A DNA stretch of 64,000 nt from Bacteroidaceae bacterium (GTDB taxonomy: Bacteria > Bacteroidota > Bacteroidia > Bacteroidales > Bacteroidaceae), in contig JAFZGA010000011.1 in the NCBI GenBank assembly GCA_017555585.1, forward strand, positions 1 to 64,000, given 5' to 3'. Each line of letters starts with the position of its first letter. Within the stretch, counting starts at the first letter, position 1. Shown here one piece after another: positions 1 to 64,000 of this stretch. The notes under the pieces are model-generated. The model had not been told where the DNA came from, did no database searches, and was given only the letters and a program-made list of their open reading frames with translations. The translations under genes and the position numbers were made by a program.

Positions 1-303
<303 letters not shown>

Positions 304-445
304 TTACGACGCTTTGCGTCGTCATCAGCACTGTGCGATACATCCACAGCTTTGCTTCTCTTTTGAAAAGCGGAATTGTTTACAGATGTAGTAAAGAATA
401 GACTGACTAATGAGTTGTACGACATAATGATCGGTCCCTTATTAA

Positions 446-555
446 GGCGATTGATAGCGTTGGGGATCCACCTCTTCCCATCCCGAACAGAGAAGTTAAG
501 CCCAACAGCGCCGATGGTACTGCAAATGTTTGTGGGAGAGTAGGTCATCGCCACT
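446..555 (+). rRNA. rrf: 5S ribosomal RNA
   Basis: A 110-base 5S rRNA: the ends GGCGAT (446-451) and ATCGCC (547-552) pair as the terminal helix. The conserved loop CCCATCCCGAACAGAGAAGTTAAG occurs at 478-501 in bacterial form. It is the last gene of the rRNA operon and is followed directly by a strong terminator. Part of its 3' tail (529-558) is repeated in broken form at 722-820. Confidence 0.95.
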
Positions 556-563
556 TTTTATGA

Positions 564-597
564 AAAGACGAGTTCCAAAAGGACTCGTCTTTTTGCA
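564..597 (+). terminator. rRNA operon terminator
   Basis: AAAAGACGAGT and ACTCGTCTTTT form an 11-bp stem followed by T-rich sequence, immediately after the 5S gene. It is a classic intrinsic terminator for the rRNA operon. Confidence 0.85.
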
Positions 598-600
598 TAT

Positions 601-822
601 ACAGGTGTCGATAACCTCCTCTCCTTGTGGTGCCGTCTAATCGCAACCCACGCGGTGTGACTACGCCACACTTCGCGTGACTGACTGCTGCTGGCATCGA
701 CGAACCTCCACTGCGTTCCGCTTTGTGGGAGAGTAGTGGCCTAAAGGCACTCCTTTGTAAACCTAAAGGTTCAGTCGTCGCAAGCAGTGCTACGGTTTCG
801 CACTGCCATCGCCACTTTTTTT
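601..822. repeat. Structured intergenic stretch with a split copy of the 5S 3' tail
   Basis: No gene is seen here. Bases 722-736 repeat the 5S segment 529-543 exactly (TTTGTGGGAGAGTAG), and 807-820 repeat the last part of the 5S tail (CATCGCCACTTTT). Between these halves sit 70 unrelated bases containing a hairpin (GCAGTGC ... GCACTGC, about 784-806). Upstream are two similar blocks (TCGATAACCTCC near 608 and TCGACGAACCTCC near 698) and another short inverted repeat (GTGTG ... CACAC near 655-671). It looks like a remnant of a second 5S end that was interrupted or rearranged. Confidence 0.6.
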
Positions 823-823
823 C

Positions 824-866
824 GAGAAGAGTCTTAGTTAATAGCTGAGACTCTTCTCCTTTTTTG
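824..866 (+). terminator. Second terminator, downstream of the broken 5S tail copy
   Basis: GAGAAGAGTCT and AGACTCTTCTC form an 11-bp stem with an 11-12 base loop, followed by CCTTTTTT. It sits behind the partial 5S-tail copy just as the first terminator sits behind the real 5S gene, but its stem sequence differs. Confidence 0.8.
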
Positions 867-956
867 CATTATAGAGTCTCTAGAGTCCTTAAAGTCTATA
901 GGGTCACATCTTGAATGTCAAGGTTTGTAGCCAGTAAAACAAATTCTGTATTTTCA

Positions 957-1397
957 TTAATGTCCTTTTGTTCTGATTACCTGGCGCAGGATCTCGTCGA
1001 TGGAGAATCGGCCCGGGCCACTGAAAAACATAAGTACGAATATTGTGAGGTACATCAATGCCAACTCTTTTACTGCAAGAGGGTCGCTTGCGTGTATTAC
1101 TAAAAGTGCTATGCACATGGTGAATATCATGGGGATAAGGCAAAGTCTAAACAATGCACCGAGAATGAAACCGAACGAACATGCTACTTCGGCGAATATG
1201 ACAAGCCAGAACGAGAGTGTACTGCCCATACCTAACGGGTCGGGGAAATTCTCTGTTGCCTCGTTGAAACTAATCCATTTACTTATGCCATGACTCATGA
1301 ACATTGCACCGAATACTATTCGTGCGGCAAGGAGTATTACGGAATATGCCATAGGCAATCGTGGCTCCTTGAACAGGAGGTTTGTGATCTTTTCCAT
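957..1397 (-). CDS. DoxX family membrane protein
   Basis: A 146-residue integral membrane protein with about four hydrophobic helices. The N-terminal part (residues ~17-45) reads AVILLAARIVFGAMFMSHG-like, with the small-residue helix and SHG..K turn typical of the DoxX/DoxD family. It ends in a helix near residue 120 and the loop GPGRFSIDE, which is common in this family. DoxX proteins are linked to quinone or thiol redox balance at the membrane in some bacteria, but the role here is unknown. It is a single gene on the minus strand, ending shortly after the rRNA terminators and divergent from the porin at 1568. Family call is good; function is not known. Confidence 0.85.
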   Translation of the reverse strand: MEKITNLLFKEPRLPMAYSVILLAARIVFGAMFMSHGISKWISFNEATENFPDPLGMGSTLSFWLVIFAEVACSFGFILGALFRLCLIPMIFTMCIALLVIHASDPLAVKELALMYLTIFVLMFFSGPGRFSIDEILRQVIRTKGH

Positions 1398-1567
1398 ATA
1401 TATAATCAGTTTGTTTTTTCTTTAAACATCACTTCTTTCCCAAAAGTTTCTTTCTGCTTCCTTTTTTATCTGAATCTTTTCTCTCCTCAAAGCGATAATT
1501 CTGCTGCAGAGAACTTTATTTGCTCTTGTATGTTTTTTTTCTGTATCAAACTATAAAAAATGGTATT

Positions 1568-2851
1568 ATGAACAGAAAATCAAAAACTTTATTGTTGTCG
1601 GCATTATTGTTGTCGGCAACAATTTCTGCGACTGCACAGCGTTGGGTCGAAATTACTGATGGTGAGACACCTGTGATTTGTATCAGCGAAACAGTAAATG
1701 AGGCACCTGATGTGGTGGAGATTTTTCAGAACACCCAAAGCAGTTATTATCACGATGCCCGAGCACCACGTTTTATCCTTGTGGACCAGGAGGGCAAATG
1801 GGCTTTGGGTCTGGGCGGTTATCTGCAGGCAAAAATCGAGTATGATTTTGACAGGGCTGTCAACAATGTGGACTTCTTGCCGTCGGCTATTTTTGAAAAG
1901 GGTGGCCCAAGCAGTCAATTGCAGATGGACATGACGAATTCGACAATCTTCATGAAGTTGGTAGGACGAACTCGTCTGCTTGGTGATTTTGTGGTATACA
2001 CATCGGGTAACTGGCGTGGCAGTGGGCTTGGATTTCAGTTGCTTAATGCCTACATGAGCACTTCGTATCTGAAATTCGGATATGGTGTCGGCTCTTTTAT
2101 GGATATTGAGGCTGTTCCTACTACAATCGATTATGGTGGTCCATGCGGTATGACATTCTATCGTACAACGCAGGTTATGTTGCGTTATGGATTCGATTGG
2201 GGTCTGTCGATGGGTGTTGCTATTGAAAATCCAAATGTAAGTGCGGAGCAGAACGATTTTGTCGGTGTCGATGTACAGCGTGTTCCTAATGTTCCGGTAT
2301 ATTTGCAGTACAATCTTAAAGGCAACAGTGATAATCATATCCGTCTTGGTGCTATCATGCGCGACATATATTATACCGATAAGGTGTCTGGCAAGAATTC
2401 TGACAAGGTAGGCTGGGGTGCTCAGGCGAGTTTGCTTACAACAATGGGTGGTCTTCAGCTTTTAGGACAATTTACCATTGGAGAGGGTATAGGCTCTCTG
2501 GTCAACAATATCTCGAACATTGGAGTTGATATTGTTCCCGACCCAGAGGCTCCTGGTAAGGCTATGTTGCTCAGGAGCGAGAGTTGGTATGCCGGTCTGC
2601 AATACAACTTTACAAAGAATTTTATGATGTCGGCAACATATAGCCAGACTGCATTGCATTCACGCAAGGGATATGCCGAGTATAACCCCGGTGCATCGCG
2701 TAAAGGACAGTATGTTGTTGCAAATGCCATATACAACCTGACCGATAATTTGCAGATAGGAATAGAGTATCTTCATGGCTGGAGAACAGACTTCAACGAA
2801 AAGATATATAATGCAAACCGTGTGAATCTTTCGGCAAGGTACGATTTCTGA
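1568..2851 (+). CDS. Outer-membrane beta-barrel porin, DcaP-like
   Basis: A 427-residue protein with a clear signal peptide (residues 1-24, hydrophobic core SALLLSATISATAQ). The body consists of alternating polar/hydrophobic strands with many Gly and Tyr residues, and the last residue is Phe in NLSARYDF, the usual end of a barrel assembled by BamA. The segment KWALGLGGYLQAKIEYDF, after a short N-terminal helical region, resembles DcaP-type trimeric porins. I chose ATG 1568 because it directly begins the signal peptide; the frame continues upstream to 1520, but that would add an unlikely 16-residue leader. A terminator follows at 2877. Substrate is unknown; barrel assignment is firm, the subfamily less so. 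Confidence 0.8.
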   Translation: MNRKSKTLLLSALLLSATISATAQRWVEITDGETPVICISETVNEAPDVVEIFQNTQSSYYHDARAPRFILVDQEGKWALGLGGYLQAKIEYDFDRAVNNVDFLPSAIFEKGGPSSQLQMDMTNSTIFMKLVGRTRLLGDFVVYTSGNWRGSGLGFQLLNAYMSTSYLKFGYGVGSFMDIEAVPTTIDYGGPCGMTFYRTTQVMLRYGFDWGLSMGVAIENPNVSAEQNDFVGVDVQRVPNVPVYLQYNLKGNSDNHIRLGAIMRDIYYTDKVSGKNSDKVGWGAQASLLTTMGGLQLLGQFTIGEGIGSLVNNISNIGVDIVPDPEAPGKAMLLRSESWYAGLQYNFTKNFMMSATYSQTALHSRKGYAEYNPGASRKGQYVVANAIYNLTDNLQIGIEYLHGWRTDFNEKIYNANRVNLSARYDF

Positions 2852-2876
2852 TAAAACACTGTTTTATTGCAACTTT

Positions 2877-2906
2877 GGAGCACACTGCGGTGTGCTCCTT
2901 GTTTTA
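2877..2906 (+). terminator. Terminator after the porin gene
   Basis: GGAGCACAC-TGC-GGTGTGCTCC forms a 9-10 bp stem with a three-base loop, followed by TTGTTTT, 25 bases after the porin stop codon. Confidence 0.8.
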
Positions 2907-3086
2907 TTGTTTGATTTTTTTCTTGTGGAGTATTTTGATTTTTAAAATGAATGTTTATTTTTGTAACAATTTTGTAAAATTTGCGTAACATTGCGGTAAA
3001 TTGCAGTTGTGGCATTTTATGCGTAGATTGCTCCTTTAAATTATAAAGGTTATAAAATTGATTAATAAATAAACTATTTATATTTT

Positions 3087-5399
3087 ATGAATTTCATTAA
3101 TGACATTCTGTCTTACGTGTCGGCATTGAGTTCTATAGAACTCAGCTACTTGTTTGTCGTGTTGTTCATGTTTACATTGGCAATCATCGACCTTACAGTA
3201 GGTGTGAGCAATGACGCCGTGAACTTCTTGAGTTCTGCTGTCGGTTCAAAGGCCGCTAAAATCAAGCATGTGCTTATAGTCGCTGCTGTGGGTATCTTTG
3301 TAGGTGCTTCGTTCAGTAGCGGTATGATGGACGTTGCACGTCATGGAATCTTTGATCCCTCATTCTTTACTTTTGAGAATGTGATGTGCGTATACCTTGC
3401 TGTGGTTATCAGTGACGTGTTCCTGCTCGACTTGTTCAACTCTCTCGGTCTTCCTACGTCTACAACCGTTTCGATGGTGTTTGAGCTTCTTGGAGCCTCT
3501 TTTGTCACTGCTCTCATAAGTTCTGGTGGCAGTGGATTGGCAATGCTGAATACGGACAGAGCTTTGACAATTATAATTTCGATATTCCTGTCGGTGGCCA
3601 TTGCTTTTGTGTTCGGTTTGCTCGTACAATGGATTTCACGTATTATATTCACATTTCATTACCGCAAGAATCTTGGTCGCAAGATAGGTATATATGGTGG
3701 TATCGCTACTACAGCCATAATCTACTTCATGCTTATTAAGGGTCTCAAGGGAAGTGCTTTGATTGGTTTCTTGCCTGAGTCGTTGAGTCATCTTATCTTT
3801 GAGCAGACTGGAATGTTCCTTCTTTGTGCCTTTGTGTTCTTTACAATACTTATGCAGTTGCTGCACTTGTGCAAAGTCAATGTGTTGAAGATTGTAGTTC
3901 TCATGGGTACTTTCTCGCTTGCCATGGCGTTTGCAGGAAATGACCTTGTAAACTTTATAGGTGTTACATTGGCCGGTTTTGAGTCGTTCAAGGATTTTGT
4001 TGCCAACGGTAACGGTATGATAGACTCGTTCATGATGGGATCTTTGAATCTGCCGGCGAAGACCAGCGTATTCTTCCTTGTAGCAGCGGGTGCCATCATG
4101 GTGTATGCCTTGTTTACCAGCAAGAAGGCTCGTAAGGTATTGCAGACATCTATCGACCTTTCGAGCCAGCAGGATGACGGTAACGAAATGTTCGGAACAT
4201 CTTCTATAGCACGTAATCTTGTACGTGCGGTGAGCAAGATGGTCGATGCCGTTACAAAAAATACTCCCGAGAGTGTCAAGAAATGGATTGCAAAGCGTTT
4301 TGCACCGCTTGAGGAACGCGAAGATGTCGCTTTCGACCTTGTGCGTGCTTCGGTGAACCTTGTGCTTGGTGGCTTGCTCATTGCTGTAGGTACATCGTTG
4401 AAACTTCCTCTCTCTACAACATACGTTACATTTATGGTTGGTATGGGTACATCACTTGCCGACCGTGCATGGGGACGCGAGAGTGCCGTATACCGTGTGA
4501 CTGGCGTTGTCTCTGTTGTGGGTGGCTGGTTCATAACAGCCGGTGCGGCGTTTATCATTGCTGCTTTTGTGGCTACAATCATGAACTACGGCGGAATTGT
4601 TGCAATGTATGTGATGATTGCTCTTGTCATCTATCTGTTGATACGTAGCCACATTGCGTACAACAAGAAAAAGAGCAGCGAGAAGGTCGATGAAAAGATG
4701 ATCGTCATATTGAAGTCTGAGAATCAGGAAGAGGTATGGGAAAACCTTGTATCACATGCTGCCGATACATTGACACACACTCTCTCATTCTCTGCTGATA
4801 CTTATAAGACACTGTTCGAGTCGTTCTCGAAAGATGCCTTGCGTCCTTTGAAGAGCTCTATGATAAAGATTGTCGAGGAGAAAGCTTTGATGAAGAAACA
4901 GCGTCGTGCCGAGACACGAGGCCTGCAACGTCTTGAGCAGAATCTTGCTTTTGAGCGCAGTACATGGTATCACTTGTGTACCAACAGCTGTCAGCAGATG
5001 CTTAATACGCTTACACGTATAGGTGAGCCGATGAAGGAGCATGCTGACAACAGTTTCAGCCCATTGTCAAAGATGTATGTTGATGAGTTTACACCATTCT
5101 GCCGTAATATCTTTGATGTTCTGAAGGATATCAACGAGATTATTCTTACAGGTAATTACTCGAACGCCGATGAGGTGTCATCACGTGCAAAGGATCTGAA
5201 ACACGAGCTTGCTACCTTGCGTAAGACCCAGACAATGCGTCTGCATCAGAGTAAGGGCAGCTTGCGTATGGATTTTGTCTACCTGAACCTGATACAGGAA
5301 TCACACGAGTTGCTCAGTGAGGTACGTAACTTGTTGCGTGGTAGCAAGAAACTCTTTGCTCCGTTGTCAAATGACACGGTAGCTGTTAATGAGGAATAA
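3087..5399 (+). CDS. Inorganic phosphate transporter (PiT family) fused to a PhoU-like domain
   Basis: A 770-residue protein. Residues ~15-540 are a PiT/PHO-4 phosphate permease with two inverted-repeat signatures: GVSNDAVNFLSSAVGSKAA near residue 38-56 and LPLSTTYVTFMVGMGTS near 434-450. The intervening and flanking helices number about ten. From ~560 to 770 the protein is soluble and helical (KSENQEEVWENLVSHAADTL ...), consistent with a PhoU-like domain, which in other bacteria is a separate regulator often encoded next to pit. The long form is seen in Bacteroidetes. It would import phosphate (or metal-phosphate) using an ion gradient, with the tail perhaps gating transport. It appears monocistronic. 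Confidence 0.88.
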   Translation: MNFINDILSYVSALSSIELSYLFVVLFMFTLAIIDLTVGVSNDAVNFLSSAVGSKAAKIKHVLIVAAVGIFVGASFSSGMMDVARHGIFDPSFFTFENVMCVYLAVVISDVFLLDLFNSLGLPTSTTVSMVFELLGASFVTALISSGGSGLAMLNTDRALTIIISIFLSVAIAFVFGLLVQWISRIIFTFHYRKNLGRKIGIYGGIATTAIIYFMLIKGLKGSALIGFLPESLSHLIFEQTGMFLLCAFVFFTILMQLLHLCKVNVLKIVVLMGTFSLAMAFAGNDLVNFIGVTLAGFESFKDFVANGNGMIDSFMMGSLNLPAKTSVFFLVAAGAIMVYALFTSKKARKVLQTSIDLSSQQDDGNEMFGTSSIARNLVRAVSKMVDAVTKNTPESVKKWIAKRFAPLEEREDVAFDLVRASVNLVLGGLLIAVGTSLKLPLSTTYVTFMVGMGTSLADRAWGRESAVYRVTGVVSVVGGWFITAGAAFIIAAFVATIMNYGGIVAMYVMIALVIYLLIRSHIAYNKKKSSEKVDEKMIVILKSENQEEVWENLVSHAADTLTHTLSFSADTYKTLFESFSKDALRPLKSSMIKIVEEKALMKKQRRAETRGLQRLEQNLAFERSTWYHLCTNSCQQMLNTLTRIGEPMKEHADNSFSPLSKMYVDEFTPFCRNIFDVLKDINEIILTGNYSNADEVSSRAKDLKHELATLRKTQTMRLHQSKGSLRMDFVYLNLIQESHELLSEVRNLLRGSKKLFAPLSNDTVAVNEE

Positions 5400-5420
5400 T
5401 GATTGATTGAAATGCAATAA

Positions 5421-5463
5421 TGGTGGCACTCTGTTGGTTTATGTAAATTGACATGGTGCCACA
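5421..5463. terminator. Possible terminator between the phosphate transporter and nfo
   Basis: GTGGCAC (5422-5428) and GTGCCAC (5455-5461) can pair around a long loop of about 26 bases, with a moderate T-rich follow-up. The long loop makes this a weak call. Confidence 0.35.
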
Positions 5464-5530
5464 TTTGTTTATCTGCAGCCTGTTTTTATGGGAAATGGCT
5501 GTCGGTTTGTTTGATTAATAGGACTTTTAT

Positions 5531-6364
5531 ATGAAATATATTGGAGCACATGTATCGGCGAGCGGTGGTGTGGAAAACGCACCGCTCAATGCAAAAGAGA
5601 TTGGGGCGAATGCTTTTGCCCTGTTTACAAAGAACCAGCGTCAGTGGGTATCTGCACCTCTGACAGCCAAGAGTATAGCACAGTTCAAGGAGAATTGTTT
5701 GAACGGAGGATTTGACACTTCGTACATAATGCCGCACGATAGCTATCTGATAAATCTCGGAAACCCCGATGAGGAAGCGATTCAAAAGTCGCGTGCTGCG
5801 TTTATCGACGAAATGCAACGCTGTGAGCAGCTTGGTCTGAAAATGCTCAATTTCCACCCTGGTAGCCATTTGAACAAGATTTCCATAGAACAGTGTCTTG
5901 ATGAAATTGCGGCAAACATCAATCTTGCTTTGTCAAAAACAAACGGTGTTACGGCTGTAATAGAGAACACGGCAGGTCAGGGCAGCAACGTGGGCAACAG
6001 GTTTGAGGAGATACGTTATATAATAGATCGTATTGAGGACAAGAGTAGGGTAGGAGTGTGTATAGATACATGCCATACATATTCTGCCGGATATGATATA
6101 GTGGGCGACTATGAGGGTGTTTTTGGTGAATTCGAACGTGTCATCGGTCTTGAATATCTTAAGGGTATCCACCTCAACGATACGAAGAAGCCTTTGGGCT
6201 CGCGTGTCGACAGGCATGAGAGTCTTGGTCTGGGACTGCTTGGCATGGATTTCTTCAAGCGTTTTATGCAGGATCCTCGTTTCGACAATATGCCAATAGT
6301 GCTTGAAACACCAGATGAAAGCCGTTGGGTTGACGAAATTGCTCTGTTGCACAGCTTTGAGTGA
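5531..6364 (+). CDS. nfo: Deoxyribonuclease IV (AP endonuclease, Nfo)
   Basis: A 277-residue TIM-barrel endonuclease IV that incises DNA 5' of abasic sites in base-excision repair, using three zinc ions. Signature blocks are present in order: GAHVSASGG at the N-terminus, NFHPGSH near residue 109, [12 protein letters not shown] near 144, [14 protein letters not shown] near 177, [17 protein letters not shown] near 213 and VLETP near 256. The zinc-binding His, Glu and Asp residues in these blocks are all intact. Length matches the family (about 280). A strong terminator hairpin follows at 6370, so it is probably transcribed alone. Confidence 0.96.
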
Positions 6365-6369
6365 TGTTA

Positions 6370-6408
6370 CAAATATTCCCTGCAGATGTATTTGCAGGGA
6401 ATATTTGT
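6370..6408 (+). terminator. Terminator after nfo
   Basis: A 15-bp perfect stem, CAAATATTCCCTGCA / TGCAGGGAATATTTG, with an 8-base loop sits 6 bases after the nfo stop. The poly-T tract is poor, but the stem is strong. The distal arm overlaps the -33 box of the next promoter. Confidence 0.7.
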
Positions 6409-6435
6409 AATATTAGTCCCTTTATGCTAAATTTG
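6404..6435 (+). promoter_or_regulatory. Bacteroidetes-type promoter for the queuosine-precursor transporter gene
   Basis: TTTG (6404-6407), a 20-base spacer and TAAATTTG (6428-6435) match the -33/-7 consensus TTTG-N19-21-TAnnTTTG exactly. The start codon at 6460 lies 24 bases downstream. No preQ1 riboswitch-like pseudoknot was recognised in the short leader. Confidence 0.6.
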
Positions 6436-6459
6436 CATTGAATTCTTAAAAACAAATTT

Positions 6460-7146
6460 ATGGACAAGGTATCGGAAAACCCTTTCAAAAACCGAGCAGG
6501 TGGCGATATGTCGCTGATGGTCGTGACCGCACTCTTTGTTACGTTGTATCTGGTGTCGAACGTAATGGCGGTAAAAGTTATCACTCTTTTTGATTTGTTG
6601 TATTTTGACGCGGGAACAATAACGTTTCCTTTTGCCTATATGCTGGGCGATGTGCTTACCGAGATTTGGGGCTATCGTACGGCACGCAAGGTCATTTGGC
6701 TGACATTCCTGTGTAATGTGATAATGGTAGTGTGTACACAGATAGGTGTGTGGTTGCCTTCTGTAGCTTATCTTGATCCCACGGCAATGGCGTACAATAC
6801 CGTATTTACTTATGTTCCGCGTATCGTGCTCGGCTCTTTGGCGGGATTCCTGTTAGGTGAATTGTCGAATGCATGGCTGATGGAACGCATTAAGGTCAAG
6901 ACAAAAGGTCGTTTCCTTTGGGTACGTACCATTGGAAGTTCGGTTGTCGGTTACGTCTTCGATACATTGCCGTTTGTTCTGATAGCCTTTGCCGGTATAT
7001 TGACTGTAAGGGATATTCTGCTCATGATTGCAGTGCAATACTTTATGAAACTTGTCATAGAGGTTCTTTTCGGCACGCCGATGGCGTACGCGGTGATAGT
7101 GTTCCTGAAGCGCAGGATCCTGAAAATGCGTCACTCACGTAATTGA
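6460..7146 (+). CDS. yhhQ: Queuosine precursor transporter, VUT/YhhQ family
   Basis: A 228-residue membrane protein with about six helices. It matches the YhhQ/VUT family in length and in the blocks TLYLVSNVMAVKV (residues ~27-39), GDVLTEIWGYRTARKV (~64-79) and LGSLAGFLLGEL (~126-137). YhhQ imports preQ0/preQ1 or queuine-type bases used to modify tRNA wobble position 34. The promoter at 6404-6435 suggests independent expression. Family identity is strong; which precursor is taken up cannot be told from the sequence. Confidence 0.9.
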   Translation: MDKVSENPFKNRAGGDMSLMVVTALFVTLYLVSNVMAVKVITLFDLLYFDAGTITFPFAYMLGDVLTEIWGYRTARKVIWLTFLCNVIMVVCTQIGVWLPSVAYLDPTAMAYNTVFTYVPRIVLGSLAGFLLGELSNAWLMERIKVKTKGRFLWVRTIGSSVVGYVFDTLPFVLIAFAGILTVRDILLMIAVQYFMKLVIEVLFGTPMAYAVIVFLKRRILKMRHSRN

Positions 7147-7343
7147 CAACCCCTCTTTTGTTAAATTTAATTAATGGAGAAAATATTTCCTGTTTTAGAT
7201 AATGTTTTCTTTAAAATAAATGTTTTTCTTTGGAAAAAGATTGATGCAATCATTGGCAATAGCTCTTTGAACATTCCTGTTGTTTTTCTTGTTTATATGT
7301 TCAGTTTGATGAACTTTTTATAAACAATTTAAATGATAGGATT

Positions 7344-7718
7344 ATGGCTGTAAAGTTTTATAAGTGTTCCCATTGCGGAAACGTGGTTGTCAAAATGGTC
7401 GATTCCGGTGTGCCTGTTGTCTGTTGTGGTAAACCCATGGAAGAACTTGTTGCAAACACAGTTGATGCAAGTGTGGAAAAGCATGTGCCTCATGTTGTGG
7501 GGAGAGAGAATGGCTTGCTGAAAATAGAAATAGGCTCTGTACACCATCCGATGACACCCGAGCATCATATCGTTTTTGTCTATGTGGAGACAGAAGACGG
7601 TGGGGTGAGCGTTAGTTTGAAAAATGAACCTGTTGCAGAAGTTTGCATTGGAAACAGAAAGGCTCTTGCCGTATATGAGTATTGCAATCTGCATGGTTTG
7701 TGGAAGAGAGACTTATAA
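7344..7718 (+). CDS. dfx: Desulfoferrodoxin (superoxide reductase, 2Fe-SOR)
   Basis: A 124-residue cytoplasmic superoxide reductase that reduces superoxide to hydrogen peroxide without making oxygen, as expected in an anaerobe. Both metal sites are present. The N-terminal Dx iron centre has Cys8, Cys11, Cys27 and Cys28. The catalytic His4-Cys1 centre has His47, His68, His74, Cys114 and His117, with the usual Glu-Lys pair (45-46) before the first His. It lies 42 bases upstream of rubrerythrin in the same direction, so the two probably form an oxidative-stress operon in which rubrerythrin removes the peroxide produced here. Confidence 0.95.
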   Translation: MAVKFYKCSHCGNVVVKMVDSGVPVVCCGKPMEELVANTVDASVEKHVPHVVGRENGLLKIEIGSVHHPMTPEHHIVFVYVETEDGGVSVSLKNEPVAEVCIGNRKALAVYEYCNLHGLWKRDL

Positions 7719-7760
7719 AAATAAATTGATAACTAAATAACTGATATTAAAATTATTATT

Positions 7761-8339
7761 ATGGAAAAAAGTATTAAAGGAACAAAAACCGAAAAGAATC
7801 TTTTGACTTCGTTTGCCGGTGAATCACAGGCAAGAATGCGTTATACATATTTTGCAAGTGTTGCAAAAAAAGAGGGTTACGAACAGATTGCTGCTATATT
7901 CCAGGAGACTGCCGATCAGGAGAAAGAGCATGCAAAACGTATGTTCAAGTGGCTTGAAGGCGGTATGGTTGAGATCACAGCTTGCTATCCTGCTGGTGTG
8001 ATAGGTACAACAGCCGAGAACCTTAAGGCTGCAGCTGCCGGTGAGAATGAGGAGTGGACTGCTGATTATCCTCGCTTTGCGGATGTTGCTGATGCTGAAG
8101 GTTTCCCTGCAATCGCTGTTATGTATCGCAACATCGCTACTGCTGAAAAGGGACATGAAGAGCGTTATCTTGCACTTCTTAAGAATGTTGAGAACGGTAC
8201 AGTGTTCAAGAAGACAGAGGCTGTTACATGGCAGTGCCGTAACTGTGGCTTTATCTATACAGGTACTGAAGCTCCTGAGTTGTGTCCTGCATGCTTGCAT
8301 CCAAAGGCACACTTCGAGGTAAAGAAGAACAATTATTGA
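7761..8339 (+). CDS. rbr: Rubrerythrin
   Basis: A 192-residue rubrerythrin, a diiron peroxidase that reduces hydrogen peroxide in the cytoplasm. The N-terminal four-helix bundle carries the diiron ligands (Glu21 in AGESQAR, Glu54 and His57 in [10 protein letters not shown], and the Glu/His set in AEKGHEERY near 128-136). The C-terminal rubredoxin domain has Cys159, Cys162, Cys175 and Cys178. It follows the superoxide reductase gene by 42 bases and ends before a good terminator at 8397. Confidence 0.96.
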
Positions 8340-8396
8340 TTTGAATTGTGATTTGAATTGGGTGACGGATACTGAATCCGGTTACAATCTATATTT

Positions 8397-8432
8397 ACAC
8401 CGCCCCTCGTTAGAGGAGCGGTGTTTTTTTTG
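8397..8432 (+). terminator. Terminator of the superoxide reductase-rubrerythrin operon
   Basis: ACACCGCCCCTC and GAGGAGCGGTGT pair with one mismatch over 12 positions around a 4-base loop, followed by eight T. Confidence 0.9.
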
Positions 8433-8493
8433 TTGATTTTTAAAATGTATCTGCAACCTTTGTTCTTATTTTTGGTTCATATATCGGAATTCT

Positions 8494-8517
8494 GGTGCAT
8501 TTTTGGTGCATCTTTTT
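8494..8517 (+). repeat. Two direct GGTGCA(T)-T-rich motifs
   Basis: GGTGCATTTTT (8494-8504) is followed immediately by GGTGCATCTTTTT (8505-8517). The same 11-mer occurs inverted at 8751-8761, with a variant at 8732-8745, on the other side of the tRNA-tail duplication at 8572. Clustered short repeats around an attachment site could be recombinase or excisionase binding sites; this is inference. Confidence 0.45.
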
Positions 8518-8530
8518 GGGTATAGAAAAA

Positions 8531-8563
8531 ACCTACAAGATTGAAAATCAATATCTTGTAGGT
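8531..8563 (-). terminator. Displaced tRNA-Ser terminator
   Basis: CCTACAAGAT and ATCTTGTAGG form a 10-bp stem with an 11-base loop. Read on the minus strand it follows the duplicated tRNA-Ser 3' end (8572-8588) and is followed by TTTTTTC, as a terminator would be. This is the arrangement expected if the stretch was once directly downstream of tRNA-Ser(UGA) before an element inserted. Confidence 0.6.
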
Positions 8564-8571
8564 TTGTTTCA

Positions 8572-8588
8572 GCGGAGAGAGAGGGATT
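8572..8588. repeat. attL-like 17-bp duplication of the tRNA-Ser(UGA) 3' end
   Basis: GCGGAGAGAGAGGGATT here is identical to 10968-10984, which is the end of the tRNA-Ser gene (acceptor stem and part of the T arm, on the minus strand). The two copies lie 2396 bases apart in the same orientation. This is the signature left by integration at a tRNA 3' end. Confidence 0.75.
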
Positions 8589-8935
8589 AGGATACTATTT
8601 TGCACTATTCCTACCCCCTTTCATATGTGCTTAATACCGCCAATAATACACATTTACAATGAGATATTGCGATAAATTATCTACTATTCACCTTCCCAAT
8701 CTTCTCATATTATCCTATCTATCCCACATCGGTGCAACTTTTTTAGGGCAAAAATGCACCAAAACGCCACACAATCACACCTACCTAACTTACTGAAAAC
8801 CAATAAAATAATTATTATTTATCTAAAACACCCTTTCTCCCTTGAACTCTTCTTCTCAATTTCTCATTTTTGTTATGTTGTGTTTTTCGGTCAGTTTGCA
8901 TAACTTTATACCGTTAAATCGGAATTTACTGTACA
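8589..8935. other. AT-rich non-coding stretch inside the island
   Basis: About 350 bases with no credible gene on either strand. The only structure seen is GGTGCAACTTTTTT (8732-8745) facing AAAAATGCACC (8751-8761), an imperfect inverted pair related to the motifs at 8494-8517. The base composition is unusually pyrimidine-rich on the plus strand (long CT runs near 8690-8730 and 8825-8870). Confidence 0.5.
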
Positions 8936-9316
8936 ATGGCTCTTAAATCTCCTCGTACTGCTATGATAGTTACTATCGTTATTATCGCTGTCACTTTCCT
9001 TGTTGTGGTGGATGTAATGCTGGCCTATTGGCCCAAAGGCATCTCGGTCAACGAGAACAACCAAATCCAGTTGAGCACGTACATAGGCAAGCCGCGACTT
9101 ATTCCTGCTGATGAAATATCTATCACTGAAATGCCAGAGGACCTGTTGAACCATCTGATCAGGACCAACGGCATGAGCCTTGGCAAAATCAACTACGGCC
9201 ACTTCAAGAACACAAAAACCGGGCAGAAGATGTTCCTCTATCTCACTGGTAAGGAAAGCAAAATCTGCTTTACTTACAATGGGGAGTTATATGTCGTGGA
9301 TGATTGGCGACAGTAG
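8936..9316 (+). CDS. Small membrane-anchored protein with a bacterial PH-like domain (bPH_5 type)
   Basis: A 126-residue protein with a single N-terminal transmembrane helix (residues ~10-30) and a C-terminal soluble part of about 90 residues. The end reads RTNGMSLGKINYGHFKN, then YLTGKESKICFTYNGELYVVDD. This alternating pattern resembles the bacterial PH-type domain PF10882: a glycine-rich turn, an aromatic strand, then a [FY]xxNGxxYVV strand. The function of that domain is not known. It is the only non-transposase gene in the tRNA-Ser island. The domain match is from memory of the pattern and should be checked with an HMM. Confidence 0.6.
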   Translation: MALKSPRTAMIVTIVIIAVTFLVVVDVMLAYWPKGISVNENNQIQLSTYIGKPRLIPADEISITEMPEDLLNHLIRTNGMSLGKINYGHFKNTKTGQKMFLYLTGKESKICFTYNGELYVVDDWRQ

Positions 9317-9472
9317 TTAAATTCCAATTTAACTAACGGAATATTCATAAATCAAGTGTATTCAGATAAATCAATTTGAATACACTTTTTTTATGCCCGC
9401 AATTCAGGGTTAAAGAAGGCTCGGTAATCTGAATAGAAATCTACAATAATATTTTTGGGCTCAACGTAAAAA

Positions 9473-9504
9473 GTTGAGGGGTAAAAAATAAATGTTTATT
9501 TTTG
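9473..9504 (+). promoter_or_regulatory. Transposase promoter overlapping the left inverted repeat
   Basis: GTTG (9473-9476), a 20-base spacer and TATTTTTG (9497-9504) fit the Bacteroidetes consensus apart from the first base. The -33 box lies inside the left inverted repeat. The ATG at 9527 is 22 bases after the -7 box. Confidence 0.5.
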
Positions 9505-9526
9505 CTGTCAACAAATTTCAAAGACT

Positions 9527-9871
9527 ATGCAAAAAGACGGTTACTCCCTTCTGCTTCCTACAGGCACACTTGATTATTTTGATGTTGTAAATGTACATGA
9601 GGATTCAACCCAAATAGTTATCTACCTTGAAGAAAAGAACATCGTACCCTCCGAGTATTCCGGCACAGATACCGAGAGTAAAGGATTCTTCGAGCCAACA
9701 GTTGTTCAGGACTTTCCCATTCGTGGCAAGCAGGTATTTCTCAATGTCCGCCGCAGGCGTTGGATCCTGAAACCGGAAGGCAAGTACATTTCCCGTAATT
9801 GGAAACTGGTAGCCTCAGGCACATCCATGACGCGTGAATTCGCGTCTTTTTTAAAAGAGATATGTAGATGA
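9527..9871 (+). CDS. Transposase, N-terminal part (ISAon1-type ORF A)
   Basis: A 114-residue product forming the N-terminal region of an ISAon1-type transposase. The basic segment FLNVRRRRWILKPEG at residues ~71-85 may take part in DNA binding. It ends at TGA 9869. The catalytic part continues in the frame one base later (+1), which is open from 9855, so the two frames overlap by about 17 bases. At the overlap is the homopolymer stretch T6A4 (9847-9856), a plausible site for frameshifting or RNA-polymerase slippage. Two-frame organisation is common for this IS group, so it need not be broken. Confidence 0.75.
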   Translation: MQKDGYSLLLPTGTLDYFDVVNVHEDSTQIVIYLEEKNIVPSEYSGTDTESKGFFEPTVVQDFPIRGKQVFLNVRRRRWILKPEGKYISRNWKLVASGTSMTREFASFLKEICR

Positions 9872-10847
9872 TCTTCCCGTAAGCTGCAAGACTATAGGCA
9901 CTCTTTACGGAGTCGACGGCGATAAACTGGAGCGCCAGTACCGTGACCATTTGAGCGGATACCATGACTGGGAGCAGCTGCCTCATGCATCGGATTGGAT
10001 TCTCTTTGAGAAGAACATTGGTGCATACGTGGGACTGGATGAGGTATGCCTCTCACGCGGAGAACTATACACGGTTCTCATAAATAAGGAAAGAAAAGGC
10101 GGCAATGGTTCCATTATAGCAATCATCAAGGGTACTCGCACTGAAGATGTATGCAGGGTGTTATTGCAACTCTCACGTAGGCGTCGCTTCCAGGTAAGGG
10201 AGATAACTCTTGATATGGCTGCCAATATGGCGAAGATAGCCTCCACATGTTTTCCCGTAGCAAGGCAGGTCATAGACCGTTTTCATGTACAACAGCTGGC
10301 ATTTGAGGCGTTGCAAGACATGCGCATCAAGGCAAGGTGGGAAGCACTGGACGAAGAGAACAGGGAAATACTTAAAGCCAAGGTACAAGGACGGACCTAT
10401 CAGCCTGCCGTTTTTGAAAACGGGGATACAAGAGCACAGTTGCTGGTAAGAAGCATTTATCTGCTCTACAAGAAAGAGATCCTATGGAGCAATGAGCAGA
10501 AGGAAAGGGCAAGGATACTTTTCCGTGAGTATCCGGATATCAGGAAGGCATATTATCTGGCGATGGGGCTGGGTCAGGTTTATCACTGCGCAAAATCCAA
10601 AGGTGTCGCATACACAATGCTGGCAAGGTGGTATGACAGGGTGGAGAGAAGCGGGTTTACAGCATTTGCAAAGGTTGTGAGAACCATATATATGCATTAT
10701 GAGAGAATTCTAAACTTCTTTGACAAGCGTTCTACAAATGCTGCATCGGAAAGTTTCAACTCTAAAATCAAGGCTTTCAGAGCACAATTCAGAGGGGTAA
10801 AAGATAAAGATTTTTTCCTTTTCAGACTGGCAAAATTATATGCGTAA
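9855..10847 (+). CDS. Transposase, DDE catalytic part (ISAon1/ISL3-type ORF B)
   Basis: The open frame begins at 9855 right after a stop at 9852. The first usable internal start is TTG 9951 (298 residues), but the residues before it (RYVDDLPVSCKTIGTLYG...) look like real transposase sequence, so expression probably comes by frameshift from ORF A. ISL3-type DDE features are visible: GLDEVCLSRGELYTV (first Asp), TLDMAANM and VIDRFHVQQLAFEAL (second Asp region), and NAASESFNSKIKAFR near the C-terminus (catalytic Glu followed by the NxKIK block). The length and all three acidic sites suggest an intact catalytic core. Confidence 0.8.
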   Translation, partial: KRYVDDLPVSCKTIGTLYGVDGDKLERQYRDHLSGYHDWEQLPHASDWILFEKNIGAYVGLDEVCLSRGELYTVLINKERKGGNGSIIAIIKGTRTEDVCRVLLQLSRRRRFQVREITLDMAANMAKIASTCFPVARQVIDRFHVQQLAFEALQDMRIKARWEALDEENREILKAKVQGRTYQPAVFENGDTRAQLLVRSIYLLYKKEILWSNEQKERARILFREYPDIRKAYYLAMGLGQVYHCAKSKGVAYTMLARWYDRVERSGFTAFAKVVRTIYMHYERILNFFDKRSTNAASESFNSKIKAFRAQFRGVKDKDFFLFRLAKLYA

Positions 10848-10929
10848 AAATGAAATCCCTCAGAATTTTACGTTGAGCCAACTTTTGCAGGTGAGCCCTG
10901 GTAAGCGGGCTTCCCGCAGTTATAAAACG

Positions 10930-10965
10930 AAAATCAGGAAACAATTTTCATTGTTTCCTGATTTC
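10930..10965 (-). terminator. Terminator of tRNA-Ser(UGA)
   Basis: AAATCAGGAAACAAT and ATTGTTTCCTGATTT form a 15-bp stem with a short loop just after the tRNA 3' end on the minus strand, followed by CGTTTT. It lies inside the island boundary, so it was probably brought in with the element and replaced the original terminator now at 8531-8563. Confidence 0.8.
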
Positions 10966-10968
10966 TTG

Positions 10969-11053
10969 CGGAGAGAGAGGGATTCGAACCCCCGGTACCT
11001 TTCAGTACGTCGGTTTTCAAGACCGGTGCAATCGACCACTCTGCCACCTCTCC
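10969..11053 (-). tRNA. tRNA-Ser (anticodon UGA)
   Basis: An 85-base class II tRNA on the minus strand. The acceptor stem GGAGAGG pairs with TCTCTCC, with discriminator G73. The anticodon arm CGGTCTTGAAAACCG presents TGA. A long variable arm (ACGTACTGAAAGGTACC) is followed by the T arm with TTCGAAT. CCA is not encoded. The last 17 bases of the gene region are duplicated at 8572-8588, making this tRNA the attachment site of the island. Confidence 0.95.
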
Positions 11054-11059
11054 AAAGGT

Positions 11060-11751
11060 TTTATGTCTGTGCGAAAATGTGGTCCTTTTCGTTTGACGTT
11101 GCAAAGGTATGGCAAAAATATTTCATGTGCAAATAAAATTCGAAAAAAATGAAAAATATTTTTCTTTTTCTATCTTTTTCTATCTCTCTTGTTGTTTTGT
11201 AAAACTTTTATTCATTGTTGTAAGCAATAACATGGCAGTCGGCCGAATGGCTTTTAATATCAACCATACCTTAATAAGATCATTATAAGATATTCTCTAT
11301 GAGTGTGGCGAACCAATAGAATCTTGGTGCTTTGTTGAGTGAAGTTTTATGATTTCTTCTTTTTGGTCAATATGACACATTTTTTTTGATTGTGGATCAA
11401 TTTTCTATTATTACTTTTTATTACTACTTTCCAGCAAACTTTTACTGTTTTCTTTTTAAAGCAATCTGTCACTCTTTTTCTGTCTATTCTGTTATTTTGT
11501 ATGCTCTTTTATCTCTTTGCTTGAATAAGACGCACAGAGAGTTTCTTTTTTCTTTCATTTGTTCTTTTGGATGCAAAAATAGGTGCTTTGGGGTAAAACG
11601 TGAAATGATTGCAAAAATGAAATTGTTTTTAAAAATAAGTTCGATTTATTATGTTGTATATTTCTTTTTTTTGTATCTTCGCAGAGGAATTGACAAAGTC
11701 AGTTCTTTTTACGCGAACTAAAGAATAATCTATATAGTAATTTTTTTAACT
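11060..11751. other. Long AT-rich intergenic region before pflB
   Basis: About 690 bases with no convincing gene. Short frames within are low-complexity and lack family features. A possible promoter lies at 11654-11681. A pyrimidine-rich stretch runs from 11385 to 11560. Long leaders upstream of an oxygen-sensitive enzyme can carry regulatory sites, but I see no clear palindrome of the FNR/CRP type. Confidence 0.5.
11654..11681 (+). promoter_or_regulatory. Possible pflB promoter
   Basis: TTG (11654-11656), a 17-base spacer and TATCTTCG (11674-11681) resemble the Bacteroidetes consensus, with C for T at the seventh position. The same TATCTTCG variant appears at 57965-57972 and, on the minus strand, at 26684-26691 before rlmN. 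The pflB start is 70 bases downstream. Confidence 0.4.
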
Positions 11752-13980
11752 ATGGAAAAGAATTTGAACTTTAAAGATGGCTTGTGGAGCAAGGAAATCA
11801 ATGTAGGTAACTTTGTACATGAGAACATCACTCCTTATGAGGGAGACGCTTCTTTCTTGGTTGGTCCAACTGAAAGAACAAAGAAAGTTTGGGACGTTTG
11901 TTTGAAGGCTCTTGAAGAGGAGCGTGCGAACAATGGTGTGCGTGCTTTGGACAATGCAACAGTGTCTACAATCTCATCACACAAGGCCGGTTATATCGAC
12001 CGTGAGAATGAGCTTATAGTAGGTCTTCAGACAGACGAACTTCTGAAGCGTGCTATCAAGCCTTTCGGTGGTATCAAGGTAGTTGAGAAGGCTTGCCATG
12101 AGAATGGTGTAGAGGTTGATGAGAAGGTTAAAGATATCTTCTATCACTATCGCAAGACTCATAATGATGGTGTATTTGACGCTTACAATGAGGAAATCCG
12201 TATGTATCGTTCTTTGGGATTCCTTACCGGTTTGCCCGACAACTATGCTCGTGGCCGTATAATCGGTGACTACCGTCGTCTTGCTCTCTATGGTCTTGAT
12301 CGTCTTATCGAGGCTAAGAAAGCTGATTTGAAGGGCTTGGTTAGTCCTATGACTGAGCATACTATCCGTCTTCGTGAGGAGGTTGCTGAGCAGATCAAGG
12401 CTCTTAATGAGATGAAGGTTTTGGGTGAGTACTATGGTCTTGACCTTTCTCGTCCTGCTACATCAGCTCAGGAGGCTGTTCAGTGGACATATATGGCATA
12501 TCTTGCAGCCGTTAAGGAGCAGGATGGTGCTGCGATGTCACTCGGTAACGTATCATCATTCCTTGATATCTATATCCAGTATGATCTTGACAATGGCAAC
12601 ATTGACGAGACATTTGCGCAGGAGCTTATCGACCAGTTCGTAATCAAGTTGCGTATGGTTCGTCACCTCCGTATGCAGTCATACAACGATTTGTTCGCTG
12701 GTGACCCAACATGGGTAACTGAGGCTATCGGTGGTCGTTTCAACGACGGTCGTACAAAGGTTACAAAGACATCATTCCGCTTCTTGCAGACTCTTTATAA
12801 CCTCGGACCTTCACCAGAACCTAATATGACTGTTCTGTGGAGTAACGAACTTCCTGAAGGTTTCAAGGAGTTCTGTGCTAAGGTTTCTATCGATACTTCT
12901 TCTATCCAGTACGAGAACGATACTTTGATGCGTGAGGTTCGCGAGTGCGACGACTACGGTATCGCATGTTGTGTATCTTATCAGGCTGTAGGTAAGCAGA
13001 TCCAGTTCTTCGGTGCGCGTTGTAACCTTGCTAAGGCATTGTTGCTTGCAATCAATGGTGGACGTTGCGAAAACACCGGTACTGTTGTCGTTAAGGGTAT
13101 TCCTGTATTGTCAGGTGATCTTTTGAACTACGAAGAGGTTCTCTCTAACTATAAGAAGGTGCTTATGGAGATTGCTCGTGTTTACAACGACTCTATGAAC
13201 ATCATTCACTACATGCACGATAAGTACTACTACGAGAAGGCTCAGATGGCTTTCATCGATACCGATCCTTCAATCAACCTTGCTTATGGTGTTGCAGGTC
13301 TTTCAATTGCTATCGACTCTCTTTCAGCTATCAAGTACGGTAAGGTTACTGTTAAACGTAACGAACTTGGCTTGACAGAGTCTTTTGAGATTGAGAACGA
13401 CTTCCCATGCTTCGGTAACGACGATGACCGTGTTGACCACCTTGGTGTTGACTTGGTATACTTCTTCAGCGAAGAGCTTAAGAAGCACCCTGTTTACAAG
13501 AACGCTAAACCTACATTGTCACTCCTTACCATTACATCAAACGTGATGTACGGTAAGAAGACAGGTGCTACTCCTGATGGTCGTGCTAAGGGTGTTGCTT
13601 TCGCTCCAGGTGCTAACCCAATGCACGGACGCGACAAGAAGGGTGCTGTTGCATCTTTGAGCTCTGTTGCAAAATTGCGTTACCGTGATTCACAGGATGG
13701 TATCAGTAACACATTCTCTATCATTCCAAAGTCACTTGGTGTTGATGATGCTACACGTGTAGAGAACCTTGTTACATTGATGGACGGTTACTTTACTAAG
13801 GGTGCTCACCACTTGAACGTAAACGTTCTTAACCGCGAGATGCTTATGGACGCAATGGAACATCCTGAGAAGTATCCACAGCTTACTATCCGTGTATCAG
13901 GTTATGCTGTGAACTTCATCAAATTGAGCCGCGAACATCAGCTTGAGGTTATTTCACGTTCGTTCCACGAGCGCATGTAA
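11752..13980 (+). CDS. pflB: Formate C-acetyltransferase (pyruvate formate-lyase)
   Basis: A 742-residue glycyl-radical enzyme that splits pyruvate with CoA into acetyl-CoA and formate during anaerobic sugar fermentation. The active-site pair Cys406-Cys407 is seen in [12 protein letters not shown]. The radical Gly717 is in the RVSGYAVNF loop near the C-terminus. Length is close to that of the E. coli enzyme (760). The codon choice is very uniform (GCT, GGT, CGT, AAC), as in highly expressed genes. The activase gene follows after 67 bases, across a hairpin that may reduce read-through. Confidence 0.97.
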
Positions 13981-14000
13981 TAACAAGATAATTGAATAAC

Positions 14001-14034
14001 AAAATAGGCTGGCTACTTGGCCGGCCTATTTTTT
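14001..14034 (+). terminator. Hairpin between pflB and pflA
   Basis: AAATAGGCTGGC pairs with GCCGGCCTATTTT (one G-U position) around a short loop and is followed by TTTT. Since pflA lies only 14 bases further on, it probably acts as a partial terminator or mRNA stabiliser, letting pflB be made in excess over its activase. Confidence 0.7.
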
Positions 14035-14047
14035 CAAATATAAGACA

Positions 14048-14779
14048 ATGAATATCAGAGTACATTCATACGAATCATTGGGAACATTTGATGGTCCAGG
14101 ATTGCGTCTTGTTATTTTTTTGCAAGGCTGTAATTTCCGTTGCCTATATTGTGCAAATCCGGACACTATAGATGCAAAAGGTGAGAGCAAGGAAACGGAT
14201 ATTGAGGATATTGTGCGTCAGGCGATGAGTGAGAAGGCTTTCTTTGGCAAGAAAGGTGGTGTTACCTTCAGTGGTGGAGAACCTACATTTCAGGCTAAGG
14301 CGCTTGTCCCACTTGTGAAACGTTTGAAGGAAAATGGCATACATGTATGTATTGATACTAACGGTAGCATTTGGAACAGCGATGTGGAGGAGCTTCTTTC
14401 TGTCGTTGATTTGGTGTTGCTTGATGTCAAGCAGTTTAATCCTGAGCGTCACAAGACACTGACTGAGCGTAGTAACGACCAGACTTTGAAAACTGCGAAA
14501 TGGCTACAGGATAATGGAAAGCCTTTCTGGTTGCGTTACGTGCTTGTTCAGGGTTACAGTGCCTTTGAGGAGGATATTCGTGCGCTTGGCGAGCATTTCA
14601 AGGGGTATGATATGATAAAGCGTGTTGAGGTGTTGCCTTATCACACTTTGGGTGCACACAAATATGAACCTCTTGGAATGGAGTATAAACTCAAAGGTGT
14701 CAAGGAGAATACACCGCAGCAACTTGATGAGGCAAAGGCTGTCTTCGATGAATATTTCGATTGTGTTTTTGTGAACTGA
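14048..14779 (+). CDS. pflA: Pyruvate formate-lyase activating enzyme
   Basis: A 243-residue radical SAM activase that installs the glycyl radical on PflB. The iron-sulfur cysteines Cys28, Cys32 and Cys35 are in GCNFRCLYCANPDT, and the GGEP-type SAM motif is in VTFSGGEPTFQ near residue 77. HSYESLGTFDGPGLR at the N-terminus is typical of PflA. Together with pflB upstream, the assignment is secure. The acetyltransferase gene at 14786 starts six bases after the stop, suggesting co-transcription. Confidence 0.96.
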   Translation: MNIRVHSYESLGTFDGPGLRLVIFLQGCNFRCLYCANPDTIDAKGESKETDIEDIVRQAMSEKAFFGKKGGVTFSGGEPTFQAKALVPLVKRLKENGIHVCIDTNGSIWNSDVEELLSVVDLVLLDVKQFNPERHKTLTERSNDQTLKTAKWLQDNGKPFWLRYVLVQGYSAFEEDIRALGEHFKGYDMIKRVEVLPYHTLGAHKYEPLGMEYKLKGVKENTPQQLDEAKAVFDEYFDCVFVN

Positions 14780-14785
14780 TCTACA

Positions 14786-15352
14786 ATGTCTACCGAAAGG
14801 GATAAAATGCTGCGTGGTGAACTGTATGATGCCAACAATGATGTGAACCTCATTGCAGAGAGGAACGCTTGCAAGGAGCTGTGCCAAAAGTATAATACAT
14901 TGCCGTACGAGGCTGTAAAGGAACGCAAAAATATATTGCATAGCATAATTGGTGCGGCAAAAGGGAGCTTTATTATAGAACCTTCATTTTGGTGTGATTA
15001 TGGATTCAATATATCTCTTGGAGATAATTTTTATGCGAACCATAATCTTGTGATACTCGATGCAGCTCCCGTTGTTTTTGGAGATAATGTGTATATTGCT
15101 CCCAACTGTTGCTTTTCCACAGCAGGACATCCGATTAATGTGGAACAACGTAACAAGGGACTTGAATATGCTTATCCGATAACTGTCGGGGATAATGTAT
15201 GGATTGGAGCTGGTGTTACGGTGCTTCCCGGAGTCAGGATTGGCAACAATGTGACTATAGGTGCCGGTAGTCTGGTTAACCGTGATATACCATCGGGCTC
15301 AGTTGCTGTGGGTGTTCCATGTAAGGTCATTAAACAGACAAAGCAGGAGTGA
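14786..15352 (+). CDS. Sugar O-acetyltransferase (maltose/galactoside acetyltransferase type)
   Basis: A 188-residue left-handed beta-helix acetyltransferase of the Maa/LacA/NodL group. The N-terminal helical segment MLRGELYDANNDVNL is the Maa domain. Hexapeptide repeats follow (IGAGVTVLPGVRIG, IGAGSLVNRDIPSG). The catalytic His lies in CFSTAGHPIN near residue 117. It would transfer acetyl from acetyl-CoA to a sugar hydroxyl. It is placed directly behind pflA, so it may be co-expressed with acetyl-CoA production, but its substrate is unknown. Confidence 0.88.
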   Translation: MSTERDKMLRGELYDANNDVNLIAERNACKELCQKYNTLPYEAVKERKNILHSIIGAAKGSFIIEPSFWCDYGFNISLGDNFYANHNLVILDAAPVVFGDNVYIAPNCCFSTAGHPINVEQRNKGLEYAYPITVGDNVWIGAGVTVLPGVRIGNNVTIGAGSLVNRDIPSGSVAVGVPCKVIKQTKQE

Positions 15353-15373
15353 TTCCTGCTTTGTCTGTTTAAT
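15330..15373. terminator. Bidirectional terminator overlapping a stop codon
   Basis: AAACAGACAAAGCAGGA and TCCTGCTTTGTCTGTTT form a long perfect stem. The TGA of the acetyltransferase gene falls in the loop, so the last codons (TDKAR-like end KQTKQE) are encoded by the stem itself. It also serves the converging DUF2147 gene. Confidence 0.85.
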
Positions 15374-15377
15374 TTGA

Positions 15378-15842
15378 TTATTCCTCGATTCTTGTCCAAT
15401 AGACAGTCTTGCCGATTCCAAGAATATTGCCATATACCTTGAGTGTCTTTGCATCTTTGAACTCGATGTCCACACTGTAAATCTTACCACTTCCGGGGTC
15501 GTAGATTTTAGTGTCGGTCCACTCCTTGTCCTTGGCATCGTACTTGAGTCCCTTTACAAGGATTACCTTGTCAAGGTCTACGTTGCGAAGGCTCTTGTCA
15601 GGGTTCTTTACATCCTTGCGTTTGTTTCCGTTGGCATCAAATTCTTTCTCCACCCAGTATACTTGTGCGGTATATGTGCCGTCAGCCTCTTTTGTAATCT
15701 TGATTTTGCTTTTGCTACCATCCTTTAGGCTCAGATAGTTGCCAAGAATGTTGTCGCCTTTTGAGTTAAGGTCTTGCGCGCTTGATGCGAGTGTTACCAA
15801 TACGCAGATAATTGTAAAAAGAATCTTTTTCATTTTGTACAT
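15378..15842 (-). CDS. DUF2147 family exported protein
   Basis: A 154-residue protein with a signal peptide (MKKILFTIICVLVTLASSAQ), probably starting at the second Met (15833). The mature part is a small beta-rich domain with GNYLSLKDGSKSKIKI near the start and KIYSVDIEFKDAKTLKVYG near the end, the pattern of DUF2147. The family is widespread in proteobacteria and Bacteroidetes and likely periplasmic; no activity is known to me. A -7 type promoter box on the minus strand lies at 15863-15870. It is convergent with the acetyltransferase gene. Confidence 0.82.
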   Translation of the reverse strand: MYKMKKILFTIICVLVTLASSAQDLNSKGDNILGNYLSLKDGSKSKIKITKEADGTYTAQVYWVEKEFDANGNKRKDVKNPDKSLRNVDLDKVILVKGLKYDAKDKEWTDTKIYDPGSGKIYSVDIEFKDAKTLKVYGNILGIGKTVYWTRIEE

Positions 15843-15862
15843 GTTTGTTGTTTGATTTTGTA

Positions 15863-15870
15863 CAAAAGTA
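15863..15870 (-). promoter_or_regulatory. -7 promoter box for the DUF2147 gene
   Basis: Read on the minus strand this is TACTTTTG, matching TAnnTTTG, about 20-30 bases before the start codon. No good -33 TTTG is seen at the right distance. Confidence 0.4.
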
Positions 15871-15904
15871 GTGCTTTATTTGCTTCGTTGCTAAAATATG
15901 TACA

Positions 15905-15946
15905 AAAAAAACAATAAAATTGCACAAGTTTAACCAACTTGTGCAA
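15905..15946 (-). terminator. Terminator of the DUF3784-RHH-SPFH operon
   Basis: TTGCACAAGTT and AACTTGTGCAA form an 11-bp stem with a 5-base loop. On the minus strand it is followed by TTTATTGTTTTTTTG. It ends the operon whose last gene stops at 16049. Confidence 0.8.
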
Positions 15947-16048
15947 TAAAAGGATGTTTCTTGGCAAAAAATTGCATGAAACAGGATTAGAATGTCGGAT
16001 AGCCTAAGTTCTTCCGTCTTTTTTGAAACGTGATTCCTGTGTATTATT

Positions 16049-16360
16049 CTATTTAACTCTGTATTTTAATTCCAGAACAAGTACGATAGGTATAATTATC
16101 GCCAATACTATAATGGCGTAATATTCAGGTATCGGGCGTAATATATACTCTAGAACCGATATTAATGCCAACAGATAGCACAATAGAGCGTACAAAGGGC
16201 GTGCGCTTTTCTTGTATTCACGCCGTTTCACGAATTCTGGTTTACCTCCTTTGAAAGCTATCCTGTAATTGGCCATCATAGCATCGGCCTTTCCCAATAA
16301 GACAATTGTTCCGAGTGCAACAAATATAAATGCAATTATAAAATTCAATAAACCGTTCAT
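16049..16360 (-). CDS. Small membrane protein, DUF3784-like
   Basis: A 103-residue protein with three hydrophobic segments (residues ~4-23, ~55-73, ~80-97). The first is followed by GKADAMMANYRIAFKGG, then YKKSARPLYALLCYLL, a layout seen in DUF3784-type proteins (helix, G-K-x-D loop, basic stretch, two helices). It is the last gene of a three-gene operon: its start is 14 bases after the ribbon-helix-helix gene, which follows the SPFH gene. Its role may be tied to the SPFH membrane scaffold; this is inference from position only. Confidence 0.6.
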   Translation of the reverse strand: MNGLLNFIIAFIFVALGTIVLLGKADAMMANYRIAFKGGKPEFVKRREYKKSARPLYALLCYLLALISVLEYILRPIPEYYAIIVLAIIIPIVLVLELKYRVK

Positions 16361-16374
16361 GGCGATAATGTTTT

Positions 16375-16563
16375 TTATTCATTCGTTTCGGGTTCTGTGT
16401 TCTCGTTGATGTTTTTCAATCGTCCGGCTTTTCTCAAAGCGTCTGTTATCAGGAACTCCAGTTGGCCGTTGACACTGCGAAACTCGTCGGCAGCCCATTT
16501 TTCGATTGCCGACATTGTTTCGCTGTTGATTCTCAATACAAAAGACTTCTTATCTTTTGCCAT
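16375..16563 (-). CDS. Small ribbon-helix-helix (Arc-like) protein
   Basis: A 62-residue protein whose N-terminal strand KSFVLRINSETMSAIEKWA and following helix match the Arc/MetJ ribbon-helix-helix fold (strand FVLRI, helix-turn-helix through residue ~45). Such proteins usually bind DNA as dimers. It lies nine bases after the SPFH gene and 14 before the DUF3784-like gene. It could autoregulate the operon or bind the SPFH protein; neither is shown. Confidence 0.7.
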   Translation of the reverse strand: MAKDKKSFVLRINSETMSAIEKWAADEFRSVNGQLEFLITDALRKAGRLKNINENTEPETNE

Positions 16564-16572
16564 AACTGTTGC

Positions 16573-17472
16573 TTATTGGTAAAGTGTTCCTGTGTTGACA
16601 ACCGGTGTCGCAGCTCTGTCGCTTGTGAGGACAACCATGAGATTGCTTACCATAGCAGCCTTTTTCTCCTCGTCGAGGTTGATGATCTCCTTTTCTGACA
16701 GTTGTTCAAGTGCCATTTGTACCATTCCTACTGCACCTTCAACAATTTTATGACGCGCAGCAACCATTGCTGTGGCTTGCTGACGCTGCAACATGGCACT
16801 TGCAATCTCTGGAGCGTATGCCAGGTAGCTTATTCGTGCTTCCATAACCTCAATGCCGGCTATTGCAAGACGTTCAGCAAGTGATTTCTCCAGCAGTTCG
16901 TTGACCTCTTCGCCACCGTTACGCAAAGTGATGCTTGCGTCCTCATTCTCAAGATTGTCGTATGGGTATGCGCCTGCGAGGTTACGGATTGCGGCTTCGC
17001 TCTGCACATCAACGAATCGTGAATAGTTATCGACTTCAAATGATGCCTTGAATGTATCTTTCACTTTCCATACAAGTACAGCTCCAATCATTATGGGGTT
17101 ACCCATGAGGTCATTCACCTTTATAGGCTCTCCATTAAGATTTCTTGCACGTAATGATATGCTCTTTTTCGAAGCAAAAGGGTTGTAATAGAAGAAACCG
17201 TTCTTTATAACTGTACCTTCGTATTTTCCAAAGAAGGTAATTACAGTACTCTCATTGGGGTTTACTACGAAAAGTCCGCACATAAGGACTATAAATACCA
17301 GAGCGGCAATAAACATCAGTCCCCACCAATCGGAATGTCCATTAGAAAGCATGGCTATCGGTAGGGCAATACAGGCAACCGTACCGATCAATGATGTAAA
17401 TAAAATAAACCAACCGTTTGCAGGGTTAATAAATTTTTCGGTACCCTGAACCTTTGCATTAACGTTCTCCAT
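16573..17472 (-). CDS. SPFH/band-7 domain membrane protein
   Basis: A 299-residue protein with two N-terminal hydrophobic segments (residues ~20-42 and ~50-70). An SPFH domain (~75-240) follows, starting VVNPNESTVITFFGKYEGTV and including the block EVMEARISYLAYAPEIASAML. The C-terminal part contains an amphipathic helix rich in Glu/Gln/Ala (MLQRQQATAMVAARHKIVEG). SPFH proteins form large membrane-associated rings, often with a partner protease, but no NfeD-type gene is present here. It is the first gene of a three-gene operon with a promoter at 17508-17539. Confidence 0.88.
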   Translation of the reverse strand: MENVNAKVQGTEKFINPANGWFILFTSLIGTVACIALPIAMLSNGHSDWWGLMFIAALVFIVLMCGLFVVNPNESTVITFFGKYEGTVIKNGFFYYNPFASKKSISLRARNLNGEPIKVNDLMGNPIMIGAVLVWKVKDTFKASFEVDNYSRFVDVQSEAAIRNLAGAYPYDNLENEDASITLRNGGEEVNELLEKSLAERLAIAGIEVMEARISYLAYAPEIASAMLQRQQATAMVAARHKIVEGAVGMVQMALEQLSEKEIINLDEEKKAAMVSNLMVVLTSDRAATPVVNTGTLYQ

Positions 17473-17507
17473 AATCGCGAATTTAAAATGATATTATTTT
17501 GATATCA

Positions 17508-17539
17508 CAAAAATAGAACACCAAATATTAACATGCAAA
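17508..17539 (-). promoter_or_regulatory. Promoter of the SPFH operon
   Basis: On the minus strand TTTG (17539-17536), a 20-base spacer and TATTTTTG (17515-17508) match the Bacteroidetes consensus exactly, 35 bases before the start codon at 17472. Confidence 0.65.
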
Positions 17540-17550
17540 TTTTTTGTCGA

Positions 17551-18783
17551 TTATTTTAAATTACAGTCCATGTATTCATATCCAAGTCCGTTTATTGCAG
17601 ATATGATCTTGTTGTTGTCTATATTCTCGCCCTCTATATATGCAACTCCTTCTGACAATTCTACATGCACTGAACTTACACCCTCAATCCTACTTAGTGC
17701 CTTTTCAACATTTGCCTTGCAATGGTTGCACATCATTCCGTTGATTCTGAACTTCTTTTGTGTCATAGCTCCCTTTTTCCCTTTCTTGAATTTCAATATG
17801 AACCCAATGCTAAGCAGTGTTACAAAGATAATGCTCGATGCGGTCTGCCACCATGGTGTTACGACATTGCAGCAACCTGCCACATGCTTGTGGGTAATAT
17901 TGCTGAACCATTCTGCCGGCAGGGCGTAGTCTATAAGCAATCCAAAGCCTATAGCACCTGTTATTATTGTAACAAGGTATGTTATCAGTGTCTTACGTCC
18001 AAGAACTTTGTTCACAACAAGTATTGTTGCCATGTTTGTTGCCGGTCCAGCCATAAGAAGTACCAGTGCAGCGCCCGGTGAAAGTCCTTTTAGCATCAGT
18101 GCCGCTGCAATGGGAACGGAGCCTGTGGCACATAGATACATCGGTATTGACATAGCAAGTATAATGAGCATATTCAATAACGGATAGCTGTTCAGTGCTA
18201 CAAAGAAATTGTCAGGAACTAAAACGGTTATAACTGCTGCAGCAACAAGGCCTATCACAATCCATTTTCCGATATCCTGTATCATTTCTATGAATCCATA
18301 ACGGAACATGCCGATTATTTTCTTTACAATACTCTTGTTTTCTGCCGTTTGTACGGTTTGTGGTGTTGCATCGTGTCCGTTCTTGCATATCCTGTTTGTG
18401 ATGGTACCGCCAACAATGGCTGTAATGAATGCAACGATAGGACGTATGACAGCAAACGGGATACCTATAACAGATGCTGTGGCAAGAATGGAGTCTACTC
18501 CTGTCTGTGGAGTGGATATGAGAAATGATACGGTAGCTCCTTTTGATGCTCCTTCACGATATATCGATGTGGCAGTAGGTATAACTCCGCACGAACAGAG
18601 TGGCAACGGTATTCCAAAGAGTGCAGCCCACAGCACCGAACTGAAATTGTTGCGTGACAACTTGTCTGCATATATGCGACGCGGTACAAATTCGTGCAAT
18701 ATACCTGCTATGAGAAAACCCAATAGCAGATATGGGGTCATCTCGTTAAGTAAATCAATAAGTGGTGTGATGTATTTTTCCAT
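17551..18783 (-). CDS. Cu/Zn-type efflux permease (SO_0444/DUF318 family) with C-terminal HMA domain
   Basis: A 410-residue protein. Residues ~5-330 form about eight membrane helices of the DUF318/ArsP-like permease family, with the characteristic PLCSCGVIPTATS loop near residue 60 and a related CATGSVPIAAAL loop near residue 217. A His/Cys-rich loop HKHVAGCC follows near 300. Residues ~345-410 are a heavy-metal-associated domain with the metal motif MMCNHCKANVEKAL. SO_0444-type proteins are linked to Cu or Zn efflux, and the HMA tail fits delivery of a soft metal. A 12-6-12 palindrome overlaps the promoter, as expected for control by a metal sensor. The metal specificity is not known. Confidence 0.87.
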   Translation of the reverse strand: MEKYITPLIDLLNEMTPYLLLGFLIAGILHEFVPRRIYADKLSRNNFSSVLWAALFGIPLPLCSCGVIPTATSIYREGASKGATVSFLISTPQTGVDSILATASVIGIPFAVIRPIVAFITAIVGGTITNRICKNGHDATPQTVQTAENKSIVKKIIGMFRYGFIEMIQDIGKWIVIGLVAAAVITVLVPDNFFVALNSYPLLNMLIILAMSIPMYLCATGSVPIAAALMLKGLSPGAALVLLMAGPATNMATILVVNKVLGRKTLITYLVTIITGAIGFGLLIDYALPAEWFSNITHKHVAGCCNVVTPWWQTASSIIFVTLLSIGFILKFKKGKKGAMTQKKFRINGMMCNHCKANVEKALSRIEGVSSVHVELSEGVAYIEGENIDNNKIISAINGLGYEYMDCNLK

Positions 18784-18790
18784 ATGTTAA

Positions 18791-18821
18791 ATCTTTGCAT
18801 AGCTTGAACTATGCAAAGATA
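18791..18821 (-). promoter_or_regulatory. Palindrome overlapping the efflux gene promoter
   Basis: ATCTTTGCATAG and CTATGCAAAGAT form a perfect 12-bp inverted repeat with a 6-base spacer (18791-18820). Read on the minus strand, TATCTTTG (18821-18814), a consensus -7 box, lies in the first arm, so a bound dimer would block transcription. It could also fold as an RNA hairpin at the transcript 5' end. No regulator gene is adjacent. Confidence 0.6.
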
Positions 18822-18864
18822 ACTTTTTTGTCCGGTTGCCTATGTAATGATTTATTGTTAAAAA

Positions 18865-20166
18865 CTATCTGTTTTTATTATTTTCTATGATACGCAGGTT
18901 GACCTGTGCCTGTTCGTCGCCCATCTCAGCAGCCTTTGTAAATGCACGTTCTGCCGCATGACGATGATGACGACGGTATTCCATTACTCCAAGAAGGTTG
19001 AGTGCGCGTGGATCATTGCCGTACTGCTTCAAATCTTCTATCAGTTTGTGGTAGTCAGGATGCGGATTGCTTATCAGCTCATCTACAATTCCGTTTATGG
19101 CATATGCTATGCTGTCCGGCTTGTTGTCGTAATATATACCCGAGCAACATGCCATGCGGTGTGCAGGGAACATTCTTTCAACCAATTCACGGTATATGGT
19201 ACCATTATTGTATCTCTTGAGTATCTGTTCGCGTTTCTGCGGTGATTTTTCTGCTTTAAGCATTGATATCAGTTCGTTGCCGTCTGATGTTTTCATGCTT
19301 CTGATATCATTATATATCATTTCCCAACTCTTGCCACCATCGGCTATTTCAAAAATGGAGTCAGGAAGGTTATGATGGCTCTTGATATGGTCACGCAAGG
19401 CTTTTGCACGTGCGTATCCTAATCCGTTGCTTGCCGTTTCCGACCCGTCAGGTGATGTGTAGCCCACTATATGTACGGCTTCGATGGATGTTGTACTGTC
19501 TGCGAGGACATCGTTGATGATATCCATCAATTCCTCTATGGAATTCGCATTCTGTAAATATTCCGGGTTGAGCTTTGAACTGTTTGTTACGTAACGTACA
19601 ACGCTGGGAGTTATGTTGGCCATACCTGCATTTTCATTACTTAACGGGGTGTATTTGCTCATGTTCATGACATGGGAGTGTTCCGCTGCGATGTGGTCGG
19701 CTATGCTTCGTGCCGATTCAACTCTGTGGCAACTCATTGATGGTGCCTGAGGCATTGCGATTGCAACGGTGTCGTATGTCTTTTGGCATCCCTTTCTGTT
19801 ATAGTACTCACAGTATGTTACTCCATAGAGAGTGTCGTTCATTGCATTTTCTGGAATACTCAACGTACATTCTTCCCAACCGCATGGTGAGATTTTGGGT
19901 GAGTTTCCGTATCTTTTTACATATCTTTTGTTGTAGCGCTTTCCATGATAATGGCGTGCCGCGGAACTTATACATGTGTCAGGCGTACACAGGTGTGTTA
20001 CTACAAGCATTCCGTCATCGGACGGGAGTTTGGGTGTGTTATAGTCAAAAGTAAAATGCCAGCAGCTGTCGTTATGTGCTGCATTATATCTCTCCGGGCT
20101 GATCTGTGCATGTGATGCAATGCAAGCAAATGCCATCAATGTAAAGAAGAAAATGTTGGGTCTCAT
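18865..20166 (-). CDS. Exported OmpA-domain protein with C-terminal TPR/Sel1-like repeat
   Basis: A 433-residue protein with a signal peptide (residues 1-21, ending ASHAQ). The N-terminal ~180 residues are rich in Cys, His and Tyr and resemble no domain I know. Residues ~185-310 have an OmpA-C-like fold, with VHIVGYTSPDGSETASNGLGYARA matching the peptidoglycan-binding loop (G-x-T/S-x-x-G; N-x-x-L/Y-x-x-x-R-A). Near the C-terminus NLLGVMEYRRHHRHAAERAF is a TPR-like helix pair. There is no obvious beta barrel, so it may be a periplasmic anchor protein. Confidence 0.7.
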   Translation of the reverse strand: MRPNIFFFTLMAFACIASHAQISPERYNAAHNDSCWHFTFDYNTPKLPSDDGMLVVTHLCTPDTCISSAARHYHGKRYNKRYVKRYGNSPKISPCGWEECTLSIPENAMNDTLYGVTYCEYYNRKGCQKTYDTVAIAMPQAPSMSCHRVESARSIADHIAAEHSHVMNMSKYTPLSNENAGMANITPSVVRYVTNSSKLNPEYLQNANSIEELMDIINDVLADSTTSIEAVHIVGYTSPDGSETASNGLGYARAKALRDHIKSHHNLPDSIFEIADGGKSWEMIYNDIRSMKTSDGNELISMLKAEKSPQKREQILKRYNNGTIYRELVERMFPAHRMACCSGIYYDNKPDSIAYAINGIVDELISNPHPDYHKLIEDLKQYGNDPRALNLLGVMEYRRHHRHAAERAFTKAAEMGDEQAQVNLRIIENNKNR

Positions 20167-20228
20167 AAGGGTTTTGTTTAATTAATGAATAATTTACCCT
20201 TATAAAACGTATAAGACCTTGTTAAGGT

Positions 20229-20945
20229 TTATATCTGCTCTATTATATCCGGCAACATTTCAAGAGTTGGTATTACGCTTGTCGCTTCATGACCTTGAAC
20301 AATTGGTTCTTCTTCCCAACAGATGTTTTTCAACCAAACTGTCTTACATCCGAGTGTCGAAGAGGGGTATATGTCCTTGCGGTAGGAGTCGCCTATGACA
20401 ACAACGTCTTGTGCTTCTATTCCCATGCTTTCTACTCCCAAAGCAAAAAGAGCAGGATCCGGTTTGCGGATTCCTACGACCGACGATTCCACAATCTCAT
20501 TGAAAAATCCTGAAAGATTGAATTCCTCGAGTACAACCGGCATGTTGCCATAGAAGTTCGTCACGAGCACAAGAGGGTATCTGTATGACAATTTCTCAAT
20601 AATGCCACATGTGCTCTCCAATGTCTCTTTGACCTTGTTGTAACAACCGTCAGCAATTGTTTCTGCAACCTCTTTTTTGAAATTCTTTTCAGGAAAAATG
20701 TCACGCAGATAGTCAAAGTGAATGGCTATTTTTTTTCTCAGCAGTCTATGGAATGTATCGGTCTGCTCTATTACGGGATTTTTTGCAAGGAAGCGTTCGC
20801 CGTGGACATATGCTTCGCGATATGTGTCACGTGTGATGTCGATACCGGCCTTCTTGTATTGTTCCCATATGAATTCACCCCAATGTATTCCATTGGTGTC
20901 AATTGTGCCACCATAATCAAATATTATACCCTTAATTGAACTCAT
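20229..20945 (-). CDS. HAD-family hydrolase
   Basis: A 238-residue HAD hydrolase. Motif I is IFDYGGTID: the nucleophile Asp10 is present but the usual second Asp (DxD) is Gly, as in some HAD subgroups. Motif II is VTNFYG (Thr), motif III a Lys in GIRKPDPALF, and motif IV VVIGDSYRKDI. A helical cap lies between motifs I and II. It is the last gene of the seven-gene operon and overlaps the CDP-alcohol phosphotransferase gene by 14 bases, so translation is likely coupled. It may dephosphorylate a precursor or product of that pathway. Confidence 0.85.
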   Translation of the reverse strand: MSSIKGIIFDYGGTIDTNGIHWGEFIWEQYKKAGIDITRDTYREAYVHGERFLAKNPVIEQTDTFHRLLRKKIAIHFDYLRDIFPEKNFKKEVAETIADGCYNKVKETLESTCGIIEKLSYRYPLVLVTNFYGNMPVVLEEFNLSGFFNEIVESSVVGIRKPDPALFALGVESMGIEAQDVVVIGDSYRKDIYPSSTLGCKTVWLKNICWEEEPIVQGHEATSVIPTLEMLPDIIEQI

Positions 20946-21885
20946 ATCCCTGTTCTATTTTCTGTGTCAACCTTTTGCAGAGTGTCTCATGGCGGTATTG
21001 TGTATAAAAGAATAATGCCATAAGCACAACCATTTCAAAGAATATGTATATCCATAACTGGTCGATAAGCAATGCTATGAATAATGTTATGGCACGCGAA
21101 TTGAATGTAAGTATATTTGTGTATTTCATTAACGGCAAGCTTCCTTTGCGGAACTCTGTGCGTAGCGTTTGCGGAATCTCTGTGCCATATTTTGCATATA
21201 CCGTATTTATGAACTTCTGGAATCCGGGTGTCATTCTCTCCTGGTTCTCTACATAAGCGACATAGAAACTGAGGAACAGCTTCCAAAAGAATGTGGTGCG
21301 CCACGATGTCGCTTTGTACTCCTTTCTCTCCATGATGGAATTATGGAATTCGTGTCCGTTCTTTTCGTTGGAGAAATAGAGGTGTATGTTCCTGTAATAG
21401 TCTGCCAATTGGCATTGTGAACCATGTATCCAGAATCCGCAGAATGCAAGCAGGATCCATAGAATAACTCCCCAGTTATATTGCGGTGCGAACGGAATTG
21501 GGCTGTCGGTCTCTCTTACTGCAATGGCAAGATATATGAAGAAGAACCAGCAATCGCCGGCGAATCCGTCAAGAATGCGTCCCCACCGTGTCTTTTGTCC
21601 TGTTATGCGTGCAAGCTGTCCGTCAGTACTGTCGTATAGGTTCGCCCATATAAGTAGCAGGATGCCAAGCATGTTCCAACATAGGCTTTCCTGCATGAAG
21701 CATATGCCTGCGGCAACTCCCAGGAATATGGATGCTATGGTTATGACGTTGGGGTGAATGCCTCTGTTACGGAAAAACAGCGCGCATCGGAATCCTAAAG
21801 GACGGTAGAACCACATGTCAAGAAACTCCTCGGTGTCGACCGACTTTATGGACGCTCTGTATAACTCTTTGTCTTCCTCTTTCAT
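20932..21885 (-). CDS. CDP-alcohol phosphotransferase family membrane enzyme
   Basis: A 317-residue membrane protein with the family signature D-x2-D-G-x2-A-R-x8-G-x3-D-x3-D spelled DSTDGQLARITGQK ... GRILDGFAGD (residues ~85-111), all acidic metal ligands present. Several hydrophobic helices follow. Enzymes of this family move a phospho-alcohol from a CDP carrier to a second alcohol, making phospholipids or phosphodiester solutes. At 317 residues it is longer than PgsA or PssA, with an extra soluble loop (~150-230). Its tight packing with a nucleotidyltransferase and an ATP-grasp gene suggests that the CDP-linked donor is made by the neighbours. Substrates unknown. Confidence 0.85.
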   Translation of the reverse strand: MKEEDKELYRASIKSVDTEEFLDMWFYRPLGFRCALFFRNRGIHPNVITIASIFLGVAAGICFMQESLCWNMLGILLLIWANLYDSTDGQLARITGQKTRWGRILDGFAGDCWFFFIYLAIAVRETDSPIPFAPQYNWGVILWILLAFCGFWIHGSQCQLADYYRNIHLYFSNEKNGHEFHNSIMERKEYKATSWRTTFFWKLFLSFYVAYVENQERMTPGFQKFINTVYAKYGTEIPQTLRTEFRKGSLPLMKYTNILTFNSRAITLFIALLIDQLWIYIFFEMVVLMALFFYTQYRHETLCKRLTQKIEQGYEFN

Positions 21886-21891
21886 ATTGTG

Positions 21892-22710
21892 TTATCTCAA
21901 TGTATTCATTATTCTGTTGGCAATCTCTTTTGCCGCTTCGTCTCTTACGGATGAAAAGCTCGGGAAATCGTTTAAATCAATAAGCGAAATGTTCCCTTTT
22001 TCATCAACAATGCAATCTCCACCATATATGGTCAAGTTTGTCGCAGCTGCCGCTTTCGTTACGATATGCTGCATCTTGTCGGTATCGAAAGGGTAGTGCA
22101 TCGTCTCTCCGTTTATCTTTTCAAGCCCGAACTTGGTGCTCTCAACAACAGGGTAACTGTATGTGAAGTAGTTGTTTCCGATGCCGTAGAACTTTACAAT
22201 ATCGCCTTTGCAATGTGATGTATAGACAAAACTTTTTATGCCACGTTTGCGCATCTCCTCAATGGCTTTTATAGCTTCTTTGCTATTAGTGACATAGCAT
22301 ATGTCATTTTTATGGCAACTCCATCCCTCGCCACGCTTGATCCATGCTGGAAAAGTCAGGTTGTTGAAATCTTCCTCTTTTTCTACTATGCGGAACATCG
22401 GTTGAGGAATGCCGTGTTTTTCCAGGAGTTTCATGACTGTGATCCTGGAACAATTCTCTACCGATTCTGGAGTGTTGAAAACGGTGATGCCATGTTCTTG
22501 GGCAGCCTTGAGCTTCTTTAATACAACCGTACTTCTTGACATGTGGCATATTGCATCAATGTCTTGGGGTATCTCGCTGTTTTCGTCAATGGCAAAGACT
22601 GTAGCTCCCATTGCTGTAAGTTCCTTTGTAACGCACTCCAGGATGGCAGCATCATTGGCTGTCATGTTGGGAGAGTTTTCCGGGTTACGTGCTATTGTTA
22701 CAATCTTCAT
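21892..22710 (-). CDS. ATP-grasp (RimK-like) ligase
   Basis: A 272-residue protein of the ATP-grasp fold. The N-terminal domain (residues ~1-95) is followed by the ATP-binding subdomain (PAWIKRGEGWSCHKNDICYV, with the phosphate-contacting Lys) and a C-terminal Mg site ending GGDCIVDEKGNISLIDLND, which holds the Asp/Asn pair typical of RimK-like enzymes. It would join a carboxylate to an amine or other nucleophile using ATP. It starts inside the nucleotidyltransferase stop region (4-base overlap) and ends six bases before the CDP-alcohol phosphotransferase gene. I know no well-described pathway with this exact trio. Confidence 0.75.
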   Translation of the reverse strand: MKIVTIARNPENSPNMTANDAAILECVTKELTAMGATVFAIDENSEIPQDIDAICHMSRSTVVLKKLKAAQEHGITVFNTPESVENCSRITVMKLLEKHGIPQPMFRIVEKEEDFNNLTFPAWIKRGEGWSCHKNDICYVTNSKEAIKAIEEMRKRGIKSFVYTSHCKGDIVKFYGIGNNYFTYSYPVVESTKFGLEKINGETMHYPFDTDKMQHIVTKAAAATNLTIYGGDCIVDEKGNISLIDLNDFPSFSSVRDEAAKEIANRIMNTLR

Positions 22711-23408
22711 CTTTCTGCAATGAACAGTTCGGCTTTACGTATATCCTCGGCGTGGTCTATGTCTATGATTTTTCCAAGCGGGAATGCTTTCAGTTTCATT
22801 CCGCTCTCGACAAGCCTGCGCTGGAAATTGCGCATGCGGTGTGTACCGTCGGCCATGCATTGGTCAAGAATATCGAGCGCCTTGGGCGACAATCCGTATA
22901 TACCTCCCGAAATATAATGTGTTTCGGCTGTCGGGATGTCGCAGAATGCCGTTATCTCCATCTTTTCATCGGTAGCGATGTATAATGGCTTTTCATCATC
23001 GATGTAATCGGTAACAGCCATAATACCATCACCGTCGTACTCTTCGAATGTCTTTATGTAGCGTGCAAATTCATCTTCATGGAATAGTGTGTCTACCGTT
23101 GTCAGGCAGAATTTCTCCCCTTTAAGCAGTCCGCTCAGTGCATGCATGCTATGCATGGAACTTGGAGTGCTTTTTATGACTATGTTCAGTTCACACCCTG
23201 CATCAATGCTTTCAAGAAACTTGACAGTTTCGGGCTGTTGCTCGTTTACGATAATGTTGATGCTGCTTGCGCCGTTACGTACAAATATCCTTATGAGGCG
23301 TTCTATAATCGGAACGCCCTGAAGCTCGACCAATGGCTTGGGCTTCTCAATGCCTTCGCTGGCCAATCTCGATCCTTCACCTGCTGCTATTATGGCAAAT
23401 TTCATCAA
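22707..23408 (-). CDS. NTP-sugar/alcohol nucleotidyltransferase
   Basis: A 233-residue nucleotidyltransferase of the GT-A fold (NTP_transferase). The nucleotide loop AAGEGSRLASEGIEKPKPLVEL at residues ~7-28 has the G-x-G-x-R and K-P signature. LTTVDTLF near residue 100 provides the metal Asp. Resemblance to LicC/IspD/inositol-1-phosphate cytidylyltransferase-type proteins suggests CTP use, which would fit the CDP-alcohol phosphotransferase two genes on. It overlaps pdxA by four bases and the ATP-grasp gene by four bases. The activated alcohol is not known. Confidence 0.82.
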   Translation of the reverse strand: MMKFAIIAAGEGSRLASEGIEKPKPLVELQGVPIIERLIRIFVRNGASSINIIVNEQQPETVKFLESIDAGCELNIVIKSTPSSMHSMHALSGLLKGEKFCLTTVDTLFHEDEFARYIKTFEEYDGDGIMAVTDYIDDEKPLYIATDEKMEITAFCDIPTAETHYISGGIYGLSPKALDILDQCMADGTHRMRNFQRRLVESGMKLKAFPLGKIIDIDHAEDIRKAELFIAER

Positions 23409-24505
23409 TCCTCGTTGTCGGCTTGTTGCAGATTCAGACGGTTGCTGTCGTCACGTTTTTCGAAATACATCTTGCGCAATGGGTTACGGCGTGCATTGTC
23501 GTACATGTCGCGGTTGCGCATGATGTCTATAGCTGTATATATTGCCTGTCTGAATGAGTTCTCGTCAGCAACGCCTTTGCCTGCAATGTCGAGGGCTGTG
23601 CCGTGTGCAGGCGATGTACGTACAACAGATAGTCCTGCAGTGAAGTTTACACCGTCATTCATGGCAAGTGCCTTCATTGGAGCCAGGCCCTGATCGTGAT
23701 ACATTGCAAGTATAGCATCAAAGCATGCGTATTTACCACTTCCCATAAAACCGTCTACTGCAAATGGACCATAGCAGAAGATGCCATTGTCGTTCATCTT
23801 ACGTACTGTAGGTGCTATAACCTCTTGTTCTTCTGTACCAAGCAATCCGTTGTCACCTGCATGTGGGTTTAATGAAAGTACAGCAATCTTTGGTGCATCG
23901 ATGTTGAAGTCTCTCTTGAGGCTATTGTTCAGAAGGGTTATTTTCTCTTCAAGCAATTCCGGTGTTATTGCTGCTGGAATATCACGTAGCGGCATGTGTG
24001 ATGTTGCAACTGCAACCTTCATATCGCCACTGCACAGAATCATCAAAGCCTTCTCCTCGTTTCCGCAACGCTCCTGCAGATATTCTGTATGTCCCGGGAA
24101 ACTGAAGTTTTCGCTCTGTATTGAACTCTTGTTGATAGGGCATGTCACAAGCACGTCGATCTTGCCCTCCTGGCAATCCTTTGTTGCCATTTCAAGAGCC
24201 TGGAAAGCAGCCATTCCGGCTTCGTCAGTAATAGTTCCAAGTTCTATATGGAGTTCGTCGCTGTTGCAGTTGATGATGTTCAATTTCCCTGCCTGTGCTT
24301 CGCCGGCATGTCCTATGGCGTTGTATGGAGTCTCCATTTCGAGTGCCTTGCGGTGGTATGCGGCAGCTTTGGGTGAGCCATATACAATCGGTGTGCAGAT
24401 ATCGAACATTTCCTGGTTGTCGAATGCCTTGAGGATTATCTCGTAACCGATACCGTTTGTGTCACCCTGTGTGATTCCTACGCGGATATGTCTTTTGTCG
24501 CTCAT
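23405..24505 (-). CDS. pdxA: 4-hydroxythreonine-4-phosphate dehydrogenase
   Basis: A 366-residue PdxA that oxidises 4-phosphohydroxy-threonine with NAD in pyridoxal-phosphate synthesis. The N-terminal GITQGDTNGIGYEII block, TSHMPLRDIP and the metal-binding motif YHDQGLAPMKALAM, followed by VNFTAGLSVVRTSPAHGTA, are all typical. It lies 22 bases after the DUF4837 gene and overlaps the nucleotidyltransferase gene by four bases, so its expression is linked to the unknown phospho-alcohol pathway. Whether that link is functional (B6 or an alternative PdxA substrate) is open. Confidence 0.94.
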   Translation of the reverse strand: MSDKRHIRVGITQGDTNGIGYEIILKAFDNQEMFDICTPIVYGSPKAAAYHRKALEMETPYNAIGHAGEAQAGKLNIINCNSDELHIELGTITDEAGMAAFQALEMATKDCQEGKIDVLVTCPINKSSIQSENFSFPGHTEYLQERCGNEEKALMILCSGDMKVAVATSHMPLRDIPAAITPELLEEKITLLNNSLKRDFNIDAPKIAVLSLNPHAGDNGLLGTEEQEVIAPTVRKMNDNGIFCYGPFAVDGFMGSGKYACFDAILAMYHDQGLAPMKALAMNDGVNFTAGLSVVRTSPAHGTALDIAGKGVADENSFRQAIYTAIDIMRNRDMYDNARRNPLRKMYFEKRDDSNRLNLQQADNED

Positions 24506-24527
24506 TATGCTTAATATTTAAATGTCC

Positions 24528-25580
24528 TTAATTCTGTTTGTCTTCTTCCGCAACCTCTATAACGACTTGTGGAATATGGATACTGTTCTCAATCAATTTG
24601 TCTGCAGGCAGTTTCAGGGTATACAATGATGCTTCAAGCTTTCTCATGAACTTGCCTTTCTTCTGTCCAGCCGCATAAACAAAGGCTTCAACAACAATCA
24701 CCCTGTTGTTTGTCTCATCAACCACTGAATGTGAAACGTATGGTCCGCCCATCATGTCATTTTCCATATACCATAGACCTCTTGTAATCTGCAGATAACG
24801 GTCCTTGTATGATGTTTCGGTAATGTCTATATACTCCTTCTCTGTCTGTATATATTGTCCGGGCTTTCCTCCCGGCATGTTCTTTTTCATTACAGAGTCG
24901 CGCTTCTGTATATAGTTCTCAAGCGAGAAGTTGTCTACCGATGTGTAAGGATAGCTGTACATTACAAAACTCAATATTTCGGGATTTACCGAATTGAAGT
25001 CTGACAGCCATACGAAATCCTCACCCCGTTTCTCACCGCTCATCTCTACAGGAATCATCAGTTCGCAGCCGAACATCTCCTTTACGGTGTTCATGGCAGA
25101 TACATTGTGTTTCTGTTTCAGGTTGTCTATCTGTCTGTTCATCTCCACCGATGTCAGGAAATCCACGATCACTTGAGCATTGTCATTGACATACTGCTCG
25201 AATTCGTCTCTTGATGGGGATTGTATTGTAAGGACAACCTGTGGTCTTGCAAAGACATCCTTTGAGTACTTGAACATTGTTCTTGAATAGTACTGCTTGT
25301 CAATGTTGATGTTTATGATGTTGCGGAAAGGCTTTGTCAGGTTGCTCAACTGCTCGGTTCTCGAAATTCGGAAAGAACGTTCCGATTGTGGCAATCCGGG
25401 AATGTCTGTATCAAGCACATTCTCCAAGGCTCTTCCTGCCGGAGAATCCCAGAACTCTTGTGTACATACGACCAAAACCTCGTATGGATTGCCGACAGCA
25501 CTGCGCTTGAAGCTGTTGTCGCCGTTGTCGCAACCGGCCAACAGTATTGCGGAAAACAAAAACAATAAAATCTTTTTCAT
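24528..25580 (-). CDS. DUF4837 family lipoprotein
   Basis: A 350-residue protein with a lipoprotein signal peptide; the lipobox ILLAGC places Cys17 as the lipidated residue. The mature protein has the pattern of the Bacteroidetes family DUF4837: GNPYEVLVVCTQEFWDSPAG near the start and a central TRGLWYMENDMMGGPYVSHS block. Families with this arrangement are believed to be envelope proteins, but no activity is known. It lies between rlmN (11 bases) and pdxA (22 bases) in the operon. Confidence 0.85.
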   Translation of the reverse strand: MKKILLFLFSAILLAGCDNGDNSFKRSAVGNPYEVLVVCTQEFWDSPAGRALENVLDTDIPGLPQSERSFRISRTEQLSNLTKPFRNIININIDKQYYSRTMFKYSKDVFARPQVVLTIQSPSRDEFEQYVNDNAQVIVDFLTSVEMNRQIDNLKQKHNVSAMNTVKEMFGCELMIPVEMSGEKRGEDFVWLSDFNSVNPEILSFVMYSYPYTSVDNFSLENYIQKRDSVMKKNMPGGKPGQYIQTEKEYIDITETSYKDRYLQITRGLWYMENDMMGGPYVSHSVVDETNNRVIVVEAFVYAAGQKKGKFMRKLEASLYTLKLPADKLIENSIHIPQVVIEVAEEDKQN

Positions 25581-25591
25581 GTTTTTTATCT

Positions 25592-26632
25592 TTATTTTTT
25601 ATTTGCATTCTCATTTTTCAGCGTCGACAGCATGCCGCATGCCGCGAAAATATCCTCACCACGTGATGCTCTGATAGTTGTAAACAGTCCGTTCTTTGTA
25701 AGGTAATCTCTGAGTTGTATCATACCGTTATCGTCAACTCCTTCAAGTGGAACACCCGGAATGGCATGGTAACGTATGAGGTTTATGCGGCAATCGATGC
25801 CCTCAAGCAATTTCAGCAGTTTGCGTGCATGGAATTGCGTCTCGTTCACCCCCTTGAATACTATATATTCGAAAGTGAGTCTTCTTTGATGGCTAAAATC
25901 ATATTCGCGCAAAAGGTCAAGCAGTTCCATGGTCGGGAAACCCTTCTCGGCAGGCATGATCTCCGCTCGCTTCTCCGGTATAGGATGGTGAAGGCTGATA
26001 GCGATATGGTAATCGCCCGAATCGAGTAAGCGTTTCAGGCCCTTGCGTATTCCCACAGATGAAACGGTCAGACGGTGAGGACTCCACGCGAGTCCATACT
26101 CTGCAGTAAGTATCTCTATGGCCTGCAACAGATTGTCAAGGTTGTCGCATGGCTCTCCCATACCCATAAATACGATGTTTGTGAGCTTGTCAAATTCCGG
26201 AAGTGCGAGTATCTGGTTGACAATTTCATTTGCTGTCAGGTTGGCTGTATATTTCTGCTTTCCGGTCATGCAGAAGAGACAGTTCATCTTGCATCCTACC
26301 TGTGATGATACGCATAGTGTGGCACGTTCACCGTCAGGGATATATACAGCTTCGACAAAATGTCCGTTCTCAACCTCGTACAAATATTTTACAGTCCCGT
26401 CAACCGATCTTGCTTCATCGGCAGGTGATTTGTAGCCGACTTCGAACAATTCGTTCAGTTTCTCTCTGTTCTTGAGAGAAATGTTTGACATCTCATTGAT
26501 GGAACGTATACGTTTTTTATATATCCAGTCGGCAATCTGTTTGGCTGTGAAAGCCGGCATACCGGCAACCTTGACAGCCTCTTTCAGCATGTCAAGCGTC
26601 ATTCCTGCCAATTTCTGTTTGTTGCAATCCAT
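25592..26632 (-). CDS. rlmN: 23S rRNA (adenine-2503-C2)-methyltransferase
   Basis: A 346-residue radical SAM methyltransferase that methylates C2 of A2503 in 23S rRNA and A37 in some tRNAs. The iron-sulfur cluster cysteines Cys114, Cys118 and Cys121 are in VGCKMNCLFCMTG. The GMGEPCDNLDNL motif near residue 158 binds SAM. The catalytic C-terminal Cys lies in EDIFAACGML. Length matches the family. It is the first gene of a seven-gene minus-strand operon and divergent from the GT2/HIT fusion gene. Confidence 0.96.
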   Translation of the reverse strand: MDCNKQKLAGMTLDMLKEAVKVAGMPAFTAKQIADWIYKKRIRSINEMSNISLKNREKLNELFEVGYKSPADEARSVDGTVKYLYEVENGHFVEAVYIPDGERATLCVSSQVGCKMNCLFCMTGKQKYTANLTANEIVNQILALPEFDKLTNIVFMGMGEPCDNLDNLLQAIEILTAEYGLAWSPHRLTVSSVGIRKGLKRLLDSGDYHIAISLHHPIPEKRAEIMPAEKGFPTMELLDLLREYDFSHQRRLTFEYIVFKGVNETQFHARKLLKLLEGIDCRINLIRYHAIPGVPLEGVDDNGMIQLRDYLTKNGLFTTIRASRGEDIFAACGMLSTLKNENANKK

Positions 26633-26683
26633 TTCTTACCTGTTTTGAAAACCTCGATAGTCTCCGTAATATAAACAATGCTA

Positions 26684-26691
26684 CGAAGATA
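26684..26691 (-). promoter_or_regulatory. -7 type box upstream of rlmN
   Basis: On the minus strand this is TATCTTCG, the same variant -7 box seen before pflB and at 57965-57972. It is about 52 bases before the rlmN start. No -33 TTTG is seen at the right distance, so this is weak. Confidence 0.3.
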
Positions 26692-26763
26692 ATGCAAAAA
26701 AGTGATTTTGTTTCTATAACTATAATTAAATTATACTTTTATGGCTCAATTAATGTTGTAGTT

Positions 26764-26796
26764 TTTGTATGTTTGCCTTGCTTTTTGCTACTTTTG
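26764..26796 (+). promoter_or_regulatory. Promoter of the GT2-HIT fusion gene
   Basis: TTTG (26764-26767), a 21-base spacer and TACTTTTG (26789-26796) match the Bacteroidetes consensus exactly. The chosen ATG at 26857 is 60 bases downstream, which also supports that start over an in-frame upstream Met at 26692, which would lie before the promoter. Confidence 0.65.
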
Positions 26797-26856
26797 CGGA
26801 AAAGCTTGACAAACATTTGCCTGTTTGTCATTAATTTTGTATCAAACAAAGTGATT

Positions 26857-29274
26857 ATGACAGAACATACTATTGAAATATTCATGCCGTTGGGTGCAAC
26901 GGACGATATATCATTATTGACAGAACGTTTATGTAAAAATGCTTCATTGAGCCATTTGTGGCTTTGGTCTGCTGGGGCATACGAAGGAGAACTGCCCGAC
27001 AATACAACATTGCTTCCGGTAGATTCTTTGACAAGAACATCCGTTTTCAAAGATATGGCAGAACGTGCCTCGGCTGATTTTGTCCTTTATTTGGCAAAAC
27101 CATATACTGACATTGATTCTGAAGCATTGAATGCGCTCTGTGAGACCATTCCCCAAAATGCTTCAATGGCATATGCCAATTATCGTAAAGTTGTCGATGA
27201 AAAGGTGATAGATGCGCCCGTGATAGATTGTCTCGAAGGTGCTTTACGCAACGATTTTGACTTTGGTCCGGCACTGCTTTTCAGGACATCAGCATTGAAA
27301 CAATACAGTGCAATGCAACTCGATGATTATGATTATGCCGGTTTCTATCAGTTGCGTCTGGCTCTTGGCCGTTTGGGTGAAATATACCGTTTCGACGGAT
27401 ATCTTTCACGCGAATATGAAAGTGACAATCGCAAGAGCGGTGAAAAGCAGTTCGATTATGTCAACCCGGCTCAACGTAGCGTGCAGCTGGAGATGGAGCG
27501 TGCATGCACCTTTCATTTGAAAGCCACAGGTGCATGGTTGCCCCCACTTAAATACAACGGAATAGATCTTTTCCAAGGTGAATTCCCGGTAGAAGCATCG
27601 GTGGTTATACCTGTGCTTAACCGTGAATCGACTATTGCCGATGCTATAAAATCGGTACTTGCACAGGAGACCTCATTCAAATTCAATATCCTTGTTGTCG
27701 ATAACCATTCAACTGATAACACTTCGTCGATCATAGACTCCTTTGATGATGAAAGAGTGGTGCATATTGTTCCCGAAAGCAACGCGCTTGGCATAGGTGG
27801 CTGCTGGAATCTTGCGGTCAACGACAAACGATGCGGACGATTTGCCGTACAACTCGACAGCGATGATATTTACAGCAGCGAACATACATTGCAGAAGATA
27901 GTTGACGGATTCTATAGCCAACAGTGCGCAATGCTTGTGGGTACATATCGTATATGCGATTTTGAACTGAATACCTTGCCTCCTGGGGTAATAGACCATC
28001 GTGAATGGAGTGAGGACAATGGCAGGAACAACGCCCTGCGTATAAACGGCCTGGGTGCTCCACGAGCTTTTTATACGCCGGTTATCCGTAAAGTGGGATT
28101 CCCTAATGTGAGTTATGGTGAGGATTATGCTGTCGGATTGCAGATATCGCGCAATTACCGTATAGGCCGAATATATGATGTCCTTTATCTTTGTCGACGT
28201 TGGGGAGGCAATTCTGATGCCGCACTGTCGCACGAAAAGGTAAATGCCAACAATCTGTATAAAGATACATTGCGTACAGCAGAATTCAAGGCAAGACAAG
28301 AGATGATGAAAACTATGGAAATGCCGTCGCAGTCAGTATTGAACCTGTTTTTTGACCGACAGCTTGCTGTATGGCCGGAAACCAAAGCCCGTTTTGCCAA
28401 TCTTGATAATGTGCGCTTGCGTCAACTTGAAAATGGCATTATGTTGCAATATAATCCGTCGCGTGCTGTCTCCACAGGTGCAAAGGTGGACAGCGAGTCG
28501 CTGAAGAACCGCAAATGCTTCTTGTGTGGTGAGAACCGTCCTGCACAGCAAATTGTAGAGAGTGCCTTAGGCTGTTTTGATATACTTGTAAATCCTTTCC
28601 CGATATTGCCGCGCCATTTTACGTTGGCATGGAAAGAACATGTACCACAGGTGCTTGAAAAAATGTATTCCGACATGTTGCTGCTCGCTAATGAGTGGCA
28701 AGAAATGGCGTTGTTCTACAATGGTGCGATGTGTGGGGCTTCTGCTCCCGACCATGCACATCTGCAGGCGGTACGCAGGAACGATATCCCTTTGCTGTCA
28801 GGGGAGTGGCGCAGAATTGTCGATGAAAACCTTGAACCGCTGTTTATGAGAGACGGTGCCGGTATTTACAGGGCTGGCGGATATGTCGTGCCATTGTTCG
28901 AGGTGCGTGCAGACAGCGTAAGCAAATCGGTAGAACTGTTGTCGCGTCTGTTGTCGGCAATTCCTTGTCATGACGGTGAAGCTGAACCAAGAATGAATTC
29001 AATATCATATTATGAGCGCGGTGAGGGTTGGGTTACCATTATCATCCCTCGCTCCAAACATCGCCCAGACTGTTATAGTACCGTTATGGACAATGGACGT
29101 ATGGTCAGCCCGGGTACACTTGATATGGCAGGTTTGATGGTCACTCCGCTTGAAAAGGATTTTCTTGAAATGACTTCTGATGAGGCTATGGCAATCATGA
29201 ACGAGGTTGCAATAGATGATGATATGATTGCTGTTATTATTGAAAATGTAGTTTCTTGCCATGAGGAGTGTTGA
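26857..29274 (+). CDS. Glycosyltransferase family 2 fused to a HIT-type nucleotide phosphorylase domain (DUF4922)
   Basis: An 805-residue protein. Residues ~1-240 have a degenerate GT-A-like layout. Residues ~240-500 are a clear GT2 domain, with SVVIPVLNRESTIADAI, the VVDNHSTDNT block and the donor-binding VQLDSDD. Residues ~530-800 carry DUF4922, with CFLCGENRP (possible metal site), NPFPILPRHFTLAWKEH and CGASAPDHAHLQAV. The last has the HxHxQ motif of the HIT/GalT superfamily as used by Ap4A and GDP-hexose phosphorylases. I see no signal peptide. It overlaps the SpoIID-like gene by 14 bases. Combining a glycosyltransferase with a nucleotide-sugar phosphorylase-like domain is unusual; the reaction is unknown. 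Confidence 0.8.
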   Translation: MTEHTIEIFMPLGATDDISLLTERLCKNASLSHLWLWSAGAYEGELPDNTTLLPVDSLTRTSVFKDMAERASADFVLYLAKPYTDIDSEALNALCETIPQNASMAYANYRKVVDEKVIDAPVIDCLEGALRNDFDFGPALLFRTSALKQYSAMQLDDYDYAGFYQLRLALGRLGEIYRFDGYLSREYESDNRKSGEKQFDYVNPAQRSVQLEMERACTFHLKATGAWLPPLKYNGIDLFQGEFPVEASVVIPVLNRESTIADAIKSVLAQETSFKFNILVVDNHSTDNTSSIIDSFDDERVVHIVPESNALGIGGCWNLAVNDKRCGRFAVQLDSDDIYSSEHTLQKIVDGFYSQQCAMLVGTYRICDFELNTLPPGVIDHREWSEDNGRNNALRINGLGAPRAFYTPVIRKVGFPNVSYGEDYAVGLQISRNYRIGRIYDVLYLCRRWGGNSDAALSHEKVNANNLYKDTLRTAEFKARQEMMKTMEMPSQSVLNLFFDRQLAVWPETKARFANLDNVRLRQLENGIMLQYNPSRAVSTGAKVDSESLKNRKCFLCGENRPAQQIVESALGCFDILVNPFPILPRHFTLAWKEHVPQVLEKMYSDMLLLANEWQEMALFYNGAMCGASAPDHAHLQAVRRNDIPLLSGEWRRIVDENLEPLFMRDGAGIYRAGGYVVPLFEVRADSVSKSVELLSRLLSAIPCHDGEAEPRMNSISYYERGEGWVTIIIPRSKHRPDCYSTVMDNGRMVSPGTLDMAGLMVTPLEKDFLEMTSDEAMAIMNEVAIDDDMIAVIIENVVSCHEEC

Positions 29275-30598
29275 TATCGGGATTTTGCGTGCTTCGCAGA
29301 TAAAATTCGATTTGATCGGTGGTTTTTGCCTGAATGGCAACAATGGAGAACGGAATGTACCGACAGAGCAAAGCAACAGCAAATATATCCTGAATAATGT
29401 CACAGAAAATGTCGTTTCCATCGAAGATGGCAGGCTTTCGTATAACGGAAGACTCTTTGATGAACTTGTTCTTGTGCCTTGTGGTAAAGATTCGGTATTT
29501 ACCTTGCATAATGTTGTTATAGGGCTCAATTTTCATTGGCAAAGAAAAGAGATGCAGACCTTTTCGGGTGAACTGCGCTTCATTGTCGAAGATGGCGAGG
29601 TACGTGCTGTAAACAGGATTGATGTCGAAGAGTATCTTATAAGTGTGATATCGAGCGAGATGTCTGCAACCTCTTCGTTGGAGTTCCTTAAAGCTCATGC
29701 TATAGTTTCCCGTAGCTGGCTCTATGCCCAGTTGTTGCGTAAGGATAAGGTCCAGACTGGAATGTTGGGATGGGAAGATGAAAATGAAATTGTGCGTTGG
29801 TATGCACGCGAGGATCATACACTCTTTGATCTTTGTGCCGATGACCATTGTCAACGATATCAAGGTATTACAAGGGCGCATAACCCCAATGTGGCATGTG
29901 CTGTAGAAGAGACAGCCGGGCTGGTGCTCAAATATGCAGGTGAGGTTTGTGACGCACGTTTCAGCAAATGTTGCGGTGGAATGATGGAACTTTTTTCTTC
30001 GTGTTGGGAAGATGAAAATCCCGGTTATCTTCAGGCATTAAGGGATAGTGACGATAACGTTTTGTTTCAGTCATTGGATAATGAAGAGGCAGCACGTCGC
30101 TGGATAGAGAGTGAACCGCCATCGTTTTGTGCAACGAACGACAAAACTGTTCTGTCACAGATACTCAATGGATACGACCGGGAAACAAATGATTTTTATC
30201 GTTGGCAGGTGGTATACACTCAGTCGGAACTATCCTCCATCGTTTCTGAGCGTTCCGGTATCGATTTCGGTACGGTTGAAGAGCTTGTTCCGCTTGAACG
30301 TGGGGCTTCAGGCAGAATAACACGCTTGCGTGTTGTCGGCACTAAAGCAACCCGTGTTGTCGGTAAGGAGCTTGAGATACGACGTTGGCTTTCAAGAACG
30401 CATCTGTACAGCTCGGCTTTTGTTGTCGATAAGGTTACAGATAAAGATGATACGGTGCTGTTTGTACTGAAAGGTGCCGGTTGGGGACATGGAGTGGGGC
30501 TTTGTCAGGTAGGTGCTGCTGTCATGGGTGAAAAAGGTGCATCGCATGTTCAGATATTGGCTCATTACTATCCCGGTTCTGTAATTGATGTTGTGTGA
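29261..30598 (+). CDS. SpoIID/LytB domain protein without signal peptide
   Basis: A 445-residue protein. Residues ~115-310 carry the SpoIID/LytB core, with NRIDVEEYLISVISSEM and EFLKAHAIVSRSWLYAQL. It also has CDARFSKCCGGMME and the C-terminal GAGWGHGVGLCQVGA block. SpoIID enzymes are lytic transglycosylases acting on stem-free peptidoglycan. Unlike most of them, this protein starts MRSVDIGILRASQIKFDLIGG with no signal peptide or membrane helix, and no better upstream start is possible because the frame overlaps the previous gene. It may act in the cytoplasm on recycled cell-wall fragments, or be exported by another route. Confidence 0.8.
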   Translation: MRSVDIGILRASQIKFDLIGGFCLNGNNGERNVPTEQSNSKYILNNVTENVVSIEDGRLSYNGRLFDELVLVPCGKDSVFTLHNVVIGLNFHWQRKEMQTFSGELRFIVEDGEVRAVNRIDVEEYLISVISSEMSATSSLEFLKAHAIVSRSWLYAQLLRKDKVQTGMLGWEDENEIVRWYAREDHTLFDLCADDHCQRYQGITRAHNPNVACAVEETAGLVLKYAGEVCDARFSKCCGGMMELFSSCWEDENPGYLQALRDSDDNVLFQSLDNEEAARRWIESEPPSFCATNDKTVLSQILNGYDRETNDFYRWQVVYTQSELSSIVSERSGIDFGTVEELVPLERGASGRITRLRVVGTKATRVVGKELEIRRWLSRTHLYSSAFVVDKVTDKDDTVLFVLKGAGWGHGVGLCQVGAAVMGEKGASHVQILAHYYPGSVIDVV

Positions 30599-30634
30599 TT
30601 CTACGTTTGAAACAGTTGGAATAAAACATGTTTT

Positions 30635-31891
30635 ATGTCGCAAAAATATTTTCAGATATCAATAATTATAGTTCTTTTCTATACAATAGCCCAAGTTGTA
30701 TGCCTGTCGGTGTTTGGTTATACTCCATATCCTGACAGCGAAGGGTATATCTTGCTGGCTAAGGAGTGTGTTGCAAACGGTACATTCTATCCTGTTAATT
30801 TGAAGAATATTCCATTCCTGTGGAATATAGGTGCAATAAATGCCGTTGTTGCCTCTTTGTATCTCTTTGGATCCGTTATGCCGTTGCTTGTGCTGTATTC
30901 TCTTATGCAAGGGTTTATGGCATGGCTTGTCTATGCCGTAGCAGAAGAACTGTACAATCACAAGGTTGCGCTTGTGTCACTTTGTCTGTTTGTGCTGTAT
31001 CCTGCAAACTATGGTTGCGGAACGTCGGTATTGAGCGAAGTTCCGTTCATATTCTTCTCGTTGTCGGCATTATATCTTTCATTGAAAAAAAGATATGTTT
31101 TTGCCGGAATCTGTTTTGCTGTAGCCAACAGTTTCCGTCCTATGGCCATAATCTTTATTTGTGGATTGTTGCTGTATATGTTTTTCAAGAAAACGGCTTA
31201 TCGTAAATATCTTTATTTGACAGCAGGATACATTGTCGTGATGCTTTCCATAGGCATGACCAATTATGTGATAAAGGACAAATATTTTACGCAGGGTGCT
31301 ATGGGCTGGATGGGGCTGATGCAATATTCGTGGGATCACGATAGCGATAAAGCTGCCGATTACCTGTTGTTTGACGGGAATGACCCGAACCGGATTGACG
31401 AGAGCCTGGGATACGATTGCTTGCAGCGTGATTCTGTGTGGCGTTCACATTTTCTCAAGTGGCTGCCCGGCAATAAATTGGAGTATGTCAGGCAAATGCC
31501 GGAGAAATTGTTAAAAACGTATGTTTCGGACAATGTCAATTTCTGTGCATTTTTGCCCGGTAAAGAGCATCGGGAATATATGTATCAGGAGATAAGTATG
31601 CCTGTGCTGAAAGATGATTTTCCTCATTGGACTTGTGTTCAGGTGTTGACCTGCGTGAATCTTCTTTACTATTATCTGTTATTGTTCTGTGGCTTTTGTG
31701 GTGTCGTATACGGCATAAGGCAGAAGCTGTTTGATGCTCTTATTATTCCTGTAACGACAATAGTCGCTGGTACGGCATTATTGCTCCTTGTCGGACATGG
31801 TGAAGCACGATTTCATCAGCCTCTAATGCCGATGTTCATACTCCTCTCCGGCTGTTACATGACAAAGTTTCTATGTCGCCGGATAAAATAA
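30635..31891 (+). CDS. Multi-pass membrane glycosyltransferase, ArnT/GT39-like
   Basis: A 418-residue membrane protein with about ten to eleven helices. The N-terminal loop YTPYPDSEGYILLAKECV near residue 28-45 contains the acidic pair after the first helix that is typical of GT-C enzymes using polyprenyl-phosphate sugars. The next loop has LSEVPFIFFSLSALYLSLKKR, a signature of the dolichyl-P-mannose/ArnT family. It probably adds a sugar to an exported glycan or lipid. It is 36 bases after the SpoIID-like gene and may be the last gene of that operon. The polysaccharide locus starts 140 bases later. Confidence 0.7.
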   Translation: MSQKYFQISIIIVLFYTIAQVVCLSVFGYTPYPDSEGYILLAKECVANGTFYPVNLKNIPFLWNIGAINAVVASLYLFGSVMPLLVLYSLMQGFMAWLVYAVAEELYNHKVALVSLCLFVLYPANYGCGTSVLSEVPFIFFSLSALYLSLKKRYVFAGICFAVANSFRPMAIIFICGLLLYMFFKKTAYRKYLYLTAGYIVVMLSIGMTNYVIKDKYFTQGAMGWMGLMQYSWDHDSDKAADYLLFDGNDPNRIDESLGYDCLQRDSVWRSHFLKWLPGNKLEYVRQMPEKLLKTYVSDNVNFCAFLPGKEHREYMYQEISMPVLKDDFPHWTCVQVLTCVNLLYYYLLLFCGFCGVVYGIRQKLFDALIIPVTTIVAGTALLLLVGHGEARFHQPLMPMFILLSGCYMTKFLCRRIK

Positions 31892-32029
31892 TATTCATCA
31901 AAATGTTCTCCTCTTTCGCCTTTTGGCATAAAAACATTTCTTTTTGACTGAAAAAAATGTTTACTTTGCAATATTTTTGTTAAAAGGTAGTTATTTGTAA
32001 TAAAGTATATAAAAGATTTATATAAAATC

Positions 32030-32641
32030 ATGGTTATAAAAGATGGAATGAATGTCGTTGAACGTGTAATTAAACGTCTGTTCGATGTTTTTTGTTCATT
32101 TTTCGGTCTTGTGGTTCTGTCGCCGGTCTTTCTGATCGTATATATCAGCTTACGATTACAGAAGGACGGCAGTGTAATTTTCAAGCAGGAAAGAATCGGT
32201 TATAAAGGTAAACCGTTCTACATATATAAATTCAGGACAATGCGTGCCGACTCGGAGAGAAACGGTAAACCGCAGCTTGCGACCAAAGGTGACGAACGTC
32301 TTACTAAAGTCGGAAAATTCCTTCGTGAACATCATCTCGATGAGTTGCCTCAATTGTTCAATGTATTTGTTGGCGATATGTCATTTGTGGGCCCAAGACC
32401 AGAACGTAAATATTTCATAGATATGATCAAAAAGGAAAATCCCAATTATGAATATATTTATCTAATGCGTCCGGGATTGACTTCTATGGCTACTATTTAC
32501 AACGGGTATACCGATACTTTGGAAAAGATGTTGATTCGTCTGGATATGGATCTTGACTATTTGCAGAAACGCTCTTTGTGGTACGATCTAAGAATAATTG
32601 TTACAACTGTATTGTATATCATCACCGGTAAGAAATTCTAA
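32030..32641 (+). CDS. Priming undecaprenyl-phosphate sugar phosphotransferase
   Basis: A 203-residue bacterial sugar transferase of the WcaJ/WbaP C-terminal type that puts the first sugar-1-phosphate on undecaprenyl phosphate. One membrane helix (residues ~14-38) is followed by the family blocks IFKQERIGYKGKPFYIYKFRTM, EHHLDELPQLFNV and MSFVGPRPER, with the catalytic Asp-Glu pair in LDELPQ. The short form lacking N-terminal helices is active in other bacteria. It is the first gene of the exopolysaccharide/capsule locus, followed by the export protein after 19 bases. Confidence 0.92.
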   Translation: MVIKDGMNVVERVIKRLFDVFCSFFGLVVLSPVFLIVYISLRLQKDGSVIFKQERIGYKGKPFYIYKFRTMRADSERNGKPQLATKGDERLTKVGKFLREHHLDELPQLFNVFVGDMSFVGPRPERKYFIDMIKKENPNYEYIYLMRPGLTSMATIYNGYTDTLEKMLIRLDMDLDYLQKRSLWYDLRIIVTTVLYIITGKKF

Positions 32642-32660
32642 AATAATCCTATCAGAATAT

Positions 32661-35177
32661 ATGGCAAAAAAAATATTATTACTGCTTTCTTGTGTTTTTT
32701 GTATGCAGTTTGCTATTGCCCAGAGTATGAGCGATGAGCAGATAATTATTTTTGTTCAGGCCGAACAGGAAAAAGGCTCTGACCAGCGTACAATAGCAAC
32801 CAAACTTCTACAAAAAGGTGTTTCGCCTGAGCGTATTCGCGAAATAAAAAAGAAGTATGACGCTGAAAAGTCCTTGTTGGGTGCAAATAATCTTGTTGGA
32901 AGAAACGGAACTGACAGCCGATTACGTGATAGAGCAGAGGAAACCCAGAAGCGTCAAGCCGGATTGGTCCGTTCTAAAAATGATATAACTAAGAGATATT
33001 CAAGAGATGAGAAGTTAGGAATGCTTGAAAATGAAATGGCGTTCCTTGACATTGATTCTGTTCTGTATTATAGAAATCTGTTGAATGAGCCTCGCGTTTT
33101 TGGCCGTAATATATTCAATAACGAATTGCTGACTTTTGAATCATCAAGCAATGTGCCTACTCCTTCTGATTATATATTAGGTGCAGGCGATGTCGTGATT
33201 ATAGATATCTGGGGAGCATCGCAGGCTTTGATAGAGTCGGAGATTTCGCCCGACGGAAAAATCGTCGTTGACGGTGTGGGTCCCTTGCATCTTGCTGGTA
33301 AAAATGTAAAGGAGGCCAATACATACCTGAATGAAGTCTTAGGTAAAAGATATAATGAATCAAGTATAAGTTTGTCTGTAGGTACAACTCGCTCAATAGT
33401 GGTGCAAGTGCTTGGTGAAGTTGTTGCTCCCGGTAGCTATACAATGAGTGCCCTTTCTACAGCATTCAATGCATTGTATGCTGCTGGTGGTATAAGTGAT
33501 ATTGGTACACTCCGTTCGATAAATGTCTTCCGCAATGGCAAGGCTGTTGCAGTAATTGATGTGTATGACTATATTTTCAACGGAAAAGTAGACGGTAATA
33601 TTCGTCTTCAGGACAATGATGTGATAAGTGTCGGAGTGTACGATGCCATTGTAAATATTCAGGGTAAAATAAAGCGCCCAATGCTTTATGAGATGAAAAA
33701 CAACGAGACACTTGCTTCGCTCGTTAAATTCTCGGGTGGTTTTGCTGGTGACGCGTATAGTGAGAAACTGCGTGTGGTTAGAAAAAGCGGTCGCGAGTAT
33801 TCACTCTTTACTGTCGACAGAAAGAATATGGGTGCATTTGCCATGTGTGACGGCGACTCAATATATGTGGATTCTGTAATTCCGCGTTTTTCGAATATGG
33901 TTGAGGTAAACGGTGCTGTGTTCTTCCCTGGCCAGTATCAGTACGGTGAAGATATAAACAGCGTATCGGAACTTTTGTCGGCAGCCGGTGGACTTCGCGA
34001 GGATGCCTTCCTTAATAGAGCTGTTCTTCACCACAGGAATGCCGATAACACAATCGAAGCTAAATCTATTGATGTCAAAGGTATTGTAAATGGAACTACC
34101 CCCGATGTCGCGTTGCGAAATAATGATATACTTTTTATTCCAAGCAACAGTGATATGGCTGGTGATCTGGTAGTAAAAGTAAATGGCGAGGTTAATTTCC
34201 CTGGTGAATACAAGTTTGCAGAAAATACGACAATCGAGGATATTATATTGCAGGCAGGTGGTTTGACACGTGCAGCTTCAATGGCAAAAATCGATGTTTT
34301 CCGTCAGATTATTGATCCGTCGGCAATGGAAGATTCTGATAGTCTTGTTGAGACATACAGCTTTAAGATAAAGGATGGTTTTGTTGTTGATGGTGAATCC
34401 GGATTTGTACTCAAACCGTTTGATGAAATAAATATACGTCGTAGCCCGATGTCCAATAAAATCAAGAATGTACAGATATCGGGTGCTGTGAATTTTGATG
34501 GCAGATATGCCATTACTTCAAACGATTTCAAGCTTAGTGATCTTGTGAAGGTTGCCGGTGGCTTTTCTAATAGTGCCTATGTAAAAGGTGCGCATCTTTC
34601 CCGAAAGTTTACAAAGGAAGATTTGGAGCAGCGTGACCTGCTTCAGACTTTGTCTAATGTTGAGATGTATGAAGAAATGATAGACAACAGTAGCGACGCA
34701 AACTTTGTCCTCATGGATTCTTTGATGAAAACAAAACTTGGTGAGGGTGATTTGTTCTCTATTGCTATAGATTTGGAAAAAGCAATTGAAAATCCAGGCA
34801 GTGATTACGATATCGTGTTGCGTGATGGTGATGTCGTGACGGTTCCTGAGTATACATCTACGGTTAAGATACGAGGTGAAGTAAAGTATCCTACAGCAGT
34901 CAATTGGAAAGAGGGTAAATCGTTGAAATATTATATAAAACATGCCGGTGGCTTTGGAAATAAGGCCAAGAAAAACGGTGTTTATGTGATAAACATGAAC
35001 GGTTCTGTAGAGCAAATTTCTAAACATTCAAGGAAGGCTATACAGCCAGGTTGCGAAATTGTTGTTCCGCGCAAGAAAATGCGCAAATCGGTTTCTACAG
35101 CAGAAATTGTAGCCATAGGATCATCAACAGCCTCTTTGGCAACTATGGTTGTTACATTGATTAATTTGCTGAAGTAA
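32661..35177 (+). CDS. Polysaccharide export protein (Wza-like, multiple SLBB domains)
   Basis: An 838-residue outer-membrane export protein. The signal peptide is residues 1-20 (LLLLSCVFCMQFAIAQ). A helical region (~25-140) is followed by a Wza poly-export domain beginning DYILGAGDVVIIDIWGASQ near residue 170. Several SLBB repeats follow, marked by GEV..PG.Y, GAV..PG.Y and GEV..P.EY blocks near 270, 420, 510, 610 and 735. The C-terminus ends in a membrane helix (IGSSTASLATMVVTLINLL), so it may contact the inner membrane. I chose ATG 32661 because it starts the signal peptide; the frame extends to 32598. Confidence 0.9.
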   Translation: MAKKILLLLSCVFCMQFAIAQSMSDEQIIIFVQAEQEKGSDQRTIATKLLQKGVSPERIREIKKKYDAEKSLLGANNLVGRNGTDSRLRDRAEETQKRQAGLVRSKNDITKRYSRDEKLGMLENEMAFLDIDSVLYYRNLLNEPRVFGRNIFNNELLTFESSSNVPTPSDYILGAGDVVIIDIWGASQALIESEISPDGKIVVDGVGPLHLAGKNVKEANTYLNEVLGKRYNESSISLSVGTTRSIVVQVLGEVVAPGSYTMSALSTAFNALYAAGGISDIGTLRSINVFRNGKAVAVIDVYDYIFNGKVDGNIRLQDNDVISVGVYDAIVNIQGKIKRPMLYEMKNNETLASLVKFSGGFAGDAYSEKLRVVRKSGREYSLFTVDRKNMGAFAMCDGDSIYVDSVIPRFSNMVEVNGAVFFPGQYQYGEDINSVSELLSAAGGLREDAFLNRAVLHHRNADNTIEAKSIDVKGIVNGTTPDVALRNNDILFIPSNSDMAGDLVVKVNGEVNFPGEYKFAENTTIEDIILQAGGLTRAASMAKIDVFRQIIDPSAMEDSDSLVETYSFKIKDGFVVDGESGFVLKPFDEINIRRSPMSNKIKNVQISGAVNFDGRYAITSNDFKLSDLVKVAGGFSNSAYVKGAHLSRKFTKEDLEQRDLLQTLSNVEMYEEMIDNSSDANFVLMDSLMKTKLGEGDLFSIAIDLEKAIENPGSDYDIVLRDGDVVTVPEYTSTVKIRGEVKYPTAVNWKEGKSLKYYIKHAGGFGNKAKKNGVYVINMNGSVEQISKHSRKAIQPGCEIVVPRKKMRKSVSTAEIVAIGSSTASLATMVVTLINLLK

Positions 35178-35254
35178 AATTGACGTAACAGCAAGATTAA
35201 CAGTGTTACGCTTTTGGGAGATAGCATATTATTTCTTATAAAGAATCAGGTTTT

Positions 35255-36331
35255 ATGAGTGAAAATAAGGAAAATACACAAAGCACAGATATTATAGGTT
35301 TGTTGTTATTGTTATGGGATAAACGTAAACGTATTGTAATCAATTGTTTTATCGCTTTTGCCTTTGCGGTAGTTGTCGCTTTCAGCATTCCTAAGCAGTA
35401 TACTTCAACAGTTGTCATGGCACCGGAGTTTTCATCAGGTGCAAGTGTTTCCGGCAGTCTTGGTACTTTGGCTTCAATGGCCGGAGTTAATTTGAATGGC
35501 ATGTCGGGTAACGAGGATGCTCTGTATCCAGAACTATATCCGCAGATAGTTTCATCGACACCGTTCTTGTGTGATCTGATAAGCTTGCAAGTCGAAACTA
35601 AAGACGGCGAGCTATCCACATCTTTATATGAATATTTAGAAAAACATCAGAAAATGGCATGGTGGAGTCATATTACAAGTTTTCCTTTAATGATGGTTCA
35701 GAAACTATTTATGGAAAATGTCGTAGATACAGTAATGCCTACTGACGGAGCAGACATGAATCTTACCCGTAAACAGTATCTGTTGTTGCAGAAATTGGAT
35801 AAGGCTATTGTTGTTAATGTTGATAAAGGAAATTTTGTTATTACGTTGAATGTAACCACGCAGGATCCTAAAATTTCAGCATACGTAGCCAATGTGGTTG
35901 CTGATAATCTGCAAAAATATATTGGAACATACCGTTCGGCTAAGGCACGCAAGGATTTAATCTATACAGAACAGTTGTACAAAGAGGCTCAAGAGAAATA
36001 TTATACAGCACAGCACAATTATGCTGAATATGTAGATAAGCATCAAGGAGTTGTCAAGATGCAGCATCAGATAGAAGAGAAACGATTGTCAAATGAACAG
36101 GAACTGGCCTTCAATGTATATAATCAAATTTCTCAACAACTTGAGATGGCACGGGCTAAGGTAGCAGAGAGTACTCCTGTATGTGTTGTTATGCAACCTG
36201 CAATTGTTCCAATAAAAGCATCTTCACCCAAGAAGATGATGATGGCTGCATTATATGTCTTTCTTGCATTTTTTGGAACATCTGCTTGGTATGTTGTAAA
36301 GGATGCAATAATAAAATCAGATAAACAATAG
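35255..36331 (+). CDS. Wzz/chain-length determinant-type protein
   Basis: A 358-residue inner-membrane protein with an N-terminal helix (residues ~30-48) and a C-terminal helix (~330-350, MMMAALYVFLAFFGTSAW). Between them is a large periplasmic domain with coiled coil (residues ~215-310, rich in Gln/Glu/Lys). The N-terminal WDKRKRIVINCFIAFAFAVVVAFSIPKQYTSTVVMAPE pattern is typical of Wzz/PCP co-polymerases. There is no C-terminal tyrosine kinase. It works with the Wza-type exporter and the Wzy-type polymerase next to it in setting chain length. Confidence 0.88.
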   Translation: MSENKENTQSTDIIGLLLLLWDKRKRIVINCFIAFAFAVVVAFSIPKQYTSTVVMAPEFSSGASVSGSLGTLASMAGVNLNGMSGNEDALYPELYPQIVSSTPFLCDLISLQVETKDGELSTSLYEYLEKHQKMAWWSHITSFPLMMVQKLFMENVVDTVMPTDGADMNLTRKQYLLLQKLDKAIVVNVDKGNFVITLNVTTQDPKISAYVANVVADNLQKYIGTYRSAKARKDLIYTEQLYKEAQEKYYTAQHNYAEYVDKHQGVVKMQHQIEEKRLSNEQELAFNVYNQISQQLEMARAKVAESTPVCVVMQPAIVPIKASSPKKMMMAALYVFLAFFGTSAWYVVKDAIIKSDKQ

Positions 36332-36361
36332 TTTCGGTATATTGTAAATATATTTACGGTC

Positions 36362-37621
36362 ATGCTTTTTGTGGTATGTCTTTGCGTAGAGGTATGTGTA
36401 CTGATGTATTTCGAGCTTAAAACTTGGAAAACATTGTATACGCCATTGATGTTTCTTGTATTGCCTTATCTCGCGATATTACTACTGACTATTATTGTTT
36501 CCGGAAAATTTGGTTTTGTCGATTTTTATTATCCCAGTATTATGTTGTGGATAATAGGTCTTCCTATATTTGCAATTCCCAGTTTTGTGTTGGGAACTTT
36601 GACACAACGTGCAAAGCTACCATTAAACAGCACTGTGAAAAATCAAAATATGCCCAAATTGTTGTCATGGATAGCAGTGGTGCTTTGTGTATTATTCATA
36701 TATAGAGTATATAGTTATACCGGTAGCAGTAGATACTACATTGGCTCTGATGATTTTGGACTTGAATTTGCCGGCCAGGGTATATGGGGGCATCTTCGAA
36801 TTATTACGTTACCACTGCTGATCGCATCCATTTATTTTGTTGACCGAAAGAACAGGTGGTTGTGGATTGTGATTTTCTTTTTTCTTTTTGTCGGTGTTCT
36901 ATATAATGTAAAAGGTTGGATGATAATTCCATGTATTGCCGGATTGGCATTGCGTTTATATACAAAAAAAACAAGGCTTAGGATTTCAACTGTACTATTT
37001 ACGTTGGTTGGTGGTTTCCTTGTCTTTTTGTTTGCTTATTTGGTGTTGCCAATGATTGCAGCAGAAAAGGAAGAGGTAACAGTAGAAATGCTTGATTATG
37101 TGTTTGCTCATTTTTTTCATTATTTAACAAGCGGAACATTTGGGTTGAGTATGGATATGCAACTTGGATTTCCAGACTCTGGTGATTTTGAAATTTTATG
37201 GGCTCCGATTATTAATTTGATAAATGCCATTTCGGGCAATATTGCCAAGGAGGGTATAGTAAGCCCGATTAATCCCTTTTATTACAATACCGGTATTAAT
37301 TTGACCAATGTCCGTACATTTTTTGGTACTCTTTTTATATATACTGATTTTTTTCAGTTTGTGGTATATCTTTTGTTGTCAAGTACAATTATGTATTTCT
37401 TAAAACTGGCAACAATTAAATGGAACAATATTTATGTATATGTAATATATTTCTTTGAGTGCGGACTTCTGGCTATGGGGTGGTTTGAGTTCTATTATTT
37501 CCACTTGGTTGTTTTTGAACTTCCTGTTATAGTTGTTTTGCTATGCTTTGCAGAGCGGATAATGTATACAAAGTACAGTCGTAAGATGTGTTGTAAAGAA
37601 AATGGACTTGAAAAAATATAA
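36362..37621 (+). CDS. Wzy-like polysaccharide polymerase
   Basis: A 419-residue protein with about ten to twelve membrane helices and a periplasmic loop around residues 240-330 (TSGTFGLSMDMQLGFPDSGDF). These features and its position between the Wzz-type protein and the flippase support a Wzy-type polymerase that joins repeat units in the periplasm. Such proteins share little sequence, so this is mostly based on topology and context. Its end overlaps the flippase gene by 20 bases. Confidence 0.75.
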   Translation: MLFVVCLCVEVCVLMYFELKTWKTLYTPLMFLVLPYLAILLLTIIVSGKFGFVDFYYPSIMLWIIGLPIFAIPSFVLGTLTQRAKLPLNSTVKNQNMPKLLSWIAVVLCVLFIYRVYSYTGSSRYYIGSDDFGLEFAGQGIWGHLRIITLPLLIASIYFVDRKNRWLWIVIFFFLFVGVLYNVKGWMIIPCIAGLALRLYTKKTRLRISTVLFTLVGGFLVFLFAYLVLPMIAAEKEEVTVEMLDYVFAHFFHYLTSGTFGLSMDMQLGFPDSGDFEILWAPIINLINAISGNIAKEGIVSPINPFYYNTGINLTNVRTFFGTLFIYTDFFQFVVYLLLSSTIMYFLKLATIKWNNIYVYVIYFFECGLLAMGWFEFYYFHLVVFELPVIVVLLCFAERIMYTKYSRKMCCKENGLEKI

Positions 37622-38852
37622 ACAACTTATCGAAAACTTCTTCTCGCTCTCAATATTGAATGCGTTGAATGTCCTGCTGCCATTGGTGACTTTGCCATAT
37701 ATTCTGCATGTGGTTGGTAAAGCCAACTATGGTGCTTATTCTTATGTATATGTTGTATTGCAGTATGTGATATTGTTCAGTACCTATGGATTCAATTTTT
37801 CGGCAACAAAGCTGATTTCACAGAATCGCGAAGACAAACATGCCGTTTCGCGTATATATAGCGCGGTTATAGCATGCAAATCAATTATTGCAGTAGTCCT
37901 GTCTCTTGTATTGTTATTGTTCTCTCGTCTGGTATTTAAGGACGAAATTGGACTTCTTATGTTCTTCTATGGCTTGGGAATGGTTGTAGGTGATATTTTT
38001 ACTCCAGTGTGGCTATTCCAGGGAATGGAGAAGATGAAGTATATGACTATTGTAAATGCTTCTTCCAAGATTCTTTTTACCATACTTATATTTATTGTTG
38101 TCCGTACACGTGATGATTATAGCTTGTTGATTCTGCTTAATTCATTCGGCTATCTTTTGGCAGGTTTGCTAAGTATTGTCTTGGTGTATAAGCAGTTCCA
38201 TATTCGTCTTTGTCGTACAACATGGGGCGAAATACTTACTCAATTAAAAGACGGAAGTGCTGTTTTTGGGTCTACGTTCGGTATGAATCTCTATCGCAAT
38301 GCCAATGTGATAATCCTCAAACAGTTCGTGCCGGATGATATTGTTGGTGTTTATTCTGCCGCAGAAAAGGTAATCAAAGGATTCCAGTCTCTGATATCTC
38401 CTGCGGCTCAAGCATTGTTTCCGCACCTGAGCCATCGTTTTAAGGGCCAGTCTGTAAAAAACAACATGCGTCTGTTGCGTAGAATTGCTTTCCCTTTTAC
38501 AGCTGTTGTAGTGCTGGTTACTATTGGCGTATATATTTTTGCACCGATTATATCTGATATACTTTGTGGTAGCGACTTCACCGCTACAGTTCCGCTTATA
38601 CGCATTATGACTCTTGTCATACTGTTTGGTGAAATCAACTACCTTGTAGGTATTGTGGGGCTTATAAATATGGATGGACAGACTCTGTTTTTCCGTTCTG
38701 TAATAATAACCGGTATATTCAGTGTCATTTTTATGTTGCTATCTACCTCTCATTGGGGTGCAATAGCAGCTGCTTGGGCTATGTCGTTGTCCGAGATGCT
38801 GCTGTTTGTGTTGTGTTTATGGAATCTTTATCAAATTAATAAACGTGCATGA
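37602..38852 (+). CDS. Wzx-like oligosaccharide flippase
   Basis: A 416-residue protein with about twelve helices of the MATE-like polysaccharide flippase family. The N-terminal NFFSLSILNALNVLLPLVTLPYILHVVG and GKANYGAYSYVYVVLQY blocks are typical. GMNLYRNANVIILKQFV in the middle is a family feature. It moves undecaprenyl-linked repeat units across the inner membrane. It overlaps the polymerase gene by 20 bases and the heparinase-like gene by four bases, so the locus is translated as one block. Confidence 0.9.
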   Translation: MDLKKYKQLIENFFSLSILNALNVLLPLVTLPYILHVVGKANYGAYSYVYVVLQYVILFSTYGFNFSATKLISQNREDKHAVSRIYSAVIACKSIIAVVLSLVLLLFSRLVFKDEIGLLMFFYGLGMVVGDIFTPVWLFQGMEKMKYMTIVNASSKILFTILIFIVVRTRDDYSLLILLNSFGYLLAGLLSIVLVYKQFHIRLCRTTWGEILTQLKDGSAVFGSTFGMNLYRNANVIILKQFVPDDIVGVYSAAEKVIKGFQSLISPAAQALFPHLSHRFKGQSVKNNMRLLRRIAFPFTAVVVLVTIGVYIFAPIISDILCGSDFTATVPLIRIMTLVILFGEINYLVGIVGLINMDGQTLFFRSVIITGIFSVIFMLLSTSHWGAIAAAWAMSLSEMLLFVLCLWNLYQINKRA

Positions 38853-40450
38853 AACTGTCGAGGTATTATCATACATTGAGGTATTTGAAAGCAGAACAAA
38901 TCTGTTTTCAGTTTTATTACAAAGTGTGTGCCAAGTTAAGACAATTGATTGTCCGAAGGAATAGATATGCATCGTACAAAGCCGGCAACTGTATTGCATT
39001 CCTTCCGTTTCCTGAAAAATATATAACATACCGAGGTGATAACGTCTTTGATTTTCTGAATATCTCACATTCATTCAGTGGCAAATGGGACGACCGTTCT
39101 ATGGGTGATCTATGGCGTTATAACCTGAATTATATGGATTTTATTCTGCAACCGGCAATGAGTGCAGCAACCGGTGTGGAGTGGATTGAGCGTTTTATTG
39201 CATCGGTACATGATAATAGAATAGCAGACGATCCATATCCCATATCATTGCGTGGTATCAATTGGATAAAGTTCGTCTCAATGCATTGGGATAAACTCTC
39301 TCAGACACAGCATAGAAACATAGATACGTTTCTTTATTCACAATATAGGATTCTGAGTACCCGCACAGAACGTCATTTGCTTGCAAATCACTATTTAGAG
39401 AATGGTTTTTCTTTATTGTTCGCTGCGGTGTATTTTCAAGATAAAGTTTTTTGGCAAAAAGCAAAGCGAATTGTTGAAAAGCAGCTGAAAGAGCAAATAC
39501 TGAATGATGGTGCTCATTATGAGCTTAGTCCAATGTATCATTGTATTATTCTTGAACGTCTGCTTGACTGCTACAATCTATTGCATAATGCTGATGACTG
39601 CTTATTTGAAGGCTTGCTAGGTGTGAGAACCCTGCTTCGTGAAAAGGCTTCTGCCATGTTGGCATGGCTCGATGCCATTGTCACAAAAGATGATTCCATT
39701 CCGCTATTGAATGATTCAGCCAATGGTGTAGCCTTGTCGCCGGCGAAACTTCGTGAATACGCTGTACGTTTGGGTATTGAATGGGGCAGAAGTATATTGG
39801 GCGAAAGTGGTTATCGCCATATTGTACACTCTCATTACGAGGCAGTTCTTGATATGGCTCAACTTGGAGTTTCGTATAATTTGGGCCATGCCCATGCCGA
39901 TTCATCAACATTCCTGTTGTGGGTAAGCGGACGTGAACTGTTGGTTGATACAGGAACTTCGACATATAATGCCGGTGTACGTAGAGACTATGAGCGTTCA
40001 ACATGCGCTCATAACGCTGTGGTTGTCAATAAAAAGAATTCATCGCAAGTATGGGGCGCATTTAGGTGTGCACAGCGTGCACAGGCTGTGATAAAGGAGG
40101 ATGGTCCGGTAATATTTGCTGTTGAACATAATGGTTACAGTGCTGACGGGCTTCGTTGTTGCCGCCGTTTTGTATGTAATAAAACTTCATTTGAGATAGA
40201 GGATAAGCTTTGTGGCAAAATAGGGTATGCGGCAGAGGCATTTTTTCATCTCTCTCCAGAGGTGCAGGTCTTGAGAGTTGATGCTGACAGAGTTGTTACA
40301 GACAGGGCTGTGTTTATATTTGAAGGGCATAAGTCAATAACATTGACAAAGAAGCATGTTTCTTACGAATATAATATATTGCAGCCGGCAGACTGCATAC
40401 AGGTCTCTTTTAGTGATGCCTTGCATACGATAATTGAGAATTTCTGTTGA
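38849..40450 (+). CDS. Heparinase II/III-like protein in the polysaccharide locus
   Basis: A 533-residue protein with an alpha-toroid N-terminal part (WRYNLNYMDFI, then HYLENGFSLLFAAVYF near residue 180) and a C-terminal beta-sheet domain starting GVSYNLGHAHADSSTFLLWVSG near residue 342. It has the Asn/His/Tyr pattern (NLGHAHAD, NTG-T-YN) of polysaccharide lyase families that act on uronic-acid polymers. It has no signal peptide that I can see. Enzymes like this in capsule loci can trim or release the polymer; the substrate here is not known. Confidence 0.78.
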   Translation: MKLSRYYHTLRYLKAEQICFQFYYKVCAKLRQLIVRRNRYASYKAGNCIAFLPFPEKYITYRGDNVFDFLNISHSFSGKWDDRSMGDLWRYNLNYMDFILQPAMSAATGVEWIERFIASVHDNRIADDPYPISLRGINWIKFVSMHWDKLSQTQHRNIDTFLYSQYRILSTRTERHLLANHYLENGFSLLFAAVYFQDKVFWQKAKRIVEKQLKEQILNDGAHYELSPMYHCIILERLLDCYNLLHNADDCLFEGLLGVRTLLREKASAMLAWLDAIVTKDDSIPLLNDSANGVALSPAKLREYAVRLGIEWGRSILGESGYRHIVHSHYEAVLDMAQLGVSYNLGHAHADSSTFLLWVSGRELLVDTGTSTYNAGVRRDYERSTCAHNAVVVNKKNSSQVWGAFRCAQRAQAVIKEDGPVIFAVEHNGYSADGLRCCRRFVCNKTSFEIEDKLCGKIGYAAEAFFHLSPEVQVLRVDADRVVTDRAVFIFEGHKSITLTKKHVSYEYNILQPADCIQVSFSDALHTIIENFC

Positions 40451-40514
40451 AAAAGCAGTTTTTTTTGTTACTTTTGCTATTAAGTATATAAATCAATAGT
40501 ATTACAGAATTAGT

Positions 40515-42569
40515 ATGACCGCAATTATCATATTGAATTGGAATAATGCCAATGATACGTTGTCTTGTTTGGATTCGTTGCAAAATGCCGAAGGAGAATT
40601 TAAAGTATATCTGGTAGATAATGGTTCTACGGATAATTCAATGCAACGCATTGAGGCATGGGTAAAGGAACACCCGGATTTTGATATATGCCTTATTCCA
40701 TTGGATATGAACTATGGTTTTGCATGTGGTAACAATAAAGGTATTGCCGTTGCTGCCAAAGATAATCCTGACAGCTATCTTTTGCTGAACAATGACACGG
40801 AGGTAACAACGGATTTCTTGGTAAAGCTTAAAAGTTTTTCAAAAACTCATTCGCAATACAAAGTTTTGACACCATTGATATTTTTTCATAGTGACAAATC
40901 AAGAATATGGAATGCAGGTGGTCGTCTTAAGTGGGGAAAACGTAGCTATTTCTATAACAATCAGACTGCTACTGATATAAAAGAAAAGGAATATATACCT
41001 ATAAGTTTTGTAACAGGTTGTGCTCTGTACTTCTTGCCAGAGATCCTAAAAGATGATATGACGGTTTTTACTGAAAAATTCTTTTTCGGAGAAGAGGATT
41101 GCGAGTTCTCGCTACGTATGCTAAAGCAACGTTTTGCAATGGCTTGTGTCTTGGATTCTGTTATCTATCATAAAGTCAGCTCAACAATCAGTCCAGTTTC
41201 TCTTCCTGGTAAATTATATATATATTATCTGAATCGTTTTATTAACGTGAGGCAATCTTATGGCCGGTTGTTTTATTTATTTTGGCGAATTGCGTCATTG
41301 CCGTCGATTAAGAAAGGTTTACTAATGAACGGTTGTCCAAGGACTTATGTCCAAGGATTTATTAATAGGATTTTTGAGGTTTCTTCTCAAAAGGAAAATG
41401 TAACTTATTGTGATTTTATTACAGCCTTGAATACAGGCTGGAGCGGTAAGGAACGTGGTAAAAAACGAGTTCTCATTCTTTCCGATTCAAGCAGTGATCA
41501 TACAAAGCGTTGGGTCAAAGCTACTGCAGAACGTGGTCATGAAGTGGCACTTTTCAGTTTAAATGATATGGATGCCGATTATTATCGCAAGTTGGACGGT
41601 GTTACTCTTTATGCACATAATATTTTTGGAACATTAAAGGACCAGAAGACAAACGGTACTGTTGAAAAATTGAACTACCTGAAACCATTTAGAGCGCTTA
41701 AACGCTGTATACGTGAGTTCAAACCGGATATGGTTCACGCTCATTATGCAACAAGTTACGGTCTGCTCGGTGTGCTTTCGGGCTTTCATCCACTCATAAT
41801 ATCGTTGTGGGGTTCTGATGCTTATCTTTTCCCTAAAGTGTCATGGTTACATCGAAAGTTACTTGAATTTAATTTTTCCAAGGCAGATAGGATTCTCTCT
41901 ACCAGTCACTGTATGGCGCGTGAGGTTTCAAAATACACAGACAAGAAGATTCATGTAACACCTTTTGGTGTGGATGAAGAAAGGTTTGTGCCTGCTAAAA
42001 ATAAAGCAGAGAAAAAAGAATATATAATAGGTACAGTAAAAGCTTTGTCTGCAATATACGGTATAGACACGTTGATTGATGCATTTGCAATAGTTGTTCG
42101 TGAAAATCCCGGTATTAATTTAAGGTTGGTTATTGCCGGTGATGGCGCAGAACGTAATAATTTGGAAAAACAGGCACACGATTTAGGCTTGACAGATAAA
42201 GTGACATTTCTGGGTCGTATACCAAACGAAGCGGTTGCGGTGCTGCTTTCGAATATGGATGTATATGTTGCGTTGTCACGTAGTGACAGTGAGAGTTTTG
42301 GCGTTGCAGCAGTTGAGGCTATGTCATGTGGCGTTCCTGTTGTCGTTGCTGAAGCCGATGGTTTCAAGGAGGTTGTGCCCGATGGTGTGGCTGGATATAT
42401 TGTTCCTAAAAATGATGCAAGAGCTGCTGCAGACAGAATATCGTATTTGTTGAACAACGCATCTGTAGCACAGGAGATGGGAAATGCCGGTCGTAAACAT
42501 GTAATTGATAATTATACATGGAAAAGTTCTGTTGATACGATGATGGATATTTATAAAATAATAATGTAG
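40515..42569 (+). CDS. GT2-GT4 fusion glycosyltransferase
   Basis: A 684-residue protein made of two glycosyltransferases. Residues ~1-290 are a GT2 enzyme (IIILNWNNANDTLSCLDSL, VDNGSTDNS, LLLNNDTEVT and FFFGEEDCEFSLR). Residues ~315-684 are a GT4 (GT-B fold) enzyme starting RVLILSDSSSDHTKRWVKA, with the donor-binding ESFGVAAVEAMSCGVPVV near the C-terminus. Such fusions add two successive sugars. It starts 64 bases after the heparinase-like gene, after a small AT-rich gap. Confidence 0.9.
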   Translation: MTAIIILNWNNANDTLSCLDSLQNAEGEFKVYLVDNGSTDNSMQRIEAWVKEHPDFDICLIPLDMNYGFACGNNKGIAVAAKDNPDSYLLLNNDTEVTTDFLVKLKSFSKTHSQYKVLTPLIFFHSDKSRIWNAGGRLKWGKRSYFYNNQTATDIKEKEYIPISFVTGCALYFLPEILKDDMTVFTEKFFFGEEDCEFSLRMLKQRFAMACVLDSVIYHKVSSTISPVSLPGKLYIYYLNRFINVRQSYGRLFYLFWRIASLPSIKKGLLMNGCPRTYVQGFINRIFEVSSQKENVTYCDFITALNTGWSGKERGKKRVLILSDSSSDHTKRWVKATAERGHEVALFSLNDMDADYYRKLDGVTLYAHNIFGTLKDQKTNGTVEKLNYLKPFRALKRCIREFKPDMVHAHYATSYGLLGVLSGFHPLIISLWGSDAYLFPKVSWLHRKLLEFNFSKADRILSTSHCMAREVSKYTDKKIHVTPFGVDEERFVPAKNKAEKKEYIIGTVKALSAIYGIDTLIDAFAIVVRENPGINLRLVIAGDGAERNNLEKQAHDLGLTDKVTFLGRIPNEAVAVLLSNMDVYVALSRSDSESFGVAAVEAMSCGVPVVVAEADGFKEVVPDGVAGYIVPKNDARAAADRISYLLNNASVAQEMGNAGRKHVIDNYTWKSSVDTMMDIYKIIM

Positions 42570-42581
42570 TGTATAAGTAAT

Positions 42582-43019
42582 ATGTTAATTCATTGGTATC
42601 GTTTAGCTCATTGGCTTTGGTGTCATAAAATCCCTTTTTTGCCAAGAATAATCTATTTGTTGCAATATATGCTTTTTAATTGTTCTGTACCGGCAAGTTG
42701 TTCAATAGGCAAAGGAACAAAGTTTGGTTATTATGGTATTGCAACAGTTATTCATTCCCGTGCTGTTATAGGTTCAAATTGTATTATTGGCACATGTGTG
42801 ACTGTTGGTGGCCGATCAAGACATTATGATGTACCTGTTATTGGTGATAATGTCTATATAGGTACAGGCGCAAAAATCTTAGGTCCAGTCAAGGTCGGAA
42901 ATAACGTTGTGATTGGCGCAGGTGCTGTGGTGCTTGATGATGTTCCCGATAATTCTATTGTTGTTGGCATGCCTGCAAAAGTTGTGAAAAAGGGAATTGA
43001 TGCCAAAGATTTTTATTGA
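42582..43019 (+). CDS. Hexapeptide-repeat acetyltransferase (serine acetyltransferase-like)
   Basis: A 145-residue left-handed beta-helix acetyltransferase. A short N-terminal helical region (~1-40) is followed by hexapeptide repeats IGSNCIIGTCVTVGG, IGDNVYIGTGAKILGPVKVG and VIGAGAVVLDDVP. The tail GMPAKVVKKG is typical of CysE-like and sugar O-acetyltransferases. In this context it most likely acetylates a sugar of the repeat unit. It follows the GT fusion by 12 bases and ends the plus-strand operon. Confidence 0.85.
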   Translation: MLIHWYRLAHWLWCHKIPFLPRIIYLLQYMLFNCSVPASCSIGKGTKFGYYGIATVIHSRAVIGSNCIIGTCVTVGGRSRHYDVPVIGDNVYIGTGAKILGPVKVGNNVVIGAGAVVLDDVPDNSIVVGMPAKVVKKGIDAKDFY

Positions 43020-43066
43020 GAAACTTGTTGGTGATTATTATTTTAAAGTTTTATGATATGGCATTT

Positions 43067-43513
43067 TTAGTGTCTCTTCATCACTATACGTGCCTTTTCT
43101 GAGTTAAGTATCAAAGAACTTTTATCCAGCTTTTCGACACGGAAAGTATTGAATGTGTCGTATAGACCGAACTTTGCAAGTTTTGACAGTGGAGCCTGTT
43201 TGCCCTCTCTGTCAAGGTAGATACGGAAATCGCTCATGTATATTGAGTCGTTTTCGTATGAGAAGTAGGCGATGTAATTCTCTTTCATCTGCCCCTGAGG
43301 TATATTGGGTGATACATATGAAATCAATACAAGCTCCCTTTGGAATGAGTAGTAGATATCTCCGTCGCAGTCGCTAATGTTGCCGGTCTTCTTCTCCTCT
43401 ATACTTGACACTTGCCAAAAACCGTCCAAATTGCCATTGATCTGGTAACTTTCACATGATGCTGCAAGCACTACGGCTAACAGAATGATTAATATATAGG
43501 TGTATCTCTTCAT
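43067..43513 (-). CDS. Lipoprotein with lipocalin-like domain
   Basis: A 148-residue lipoprotein; the lipobox LAASC places the lipidated Cys at residue 20. The mature part reads GNLDGFWQVSSIEEKKTG, then beta strands (YYSFQRELVLISYV, IAYFSYENDSIYMSDF), a pattern like small lipocalin-like Bacteroidetes lipoproteins that start with LxGxW. It lies six bases after the wzi gene in the same operon, so it may take part in surface attachment of the polysaccharide. Function unknown. Confidence 0.75.
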   Translation of the reverse strand: MKRYTYILIILLAVVLAASCESYQINGNLDGFWQVSSIEEKKTGNISDCDGDIYYSFQRELVLISYVSPNIPQGQMKENYIAYFSYENDSIYMSDFRIYLDREGKQAPLSKLAKFGLYDTFNTFRVEKLDKSSLILNSEKARIVMKRH

Positions 43514-43519
43514 ATATAC

Positions 43520-45058
43520 TTATTTTTTACTTAGCCAACCTGATTTGCAAACGGTGAGCATACCTCCTATGTTGTTTCCAATGAGTTTGCTATGGTCATA
43601 GGCTATGGCTCCGGTGAATTTCCATCCATTCCATTTTTGTGGTGCAAAAGCAACTTCTCCCATGATGCTCAACTGGGTAAGTGACTCAGGAAGCGGGTCC
43701 TCATATGAGCCCCAATGTCTGCTCCATGAACCCATGATGCGGTAGTCGATGAATTCGCATGGTTCACCGTCGAATCCTATGTGGTGTGAACGTATACGCG
43801 AATAGGGCATTGTCATGTTGGGTTGGTCATTGTAAAGAGGGGATAATATGTGCGGATTGCAGATTGCCATTCCCCAATGTTGCCACGACTGGTAGTAGCT
43901 GTGTGTGTAGTACCAGTCTTTTCCGCCGGCCTGTCCCATCATCTCGCCGGCAGGGTTCTGCAGTATAGGTCCGCTCTGGTCCCGTGATGTTATGAATTCA
44001 TACACAAAGGTACTGATGATTCTGTTTTTGGGAAATGTCAGTTCCAGGCCATATAGTCCGTCTCTCCAAGGAAGGTAGGTGATCAACTCTTTCTTTCCAT
44101 CTCTATTGTAGTGATAATCAAATCCAAGCAGTCCGGAGTGGTCCTCGTAATAATGTTCGTAGTATGCTTTTATATGCCAGTCTCCTGCTTGGTAGTTCAA
44201 TGCAAGATGCCAGCTGCCGAGAACATTGCCATTGATGTTGGTCTGATCCATCTCGGTAGACTCGCTGCCTCCTGCCATAGGAATAAATGCTTTAAGATAT
44301 TCTTTGTAGGTGTGTGGCAGGTCGTGTTTAAGGATGTACTCACCGTCGCGTTTTTCCCATACCCTTCCACCAAACTGTGTGTACATTTCCAATCCCATCT
44401 CAACCGAGAAACGGCTCTTTGCCCTTTTGCCTATCTTCAGGAACGCACTCTTCTCGTGGAACAGTACTTTGTCTACATATCTGCTTCCATGCATGGCACT
44501 GGTCATGTGTGTGCGTTGGAAACGGTCGTCGGTCTGGCGGCCATAGCTTATGTGTCCTTTTACCTCTATCCAGCCTTTGAACAGCCAATTTACAGGAGTG
44601 TATTCATTTATGCCGAAACGCACCTGTGGAATAGGACGTGCGTTCGGTGAAAAAGTGAGTCCTCCACCGCTGAGAGTCTTGTGCTTGTTCTCGGAATACC
44701 GTTCTTTACTTCCGATACTGAGTTCCCAACAGTTGTATTTGATGTCGGCATATAGCTGTTGTATATAGAACGGAGCTGTATAATTCCACGCGCCGGCAAT
44801 TTCGGCACCATATGCCCATGTGAACCCTCTTTTATTGTCGAAATCACGAAATATTCCTGCTGTGATGTTGGCATTGTTGTTCTTTAAAGAAGACAGACCG
44901 TGCCGGTTGCTTGCCAACCAGAATGGAGCGTGCTTCCCTTTTGATGCCACGATTTCTGTCTGCAGTTCATACTTTATTTTGCCCCATTCGTTTTTTTGTG
45001 CCTGTGCTGGCAGTGTAAACAAAAGTACTGGCAGTATCAGTCTTAAAATATTGCTCAT
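43520..45058 (-). CDS. wzi: Capsule assembly Wzi-family outer-membrane protein
   Basis: A 512-residue protein with a signal peptide (residues 1-20, LPVLLFTLPAQAQ) and a beta-barrel body of the Wzi/capsule-assembly family, including HAPFWLASNRHGLSSL near residue 43 and many Trp/Tyr-rich strands (GLYGLELTFPKNR, YTHSYYQSWQHWG). Wzi holds capsular polysaccharide on the cell surface. It is followed by a lipoprotein gene and read towards the exopolysaccharide locus, supporting a role as its surface anchor. Upstream, before its start codon, lie the 85-bp repeat units. Confidence 0.9.
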   Translation of the reverse strand: MSNILRLILPVLLFTLPAQAQKNEWGKIKYELQTEIVASKGKHAPFWLASNRHGLSSLKNNNANITAGIFRDFDNKRGFTWAYGAEIAGAWNYTAPFYIQQLYADIKYNCWELSIGSKERYSENKHKTLSGGGLTFSPNARPIPQVRFGINEYTPVNWLFKGWIEVKGHISYGRQTDDRFQRTHMTSAMHGSRYVDKVLFHEKSAFLKIGKRAKSRFSVEMGLEMYTQFGGRVWEKRDGEYILKHDLPHTYKEYLKAFIPMAGGSESTEMDQTNINGNVLGSWHLALNYQAGDWHIKAYYEHYYEDHSGLLGFDYHYNRDGKKELITYLPWRDGLYGLELTFPKNRIISTFVYEFITSRDQSGPILQNPAGEMMGQAGGKDWYYTHSYYQSWQHWGMAICNPHILSPLYNDQPNMTMPYSRIRSHHIGFDGEPCEFIDYRIMGSWSRHWGSYEDPLPESLTQLSIMGEVAFAPQKWNGWKFTGAIAYDHSKLIGNNIGGMLTVCKSGWLSKK

Positions 45059-45071
45059 CTGTTTTTCATTT

Positions 45072-45231
45072 TCACAACTTGCAGTAAAGATACAAACAAA
45101 CGAGCGAGAAATATGAAGCTTGCTTCAATATTTTTCACAGCGAGTGTAGATAATCTTCGAGCTTTAGCTCAAAGATACGGATAAGTTAGCGAGAAATATG
45201 AAGCTTGCTTCAATATTTTTCACAGCGAGTG
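45072..45231. repeat. 85-bp-period tandem repeat, site 1
   Basis: Two identical 43-base A units (45104-45146 and 45189-45231, starting GCGAGAAATATG) lie exactly 85 bases apart, with a 22-base B unit (45157-45178, TCGAGCTTTAGCTCAAAG ...) between them and 10-base spacers. A degenerate B unit precedes the first A unit (45072-45093). Each A unit can fold (GAAGC ... GCTTC plus flanking AAATAT ... AATATTT), and B contains GAGC-TTTA-GCTC. On the minus strand B ends in TATCTTTG, a consensus -7 box facing the wzi gene. The same array recurs at 57700-57860. Confidence 0.85.
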
Positions 45232-45294
45232 AAAAGAATAAGACTTTTTTGATATATATGATCATGAAAAAGATGTTAATGTCATTATTTTTTA

Positions 45295-45302
45295 TAACTT
45301 TG
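45295..45302 (+). promoter_or_regulatory. -7 type box before the GT4 gene
   Basis: TAACTTTG fits the TAnnTTTG consensus and lies 85 bases before ATG 45387. No TTTG is seen at the right upstream distance. Confidence 0.35.
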
Positions 45303-45386
45303 TGCATCTTGTAAAACTTTTAACCCCATGAATGCATATAACATGCTTGCTTCATGTTGTATGGCCTTAACTTATATTGTGACTGC

Positions 45387-46574
45387 ATGAAAGTTCTTGT
45401 CGTTTCGTTCTATTATGAGCCGGAGCTTGGAGCTGCTCCAAGCCGTATAACGAACCTTGCAAAAGGTTTGAAAGCCTCGGGTGTAGATGTCGATGTGCTT
45501 ACATGTCTGCCCAATTATCCCAAAGGCAAGATCTTTGATGGTTATCGTGGACGCTGTTCCATGAAGGAAACTATTGACGGAATAGATATATATCGTTATT
45601 GGACATATGCTACAGTTTCCAAGAATCCTATTAAACGCGTGGTAGCAATGACCTCGTATGCCGTTACCATGTGGGCTTTTGCTTTGAAACGCAATCTTGT
45701 GAAGAGCTACGACCGTGTCATTGTCCAGTCTCCTCCAATTATGGTTTCAGCTTCGGCAGTGTTGCTTTTCAAGAAACTTTTCGGAAAAAACACAATACTT
45801 AATGTTTCTGATTTATGGCCCGGTTCGGCTGTAGAGCTCGGATATGTGCGTAAAGGTAGCCTCTTTTTCAAGGTCCTCTCTTTTCTTGAACGTTTCATAT
45901 ATAGGAATGCTGATTCTGTTATGGGGCAGTCGAGTGAAATTATAGAACATGTATGCGGTATGTTTCCTGGCAAGCGTACATTCCTGTACCGCAATCTCCA
46001 GCCTGTTGCAGATGTTCCGGTTGTTGCACGCAAGAGAAACGCTAAGCTGAAAATTGTGTATGCCGGTCTGTTCGGTGTTGCTCAAGATATGCTCTCCTTG
46101 TTGAAGGCTGTTGATTTCAAGGCACTTGATGTTGAAATGCATCTTTACGGTGGCGGAAATCAGATGGACAAGATACTCTCATACATTAAATCCGGTGACA
46201 AGAATATCTATTATCACGGTTATGTGTCTAAACAGGAAATGAATGAGGAACTGAAAAAGTATGATCTGTCGATAATACCTCTTGCAGCGCCCATATATGG
46301 TGCTGTTCCTTCAAAAATATTTGATTTGTTGCCTGCCGGAATCCCTATTCTTTTCAGTGGTGAAGGCGAGGGAGCGCGTATTGTAAAGGAATATGGGTTT
46401 GGCCTTGTTTCCAGATATGGTGATTATGCAGCGTTGGAAAATAATATAAAGGCCTTTGCGGGGATGTCGATGGAAGAGTATTCCGGTTATTCAACAAATT
46501 GTCTTGTCGCTGCGTCCGATTCCTTCTCTTTCTCCAAGCAGATGGCGCGCTTCTGCGAATTTCTTGGAAAGTGA
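45387..46574 (+). CDS. Glycosyltransferase family 4 (WbuB-like)
   Basis: A 395-residue GT-B glycosyltransferase. It starts MKVLVVSFYYEPELGAAPSR with LAKGLKASGVDVDVLTCLPNYPKG, the acceptor-side pattern of WbuB-type enzymes. In the donor half, IVYAGLFGVAQDML near residue 218 and YGAVPSKIFDLLPAGIPILFSGEGEG near 295-330 hold the nucleotide-sugar-contacting residues. ATG 45387 is preferred over an in-frame upstream Met (45354), which would add an unlikely leader. It is the only polysaccharide gene in this plus-strand segment and is convergent with hemW. Confidence 0.88.
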   Translation: MKVLVVSFYYEPELGAAPSRITNLAKGLKASGVDVDVLTCLPNYPKGKIFDGYRGRCSMKETIDGIDIYRYWTYATVSKNPIKRVVAMTSYAVTMWAFALKRNLVKSYDRVIVQSPPIMVSASAVLLFKKLFGKNTILNVSDLWPGSAVELGYVRKGSLFFKVLSFLERFIYRNADSVMGQSSEIIEHVCGMFPGKRTFLYRNLQPVADVPVVARKRNAKLKIVYAGLFGVAQDMLSLLKAVDFKALDVEMHLYGGGNQMDKILSYIKSGDKNIYYHGYVSKQEMNEELKKYDLSIIPLAAPIYGAVPSKIFDLLPAGIPILFSGEGEGARIVKEYGFGLVSRYGDYAALENNIKAFAGMSMEEYSGYSTNCLVAASDSFSFSKQMARFCEFLGK

Positions 46575-46610
46575 CAAGGTGGTTTGTATAGTACCTTGTA
46601 ATCCTCTCCG

Positions 46611-47741
46611 TCATTCCGCGTATATCAGGTCTCTTATTACAGCATCGCTGATGAAAATGCCTTTCTCGGTAAGTGACAGGCTGTCGCCCTCTTTTTTGAG
46701 GTTACCACATTCCATATGGCTCTGTGCTGCAGCAAGCATGTAGACGTTGAGTTTTTCGCTGAATTTCTCATTCATCCATTTGAGCGGTATGCCGTCAGCG
46801 GTACGCAGTCGGGTGAGTATTGTGTCGTTGTAACGCTCTTCCTCGCTGAGCTGCTCTATCTCATAGTTGCGTTTTCCGCTTTCCATTCCTTTGATATACT
46901 CTTTGATGTCGGCGATGTTCCATTCGCGTGATTTACCATTGTAGGAATGTGCTGCCGCTCCACAGCCGATGTATATGGTGTCGTTCCAATAGCTGCTGTT
47001 GTGGCGGCTTTCGTATCCGGGCATGGCGAAGTTCGAAATTTCGTAATGTCGGTAGCCGGCCTCCTTCATCCTTTTTATGAGCATCTGGAATTGCTCTACA
47101 TTCTCCTCTTCGCTCAACTCGTCGAAATCACCGCGTTGCAGCGCACGGTGTAGCGGTGTATCCTCCTCATACATCAGGTTATATGCCGACAGGTGTTCGG
47201 GCTGTAGTGCTATTGCGCTTTCAAGGTCGTGCTGCCAACTTTCGGCAGTAGAGCCGGGTAAGGCAAACATAAGGTCAATGCTTATATTCCTGTATCCGGC
47301 AGCGCGTGCGTTCCTGACGGCCTGGCGTGCCTTCTCGGCATCGTGCCTGCGTCCTAGTCGCTTCAGTTGCGTGTCGTCAAAACTCTGTACTCCCATGCTT
47401 ATCCTGTTGAATGGCAGTGCACGCAACTTTTCAAGGAACTCCTCGCTCAAGTCGTCCGGGTTGCACTCTATGGTGACTTCTGCATCGTTGCATACGCTGT
47501 AGTTGGCATATATTGTGCTGCATATCCTTTGCAGGAGCTCCATTGGCAGGGTCGATGGTGTTCCGCCACCAAAGTATATGGTTCTGATCTGTTCGTCCCC
47601 GGCATATCCCTTGCGTATTTCAAGCTCTTTGCATACTGCGTTTGCATACTCCTCCTTTATATTATATAAGGTGGACGAATAGAAAGCGCAATAGTTGCAT
47701 CGCTGTCTACAAAAGGGTATATGTACGTATATTCCTGCCAT
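46611..47741 (-). CDS. hemW: HemW-type radical SAM protein (heme chaperone)
   Basis: A 376-residue HemW, formerly annotated as oxygen-independent coproporphyrinogen III oxidase. The radical SAM cysteines Cys11, Cys15 and Cys18 are in FCRQRCNYCAFYS. TIYFGGGTPSTLP and RISMGVQSFD are typical of the HemN/HemW group. It lacks the N-terminal extension of true HemN, which supports HemW. The C-terminal winged-helix part includes ERYNDTILTRLRTADG. It is convergent with the GT4 gene and divergent from the EF-G2-like gene. Confidence 0.9.
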   Translation of the reverse strand: MAGIYVHIPFCRQRCNYCAFYSSTLYNIKEEYANAVCKELEIRKGYAGDEQIRTIYFGGGTPSTLPMELLQRICSTIYANYSVCNDAEVTIECNPDDLSEEFLEKLRALPFNRISMGVQSFDDTQLKRLGRRHDAEKARQAVRNARAAGYRNISIDLMFALPGSTAESWQHDLESAIALQPEHLSAYNLMYEEDTPLHRALQRGDFDELSEEENVEQFQMLIKRMKEAGYRHYEISNFAMPGYESRHNSSYWNDTIYIGCGAAAHSYNGKSREWNIADIKEYIKGMESGKRNYEIEQLSEEERYNDTILTRLRTADGIPLKWMNEKFSEKLNVYMLAAAQSHMECGNLKKEGDSLSLTEKGIFISDAVIRDLIYAE

Positions 47742-47970
47742 TTTGTGTTAAATTATGCTACAAAGATAGCTTTTTTTCTTATTAAGTTAAAAAAGTTCTC
47801 TTTTCCATTTGCTTTTGTTTCCAAAAATTCCTACATTGCCAACAGATTTGAAACTTTAACTAACCACAAGGAATTGGAGTCGATGATGATGCAGGTAAAG
47901 ACTGTCGTTAATGATGATGATTATTTGTTTTTTTACTGGCTCTCTCTTCCTTATTTAAAACAAAAATAAT
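47742..47970 (+). promoter_or_regulatory. Leader region of the EF-G2-like gene
   Basis: A 229-base leader with a long T-rich start and a run of Met/Asp codons (ATGATGATGCAGG at 47883-47895 and AATGATGATGATT at 47910-47922), but no family-like gene. In B. thetaiotaomicron the EF-G2 gene is activated by the regulator Cur during carbon limitation; I cannot place such a site here by eye. Confidence 0.35.
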
Positions 47971-50124
47971 ATGAAAACTTATCAAACCAACGAAATCAAG
48001 AACATTGCAATCGTAGGATGTTCCGGCTCTGGAAAAACCACTCTCACAGAGGCTATGCTCTATGAGGGTGGAATTATCAAACGTAGAGGTACAATTGAGG
48101 CAAAGAACACCGTTAGTGACTACTTCCCTGTAGAGCAGGAGTATGGCTATTCGGTGTTTTCGACTGTATTCCAGATAGAGCAGGCAGGCAAGAAGCTCAA
48201 TCTTATCGATTGTCCGGGTTCTGATGACTTTGCAGGAAGTATGGTCAGCGCTATGACAGTTGCCGATTTGGCTATTATGGTCATCAACGGCCAGTATGGT
48301 GTCGAGGTAGGTACACAGAACTGCTATCGCTATGTAAAGAAGATGAAGAAGCCTATGATGTTCGTGGTTAACCAGGTTGACAACGAGAAGTGCGACTATG
48401 ACACCATCATAGAGCAGTTGCAGTCAATTTATGGCTCTAAGGTTGTTCCTGTGCAGTATCCTTTGAACGCAGGTCCAGGTTTCAGCACAATCATCGACGT
48501 TCTGTTGATGAAGAAACTTACCTATACAGGCGAAGGCCAGCCACCTCTCGTGGAGGATATTCCTGCCGGTGAGTTTGAAAAGGCTAAGGCTCTGCATATG
48601 GAGCTTGTTGAAAAGGCTGCCGAGAACGAAGAGGGCTTGATGGACAAGTTCTTTGAGTCGGAAGAGTTGACTACAGACGAGATCCGTAAGGGTGCACGTC
48701 TTGGTCTTGAGACTGACAGCGTATATCCTGTTCTTTGCTGTTCTGCATCAACAGATGTTGCTGTAAGCCGTCTGCTCGAGTTCCTTGCAAATGTTGCTCC
48801 TGAGATCACTGACATGCCACAGCCTGTAAACGCTGAAGGTGAGACTGTTCCTTACAACAGTGATGCTCCTACATCAATCTTCTTCTATAAGACATCTGTT
48901 GAACCACATATCGGTGAGGTGAACTACTTCAAGGTGATGAGCGGTACATTGAAGGCCGGCGATGACTTGGTAAATGCTGACCGTGGCTCAAAGGAGCGTA
49001 TTGCACAGTTGTTCTGCAGTGCAGGTGCAAACCGTGTTGCTGTTGAGGAATTGAAGGCCGGTGACCTTGGCTGTACAGTGAAATTGAAGGATATCAAGAT
49101 TGGAAATACCCTTAATGCAAAGGATGCCAACAACAGATTCGCTCTTGTCAAATATCCTGCATCGAAATATTCACGTGCCATCAAGCCTGTAAATGAATCG
49201 GAAATCGAGAAGATGATGCAGGTTCTTAACCGTATGCACGAGGAGGATCCTACATGGCGCATCGAGCAGTCTAAGGAACTTCGTCAGACTATCGTTTACG
49301 GTCAGGGTGAGTTCCACTTGCGTACATTGAAATGGCGTCTTGAACATGTCGAGAAAGTACAGGTTAAATATGAGGAGCCAAAGATTCCTTATCGCGAGAC
49401 TATCACAAAGGCTGCACGTGCCGACTATCGTCACAAGAAGCAGTCGGGTGGTGCCGGCCAGTTCGGTGAGGTGCACATGATTGTTGAACCTTATGAGGAG
49501 GGCAAGCCATTGCAGGAGGTTTACCGTTTCGGTGGCCAGGAGTTCAAGATCAATGCTAAGGGTGTTGAAGAGGTTACACTCGATTGGGGCGGTAAGCTCG
49601 TGTTTGTCAATAGTATTGTCGGTGGTAGTATCGATGCACGCTTTATGCCTGCTATTCTCAAGGGTGTAATGGAGCGTATGGAGCGTGGTCCGTTGACCGG
49701 TTCTTATGCACGCGATGTACGCGTTATCGTGTACGACGGTAAGATGCACCCGGTTGACTCAAATGAACTTTCGTTCATGTTGGCAGGACGTAATGCCTTC
49801 AGTGCTGCATTCCGCGAGGCAGGTCCAAAGATTCTTGAACCTGTTTACGATGTTGAGGTGTTTGTGCCATCGGACAAGATGGGTGATGTAATGAGTGATA
49901 TCCAGGGCCGTCGTGGTATGATTATGGGTATGGAGAGCGAGAACGGTTATGAGAAGCTTGCTGCAAAAGTTCCTTTGAAAGAGATGGCTTCTTATTCTAC
50001 AACATTGAGTTCTCTAACCGGTGGCCGTGCTTCGTTCATCATGTCGCCTTCGACATACGAACTTGTTCCTGGTGATGTCCAGAACAAACTTGTTGAAGAA
50101 CTTGCAGTCAAGGACGAGGAATAA
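47971..50124 (+). CDS. fusA2: Elongation factor G paralog (EF-G2 type), probably GTPase-deficient
   Basis: A 717-residue EF-G-like translation factor with all five domains. The P-loop GCSGSGKTTL (16-25) and NQVD (G4) are present. However, the G3 motif reads DCPGSDDF (80-87) rather than DTPGHVDF, so the catalytic His is Ser84, and the switch-I block around residue 58-65 reads YGYSVFST instead of RGITI. These are the changes expected of the Bacteroides EF-G2 paralog, which supports translation without GTP hydrolysis. It has a strong terminator and no ribosomal gene neighbours, unlike the canonical fusA of the str operon. Confidence 0.9.
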   Translation: MKTYQTNEIKNIAIVGCSGSGKTTLTEAMLYEGGIIKRRGTIEAKNTVSDYFPVEQEYGYSVFSTVFQIEQAGKKLNLIDCPGSDDFAGSMVSAMTVADLAIMVINGQYGVEVGTQNCYRYVKKMKKPMMFVVNQVDNEKCDYDTIIEQLQSIYGSKVVPVQYPLNAGPGFSTIIDVLLMKKLTYTGEGQPPLVEDIPAGEFEKAKALHMELVEKAAENEEGLMDKFFESEELTTDEIRKGARLGLETDSVYPVLCCSASTDVAVSRLLEFLANVAPEITDMPQPVNAEGETVPYNSDAPTSIFFYKTSVEPHIGEVNYFKVMSGTLKAGDDLVNADRGSKERIAQLFCSAGANRVAVEELKAGDLGCTVKLKDIKIGNTLNAKDANNRFALVKYPASKYSRAIKPVNESEIEKMMQVLNRMHEEDPTWRIEQSKELRQTIVYGQGEFHLRTLKWRLEHVEKVQVKYEEPKIPYRETITKAARADYRHKKQSGGAGQFGEVHMIVEPYEEGKPLQEVYRFGGQEFKINAKGVEEVTLDWGGKLVFVNSIVGGSIDARFMPAILKGVMERMERGPLTGSYARDVRVIVYDGKMHPVDSNELSFMLAGRNAFSAAFREAGPKILEPVYDVEVFVPSDKMGDVMSDIQGRRGMIMGMESENGYEKLAAKVPLKEMASYSTTLSSLTGGRASFIMSPSTYELVPGDVQNKLVEELAVKDEE

Positions 50125-50144
50125 ATCGATCCGTTGAATATATG

Positions 50145-50182
50145 AACAGGACAGAGCGCGCTCTGTCCTGTTTGTTTTTTTT
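50145..50182 (+). terminator. Terminator of the EF-G2-like gene
   Basis: AACAGGACAGAGCG and CGCTCTGTCCTGTT form a perfect 14-bp inverted repeat with no spacer (50145-50172), followed by TGTTTTTTTTT, 20 bases after the stop. Confidence 0.92.
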
Positions 50183-50545
50183 TATAGGCTTAAGTATCTT
50201 CCTGTTGCTATGCTATCAGTAGATTGGAATATTTGGATTTCTCTTCGCTGAGTCCCGGAGAGATTGCGAAAGTAATGGGTAAATAGGGTTATGACGTAGC
50301 TGCTCCTATACATAAAACCGATACACATCTGTTCTCTCTTTTTTTGTAAAAGAAATTCTGTTTTTAACATGTTGTGCGCTTTAATTTGGAATTAAGTTGC
50401 TAAAATAGTAATTAAAATTTTACTATTTGTTAATTAAAAGAAAATTCGGGATAAAATATTGCTGTAAATTATGTAACATTTCAAGTAGTGATTATATTTG
50501 TAGAAAACAACGGAATATCAGCACGTTAGTAAATATTATTGTTAC
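50183..50545. other. Non-coding region upstream of rprX
   Basis: About 360 bases without a credible gene. AT-rich at 50380-50480. A TATATTTG (50493-50500) matches the -7 consensus and is 46 bases before the rprX ATG; no TTTG at the matching upstream distance. Confidence 0.5.
50493..50500 (+). promoter_or_regulatory. -7 box for rprXY
   Basis: TATATTTG fits TAnnTTTG, 46 bases before the rprX start codon. The -33 box is not evident. Confidence 0.4.
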
Positions 50546-52078
50546 ATGAAAAAGAATGCAATATTGGTAGTGGGGGTTGTCATGGGTGTATGCTGTTTTG
50601 CATTGCTGTTTATGCAGGTATCATACATCGAGGCTATGGTCGGAATGCGAAAAGGGCATTTCGAAGAGGGAGTGAGACGTGCTCTTTATCAGGTGGCATA
50701 TGATCTTGAGCTTGATGAGATGCGTGAGTATCTCTCCAAGGATGTGCGTCGTGACATTCTCCGTGGTCAACTGCACGACGACGGTATCAGGTTCGAGCAT
50801 AGCTATGTCACATCATCCGAAACCGGTGATGTTGTGTCGAAATTTGAGTTCAAGACATTTGTGCTTAATCCTCCGCACTTTGATAACAAGGCGTTGGGAG
50901 CAGGCAAGAACCTCTCTGTAGAGGAGGCGCAAAGAGTGGCGCTTGATGTGTTGCGCATGCGATACAAGTATCAGCGTGCAGTTCTCGACGAGGTGATATA
51001 TAATATGCTGTATCAGGCAAGCGAGAAGCCGTTGAAGAGCCGAATCGACTTTACCATGCTCGACAAAGCGATAAAAGCGGAGCTTGAAAACAACGGCATT
51101 GATATGCCTTACCACTTCAGAGTGTTGGCAGGCGGTACGGGCGAAGTGTACCGTTGTCCCGATTTCTCGGCAGACAAAAAGGGTGTCGTATATTCCGAAA
51201 TGCTATTCAAGAATGACCCGCCTACACGCACGGCGTTGCTTGAAATCACTTTTCCTCAAAAAGTGTTGAACAATTATATTTACGGTTCGGTTAAATTTAT
51301 GCTTCCTTCCATGTTGTTTACATTAGTTTTGTTAATAACCTTTGTTATAACATTATACATGGTTGTAAGACATAAAAAGTTTACAAAAATGAAGAATGAC
51401 TTCATAAATAATATGACTCACGAGTTCAAGACACCGATATCGACGATATCGCTTGCGGCTCAGATGTTACAGGACCAGTCGGTGGCGAAGTCGCCTGAAA
51501 TGTTCGGTAAACTGTCAGGAGTTATATCTAGCGAGACAAAGAGACTGCGCTTTCAGGTCGATAAGGTGTTGCAGATGTCGATGTTCGACGACAAGAACAC
51601 AGCTTCGCTTAAGATGAAGGAACTTGATGCCAATGAGCTTCTGTCAGGTATCATCAATACCTTTGCCGTTAAAGTAGAGCAGAATGGAGGTGCTATTACA
51701 GCGAATCTTGATGCGAACGATCCGTTCATATATGTCGATGAAATGCACTTTACCAATGTGGTGTTCAATATCATGGATAATGCCATGAAGTATAAGCGCA
51801 GTGATGTTCCGTTGTCGTTGGAGGTTACAACAAAGAATACCGGAAGTAATTTTGTTCTCTCGATAAAGGACAATGGAATTGGTATAAGCAAGGATAACCT
51901 GAAAAAAATATTTGATAAATTCTACCGTGTACACACGGGTAACGTTCACGATGTCAAAGGATTCGGCCTTGGTTTGGCATACGTCAAGCAGATGGTCAAG
52001 GCACATCGTGGCTCAATACGCGCCGAGAGTGAATTGGGCGTGGGAACAACATTTATAATTGTATTACCTTTAAAATAA
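50546..52078 (+). CDS. rprX: Sensor histidine kinase RprX
   Basis: A 510-residue membrane sensor kinase. Two membrane helices (residues ~4-24 and ~245-270) flank a periplasmic sensor domain of about 220 residues. The H-box NMTHEFKTPISTI puts the phospho-accepting His at 292. An N-box (FNIMDNAMKY), G1 (DNGIGISKDN) and G2 (GFGLGLAYVK) complete the kinase. There is no HAMP domain. Sequence and pairing with RprY match the RprX-RprY system of Bacteroides fragilis, involved in tetracycline-related and stress responses. RprY starts seven bases later. Confidence 0.92.
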   Translation: MKKNAILVVGVVMGVCCFALLFMQVSYIEAMVGMRKGHFEEGVRRALYQVAYDLELDEMREYLSKDVRRDILRGQLHDDGIRFEHSYVTSSETGDVVSKFEFKTFVLNPPHFDNKALGAGKNLSVEEAQRVALDVLRMRYKYQRAVLDEVIYNMLYQASEKPLKSRIDFTMLDKAIKAELENNGIDMPYHFRVLAGGTGEVYRCPDFSADKKGVVYSEMLFKNDPPTRTALLEITFPQKVLNNYIYGSVKFMLPSMLFTLVLLITFVITLYMVVRHKKFTKMKNDFINNMTHEFKTPISTISLAAQMLQDQSVAKSPEMFGKLSGVISSETKRLRFQVDKVLQMSMFDDKNTASLKMKELDANELLSGIINTFAVKVEQNGGAITANLDANDPFIYVDEMHFTNVVFNIMDNAMKYKRSDVPLSLEVTTKNTGSNFVLSIKDNGIGISKDNLKKIFDKFYRVHTGNVHDVKGFGLGLAYVKQMVKAHRGSIRAESELGVGTTFIIVLPLK

Positions 52079-52085
52079 TTGACTT

Positions 52086-52787
52086 ATGGAAGAGAAACAG
52101 AGAATTTTGCTATGTGAAGATGATGAGAACCTGGGTATGTTGTTGCGTGAATACCTTCAAGCGAAAGGTTACTACGCAGAACTCTGTCCCGACGGCGATG
52201 CCGGATATAAAGCGTTCCAGAAAGAAAACTTCGATATTTGCGTACTTGATGTGATGATGCCTATAAAGGACGGCTTTACTTTGGCTCAGGAGATTCGTCA
52301 GGTGAATCCGGATATTCCTATCATATTTTTGACTGCAAAGACACTGAATGAGGATATTCTTGAAGGATTCAAGATTGGTGCTGATGACTATATTACCAAG
52401 CCGTTCAGTATGGAGGTACTTGTTGTGCGCATCGAGACTGTGTTACGTCGCGTGTGTGGCAAGAAGAATAAGGAGAATACCTTGTACAAGATAGGTCGTT
52501 TCCAGTTCGATACACAGAAGCAGCTGCTTACAATCGATGACCAGCAGACAAAGTTGACAACAAAAGAGTCTGAGTTGTTGAGTTTGCTTTGCGCTCACCA
52601 GAATGAGATTCTTCAGCGCGATTATGCACTGAAGACTGTATGGACCGACGATAATTACTTCAATGCTCGTAGTATGGACGTTTATATAACCAAGCTCCGT
52701 AAGCATTTGAAGGCCGACGATAGCATTGAAATCATAAATATCCACGGTAAGGGATATAAGCTCATCGCTCCCGCTGCAGAAGCGTGA
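52086..52787 (+). CDS. rprY: Response regulator RprY (OmpR/PhoB type)
   Basis: A 233-residue response regulator. The receiver domain (1-120) has the acidic pocket EDD (11-13), phospho-acceptor Asp55 (CVLDVMMP), Thr (FLTAKT) and Lys (YITKPFS). The C-terminal winged-helix domain (~135-230) has the Trans_Reg_C pattern ending MDVYITKLRKHLKADDSIEIINIHGKGYKL. Sequence is very close to B. fragilis RprY as I recall it. It is co-transcribed with rprX (7-base gap). Confidence 0.95.
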   Translation: MEEKQRILLCEDDENLGMLLREYLQAKGYYAELCPDGDAGYKAFQKENFDICVLDVMMPIKDGFTLAQEIRQVNPDIPIIFLTAKTLNEDILEGFKIGADDYITKPFSMEVLVVRIETVLRRVCGKKNKENTLYKIGRFQFDTQKQLLTIDDQQTKLTTKESELLSLLCAHQNEILQRDYALKTVWTDDNYFNARSMDVYITKLRKHLKADDSIEIINIHGKGYKLIAPAAEA

Positions 52788-52800
52788 TGAGTATACATTC

Positions 52801-52843
52801 TACAACAAAGGGGCTGACCATAATAGTCAGCCCCTTTGTTGTA
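52801..52843. terminator. Bidirectional terminator after rprY
   Basis: TACAACAAAGGGGCTGAC and GTCAGCCCCTTTGTTGTA make a perfect 18-bp stem with a 7-base loop. It lies between rprY and the convergent gene at 52861. Confidence 0.9.
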
Positions 52844-52860
52844 GAACTTGTAATCAGGAA

Positions 52861-53043
52861 TTATTCCTCCTCAAGAACCTTCTTGCTTGCTGCAATATAG
52901 GTTATCAAGCCTGCAACCATCAGTGCTACAGAACCCAAGTTTACAAAATTCATATTGTTCCAGCCCAAGAAGTGGCTAAGGATAACAAGGATAGCGCCAA
53001 TGATGAAGATGACGATTCCTGCGATTTTGATTTTGCTTGCCAT
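52861..53043 (-). CDS. Small two-helix membrane protein
   Basis: A 60-residue protein with two predicted membrane helices (residues ~6-25 and ~33-52) separated by a short loop HFLGWNNMNF, with a charged C-terminus SKKVLEEE. No family recognised. It reads towards the rprY terminator and is divergent from the ribosomal-protein operon. The reading frame starts with a good ATG and codon use similar to its neighbours. Confidence 0.65.
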   Translation of the reverse strand: MASKIKIAGIVIFIIGAILVILSHFLGWNNMNFVNLGSVALMVAGLITYIAASKKVLEEE

Positions 53044-53229
53044 AATAAGTATATGTGTTTAGATTATATTCTTTCTGCAAAGAAACACATAATTATTTAG
53101 AGAACGAAATTTTTTTATCAAAAACTATTTGTTTTTAATCATATTGTTGCCGTCGGATGTGATTTATTATTCTGAATATACCGAAAAAAGTGATTGTTTT
53201 TAAGTTAAGGTTAAATGCTTTATAAAATA

Positions 53230-53261
53230 TTTGGCAGTTTTGAAAAATATTCATATCTTTG
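53230..53261 (+). promoter_or_regulatory. Promoter of the rpsF-rpsR-rplI operon
   Basis: TTTG (53230-53233), a 20-base spacer and TATCTTTG (53254-53261) match the Bacteroidetes consensus perfectly. The rpsF start is 48 bases downstream. Confidence 0.8.
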
Positions 53262-53309
53262 CACCCGCGTTTAGTAAAAACGATTGTTTAACCTATTTAT
53301 TAATTAAAA

Positions 53310-53651
53310 ATGAATCAATACGAAACCGTTTTCATTTTAACTCCCGTTTTGTCTGATGCTCAGATGAAGGAAGCGGTAGAGAAGTTCAAAGGCATTCTCA
53401 CTGCTGAAGGAGCTGAGATTGTTAATGAAGAAAACTGGGGCCTTAAGAAACTTGCTTACCCCATCGAGAAGAAGACAACAGGCTTCTATGTAATGTTCGA
53501 ATTCAACGCAGAGCCTAAGGTAATCTCAAAGTTGGAGCTACAGTATCGTCGCGACGAGCGCGTTATCCGCTCTTTGGTTGTAAAATTGGACAAGTATGCT
53601 GCTGAGTATGCTGCCAAGAGAAGAAATTTAAAAGGTAATAAGGAGAATTAA
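53310..53651 (+). CDS. rpsF: 30S ribosomal protein S6
   Basis: A 113-residue S6, with [18 protein letters not shown] at the start, [20 protein letters not shown] in the middle and the [16 protein letters not shown] block near the end. It binds S18 in the 30S platform. It is the first gene of the rpsF-rpsR-rplI operon, two bases before rpsR. Confidence 0.97.
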
Positions 53652-53653
53652 TT

Positions 53654-53923
53654 ATGGCACAGACACCTTCAGAAATCAGATATTTGACACCTCCTACCGT
53701 TGATGTCAAAAAGAAGAAATATTGCCGTTTCAAAAAGAACGGTATCAAGTATATCGACTACAAGGATCCCGAATTCTTGAAGAAGTTCTTGAACGAGCAG
53801 GGTAAGTTGTTGCCCCGTCGCATCACAGGTACTTCATTGAAGTTCCAGCGCCGTATCGCTCAGGCTGTTAAGCGTGCACGCCACTTGGCTTTGCTGCCTT
53901 TTGTTACTGACATGATGAAATAA
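53654..53923 (+). CDS. rpsR: 30S ribosomal protein S18
   Basis: An 89-residue S18 with the [15 protein letters not shown] block and [27 protein letters not shown], the conserved rRNA-binding core, ending [11 protein letters not shown]. The usual zinc-like cysteines are reduced to one. It sits between rpsF and rplI in the standard order. Confidence 0.97.
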
Positions 53924-53937
53924 TAGGAGGAATAATT

Positions 53938-54384
53938 ATGGAGCTTATATTGAAAGAAGATGTAATCAACTTGGGTTACAAAGACGATATCGTTAAGGTA
54001 AAGGACGGTTATGGCCGTAATTATTTGATCCCTACAGGTAAGGCAGTTATCGCTACAGAGTCTGCAAAGAAGGTGCTTGCTGAGAACTTGCGTCAGCGCG
54101 CTCACAAGTTGGCTAAGATTAAGGCAGATGCTGAGGAACTTGCTAAGAAGATGGAGGGTATCTCTCTTACTATTGCTACTAAGGTTAGCGCAACAGGTGT
54201 TATCTACGGTTCGGTAGGTGCTATCCAGATCGCTGAGGAGCTTGCAAAGCTTGGTTTTGAGATCGACCGTAAGATCATCGCTGTTGAGGCTGCTAAGGAG
54301 GTTGGTTCTTATACTGCTACTGTTAGACTTCACAAGGAAGTTGCAGTTAAGATCGCTTACACTGTTGTAGCTGAGGCTGAATAA
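53938..54384 (+). CDS. rplI: 50S ribosomal protein L9
   Basis: A 148-residue L9 with the N-terminal rRNA-binding domain (ELILKEDVINLGYKDDIVKVKDGYGRNYLIP), a long central helix (~45-75) and the C-terminal domain (GAIQIAEELAKLGFEIDRKII). It is the last gene of the operon and is followed by a terminator. Confidence 0.97.
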   Translation: MELILKEDVINLGYKDDIVKVKDGYGRNYLIPTGKAVIATESAKKVLAENLRQRAHKLAKIKADAEELAKKMEGISLTIATKVSATGVIYGSVGAIQIAEELAKLGFEIDRKIIAVEAAKEVGSYTATVRLHKEVAVKIAYTVVAEAE

Positions 54385-54407
54385 TCTTTAATATAGATTA
54401 TATACAT

Positions 54408-54444
54408 AAAACACGAGCAAACTTTGTTTGCTCGTGTTTTTTTT
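54408..54444 (+). terminator. Terminator of the ribosomal-protein operon
   Basis: AAAACACGAGCAAAC and GTTTGCTCGTGTTTT form a 15-bp stem with a three-base loop followed by TTTTG, 23 bases after the rplI stop. Confidence 0.92.
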
Positions 54445-54608
54445 GTGGCGGAATTTGTAATCTCTTTGTATTATGTGAGTCTTGTCTTAAAAGGAGACGG
54501 CATTCGAGTCCATACCGAGATGCCTCGTCACAGCGTTCTACCGGCTTGACAAGGCAGATAATATATTCGCTACGACGGCAATAAATCTCCTGATATGGTG
54601 CCTGTGAC

Positions 54609-55715
54609 TTAGGCTCTTGAATTCCAGAAAGCTATATGCTGTTCTGCGACTTTGCGTGGGGAGTGGTGCTTCTCTACGAATTCAATACTATCATGCTGTA
54701 ACCCGGCAATCAGTTTCTTGTTCTCGACAAGCCACTTCAACTTGTTGTATACGTCTTCTTCGTCTGGTACTACATTTATCATTGGACGCAGTGTCTCTTC
54801 GCCCAGTATCTTATAGCACTCTTCTTCGGCTCCACCGACAACAATCTTGCCTTTTGACATCGCAAGAAGAGCATTCATGCCTGGTGAGTAGCCGTATAGC
54901 TGGTCGAGCAGTATGTCGCATGAGTCGATCATTCTCGAATATTCGGCAAACGGTACATTCTCGGCTCTGAGTATCTCGCAATCGTCAGGAAAATCTTTCT
55001 CTATCCTTTCCAATGCACGGAGCATGATGTCTGTGCCTTTGTATACGCTGCGTGATTTCTGTACTCCAATGAAAAATCTCAGTTTTCTGCCGGTCTGGTA
55101 GAATTCTAGACCTTCCTTGTTTATCTCTTCTGCCGGCAGTGGTATGTATGTGAGTTTGTCGGCATGTTCTCGGCTGTATGCAGTGTGGTATTCATACATG
55201 CCGGCAATGATGCCGTTGCAGTCGTTGGCTATGTATCTGTTCAGTTTCTCTTTTGGGGTGCCTATCCAGTCTCTTGACTGTTCCAGGGTGTATTCGTTCT
55301 CTGTCGCTCTGTTGCCGACATTGAAGTCGGAATATCGAAATGTGTATGGTTTGCGGGTGCAGGCCCTTACCCAATATGTATCCATGCCGTGTGCGCAAAG
55401 GAATACTTTTCTGTTGTGCTGCTTCAGGAAACGGTATATCGGCTCTATGCGCTCTGCTTTGAGCTCAAGGAACATGGGGTTGATGATCTGTACCACATCG
55501 TAATTACGTAGTTTGGGCAACAGGGCTATGGTCTTGAGCAGGTATGCGATGCCTTCAAGCTTGCTGTATGTGGTACGGGTGAGGGAAATGTCGCGCTTGT
55601 AGTTCTTCCAAAAGTCTCCGTTGCTTACAACGCATACTTCGTGCCCGAGGGAACGCAGTCCTTCGGACAAGGTCCAATGTACGTTGCTGTATTCTCCGAT
55701 AAGCAGTATTCTCAT
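54609..55715 (-). CDS. Glycosyltransferase (GT-B fold, family 4-like)
   Basis: A 368-residue glycosyltransferase with the GT-B pattern: ILLIGEYSNVHWTLSEGLRSLGHEV at the start, VFLCAHGMDTYWVR near residue 106, and a donor half with SVYKGTDIMLRALERI near 225 and YGYSPGMNALLAMSKGKIVVGG near 280. It is the last of three minus-strand glycosyltransferase genes; its start overlaps the end of the upstream GT2 gene by four bases. Sugar specificity unknown. Confidence 0.82.
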   Translation of the reverse strand: MRILLIGEYSNVHWTLSEGLRSLGHEVCVVSNGDFWKNYKRDISLTRTTYSKLEGIAYLLKTIALLPKLRNYDVVQIINPMFLELKAERIEPIYRFLKQHNRKVFLCAHGMDTYWVRACTRKPYTFRYSDFNVGNRATENEYTLEQSRDWIGTPKEKLNRYIANDCNGIIAGMYEYHTAYSREHADKLTYIPLPAEEINKEGLEFYQTGRKLRFFIGVQKSRSVYKGTDIMLRALERIEKDFPDDCEILRAENVPFAEYSRMIDSCDILLDQLYGYSPGMNALLAMSKGKIVVGGAEEECYKILGEETLRPMINVVPDEEDVYNKLKWLVENKKLIAGLQHDSIEFVEKHHSPRKVAEQHIAFWNSRA

Positions 55716-56707
55716 CTTTTTGCAGGTTTTTTGGCGGGTACTGCCATTCGCAGAAGTCTCATTCCTAAACGGCTGTTCGCCAAGCTGCGGAATATGCGGT
55801 ATTTGAGCGAATATGAGGCTTTACGCAATGGGTAGAGCCCGATGGGAGATAGTATCTCGGTGCATTTTTTTCTTGTCTCTTTTGCGCTCATGCCAATGAA
55901 CAGCATATTGAGTATGGCATCAACCGTGAGCATGTCGAGCTTATGGGTGATGGCTTTGGCCTGTATGGCATTGCTTGTGTTGCTGTTGGTTTTGGCGAAA
56001 CGGTGTATTCTTTCGATGATATGCAACAGGTTTTCTATGCGCTGCTTCTCGAATGTTTCCGATTTGTTCGCTGTGGTGGAACCGCTGCGTGTACAGTAGC
56101 TGTACAATACGGCATCACTGTCAATGAGTGTCTGGGCGTGGTAGTGTATGATGGTATTGAACTCCTCGTCCTCGTGAAAGGTTCCGGTCGGGAATGTAAT
56201 GCCTTTTTTTACTGCCAGCTCGCGTTGGAAAAAGAAGGTACATGAACTGCCCGAGAGGTTGTAGTCTTTCATATACGTAGCTCCGCTTATGGTGTTGCTG
56301 AACCTTGTATTCTTTTTCTTTGGGGTAGCAGGTGTACTGCTCTCTTTTACAACTTCGTAGCGGTAACGGAGAATCTGTGGTCTCTCGCTCTTGAGTTTCT
56401 CAATGCAGTTGAAGATCTCCTTGTTGCCGGTAAGGCAGTCGTCGGCATCCACGAATATTATGTATGTTCCCGTAGCATGCTCTATTCCTACGTTACGTGC
56501 ATGTCCCGGTCCGCCATGCTGTGCAACTTTTAGCGTTATGTTGCTCTGTAGCGATGTGGCCCATGTCGGCGCATTGTCTGAACCGTCGTCCACGATGATT
56601 ACCTCATACTCGTCGGCTGGTAAGCCTAATGAGATTATGCTGTGCAGGCAACGTTCAAGCAGCTCGCGCGGCAAGTTGTAATGGGGTATGATGATGGATA
56701 GGAACAT
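55712..56707 (-). CDS. Glycosyltransferase family 2
   Basis: A 331-residue GT2 enzyme. The N-terminal nucleotide-sugar binding block is IIPHYNLPRELLERCLHSI, followed by IIVDDGSDNAP and the metal-binding IFVDADDCLTG (DxD). The C-terminal ~110 residues are basic and helical. It is in the middle of a three-gene cluster (7-base gap from the upstream GT2; 4-base overlap with the downstream GT-B gene). Confidence 0.88.
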   Translation of the reverse strand: MFLSIIIPHYNLPRELLERCLHSIISLGLPADEYEVIIVDDGSDNAPTWATSLQSNITLKVAQHGGPGHARNVGIEHATGTYIIFVDADDCLTGNKEIFNCIEKLKSERPQILRYRYEVVKESSTPATPKKKNTRFSNTISGATYMKDYNLSGSSCTFFFQRELAVKKGITFPTGTFHEDEEFNTIIHYHAQTLIDSDAVLYSYCTRSGSTTANKSETFEKQRIENLLHIIERIHRFAKTNSNTSNAIQAKAITHKLDMLTVDAILNMLFIGMSAKETRKKCTEILSPIGLYPLRKASYSLKYRIFRSLANSRLGMRLLRMAVPAKKPAKR

Positions 56708-56714
56708 GGCTGTA

Positions 56715-57683
56715 TCAGCAAAGTTTCTTGTTTAACGCGGCAAACAGGCAACAGTGTGCCTTGATGCCGAACAGTGAGAATATGATGAATTTTATCTTGC
56801 GTTTTGTAGGTATGTTCATGTTGAACAGTTCCTTTGGTGCTATTTTTCGGCCTTTGAGCATCTTGCGTGCCTTGAGGTATTCGCTCTTCTCGCCATCGCT
56901 ACAACGGTGCAGGTCGGTAAGGCGGTCAAGGCTGTTCAGGAGAATCTCTTTTGCCTCGTCGTGCATCTTGTATGTGTCGTTGACTTTTTCGTACAACGAT
57001 ACGCTATTGCGGTAAAGGAAGAATTGTGATTTGAAGGAGTGGCTGCTTGTTATGCTTCCTTCGTTCTTGTAGTAATAGTAGAAACCGCAATCGGAGTAGT
57101 ATACATTGTATGCACTCTCGTATAGCGTTGGTGTTATAAAGGTGTCTTCAAAGACTTCACCTTCGGGGAATCGCACGAAATTGAATAGCTCTGCACGGTA
57201 TATCTTGTTCCAAGAGAAACTGTGCTCGTAGCCTTTGCGTTTTATCCAATCGGGGAATATGTCGTTGCCGCTGACCTTCTCGGGCTTGAACGACAGCACC
57301 TCGCTCTGTGGCGATTCATAATTCTTTGTCACGGGATACTCCAATATGTCAATGTCGGGGTTTGACATGAGTATGCGCATATTGTAATAATATGTTCCTG
57401 AAGCAATAGTGTCGTCGCCGTCGACAAATGTTATGTATTCTCCTTTTGCTGCTGCAATTCCTGCGTTGCGTGCCGATGAGAGGCCACCGTTCTTCTTGTG
57501 TATCACTTTTACCTTATCGCATTCCAAGGCGAAACGGTCACAGACCGATCCGCAACCGTCGGGCGATCCGTCGTCGACAAGAATAAGTTCGTAGTCGGTA
57601 TAGGTCTGTTGCAGTATGCTTTCTATGCATCTCTGCAAGTAGCGTCTTATTTTATATACCGGAACTATGATACTTAATTTCAT
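56715..57683 (-). CDS. Glycosyltransferase family 2
   Basis: A 322-residue GT2 enzyme starting MKLSIIVPVYKIRRYLQRCIESIL, then ELILVDDGSPDGCGSVCD and the ITFVDGDDTIASG (DxD) motif. It is typical of capsule/LPS GT2 enzymes. It is the first of three minus-strand glycosyltransferases. Its upstream region contains the 85-bp repeats (57700-57860), as does that of wzi. Confidence 0.9.
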   Translation of the reverse strand: MKLSIIVPVYKIRRYLQRCIESILQQTYTDYELILVDDGSPDGCGSVCDRFALECDKVKVIHKKNGGLSSARNAGIAAAKGEYITFVDGDDTIASGTYYYNMRILMSNPDIDILEYPVTKNYESPQSEVLSFKPEKVSGNDIFPDWIKRKGYEHSFSWNKIYRAELFNFVRFPEGEVFEDTFITPTLYESAYNVYYSDCGFYYYYKNEGSITSSHSFKSQFFLYRNSVSLYEKVNDTYKMHDEAKEILLNSLDRLTDLHRCSDGEKSEYLKARKMLKGRKIAPKELFNMNIPTKRKIKFIIFSLFGIKAHCCLFAALNKKLC

Positions 57684-57699
57684 TTCTTTTGTGTGGTTT

Positions 57700-57860
57700 T
57701 CGAGCTTTAGCTCAATGATTGTTACAAACGAGCGAGAAATATGAAGCTTGTTTCAATATTTTTCACAGCGAGTGCAGGCTATTTTCGAGCTTTAGCTCAA
57801 AGATACAAATAAATGAGTGAAATAACATCAAGTTTGCTTGAATATTTCATGTCGGGAGTG
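57700..57860. repeat. 85-bp-period tandem repeat, site 2
   Basis: B unit (57700-57721), A unit (57732-57774; one base different from site 1), B unit (57785-57806) and a degenerate A unit (about 57815-57860), with the same 10-base spacers and 85-base period as site 1. In the degenerate A unit the stem is CAAG ... CTTG instead of GAAG ... CTTC, so both arms changed but pairing stayed. B (57798-57805) again gives TATCTTTG on the minus strand, facing the glycosyltransferase operon. The array lies between that operon and the divergent flippase gene. Confidence 0.85.
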
Positions 57861-57964
57861 GAAAAAACGAAAAACAGCACTCTTTGTATCGGTATTTTTA
57901 TGTCAACACCCATGTTGTCATGGATTATATGGGTTTTGAAACAGTTTTTGAACATTTTTTTTGC

Positions 57965-57972
57965 TATCTTCG
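57965..57972 (+). promoter_or_regulatory. Possible -7 box of the flippase gene
   Basis: TATCTTCG, the same variant as before pflB and rlmN, about 75 bases before the flippase ATG. TTTG at 57947-57950 is only 14 bases upstream, too close for a standard -33 box. Confidence 0.3.
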
Positions 57973-58046
57973 CAAAAGTAAACGAGAAACGGGCTGTCTG
58001 TAAAAATGGAAAGGTGGTATGGCCTGCGGAATTCTCATTCTGACGA

Positions 58047-59558
58047 ATGGATAGGGATAAAGAAGTAAAAGATAATAAGGCAAGCGGTGAATACGGCCGT
58101 GTGGTAAAATTTCTTGCACTCTTGGGTGGAGCGCAAGGATTTTCTCTGCTTATAAATTTGTTGCGAAATAAGGTCGCTTCAAAACTGATGGGTACAGTGG
58201 GCATAGGTCTGATAGGGCTTTACAACCGAACTGTGCAGATGTTCTGCGATTGTACCAATCTAAGCCTTTCTTACAGCGCGGTTCGCAAACTGTCTGATGT
58301 CTATGAAAATTCTAATGCCGAAGAGGTTGCGCACTATGTCAAGGTCACACGTAGTATTGCTCTTCTGACCGGTATCGCCGGAATGTTATTGTTTATGATA
58401 TTCTCGCCTTTGGTGATGGAGTTTTTTGCAGATGGTGGTGATTATTCTTCGTGGTATTTCGTGTTGCTCTCTCCTGTCATACTCTTTATGGCAGTATCGG
58501 GTGGCGAGGTGGCAGTGATGCGTGGAGTGCGTAGGCTAAACTCGTTGGCTGTGTATACCTTATGGAATTCTCTGGCTGCTCTGATTGTAGCTCTTCCGTT
58601 CTATTTCTTTATGGGTGTCGACGGTATATTGCCTTCGATGCTGTTTGTGGCGTTCCTGCAAATGCTCGGTGCGTTGTTCCATACCACAAGGCTTTATTCA
58701 TACAAGGCAGCTCCTTTCTCTATGCGTCTGTTGCGTGATGGAGTGGAGATGTTGAAACTCGGAGCAGGATATATATATACGACTATACTCGTGTCGTTCT
58801 CGATATGGTTAATATATAGCCGTATATATGCCCTTGGCGGAGAATCGGAACTAGGACTCTTTTCTGCCGGTTATCTGTTGATGTCAATGCTGCCGTCGGT
58901 GCTGTTTGCAGCTCTTGATTCGGAGTATTATCCGCGCCTTGCAGGTTCTTTCGGGAACAAGAAGGTGCGTAACGCAATGGTCAATGAACAGGTAGAGGTA
59001 CATTTGCTTGTGCAGACTCCTGTTATCCTTGCTGTAATAGTGGTGTTGCCGTTGCTGTTTCCTCTTCTTTATTCAGGCAAGTTCATTCCTGCTGTGGAAA
59101 TGACTCAGCTTGCGATGTTCGGTCTTCTGTTCCATATATTGACATACCCGATATCTTTCATGCCTTTGTCAAAAGGTGATATCATTGTCTTTATGTCGCA
59201 GGAGACTGTGTACAATGTACTCAATGTTGTACTTGCTGTTACAGGATACCGTTATTGGGGGCTCGAAGGTGTTGGTGCGGGTTTGATGTTTGCAAGGCTT
59301 ATGGATTTTGTCGTAGCCTTTTCGATTTCGTATTTTAGATATGGTTTCAGGCTGTCATTATGCTCATTGAGGTACGCTTTTGTGAATATGCTCATTGCCT
59401 TGACGGTATTCATTGCGGTGTTCTGTCTTGACGGAGTCATGTACTGGGTGTGTTCTTTGCCTATAGTTGCTGTCTCTGTGGCTTTTTCGCTGTATTATCT
59501 TGTGCGTCACGGAGATATATTCAACAAGTTGTTGAAACGTATGAAACTTAAAAGATGA
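58047..59558 (+). CDS. O-antigen/polysaccharide flippase (Wzx-like)
   Basis: A 503-residue membrane protein with about twelve helices. GGAQGFSLLINLLRNKVASKLMG near residue 30-52 and GTVGIGLIGLYNRTVQMFCD are typical of the WzxE-like O-antigen translocase group. It would flip a lipid-linked glycan, and may serve the three glycosyltransferases divergent from it. It is the second flippase in the window, so at least two polysaccharides may be made. The M23 peptidase gene starts one base after its stop codon. Confidence 0.88.
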   Translation: MDRDKEVKDNKASGEYGRVVKFLALLGGAQGFSLLINLLRNKVASKLMGTVGIGLIGLYNRTVQMFCDCTNLSLSYSAVRKLSDVYENSNAEEVAHYVKVTRSIALLTGIAGMLLFMIFSPLVMEFFADGGDYSSWYFVLLSPVILFMAVSGGEVAVMRGVRRLNSLAVYTLWNSLAALIVALPFYFFMGVDGILPSMLFVAFLQMLGALFHTTRLYSYKAAPFSMRLLRDGVEMLKLGAGYIYTTILVSFSIWLIYSRIYALGGESELGLFSAGYLLMSMLPSVLFAALDSEYYPRLAGSFGNKKVRNAMVNEQVEVHLLVQTPVILAVIVVLPLLFPLLYSGKFIPAVEMTQLAMFGLLFHILTYPISFMPLSKGDIIVFMSQETVYNVLNVVLAVTGYRYWGLEGVGAGLMFARLMDFVVAFSISYFRYGFRLSLCSLRYAFVNMLIALTVFIAVFCLDGVMYWVCSLPIVAVSVAFSLYYLVRHGDIFNKLLKRMKLKR

Positions 59559-59559
59559 T

Positions 59560-61239
59560 ATGAACAGGGTGTACAGATATATTATATCGGTCATGTTTCT
59601 TTGCATGCAGGTGTTCGTGGGCTTTGCCCATGGCAATGACAGCCTGTTTGTCGCACCTTTTGATTTTCCGTTGTATCTGAGCGGAAATTTCGGTGAATTG
59701 CGCAGTAATCATTTCCATTCGGGTGTCGATTTCAAGACACAAGGTGTGGTGGGAAAGCCTATAAGGTGTGTTGCCGACGGTTATATATGCCGGGCATCAG
59801 TAACTCCCGGAGGGTATGGAAAGGCTCTGTATGTCATGCATGACAATGGTTATATGACTGTATATGCTCATCTTGACCGTTTCCCTGCCGAGATTGACAA
59901 GAGAGTACGTGAGTATCAGTACAAGTACGAGACTTTCAGGACAAATCTGTGGTTTGCTCCCGATGAGTACCGTCTGCATCAGGGCGATTTTCTTGCCTAT
60001 GCAGGGAATAGCGGATACTCTTTCGGTCCACACCTGCATTTTGAAATACGCGACTCTAAGGGTAATGAACTGTATGATCCGATGGTATTTTATAAGGATA
60101 AACTGGTTGATACACGTCCACCACGCATACATGCAATCTCGGTATATCCAAAGCGTGGAGAGGGACTACTTTGTGGCGGTACGGCATCACGTGTATACGA
60201 TGTGGTTTCCGATTCGCTGTGTGGCAGTATTGATGCGTGGGGAACTGTAGGTTTTGGTGTCAGGGCATTGGATTATATGAATGACACCAACAACAAGTAC
60301 GGTATTCGCAGGATAGAGCTTCTTGTCGACGGGGAACTCTATTTTTACTCGGAAATGGACAACTTCTCCTTTGACGAGGACCTGCTGATAAACGCATGGT
60401 TGGATTATGGACGTTTGTATAACAACGGCGAGTGGTTCCAGAAGATGTTCGTAACGGAAAACAACTCTTTGAGGCTGTTGAAGGCAAATGCCGATAATGG
60501 CTGGCTGACAATAGACGAGGAGAGGGATTATAATGTGGAGTGCCGTTTGAGTGATTATCATGGGAATACGACATGTTGCACATTTACAGTCCATGGTAAA
60601 AGGGATACAATACCTTTGCCACCACCACATACACATATACTTTACTGCAATGCCGACAATAGGGTGGAGCATGTGGGGCTTAGACTTGATGTTCCGCGCG
60701 GTGTGCTTTTCGAGAACGCATTCCTGAATATACGTATGCACGAAGGCGATGGTATGACATGGCGATACAGCCTCTCCGATACTGTATATCCAATGCTTAA
60801 AGGTTCTAGAATATCATTTTGGGTTGGTGAAACGGATATCGACAAGTCGAAATTGTATATAAGACACATTGAGCCGAAAGATACCTCTTCGGTAGGTGGT
60901 GTGTATGCGTGCGGACGTATCGAGGCCAATATCACCACTATCGGAAGCTACGAGGTTGCGGTAGATACCATACCGCCAGTATTGCTTCCGGTAAATGAGA
61001 ATTTATGGATGAGCAAAGGTGTGTTGACGTTGTCGTTCAAGGAGAATGAAACCGCATTGAAGAGTTTCAAGGGAACATTGGACGGCGAGTTCATCCTGTT
61101 TGAATACAACAGCAAGAATTCGGAATTTACTCTTGATATAAAAAAGGAGAGGGTAAAAGCGGGAAAACACCGCTTGCGTTTTGTCGTAACTGACAGATGT
61201 GGCAATGAGGCGCTGTTTGAAAGGGATATTGAATTTTAA
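59560..61239 (+). CDS. M23-family metallopeptidase (peptidoglycan hydrolase)
   Basis: A 559-residue secreted protein with a signal peptide (residues ~1-24, VMFLCMQVFVGFAHG). The M23/LytM domain is at residues ~38-190. It has the zinc ligands in HFHSGVDFK (HxxxD) and HLHFE (HxH), and the GKPIRCVADGYI and GYGKALYVMHDNGYMTVYAHL blocks between. The C-terminal ~350 residues are beta-rich and unidentified, perhaps binding cell wall. The catalytic residues are intact, so it may cut peptide cross-links. It follows the flippase by one base and precedes the dipeptidase gene by 14. Confidence 0.9.
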   Translation: MNRVYRYIISVMFLCMQVFVGFAHGNDSLFVAPFDFPLYLSGNFGELRSNHFHSGVDFKTQGVVGKPIRCVADGYICRASVTPGGYGKALYVMHDNGYMTVYAHLDRFPAEIDKRVREYQYKYETFRTNLWFAPDEYRLHQGDFLAYAGNSGYSFGPHLHFEIRDSKGNELYDPMVFYKDKLVDTRPPRIHAISVYPKRGEGLLCGGTASRVYDVVSDSLCGSIDAWGTVGFGVRALDYMNDTNNKYGIRRIELLVDGELYFYSEMDNFSFDEDLLINAWLDYGRLYNNGEWFQKMFVTENNSLRLLKANADNGWLTIDEERDYNVECRLSDYHGNTTCCTFTVHGKRDTIPLPPPHTHILYCNADNRVEHVGLRLDVPRGVLFENAFLNIRMHEGDGMTWRYSLSDTVYPMLKGSRISFWVGETDIDKSKLYIRHIEPKDTSSVGGVYACGRIEANITTIGSYEVAVDTIPPVLLPVNENLWMSKGVLTLSFKENETALKSFKGTLDGEFILFEYNSKNSEFTLDIKKERVKAGKHRLRFVVTDRCGNEALFERDIEF

Positions 61240-61253
61240 AGATAAAATAAAAC

Positions 61254-62906
61254 ATGAAAAAGATTATTTTGACTTTGTCGGCAATATTGTTTGCCGTGGT
61301 GGCAGGTAATGCCTGTACAAATTTCCTGGTTGGAAAGAAAGCGTCGAAGGACGGTTCTGTTTTCATATCGTATAGCGCAGACAGCTATGGTATGAGTGGT
61401 TTTGTTGCACATTTCCCGGCTGCAACATATCCAGAAGGGACTATGAGGGATATTTATGATTGGGATAGCGGTGTGTTCTTGGGACAAATCCCCGAAGCAC
61501 GTGTTACATATAACGTGTTGGGAAACATCAATGAACATCAGGTTGCCATTGCTGAGACGACGTTCGGTGGCCGTCCTGAGCTTGTAGATACAACCGGTGT
61601 GATCGATTACGGCAGTCTTATATACATTGCCTTGCAGCGTTCAAAGACAGCACGTGAAGCTATTGATGTGATGACATCGCTTGTACAGGAGTATGGATAC
61701 TACAGCAGTGGCGAGAGCTTCTCGATAGCTGACCCGAACGAGGTATGGGTACTTGAACTCATCGGTAAGGGTAATGTTGAAAAAGGTGCTGTTTGGGTAG
61801 CAGTGCGTATTCCTGATGACTGTATATCGGCCCATGCCAATCAGGCAAGAATACGCAAGTTCGATATGAAGGACAAGGAGAATGTACGTTACTCGAAGGA
61901 TGTGGTGAAATTTGCCCGCAAAATGGGATACTATAGCGGTCCGGATGCCGATTTTGACTTTGCCGCGGCATATTGTCCTGCCGATTTTGGTGGCTTGCGC
62001 TATTGCGATGCCCGTGTATGGAGTTTCTTCAATATGTTTGCCGATGCTGACATGAACAGGTATATCGCATGGGCTTCGGGTGATGCAACAGCCGAGCCGA
62101 TGCCTCTCTATTTCAAACCTAAAGCGCAGCTGTCGTTGCAGGATGTACAGAACGGTATGAGAGACCATTACGAGGATACTCCTTTCGATATTACAAACGA
62201 TTTGGGTGCAGGCCCTTACAAAATGCCGTATCGTATGTCGCCTTTGAGCTGTGAGGTTGACGGCAAGGAGTACTTCAATGAGCGTCCTATATCAACATTC
62301 CAGACTGCATTCACATTTGTTGCCCAGTTACGTTCTTTTATGCCCGACGAGGTTGGTGGAGTGATGTGGTTCGGTACAGATGATGCCAATATGGTTGTAT
62401 ATACTCCTGTCTACTGTTGTGCTACAGTTGTTCCCGACTGTTATGCGAAATGTTATGCCGATCCTGTTGAGTTCTCGTGGAAATCATCGTTCTGGGTGTT
62501 CAACTGGGTGGCAAACATGATATATCCTAAATATTCTATGGTCATAGATGATATGCGTGCGGTTCAGGGTGAGCTGGAGAAGCGTATCTATGAGCAGAGT
62601 TGCGAGATGGAGCGCAAGGCACTTGAAGCAGTGAAGGTCTCTCCAAAACATGCGGTAGAGATGTTGACCGACTTTACATGCAACAGTGCGGAGATGGCCC
62701 TGGCTGAATGGAAAAAGTTCGGTGAGAAGGTTATTGTAAAGTATAACGATTTTGTCGTAAAGAAAGAGGAGAATGGTAAAGTAAAACGTTCAAGTACCGG
62801 TCTTGTTGACGGTATTGTACGTCCGGGATATTCAAAAGAGTTCTGGAAAAAGATTGCTGAGGATACAGGTGACAGATATTTGGTGCCTGAAGTGAATTCA
62901 AAGTAA
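61254..62906 (+). CDS. C69-family dipeptidase
   Basis: A 550-residue N-terminal nucleophile hydrolase. The signal peptide is followed by NACTNFLVGKKASKDGSV, with the mature N-terminal Cys at about residue 21 acting as nucleophile, as in C69 (dipeptidase A) enzymes. AIAETTFGGRPELVDTTG and DPNEVWVLELIGKG are typical. The enzyme would cleave dipeptides in the periplasm or outside the cell; such secreted dipeptidases are usual in proteolytic Bacteroidales. It has a second copy of the D-x-N-x-V-W-V pattern, as expected for the family. Confidence 0.92.
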   Translation: MKKIILTLSAILFAVVAGNACTNFLVGKKASKDGSVFISYSADSYGMSGFVAHFPAATYPEGTMRDIYDWDSGVFLGQIPEARVTYNVLGNINEHQVAIAETTFGGRPELVDTTGVIDYGSLIYIALQRSKTAREAIDVMTSLVQEYGYYSSGESFSIADPNEVWVLELIGKGNVEKGAVWVAVRIPDDCISAHANQARIRKFDMKDKENVRYSKDVVKFARKMGYYSGPDADFDFAAAYCPADFGGLRYCDARVWSFFNMFADADMNRYIAWASGDATAEPMPLYFKPKAQLSLQDVQNGMRDHYEDTPFDITNDLGAGPYKMPYRMSPLSCEVDGKEYFNERPISTFQTAFTFVAQLRSFMPDEVGGVMWFGTDDANMVVYTPVYCCATVVPDCYAKCYADPVEFSWKSSFWVFNWVANMIYPKYSMVIDDMRAVQGELEKRIYEQSCEMERKALEAVKVSPKHAVEMLTDFTCNSAEMALAEWKKFGEKVIVKYNDFVVKKEENGKVKRSSTGLVDGIVRPGYSKEFWKKIAEDTGDRYLVPEVNSK

Positions 62907-63042
62907 TCGAATATTTTGCAATATCCATTAATTTGTGTAAGTTTGTACATTCCGTTCCATCGGTTAACAATGAATTGATGATATTACGGTGGACGATATT
63001 GGGACTTTTTTGTTGTATATATATACTTAAATCTAACATATT

Positions 63043-64000
63043 ATGGACCAGGAATTGATTAAAATGGTAACGGAAAAGGCTACAGAGTGGCTTTCTCCAA
63101 ATTATGATGAGGAGACCCGTAAAGAGGTTCAGGCAATGCTTGACAATGAGGACAAGACTCCTCTTGTAGATGCCTTCTATCGTGAACTTGAGTTCGGTAC
63201 TGGCGGTTTGCGCGGTATCATGGGTGCAGGAAGCAACCGTATGAACATATACACTGTAGGTAAGGCTACCCAGGGTTTAGCGAATTATCTGAACGAGTGC
63301 TTCAAGGACAAGGATCAGATATCGGTTGTAGTAGGTCACGACTGTCGAAACAACAGCCGTCTATTTGCTGAAATAACAGCCAACATATTCTCGGCAAACG
63401 GTATCAAGGTTTATCTTTTCGAGGATTTGCGTCCGACACCTGAGATTTCATTTGCAATACGTTATCTTGGATGTCAGAGCGGTGTGAACATAACCGCAAG
63501 CCACAATCCAAAAGAATACAACGGTTACAAGGCTTATTGGGACGATGGCGCTCAGATGCTCGCTCCTCATGATGTGAATACAATCAAGAATGTTGAGCAG
63601 GTGAAAGTGGAGGATATCAAGTTCGTTGGTAATCCTGATCTTATTGAGGTTATCGGTGAAGAGGTTGACAAAGTTTTCCTTGACGAGGTACACACTCTGT
63701 CTATTGCTCCTGATATCATTGCACGTCATAAGGATCTCAAGATTGTATATACCCCTATCCATGGATGTGGCCGTGTGCTGATTCCTGCATCATTGCGCCA
63801 GTGGGGCTTTGAGAATATACATTGCGTAGAAGAACAGATGGTAAAGGACGGTAACTTCCCGACTGTAGTTTCTCCTAACCCTGAAAATCCAGAGGCTATG
63901 ACTATGGCTATCAATCTTGCTAAGGAGATTGATGCAGACCTTGTAATGGCTTCAGATCCCGATGCTGACCGTCTTGCTATTGCATGTAAGGATGACAAGG
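63043..64000 (+). CDS. Phospho-sugar mutase (phosphoglucomutase/phosphomannomutase), 5' part
   Basis: The first 319 residues of a phosphohexomutase that runs off the window end. The substrate loop GTGGLRGIMGAGSNRMN is near residue 52. The catalytic Ser is in NITASHNPKEYNG. The metal-binding loop DPDADRLAI is near residue 305 and the sugar-specificity loop lies beyond the edge. The segment TEKATEWLSPNYDEETRKE at the start is found in long (about 580-residue) bacterial phosphoglucomutases. It would interconvert hexose 1- and 6-phosphates for nucleotide-sugar synthesis. Confidence 0.92.
   Translation, partial: MDQELIKMVTEKATEWLSPNYDEETRKEVQAMLDNEDKTPLVDAFYRELEFGTGGLRGIMGAGSNRMNIYTVGKATQGLANYLNECFKDKDQISVVVGHDCRNNSRLFAEITANIFSANGIKVYLFEDLRPTPEISFAIRYLGCQSGVNITASHNPKEYNGYKAYWDDGAQMLAPHDVNTIKNVEQVKVEDIKFVGNPDLIEVIGEEVDKVFLDEVHTLSIAPDIIARHKDLKIVYTPIHGCGRVLIPASLRQWGFENIHCVEEQMVKDGNFPTVVSPNPENPEAMTMAINLAKEIDADLVMASDPDADRLAIACKDDK

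Follow-up and report, generated by a model that had tools for sequence, protein, structure and literature searches.

The window, a stretch of 64,000 nucleotides from a Bacteroidaceae bacterium, carries on its minus strand genes for a nucleotidyltransferase (NTP transferase), an ATP-grasp protein, a CDP-alcohol phosphotransferase (CDPOH) and a HAD hydrolase, in this order and with pdxA upstream of all four. The NTP transferase, a putative CTP:inositol-phosphate cytidylyltransferase (22707-23408), matched PF00483 at 47.9 bits; the ATP-grasp protein, a putative inositol-phosphate kinase (21892-22710), matched PF08443 (RimK) at 22.9 bits, barely over the cut-off of 21; the CDPOH, a putative CDP-inositol:dihydroceramide inositolphosphotransferase with a displaced fourth Asp (20932-21885), matched PF01066 at 45.7 bits; and the HAD hydrolase, a putative inositol-phosphate or phosphoinositide phosphatase (20229-20945), matched PF00702 at 54.6 bits. 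The pdxA gene (23405-24505) showed 365 bits with PF04166 and scored above the cut-off of TIGR00557. The four enzyme reading frames of the initial annotation are thus supported by Pfam, and the coordinates reproduce its spacing, with overlaps of 14 bases between HAD and CDPOH, 4 between ATP-grasp and NTP transferase and 4 between NTP transferase and pdxA, and a gap of 6 bases between CDPOH and ATP-grasp. The NTP transferase frame as listed opens with TTG at 23408; the in-frame ATG at 23405 (sequence TTGATG) agrees better with the starts of its relatives and is the likely start, and with it the overlap with the pdxA stop would be one base.

The initial annotation had tied its pathway idea to co-occurrence of the four genes in other genomes, and the set indeed recurs across Bacteroidales, where its co-location is not due to chance. 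In 30 ATP-grasp loci (including that of the window), the gene was found beside NTP transferase, CDPOH, HAD and pdxA in 29 cases each, one locus (L026) being cut by a contig end and another (L031) having neither NTP transferase nor pdxA. When extended to 246 Bacteroidales genomes, strong ATP-grasp matches were found in 32, and in 30 of these CDPOH and ATP-grasp were no more than 500 nt apart; E < 1e-60 was required for CDPOH, and five ATP-grasp matches with E values from 1.6e-10 to 2.8e-4 (G065, G168, G227, G237 and G134) were excluded from the family. The genes are also fused, NTP transferase with ATP-grasp in G059 and G141 and NTP transferase with ATP-grasp and CDPOH in G201, covering three families in all. 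Seven named Phocaeicola species showed the window gene order together with an LPG-synthase-like gene, which was not found in 7/7 loci from the window's own genus, and five of the seven species had the gene for myo-inositol-phosphate synthase (MIPS) within the locus. Comparison of these species with the window proteins gave values of 57-61% for NTP transferase, 51-57% for CDPOH, 44-47% for HAD and 37-40% for ATP-grasp; P. vulgatus, the species of the published cluster genes BVU_RS13095/13105/13115, lies outside the set of 80 Bacteroidales loci used below. In viral contigs, no ITPK or ATP-grasp relatives were confirmed.

Across the 80 loci, pdxA was present in 53, rlmN in 42 and DUF4837 in 35, the 27 loci showing no pdxA including some cut by contig ends. 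The proposal that pdxA supplies a hydroxy-threonine-type phosphate was therefore abandoned, since pdxA is one of three ordinary neighbours and is missing from 27 of the loci. It probably lies outside the pathway, the alcohol being most likely inositol phosphate from MIPS and not a PdxA-type hydroxythreonine phosphate.

NTP transferase, CDPOH and HAD genes beside MIPS have been predicted to form an alternative inositol-lipid cluster in Phocaeicola and Prevotella (Heaver et al. 2022, PMC9246714), a route that a 2023 review still treats as an in silico prediction awaiting full characterization (PMC10191378). The claim of an undescribed pathway, which the initial annotation had made dependent on comparison with described ones, thus largely gave way, with the exception of the ATP-grasp gene: it is not named in the main text of PMC9246714 (0 occurrences) or in the other papers searched, in agreement with its earlier description as the odd member of the set. 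What is new here is that the ATP-grasp gene is a fixed member of the alternative inositol-lipid cluster. The window has NTP transferase, CDPOH and HAD genes together, as does the published cluster, but differs in that MIPS is mostly on another contig in its genus and in that the LPG-synthase-like gene was not found. The Bacteroides thetaiotaomicron route to phosphatidylinositol (PI) and phosphoinositol dihydroceramide (PI-DHC; BT_1522-1526) likewise starts from MIPS and ends at PI-DHC but uses CDP-DAG and BT_1523, whereas the window CDPOH scored 19 bits against the NF052561 cut-off of 350. The IPCT/DIPPS route of (hyper)thermophiles, through CDP-inositol to di-myo-inositol-phosphate, also combines a nucleotidyltransferase and a CDP-alcohol phosphotransferase acting on inositol and gave weak profile matches; in the window, however, the genes are separate and accompanied by ATP-grasp and HAD, and NF041135, the model of the bifunctional IPCT/DIPP synthase, gave no match at equivalog level (41.9 and 22.9 against 580 bits). 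In the Caulobacter CPG2 pathway with CpgD, the head group of a ceramide phospholipid is likewise supplied in CDP-activated form by a cytidylyltransferase, but this head group is phosphoglycerate and ATP-grasp is not named in the text consulted (PMC12275187).

The ATP-grasp gene was closely associated with MIPS, which was found in 30 of the 32 genomes with ATP-grasp as against 12 of the 214 without (Fisher 1.5e-26, kinship ignored). Eleven of these 12 carry a BT1523-like PIP synthase, so that the 42 MIPS genomes divide into those with ATP-grasp only (25), a BT1523-like enzyme only (11), both (5) and neither (1); the threshold for the BT1523-like enzyme was E ~1e-75, passed in 16 genomes, of which 6 also exceed the curated cut-off; 107 match at E <= 0.001. 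MIPS or Ino1 was located within 10 kb of ATP-grasp in 27 of the 32 genomes. From the CDPOH side, ATP-grasp adjoined CDPOH in all 26 loci with MIPS or Ino1 within 10 kb, out of 40 CDPOH loci (E < 1e-60), and among the remaining 14 it was present in four (G262, G247, G169 and G141, whose MIPS genes lie at other places in the genome) and missing from ten. A stricter rule, that ATP-grasp is absent from every CDPOH locus without linked MIPS, is ruled out by those four. The ten reduce to eight distinct loci, as G272 is split over contigs and two represent the same 13.8-kb G233 stretch (100% identity). HAD and linked MIPS are missing from all eight, which is the informative part given that the loci were chosen for missing ATP-grasp, and five have a glycerol-3-phosphate-cytidylyltransferase-like gene instead. 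The G075 locus (L158) was rejected as an ATP-grasp-free control; its NTP transferase is fused to a CDPOH piece, its HAD gene is a remnant with an internal deletion and MIPS was not found, so that it looks decayed or misassembled.

Individual genomes departed from this pattern in several ways. In G201 the usual MIPS is missing but a mycothiol-type inositol-3-phosphate synthase gene follows HAD (TIGR03450 374 bits, cut-off 638; PF01658 71 bits), which still speaks for inositol. In G272, a fragmented genome 93% complete, ATP-grasp is present and MIPS was not found, which speaks against it. Nor was MIPS found in the window's own genome, a 55.5%-complete assembly; it is present in 35 of 36 congeners. 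Where congeners have both genes, MIPS is off the ATP-grasp contig in 31/33 and on the same contig in G021 (inside the cluster, L146) and G028. In most of the genera sampled, MIPS and the cluster are linked, but in most species of the window's genus MIPS lies elsewhere. The conserved four-enzyme set points, as the initial annotation proposed, to a phosphodiester made from a CDP-activated alcohol. The cluster very probably serves inositol-lipid synthesis in gut bacteria, whose membrane lipids would thereby receive an inositol head group.

The ATP-grasp protein was examined in an alignment of 79 sequences (the window and 78 of the 80 loci, L070 and L099 being left out, the latter because it failed a frame check). 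This revealed 31 invariant columns, including K125, K173, D232, D245 and N247, and the metal motif D232/D245/N247 (DxN) was found in 79/79 sequences, so that, judged by sequence, the catalytic residues look intact. The same DxN occurs in the four ITPKs compared and corresponds to D321/D333/N335 in Asp1, an ATP-grasp inositol-phosphate kinase (PMC9765450), whereas Escherichia coli RimK (EVN), DdlB and GshB have Glu at the second metal ligand (ExN). Lys173 aligns with a Lys of ITPK, where RimK has Arg, and the D...DxNxxP metal motif is shared with ITPKs (PF05770). In a profile search of solved structures, the nearest sequences were ITPKs and an ATP-grasp ligase, 7drm, which we take to be PsnB, scoring 1e-3. 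In a single-sequence search of the PDB, the top matches were designed proteins aligned over one helix, judged spurious, with human ITPK1 at 0.03-0.04. However, identity to human ITPK1 is 18%, the window protein gave no PF05770 match and so falls outside Pfam-level membership, and family-wide at E <= 0.01 PF08443 was matched by 4/79 sequences and PF05770 by 2/79. On balance, the ATP-grasp protein may be an inositol-phosphate kinase, an assignment that we place slightly short of an even chance.

A competing assignment is a RimK-like ligase, by which a carboxylate such as an amino acid would be joined to the inositol head group or its carrier to give an acylated inositol lipid. RimK was the best whole-length match among five proteins compared by hhalign (36.7, against 30.5 for human ITPK1 and 16.7 for another ITPK), so that over its whole length the protein resembles RimK at least as closely as it does ITPKs, and PF08443 is the only Pfam model that the window protein matches above cut-off. 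Among NCBIfam models, MptN (4e-9) and rimK_fam (4e-8) were both far under cut-off, as was TIGR00768 (33.1 vs 143.4). In 8 of 12 loci outside Bacteroidales, the cluster includes genes for a class-III aminotransferase and for a dehydrogenase closest to inositol 2-dehydrogenase, enzymes that could supply a ligase with its amine substrate, but this pair was found in 0/80 Bacteroidales loci. The carboxylate joining put forward in the initial annotation is possible but less favoured, because at the second metal ligand the protein has the Asp of inositol-phosphate kinases (DxN) and not the Glu of ExN; Lys in place of Arg at 173 and the report of B. vulgatus (now Phocaeicola) and P. veroralis lipids as PI-DHC (PMC9246714) also argue against a ligase, which we consider doubtful.

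A diverged ATP-grasp copy in G165 keeps 26 of the 31 invariants and lies in a BT-like cluster, at a locus where no relatives of CDPOH, HAD or close NTP transferase were found, so that a kinase coupled to the NTP transferase does not explain it. It would fit a kinase acting on the finished inositol lipid to give phosphoinositides, with HAD as matching phosphatase, as both routes end in one lipid, and this would also account for a kinase-phosphatase pair tied to inositol. Against this, the G165 locus has no HAD relative, the fusions with the soluble NTP transferase step point upstream, and no phosphorylated inositol lipid is reported for ATP-grasp-bearing species in the parts of PMC9246714 and PMC10056535 consulted, making a lipid kinase quite improbable. 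A salvage kinase for free inositol, feeding the NTP transferase beside or instead of MIPS, could serve either inositol-lipid route, as G165 would require, and suits G476 and G272, in neither of which MIPS was found. Yet ATP-grasp co-occurs with MIPS (30/32) and does not replace it, and ITPK-type kinases use inositol 3-phosphate, not free inositol, as shown for ITPK1 (PMC8024741). A likelier inositol kinase is the PfkB-family gene adjoining HAD in G476, a genome with no PF01658 match. The reading of that gene as a MIPS stand-in is weakened, since relatives recur in 7/80 loci, 5 of the 7 with MIPS; in 6/7 named Phocaeicola species and L087 they lie on the opposite strand between HAD and MIPS. 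It is a recurrent neighbour, perhaps an inositol kinase, and not simply a MIPS replacement, and the chance that ATP-grasp is the salvage kinase appears slim.

For the other enzymes, residue counts required a coverage of 85% or more and an ORF that was not overlong, which gave 76 NTP transferases, 76 CDPOHs and 75 HADs, window included. An NTP transferase profile of 37 sequences (the window and 36 others, every second of 75 minus L098 and L090), in which R14, K24 and D106 are invariant, matched a glucose-1-phosphate thymidylyltransferase best (3.4e-9), followed by 4jd0, the Thermotoga maritima inositol-1-phosphate cytidylyltransferase (PMC12275187), with 8e-9; by this measure the family is no closer to the inositol-1-phosphate enzyme than to the sugar enzyme. 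A CDPOH profile (the window and every second CDPOH sequence, 38/75) matched AF2299 (4e-12) and, more weakly, the archaeal cytidylyltransferase/inositolphosphotransferase 4mnd (5e-4). The CDPOH holds DxxDGxxAR...GxxxD, seven of the eight residues of the signature DxxDGxxAR...GxxxDxxxD, so that PF01066 is matched and the signature is not. The complete catalytic motif reported in the initial annotation was therefore not found: the canonical fourth Asp, a putative catalytic base of CDP-alcohol phosphotransferases (PMC4634129), is Gly110, with Asp111 one residue on; of the 76 members, 73 have Gly at the canonical position and no member has Asp there. HAD motif I is FDYGGTxD, with D10, G12, T14 and D16 in 75/75 sequences. 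It has Gly at what we take to be the position of the acid/base Asp of most HAD phosphatases. The loss of the canonical catalytic-base position in CDPOH and this Gly in HAD are points against the following scheme.

From the directly observed gene set, its conservation, the MIPS tie, the fusions and the conserved catalytic residues, we infer the reactions, their order, the kinase chemistry and the position phosphorylated. MIPS would provide myo-inositol 3-phosphate, which the ATP-grasp kinase, ITPK-like in build, would phosphorylate a second time, plausibly at position 1, and the added phosphate would be activated with CTP by the NTP transferase. CDPOH would then transfer phospho-inositol to the alcohol of a membrane lipid, most likely straight to dihydroceramide, and HAD would remove the leftover 3-phosphate to give PI-DHC. 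ATP-grasp looks like the missing step of the published pathway, and this full scheme via CDP-inositol to PI-DHC is put forward tentatively, as possible. It is slightly less probable that the ATP-grasp proteins form an inositol-phosphate kinase family of Bacteroidota's own, outside eukaryotic ITPK, taking the MIPS product through a bisphosphate, CDP-inositol 3-phosphate and a ceramide phosphoinositide to PI-DHC. In the scheme proposed in PMC9246714, where a CDPOH-HAD fusion is also reported, the NTP transferase makes CDP-inositol directly, CDPOH makes PI-DAG and HAD converts PI-DAG to PI-DHC, ATP-grasp then being a side enzyme. Its place beside CDPOH in 26/26 MIPS-linked loci and the fusions in three families are too tight for such a role, and this alternative is improbable. 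We know of no precedent for a HAD protein as lipid transferase. A PI-DAG intermediate is also awkward for B. vulgatus, in which ceramide PI was made and diacyl PI was undetected in one lipidome (PMC10056535).

By these data, the published scheme lacks an enzyme whose gene almost always occurs with the cluster, and it may assign the wrong step to HAD. If ATP-grasp is an inositol-phosphate kinase, it would be a dedicated bacterial member of a class of enzymes treated in one review for eukaryotes and Lokiarchaeota (PMC8024741). Inositol lipids of gut Bacteroidota resemble host lipids. To our knowledge, the proposed bisphosphate route has no eukaryotic counterpart. These lipids affect bacterial fitness in the host (PMC9246714), and if the 1-kinase and 3-phosphatase assignments are true, the phosphodiester would move from D-3 to D-1, and bacterial inositol sphingolipids would share the head-group stereochemistry of the host.

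On the minus strand of the window, transcription runs from pdxA (23405–24505) through an NTP transferase (22707–23408), an ATP-grasp protein (21892–22710) and a CDP-alcohol phosphotransferase (CDPOH, 20932–21885) to a HAD-type protein (20229–20945). The ORF listing confirmed the four-gene set as placed in the initial annotation, with overlaps of 14, 4 and 4 bases and one gap of 6 bases. Pfam assignments agreed for all four proteins, the RimK match of the ATP-grasp protein lying just 1.9 bits above the cut-off, and none reached an NCBIfam equivalog cut-off (among the best 25 of 37 matches for HAD and the best 25 of 32 for the NTP transferase). Elsewhere in the window, a long ORF (26692–29274) appears, on inspection by eye, to combine a glycosyltransferase-like part with a C-terminal part containing a Cys-x-x-Cys motif.

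The ATP-grasp protein was present in 39 of 61 genomes (the window's own and 60 relatives), and 35 of the 37 genomes of the window's genus, own included, have it. Of 30 fetched ATP-grasp loci, window included, 29 contained NTP transferase, and the count was likewise 29 for CDPOH, for HAD and for pdxA. Scanning GTDB genome contigs with an ATP-grasp alignment (A1) gave at least 558 relatives, and the best 80, retained as loci, spanned Phocaeicola, Prevotella, Parabacteroides, Bacteroides, Tannerella, Muribaculaceae and many MAGs. Here the proposed grouping of the four genes held, with NTP transferase in 78 loci (missing from L057 and L096), CDPOH in 78 (missing from L106 and L123) and HAD in 77 (missing from L066, L106 and L123); other neighbours were pdxA (53), myo-inositol-phosphate synthase (MIPS, 32) and an LPG-synthase-like membrane protein (29). 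Some of the 80 loci end at contig ends; L057, L066 and L096 are true exceptions in cis, since their stretches exceed 20 kb. Because counting began at the ATP-grasp gene, these figures cannot prove that the gene is required.

In three of the loci (L033, L034 and L036), MIPS, its family confirmed by a PF07994 search, lies downstream of the same gene set; L033 and L036 additionally carry an LPG-synthase-like gene between CDPOH and HAD. The order in seven named Phocaeicola species is pdxA, NTP transferase, ATP-grasp, CDPOH, LPG-synthase-like gene and HAD, with MIPS 2–3 kb beyond HAD in five of them. This fits the B. vulgatus cluster described in PMC9246714, in which NTP transferase (BVU_RS13095), CDPOH (BVU_RS13105) and HAD (BVU_RS13115) are close to MIPS, with an LPG-synthase-like gene also in the vicinity. 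From the locus numbering we infer that the P. vulgatus ATP-grasp gene is BVU_RS13100, which has no name there; the loci analysed here came from other Phocaeicola species. The initial annotation had proposed a candidate undescribed pathway; the cluster itself is ordinary, an already predicted inositol-lipid route, and what is of interest is the ATP-grasp member. The term “ATP-grasp” has no occurrence in the main text of PMC9246714. Among the matches listed from open-licence PMC papers (preprints not included), no paper tied an ATP-grasp protein to this route.

In an evenly drawn, order-wide sample of 247 Bacteroidales genomes (246 after leaving out the window's own), 32 showed strong ATP-grasp matches, 42 MIPS, 35 CDPOH and 16 the BT1523-like PIP synthase. 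ATP-grasp and MIPS occurred together in 30 of the 246 (Fisher P = 1.5e-26, genomes being counted as independent despite shared descent), and ATP-grasp occurred without a PF07994 match in G201 and G272. Twelve genomes had MIPS without ATP-grasp, 11 of them with the BT1523-like enzyme and one (G266) with neither, and five genomes had both ATP-grasp and the BT1523-like enzyme; the ATP-grasp gene therefore mostly accompanies the CDP-inositol route. The distance between ATP-grasp and CDPOH was no more than 500 nt in 30 of the 32 genomes, and 27 of the 32 had MIPS/Ino1 at up to 10 kb from ATP-grasp. Conversely, 40 CDPOH loci passed E < 1e-60, 26 with MIPS/Ino1 within 10 kb, and ATP-grasp adjoined CDPOH in all 26; the remaining 14 comprised four with ATP-grasp, whose MIPS is elsewhere in the genome, and ten without. 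Among 36 congeners of the window genome, 34 had ATP-grasp, 35 MIPS and 33 both, MIPS being on the ATP-grasp contig in just two (G021 and G028) and within the cluster in G021 (L146). MIPS was not found in the window's own genome, which is 55.5% complete.

Closer examination of genomes lacking a standard synthase match revealed a mycothiol-type inositol-3-phosphate synthase, below its equivalog cut-off, after HAD in G201; no inositol-phosphate synthase was found in G272. That synthases which are not orthologous occur in the same cluster is the strongest individual pointer to inositol phosphate as the input. G476, a genome of another order in the same class with a completeness rating of 100%, carries all genes of the set and no PF01658 match. 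There a PfkB-family kinase gene adjoins HAD, and relatives lie between HAD and MIPS in six of the seven named Phocaeicola species. These kinase genes, adjoining the inositol cluster in the Phocaeicola and G476 cases, are found at L062:14875–15741 (minus strand; same place in L065, L072, L074, L080, L081 and L087) and at L187:3114–4049. The relatives beside MIPS in Phocaeicola speak against a simple replacement of MIPS by the kinase in G476; the kinase is a candidate inositol kinase.

Among the activities considered for the ATP-grasp protein, that of an inositol-3-phosphate kinase is the leading hypothesis, at somewhat less than even confidence, ahead of a RimK-like ligase. The 79 sequences, window included, share 31 invariant columns, among them K125, K173, D232, D245 and N247. 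In profile searches the nearest solved structures were the Entamoeba ITPK (5.6e-4) and Arabidopsis ITPK4 (8.2e-4), followed by 7drm (1.1e-3), which we take to be the PsnB ligase, human ITPK1 (2.4e-3) and 3vpb (0.028). Pairwise profile alignments scored 36.7 for RimK, 30.5 for human ITPK1, 16.7 for a second ITPK, 6.0 for DdlB and 3.5 for GshB; with RimK ahead in these scores and ITPKs ahead among structures, similarity does not decide between kinase and ligase. The metal motif of the family, IDxND[FW]PSF, resembles the DxNxxP of the four ITPKs shown and differs from that of the ligases (EVN in RimK, EAN in DdlB, EIN in GshB), and Lys173 (KFYG) aligned to Lys in human ITPK1 and to Arg in RimK. 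The inositol pyrophosphate kinase Asp1 is described as using Asp321, Asp333 and Asn335 (PMC9765450), and PMC8024741 reports inositol 3-phosphate as an ITPK1 substrate and free inositol as no substrate of the IP kinase families. The catalytic signature, as read from sequence, leans towards a kinase. NTP transferase and ATP-grasp form a single ORF in G059 (513 aa) and G141 (541 aa), and both are joined to CDPOH in one 820-aa ORF in G201, the three genomes belonging to three different families. The overall weighing of the readings rests mainly on the MIPS linkage, these fusions and the metal motif.

Two observations run against the proposed CDP-inositol route with an inositol-3-phosphate kinase. 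A diverged ATP-grasp copy in G165 (L139:4123–4968) keeps 26 of the 31 invariants, with D232 replaced by Glu and the KFGLE-NG stretch altered, and adjoins MIPS, PI-DHC synthase, the BT1523-like enzyme and a GtrA-like gene, a BT-like inositol-lipid cluster. At E ≤ 0.001 that genome showed no relative of CDPOH, its NTP transferase matches were weak (1.2e-11 at best), and the locus lacks a HAD relative; this copy fits a role on something common to both routes. In profile comparison, the NTP transferase was at least as near to a sugar thymidylyltransferase as to inositol-1-phosphate cytidylyltransferase.

Eight distinct CDPOH loci selected for lacking ATP-grasp (L136, L140, L141, L142, L144, L145 = L157, L148 and L156) had no HAD or MIPS relative within the fetched stretch (E ≤ 1e-4). 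Five contained a glycerol-3-phosphate-cytidylyltransferase-like gene with an SDR and an acyltransferase, that of G167 contained an IspD-like gene, and in four of these genomes (G262, G220, G233 and G038) a complete ATP-grasp cluster lies at another place. The joint lack of HAD and MIPS indicates that ATP-grasp and HAD track inositol rather than CDP-alcohol transfer per se, G165, with ATP-grasp and no HAD, being the exception to their pairing. MIPS produces D-inositol 3-phosphate, direct activation of which would yield a D-3-linked lipid, and the usual inositol lipid linkage is D-1. A need for kinase and phosphatase specific to inositol would be accounted for if the phosphate from MIPS were on the wrong carbon; by this inference, a 1-kinase (ATP-grasp) and a 3-phosphatase (HAD) would yield the usual D-1 linkage.

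The paralogous CDPOH that accompanies the glycerol-3-phosphate-cytidylyltransferase-like gene, SDR and acyltransferase (L140:5650–9701, L142, L145 = L157, L148 and L156), in some loci with an LPG-synthase-like gene, might be what makes the phosphoglycerol dihydroceramide known from some Bacteroidales. L145 and L157, both contigs of G233, share one 13.8-kb stretch at 100% identity and are probably an assembly duplicate. In G075 (L158:620–3144), an apparently decayed locus has NTP transferase fused to a piece of CDPOH, an internally deleted HAD and no ATP-grasp; no MIPS was found in that genome.

Although the catalytic motif of CDPOH had been described as complete, Gly replaces the fourth Asp in 73 of 76 sequences, and 74 have an Asp one residue further on. 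PMC4634129 regards this fourth Asp as the probable catalytic base, its change to Asn nearly abolishing activity in a related enzyme. The catalytic mechanism would have to account for the displaced residue. HAD keeps Asp10 and Gly12 in 75 of 75 sequences; HAD phosphatases mostly carry Asp at the second place, and some with Gly are still phosphatases. For B. vulgatus, one lipidome is reported to show ceramide phosphoinositol and no detectable diacyl PI (PMC10056535), and PI-DHC is reported as confirmed in B. vulgatus and P. veroralis (PMC9246714), so that the lipid data on balance favour dihydroceramide as the direct acceptor of the CDPOH step over the published PI-DAG intermediate.

Across 375 genomes of the phylum, 14 matched the ATP-grasp profile at E ≤ 1e-20, own included, among them G476 and ten genomes in three families of other classes, and all 12 fetched outside loci (L180–L191) contained NTP transferase, ATP-grasp, CDPOH and HAD. 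Nine (L180–L185 and L188–L190), which belong to families f128 and f146 and fall outside the class, are inositol clusters of the same type. All but L183 also encode a class-III aminotransferase together with a Gfo/Idh dehydrogenase that is nearest inositol 2-dehydrogenase, all but L188 encode MlaE-, MlaF- and MlaD-like lipid transport proteins, and four have two tandem ATP-grasp genes, the extra genes being identified against HMM libraries from the L181 copies and one L182 aminotransferase. Such clusters may make an amino-inositol lipid that is transported between membranes. For the route as a whole, the published scheme seems to leave out a step, given an ATP-grasp member that is nearly fixed and has no assigned role, and this can be tested.
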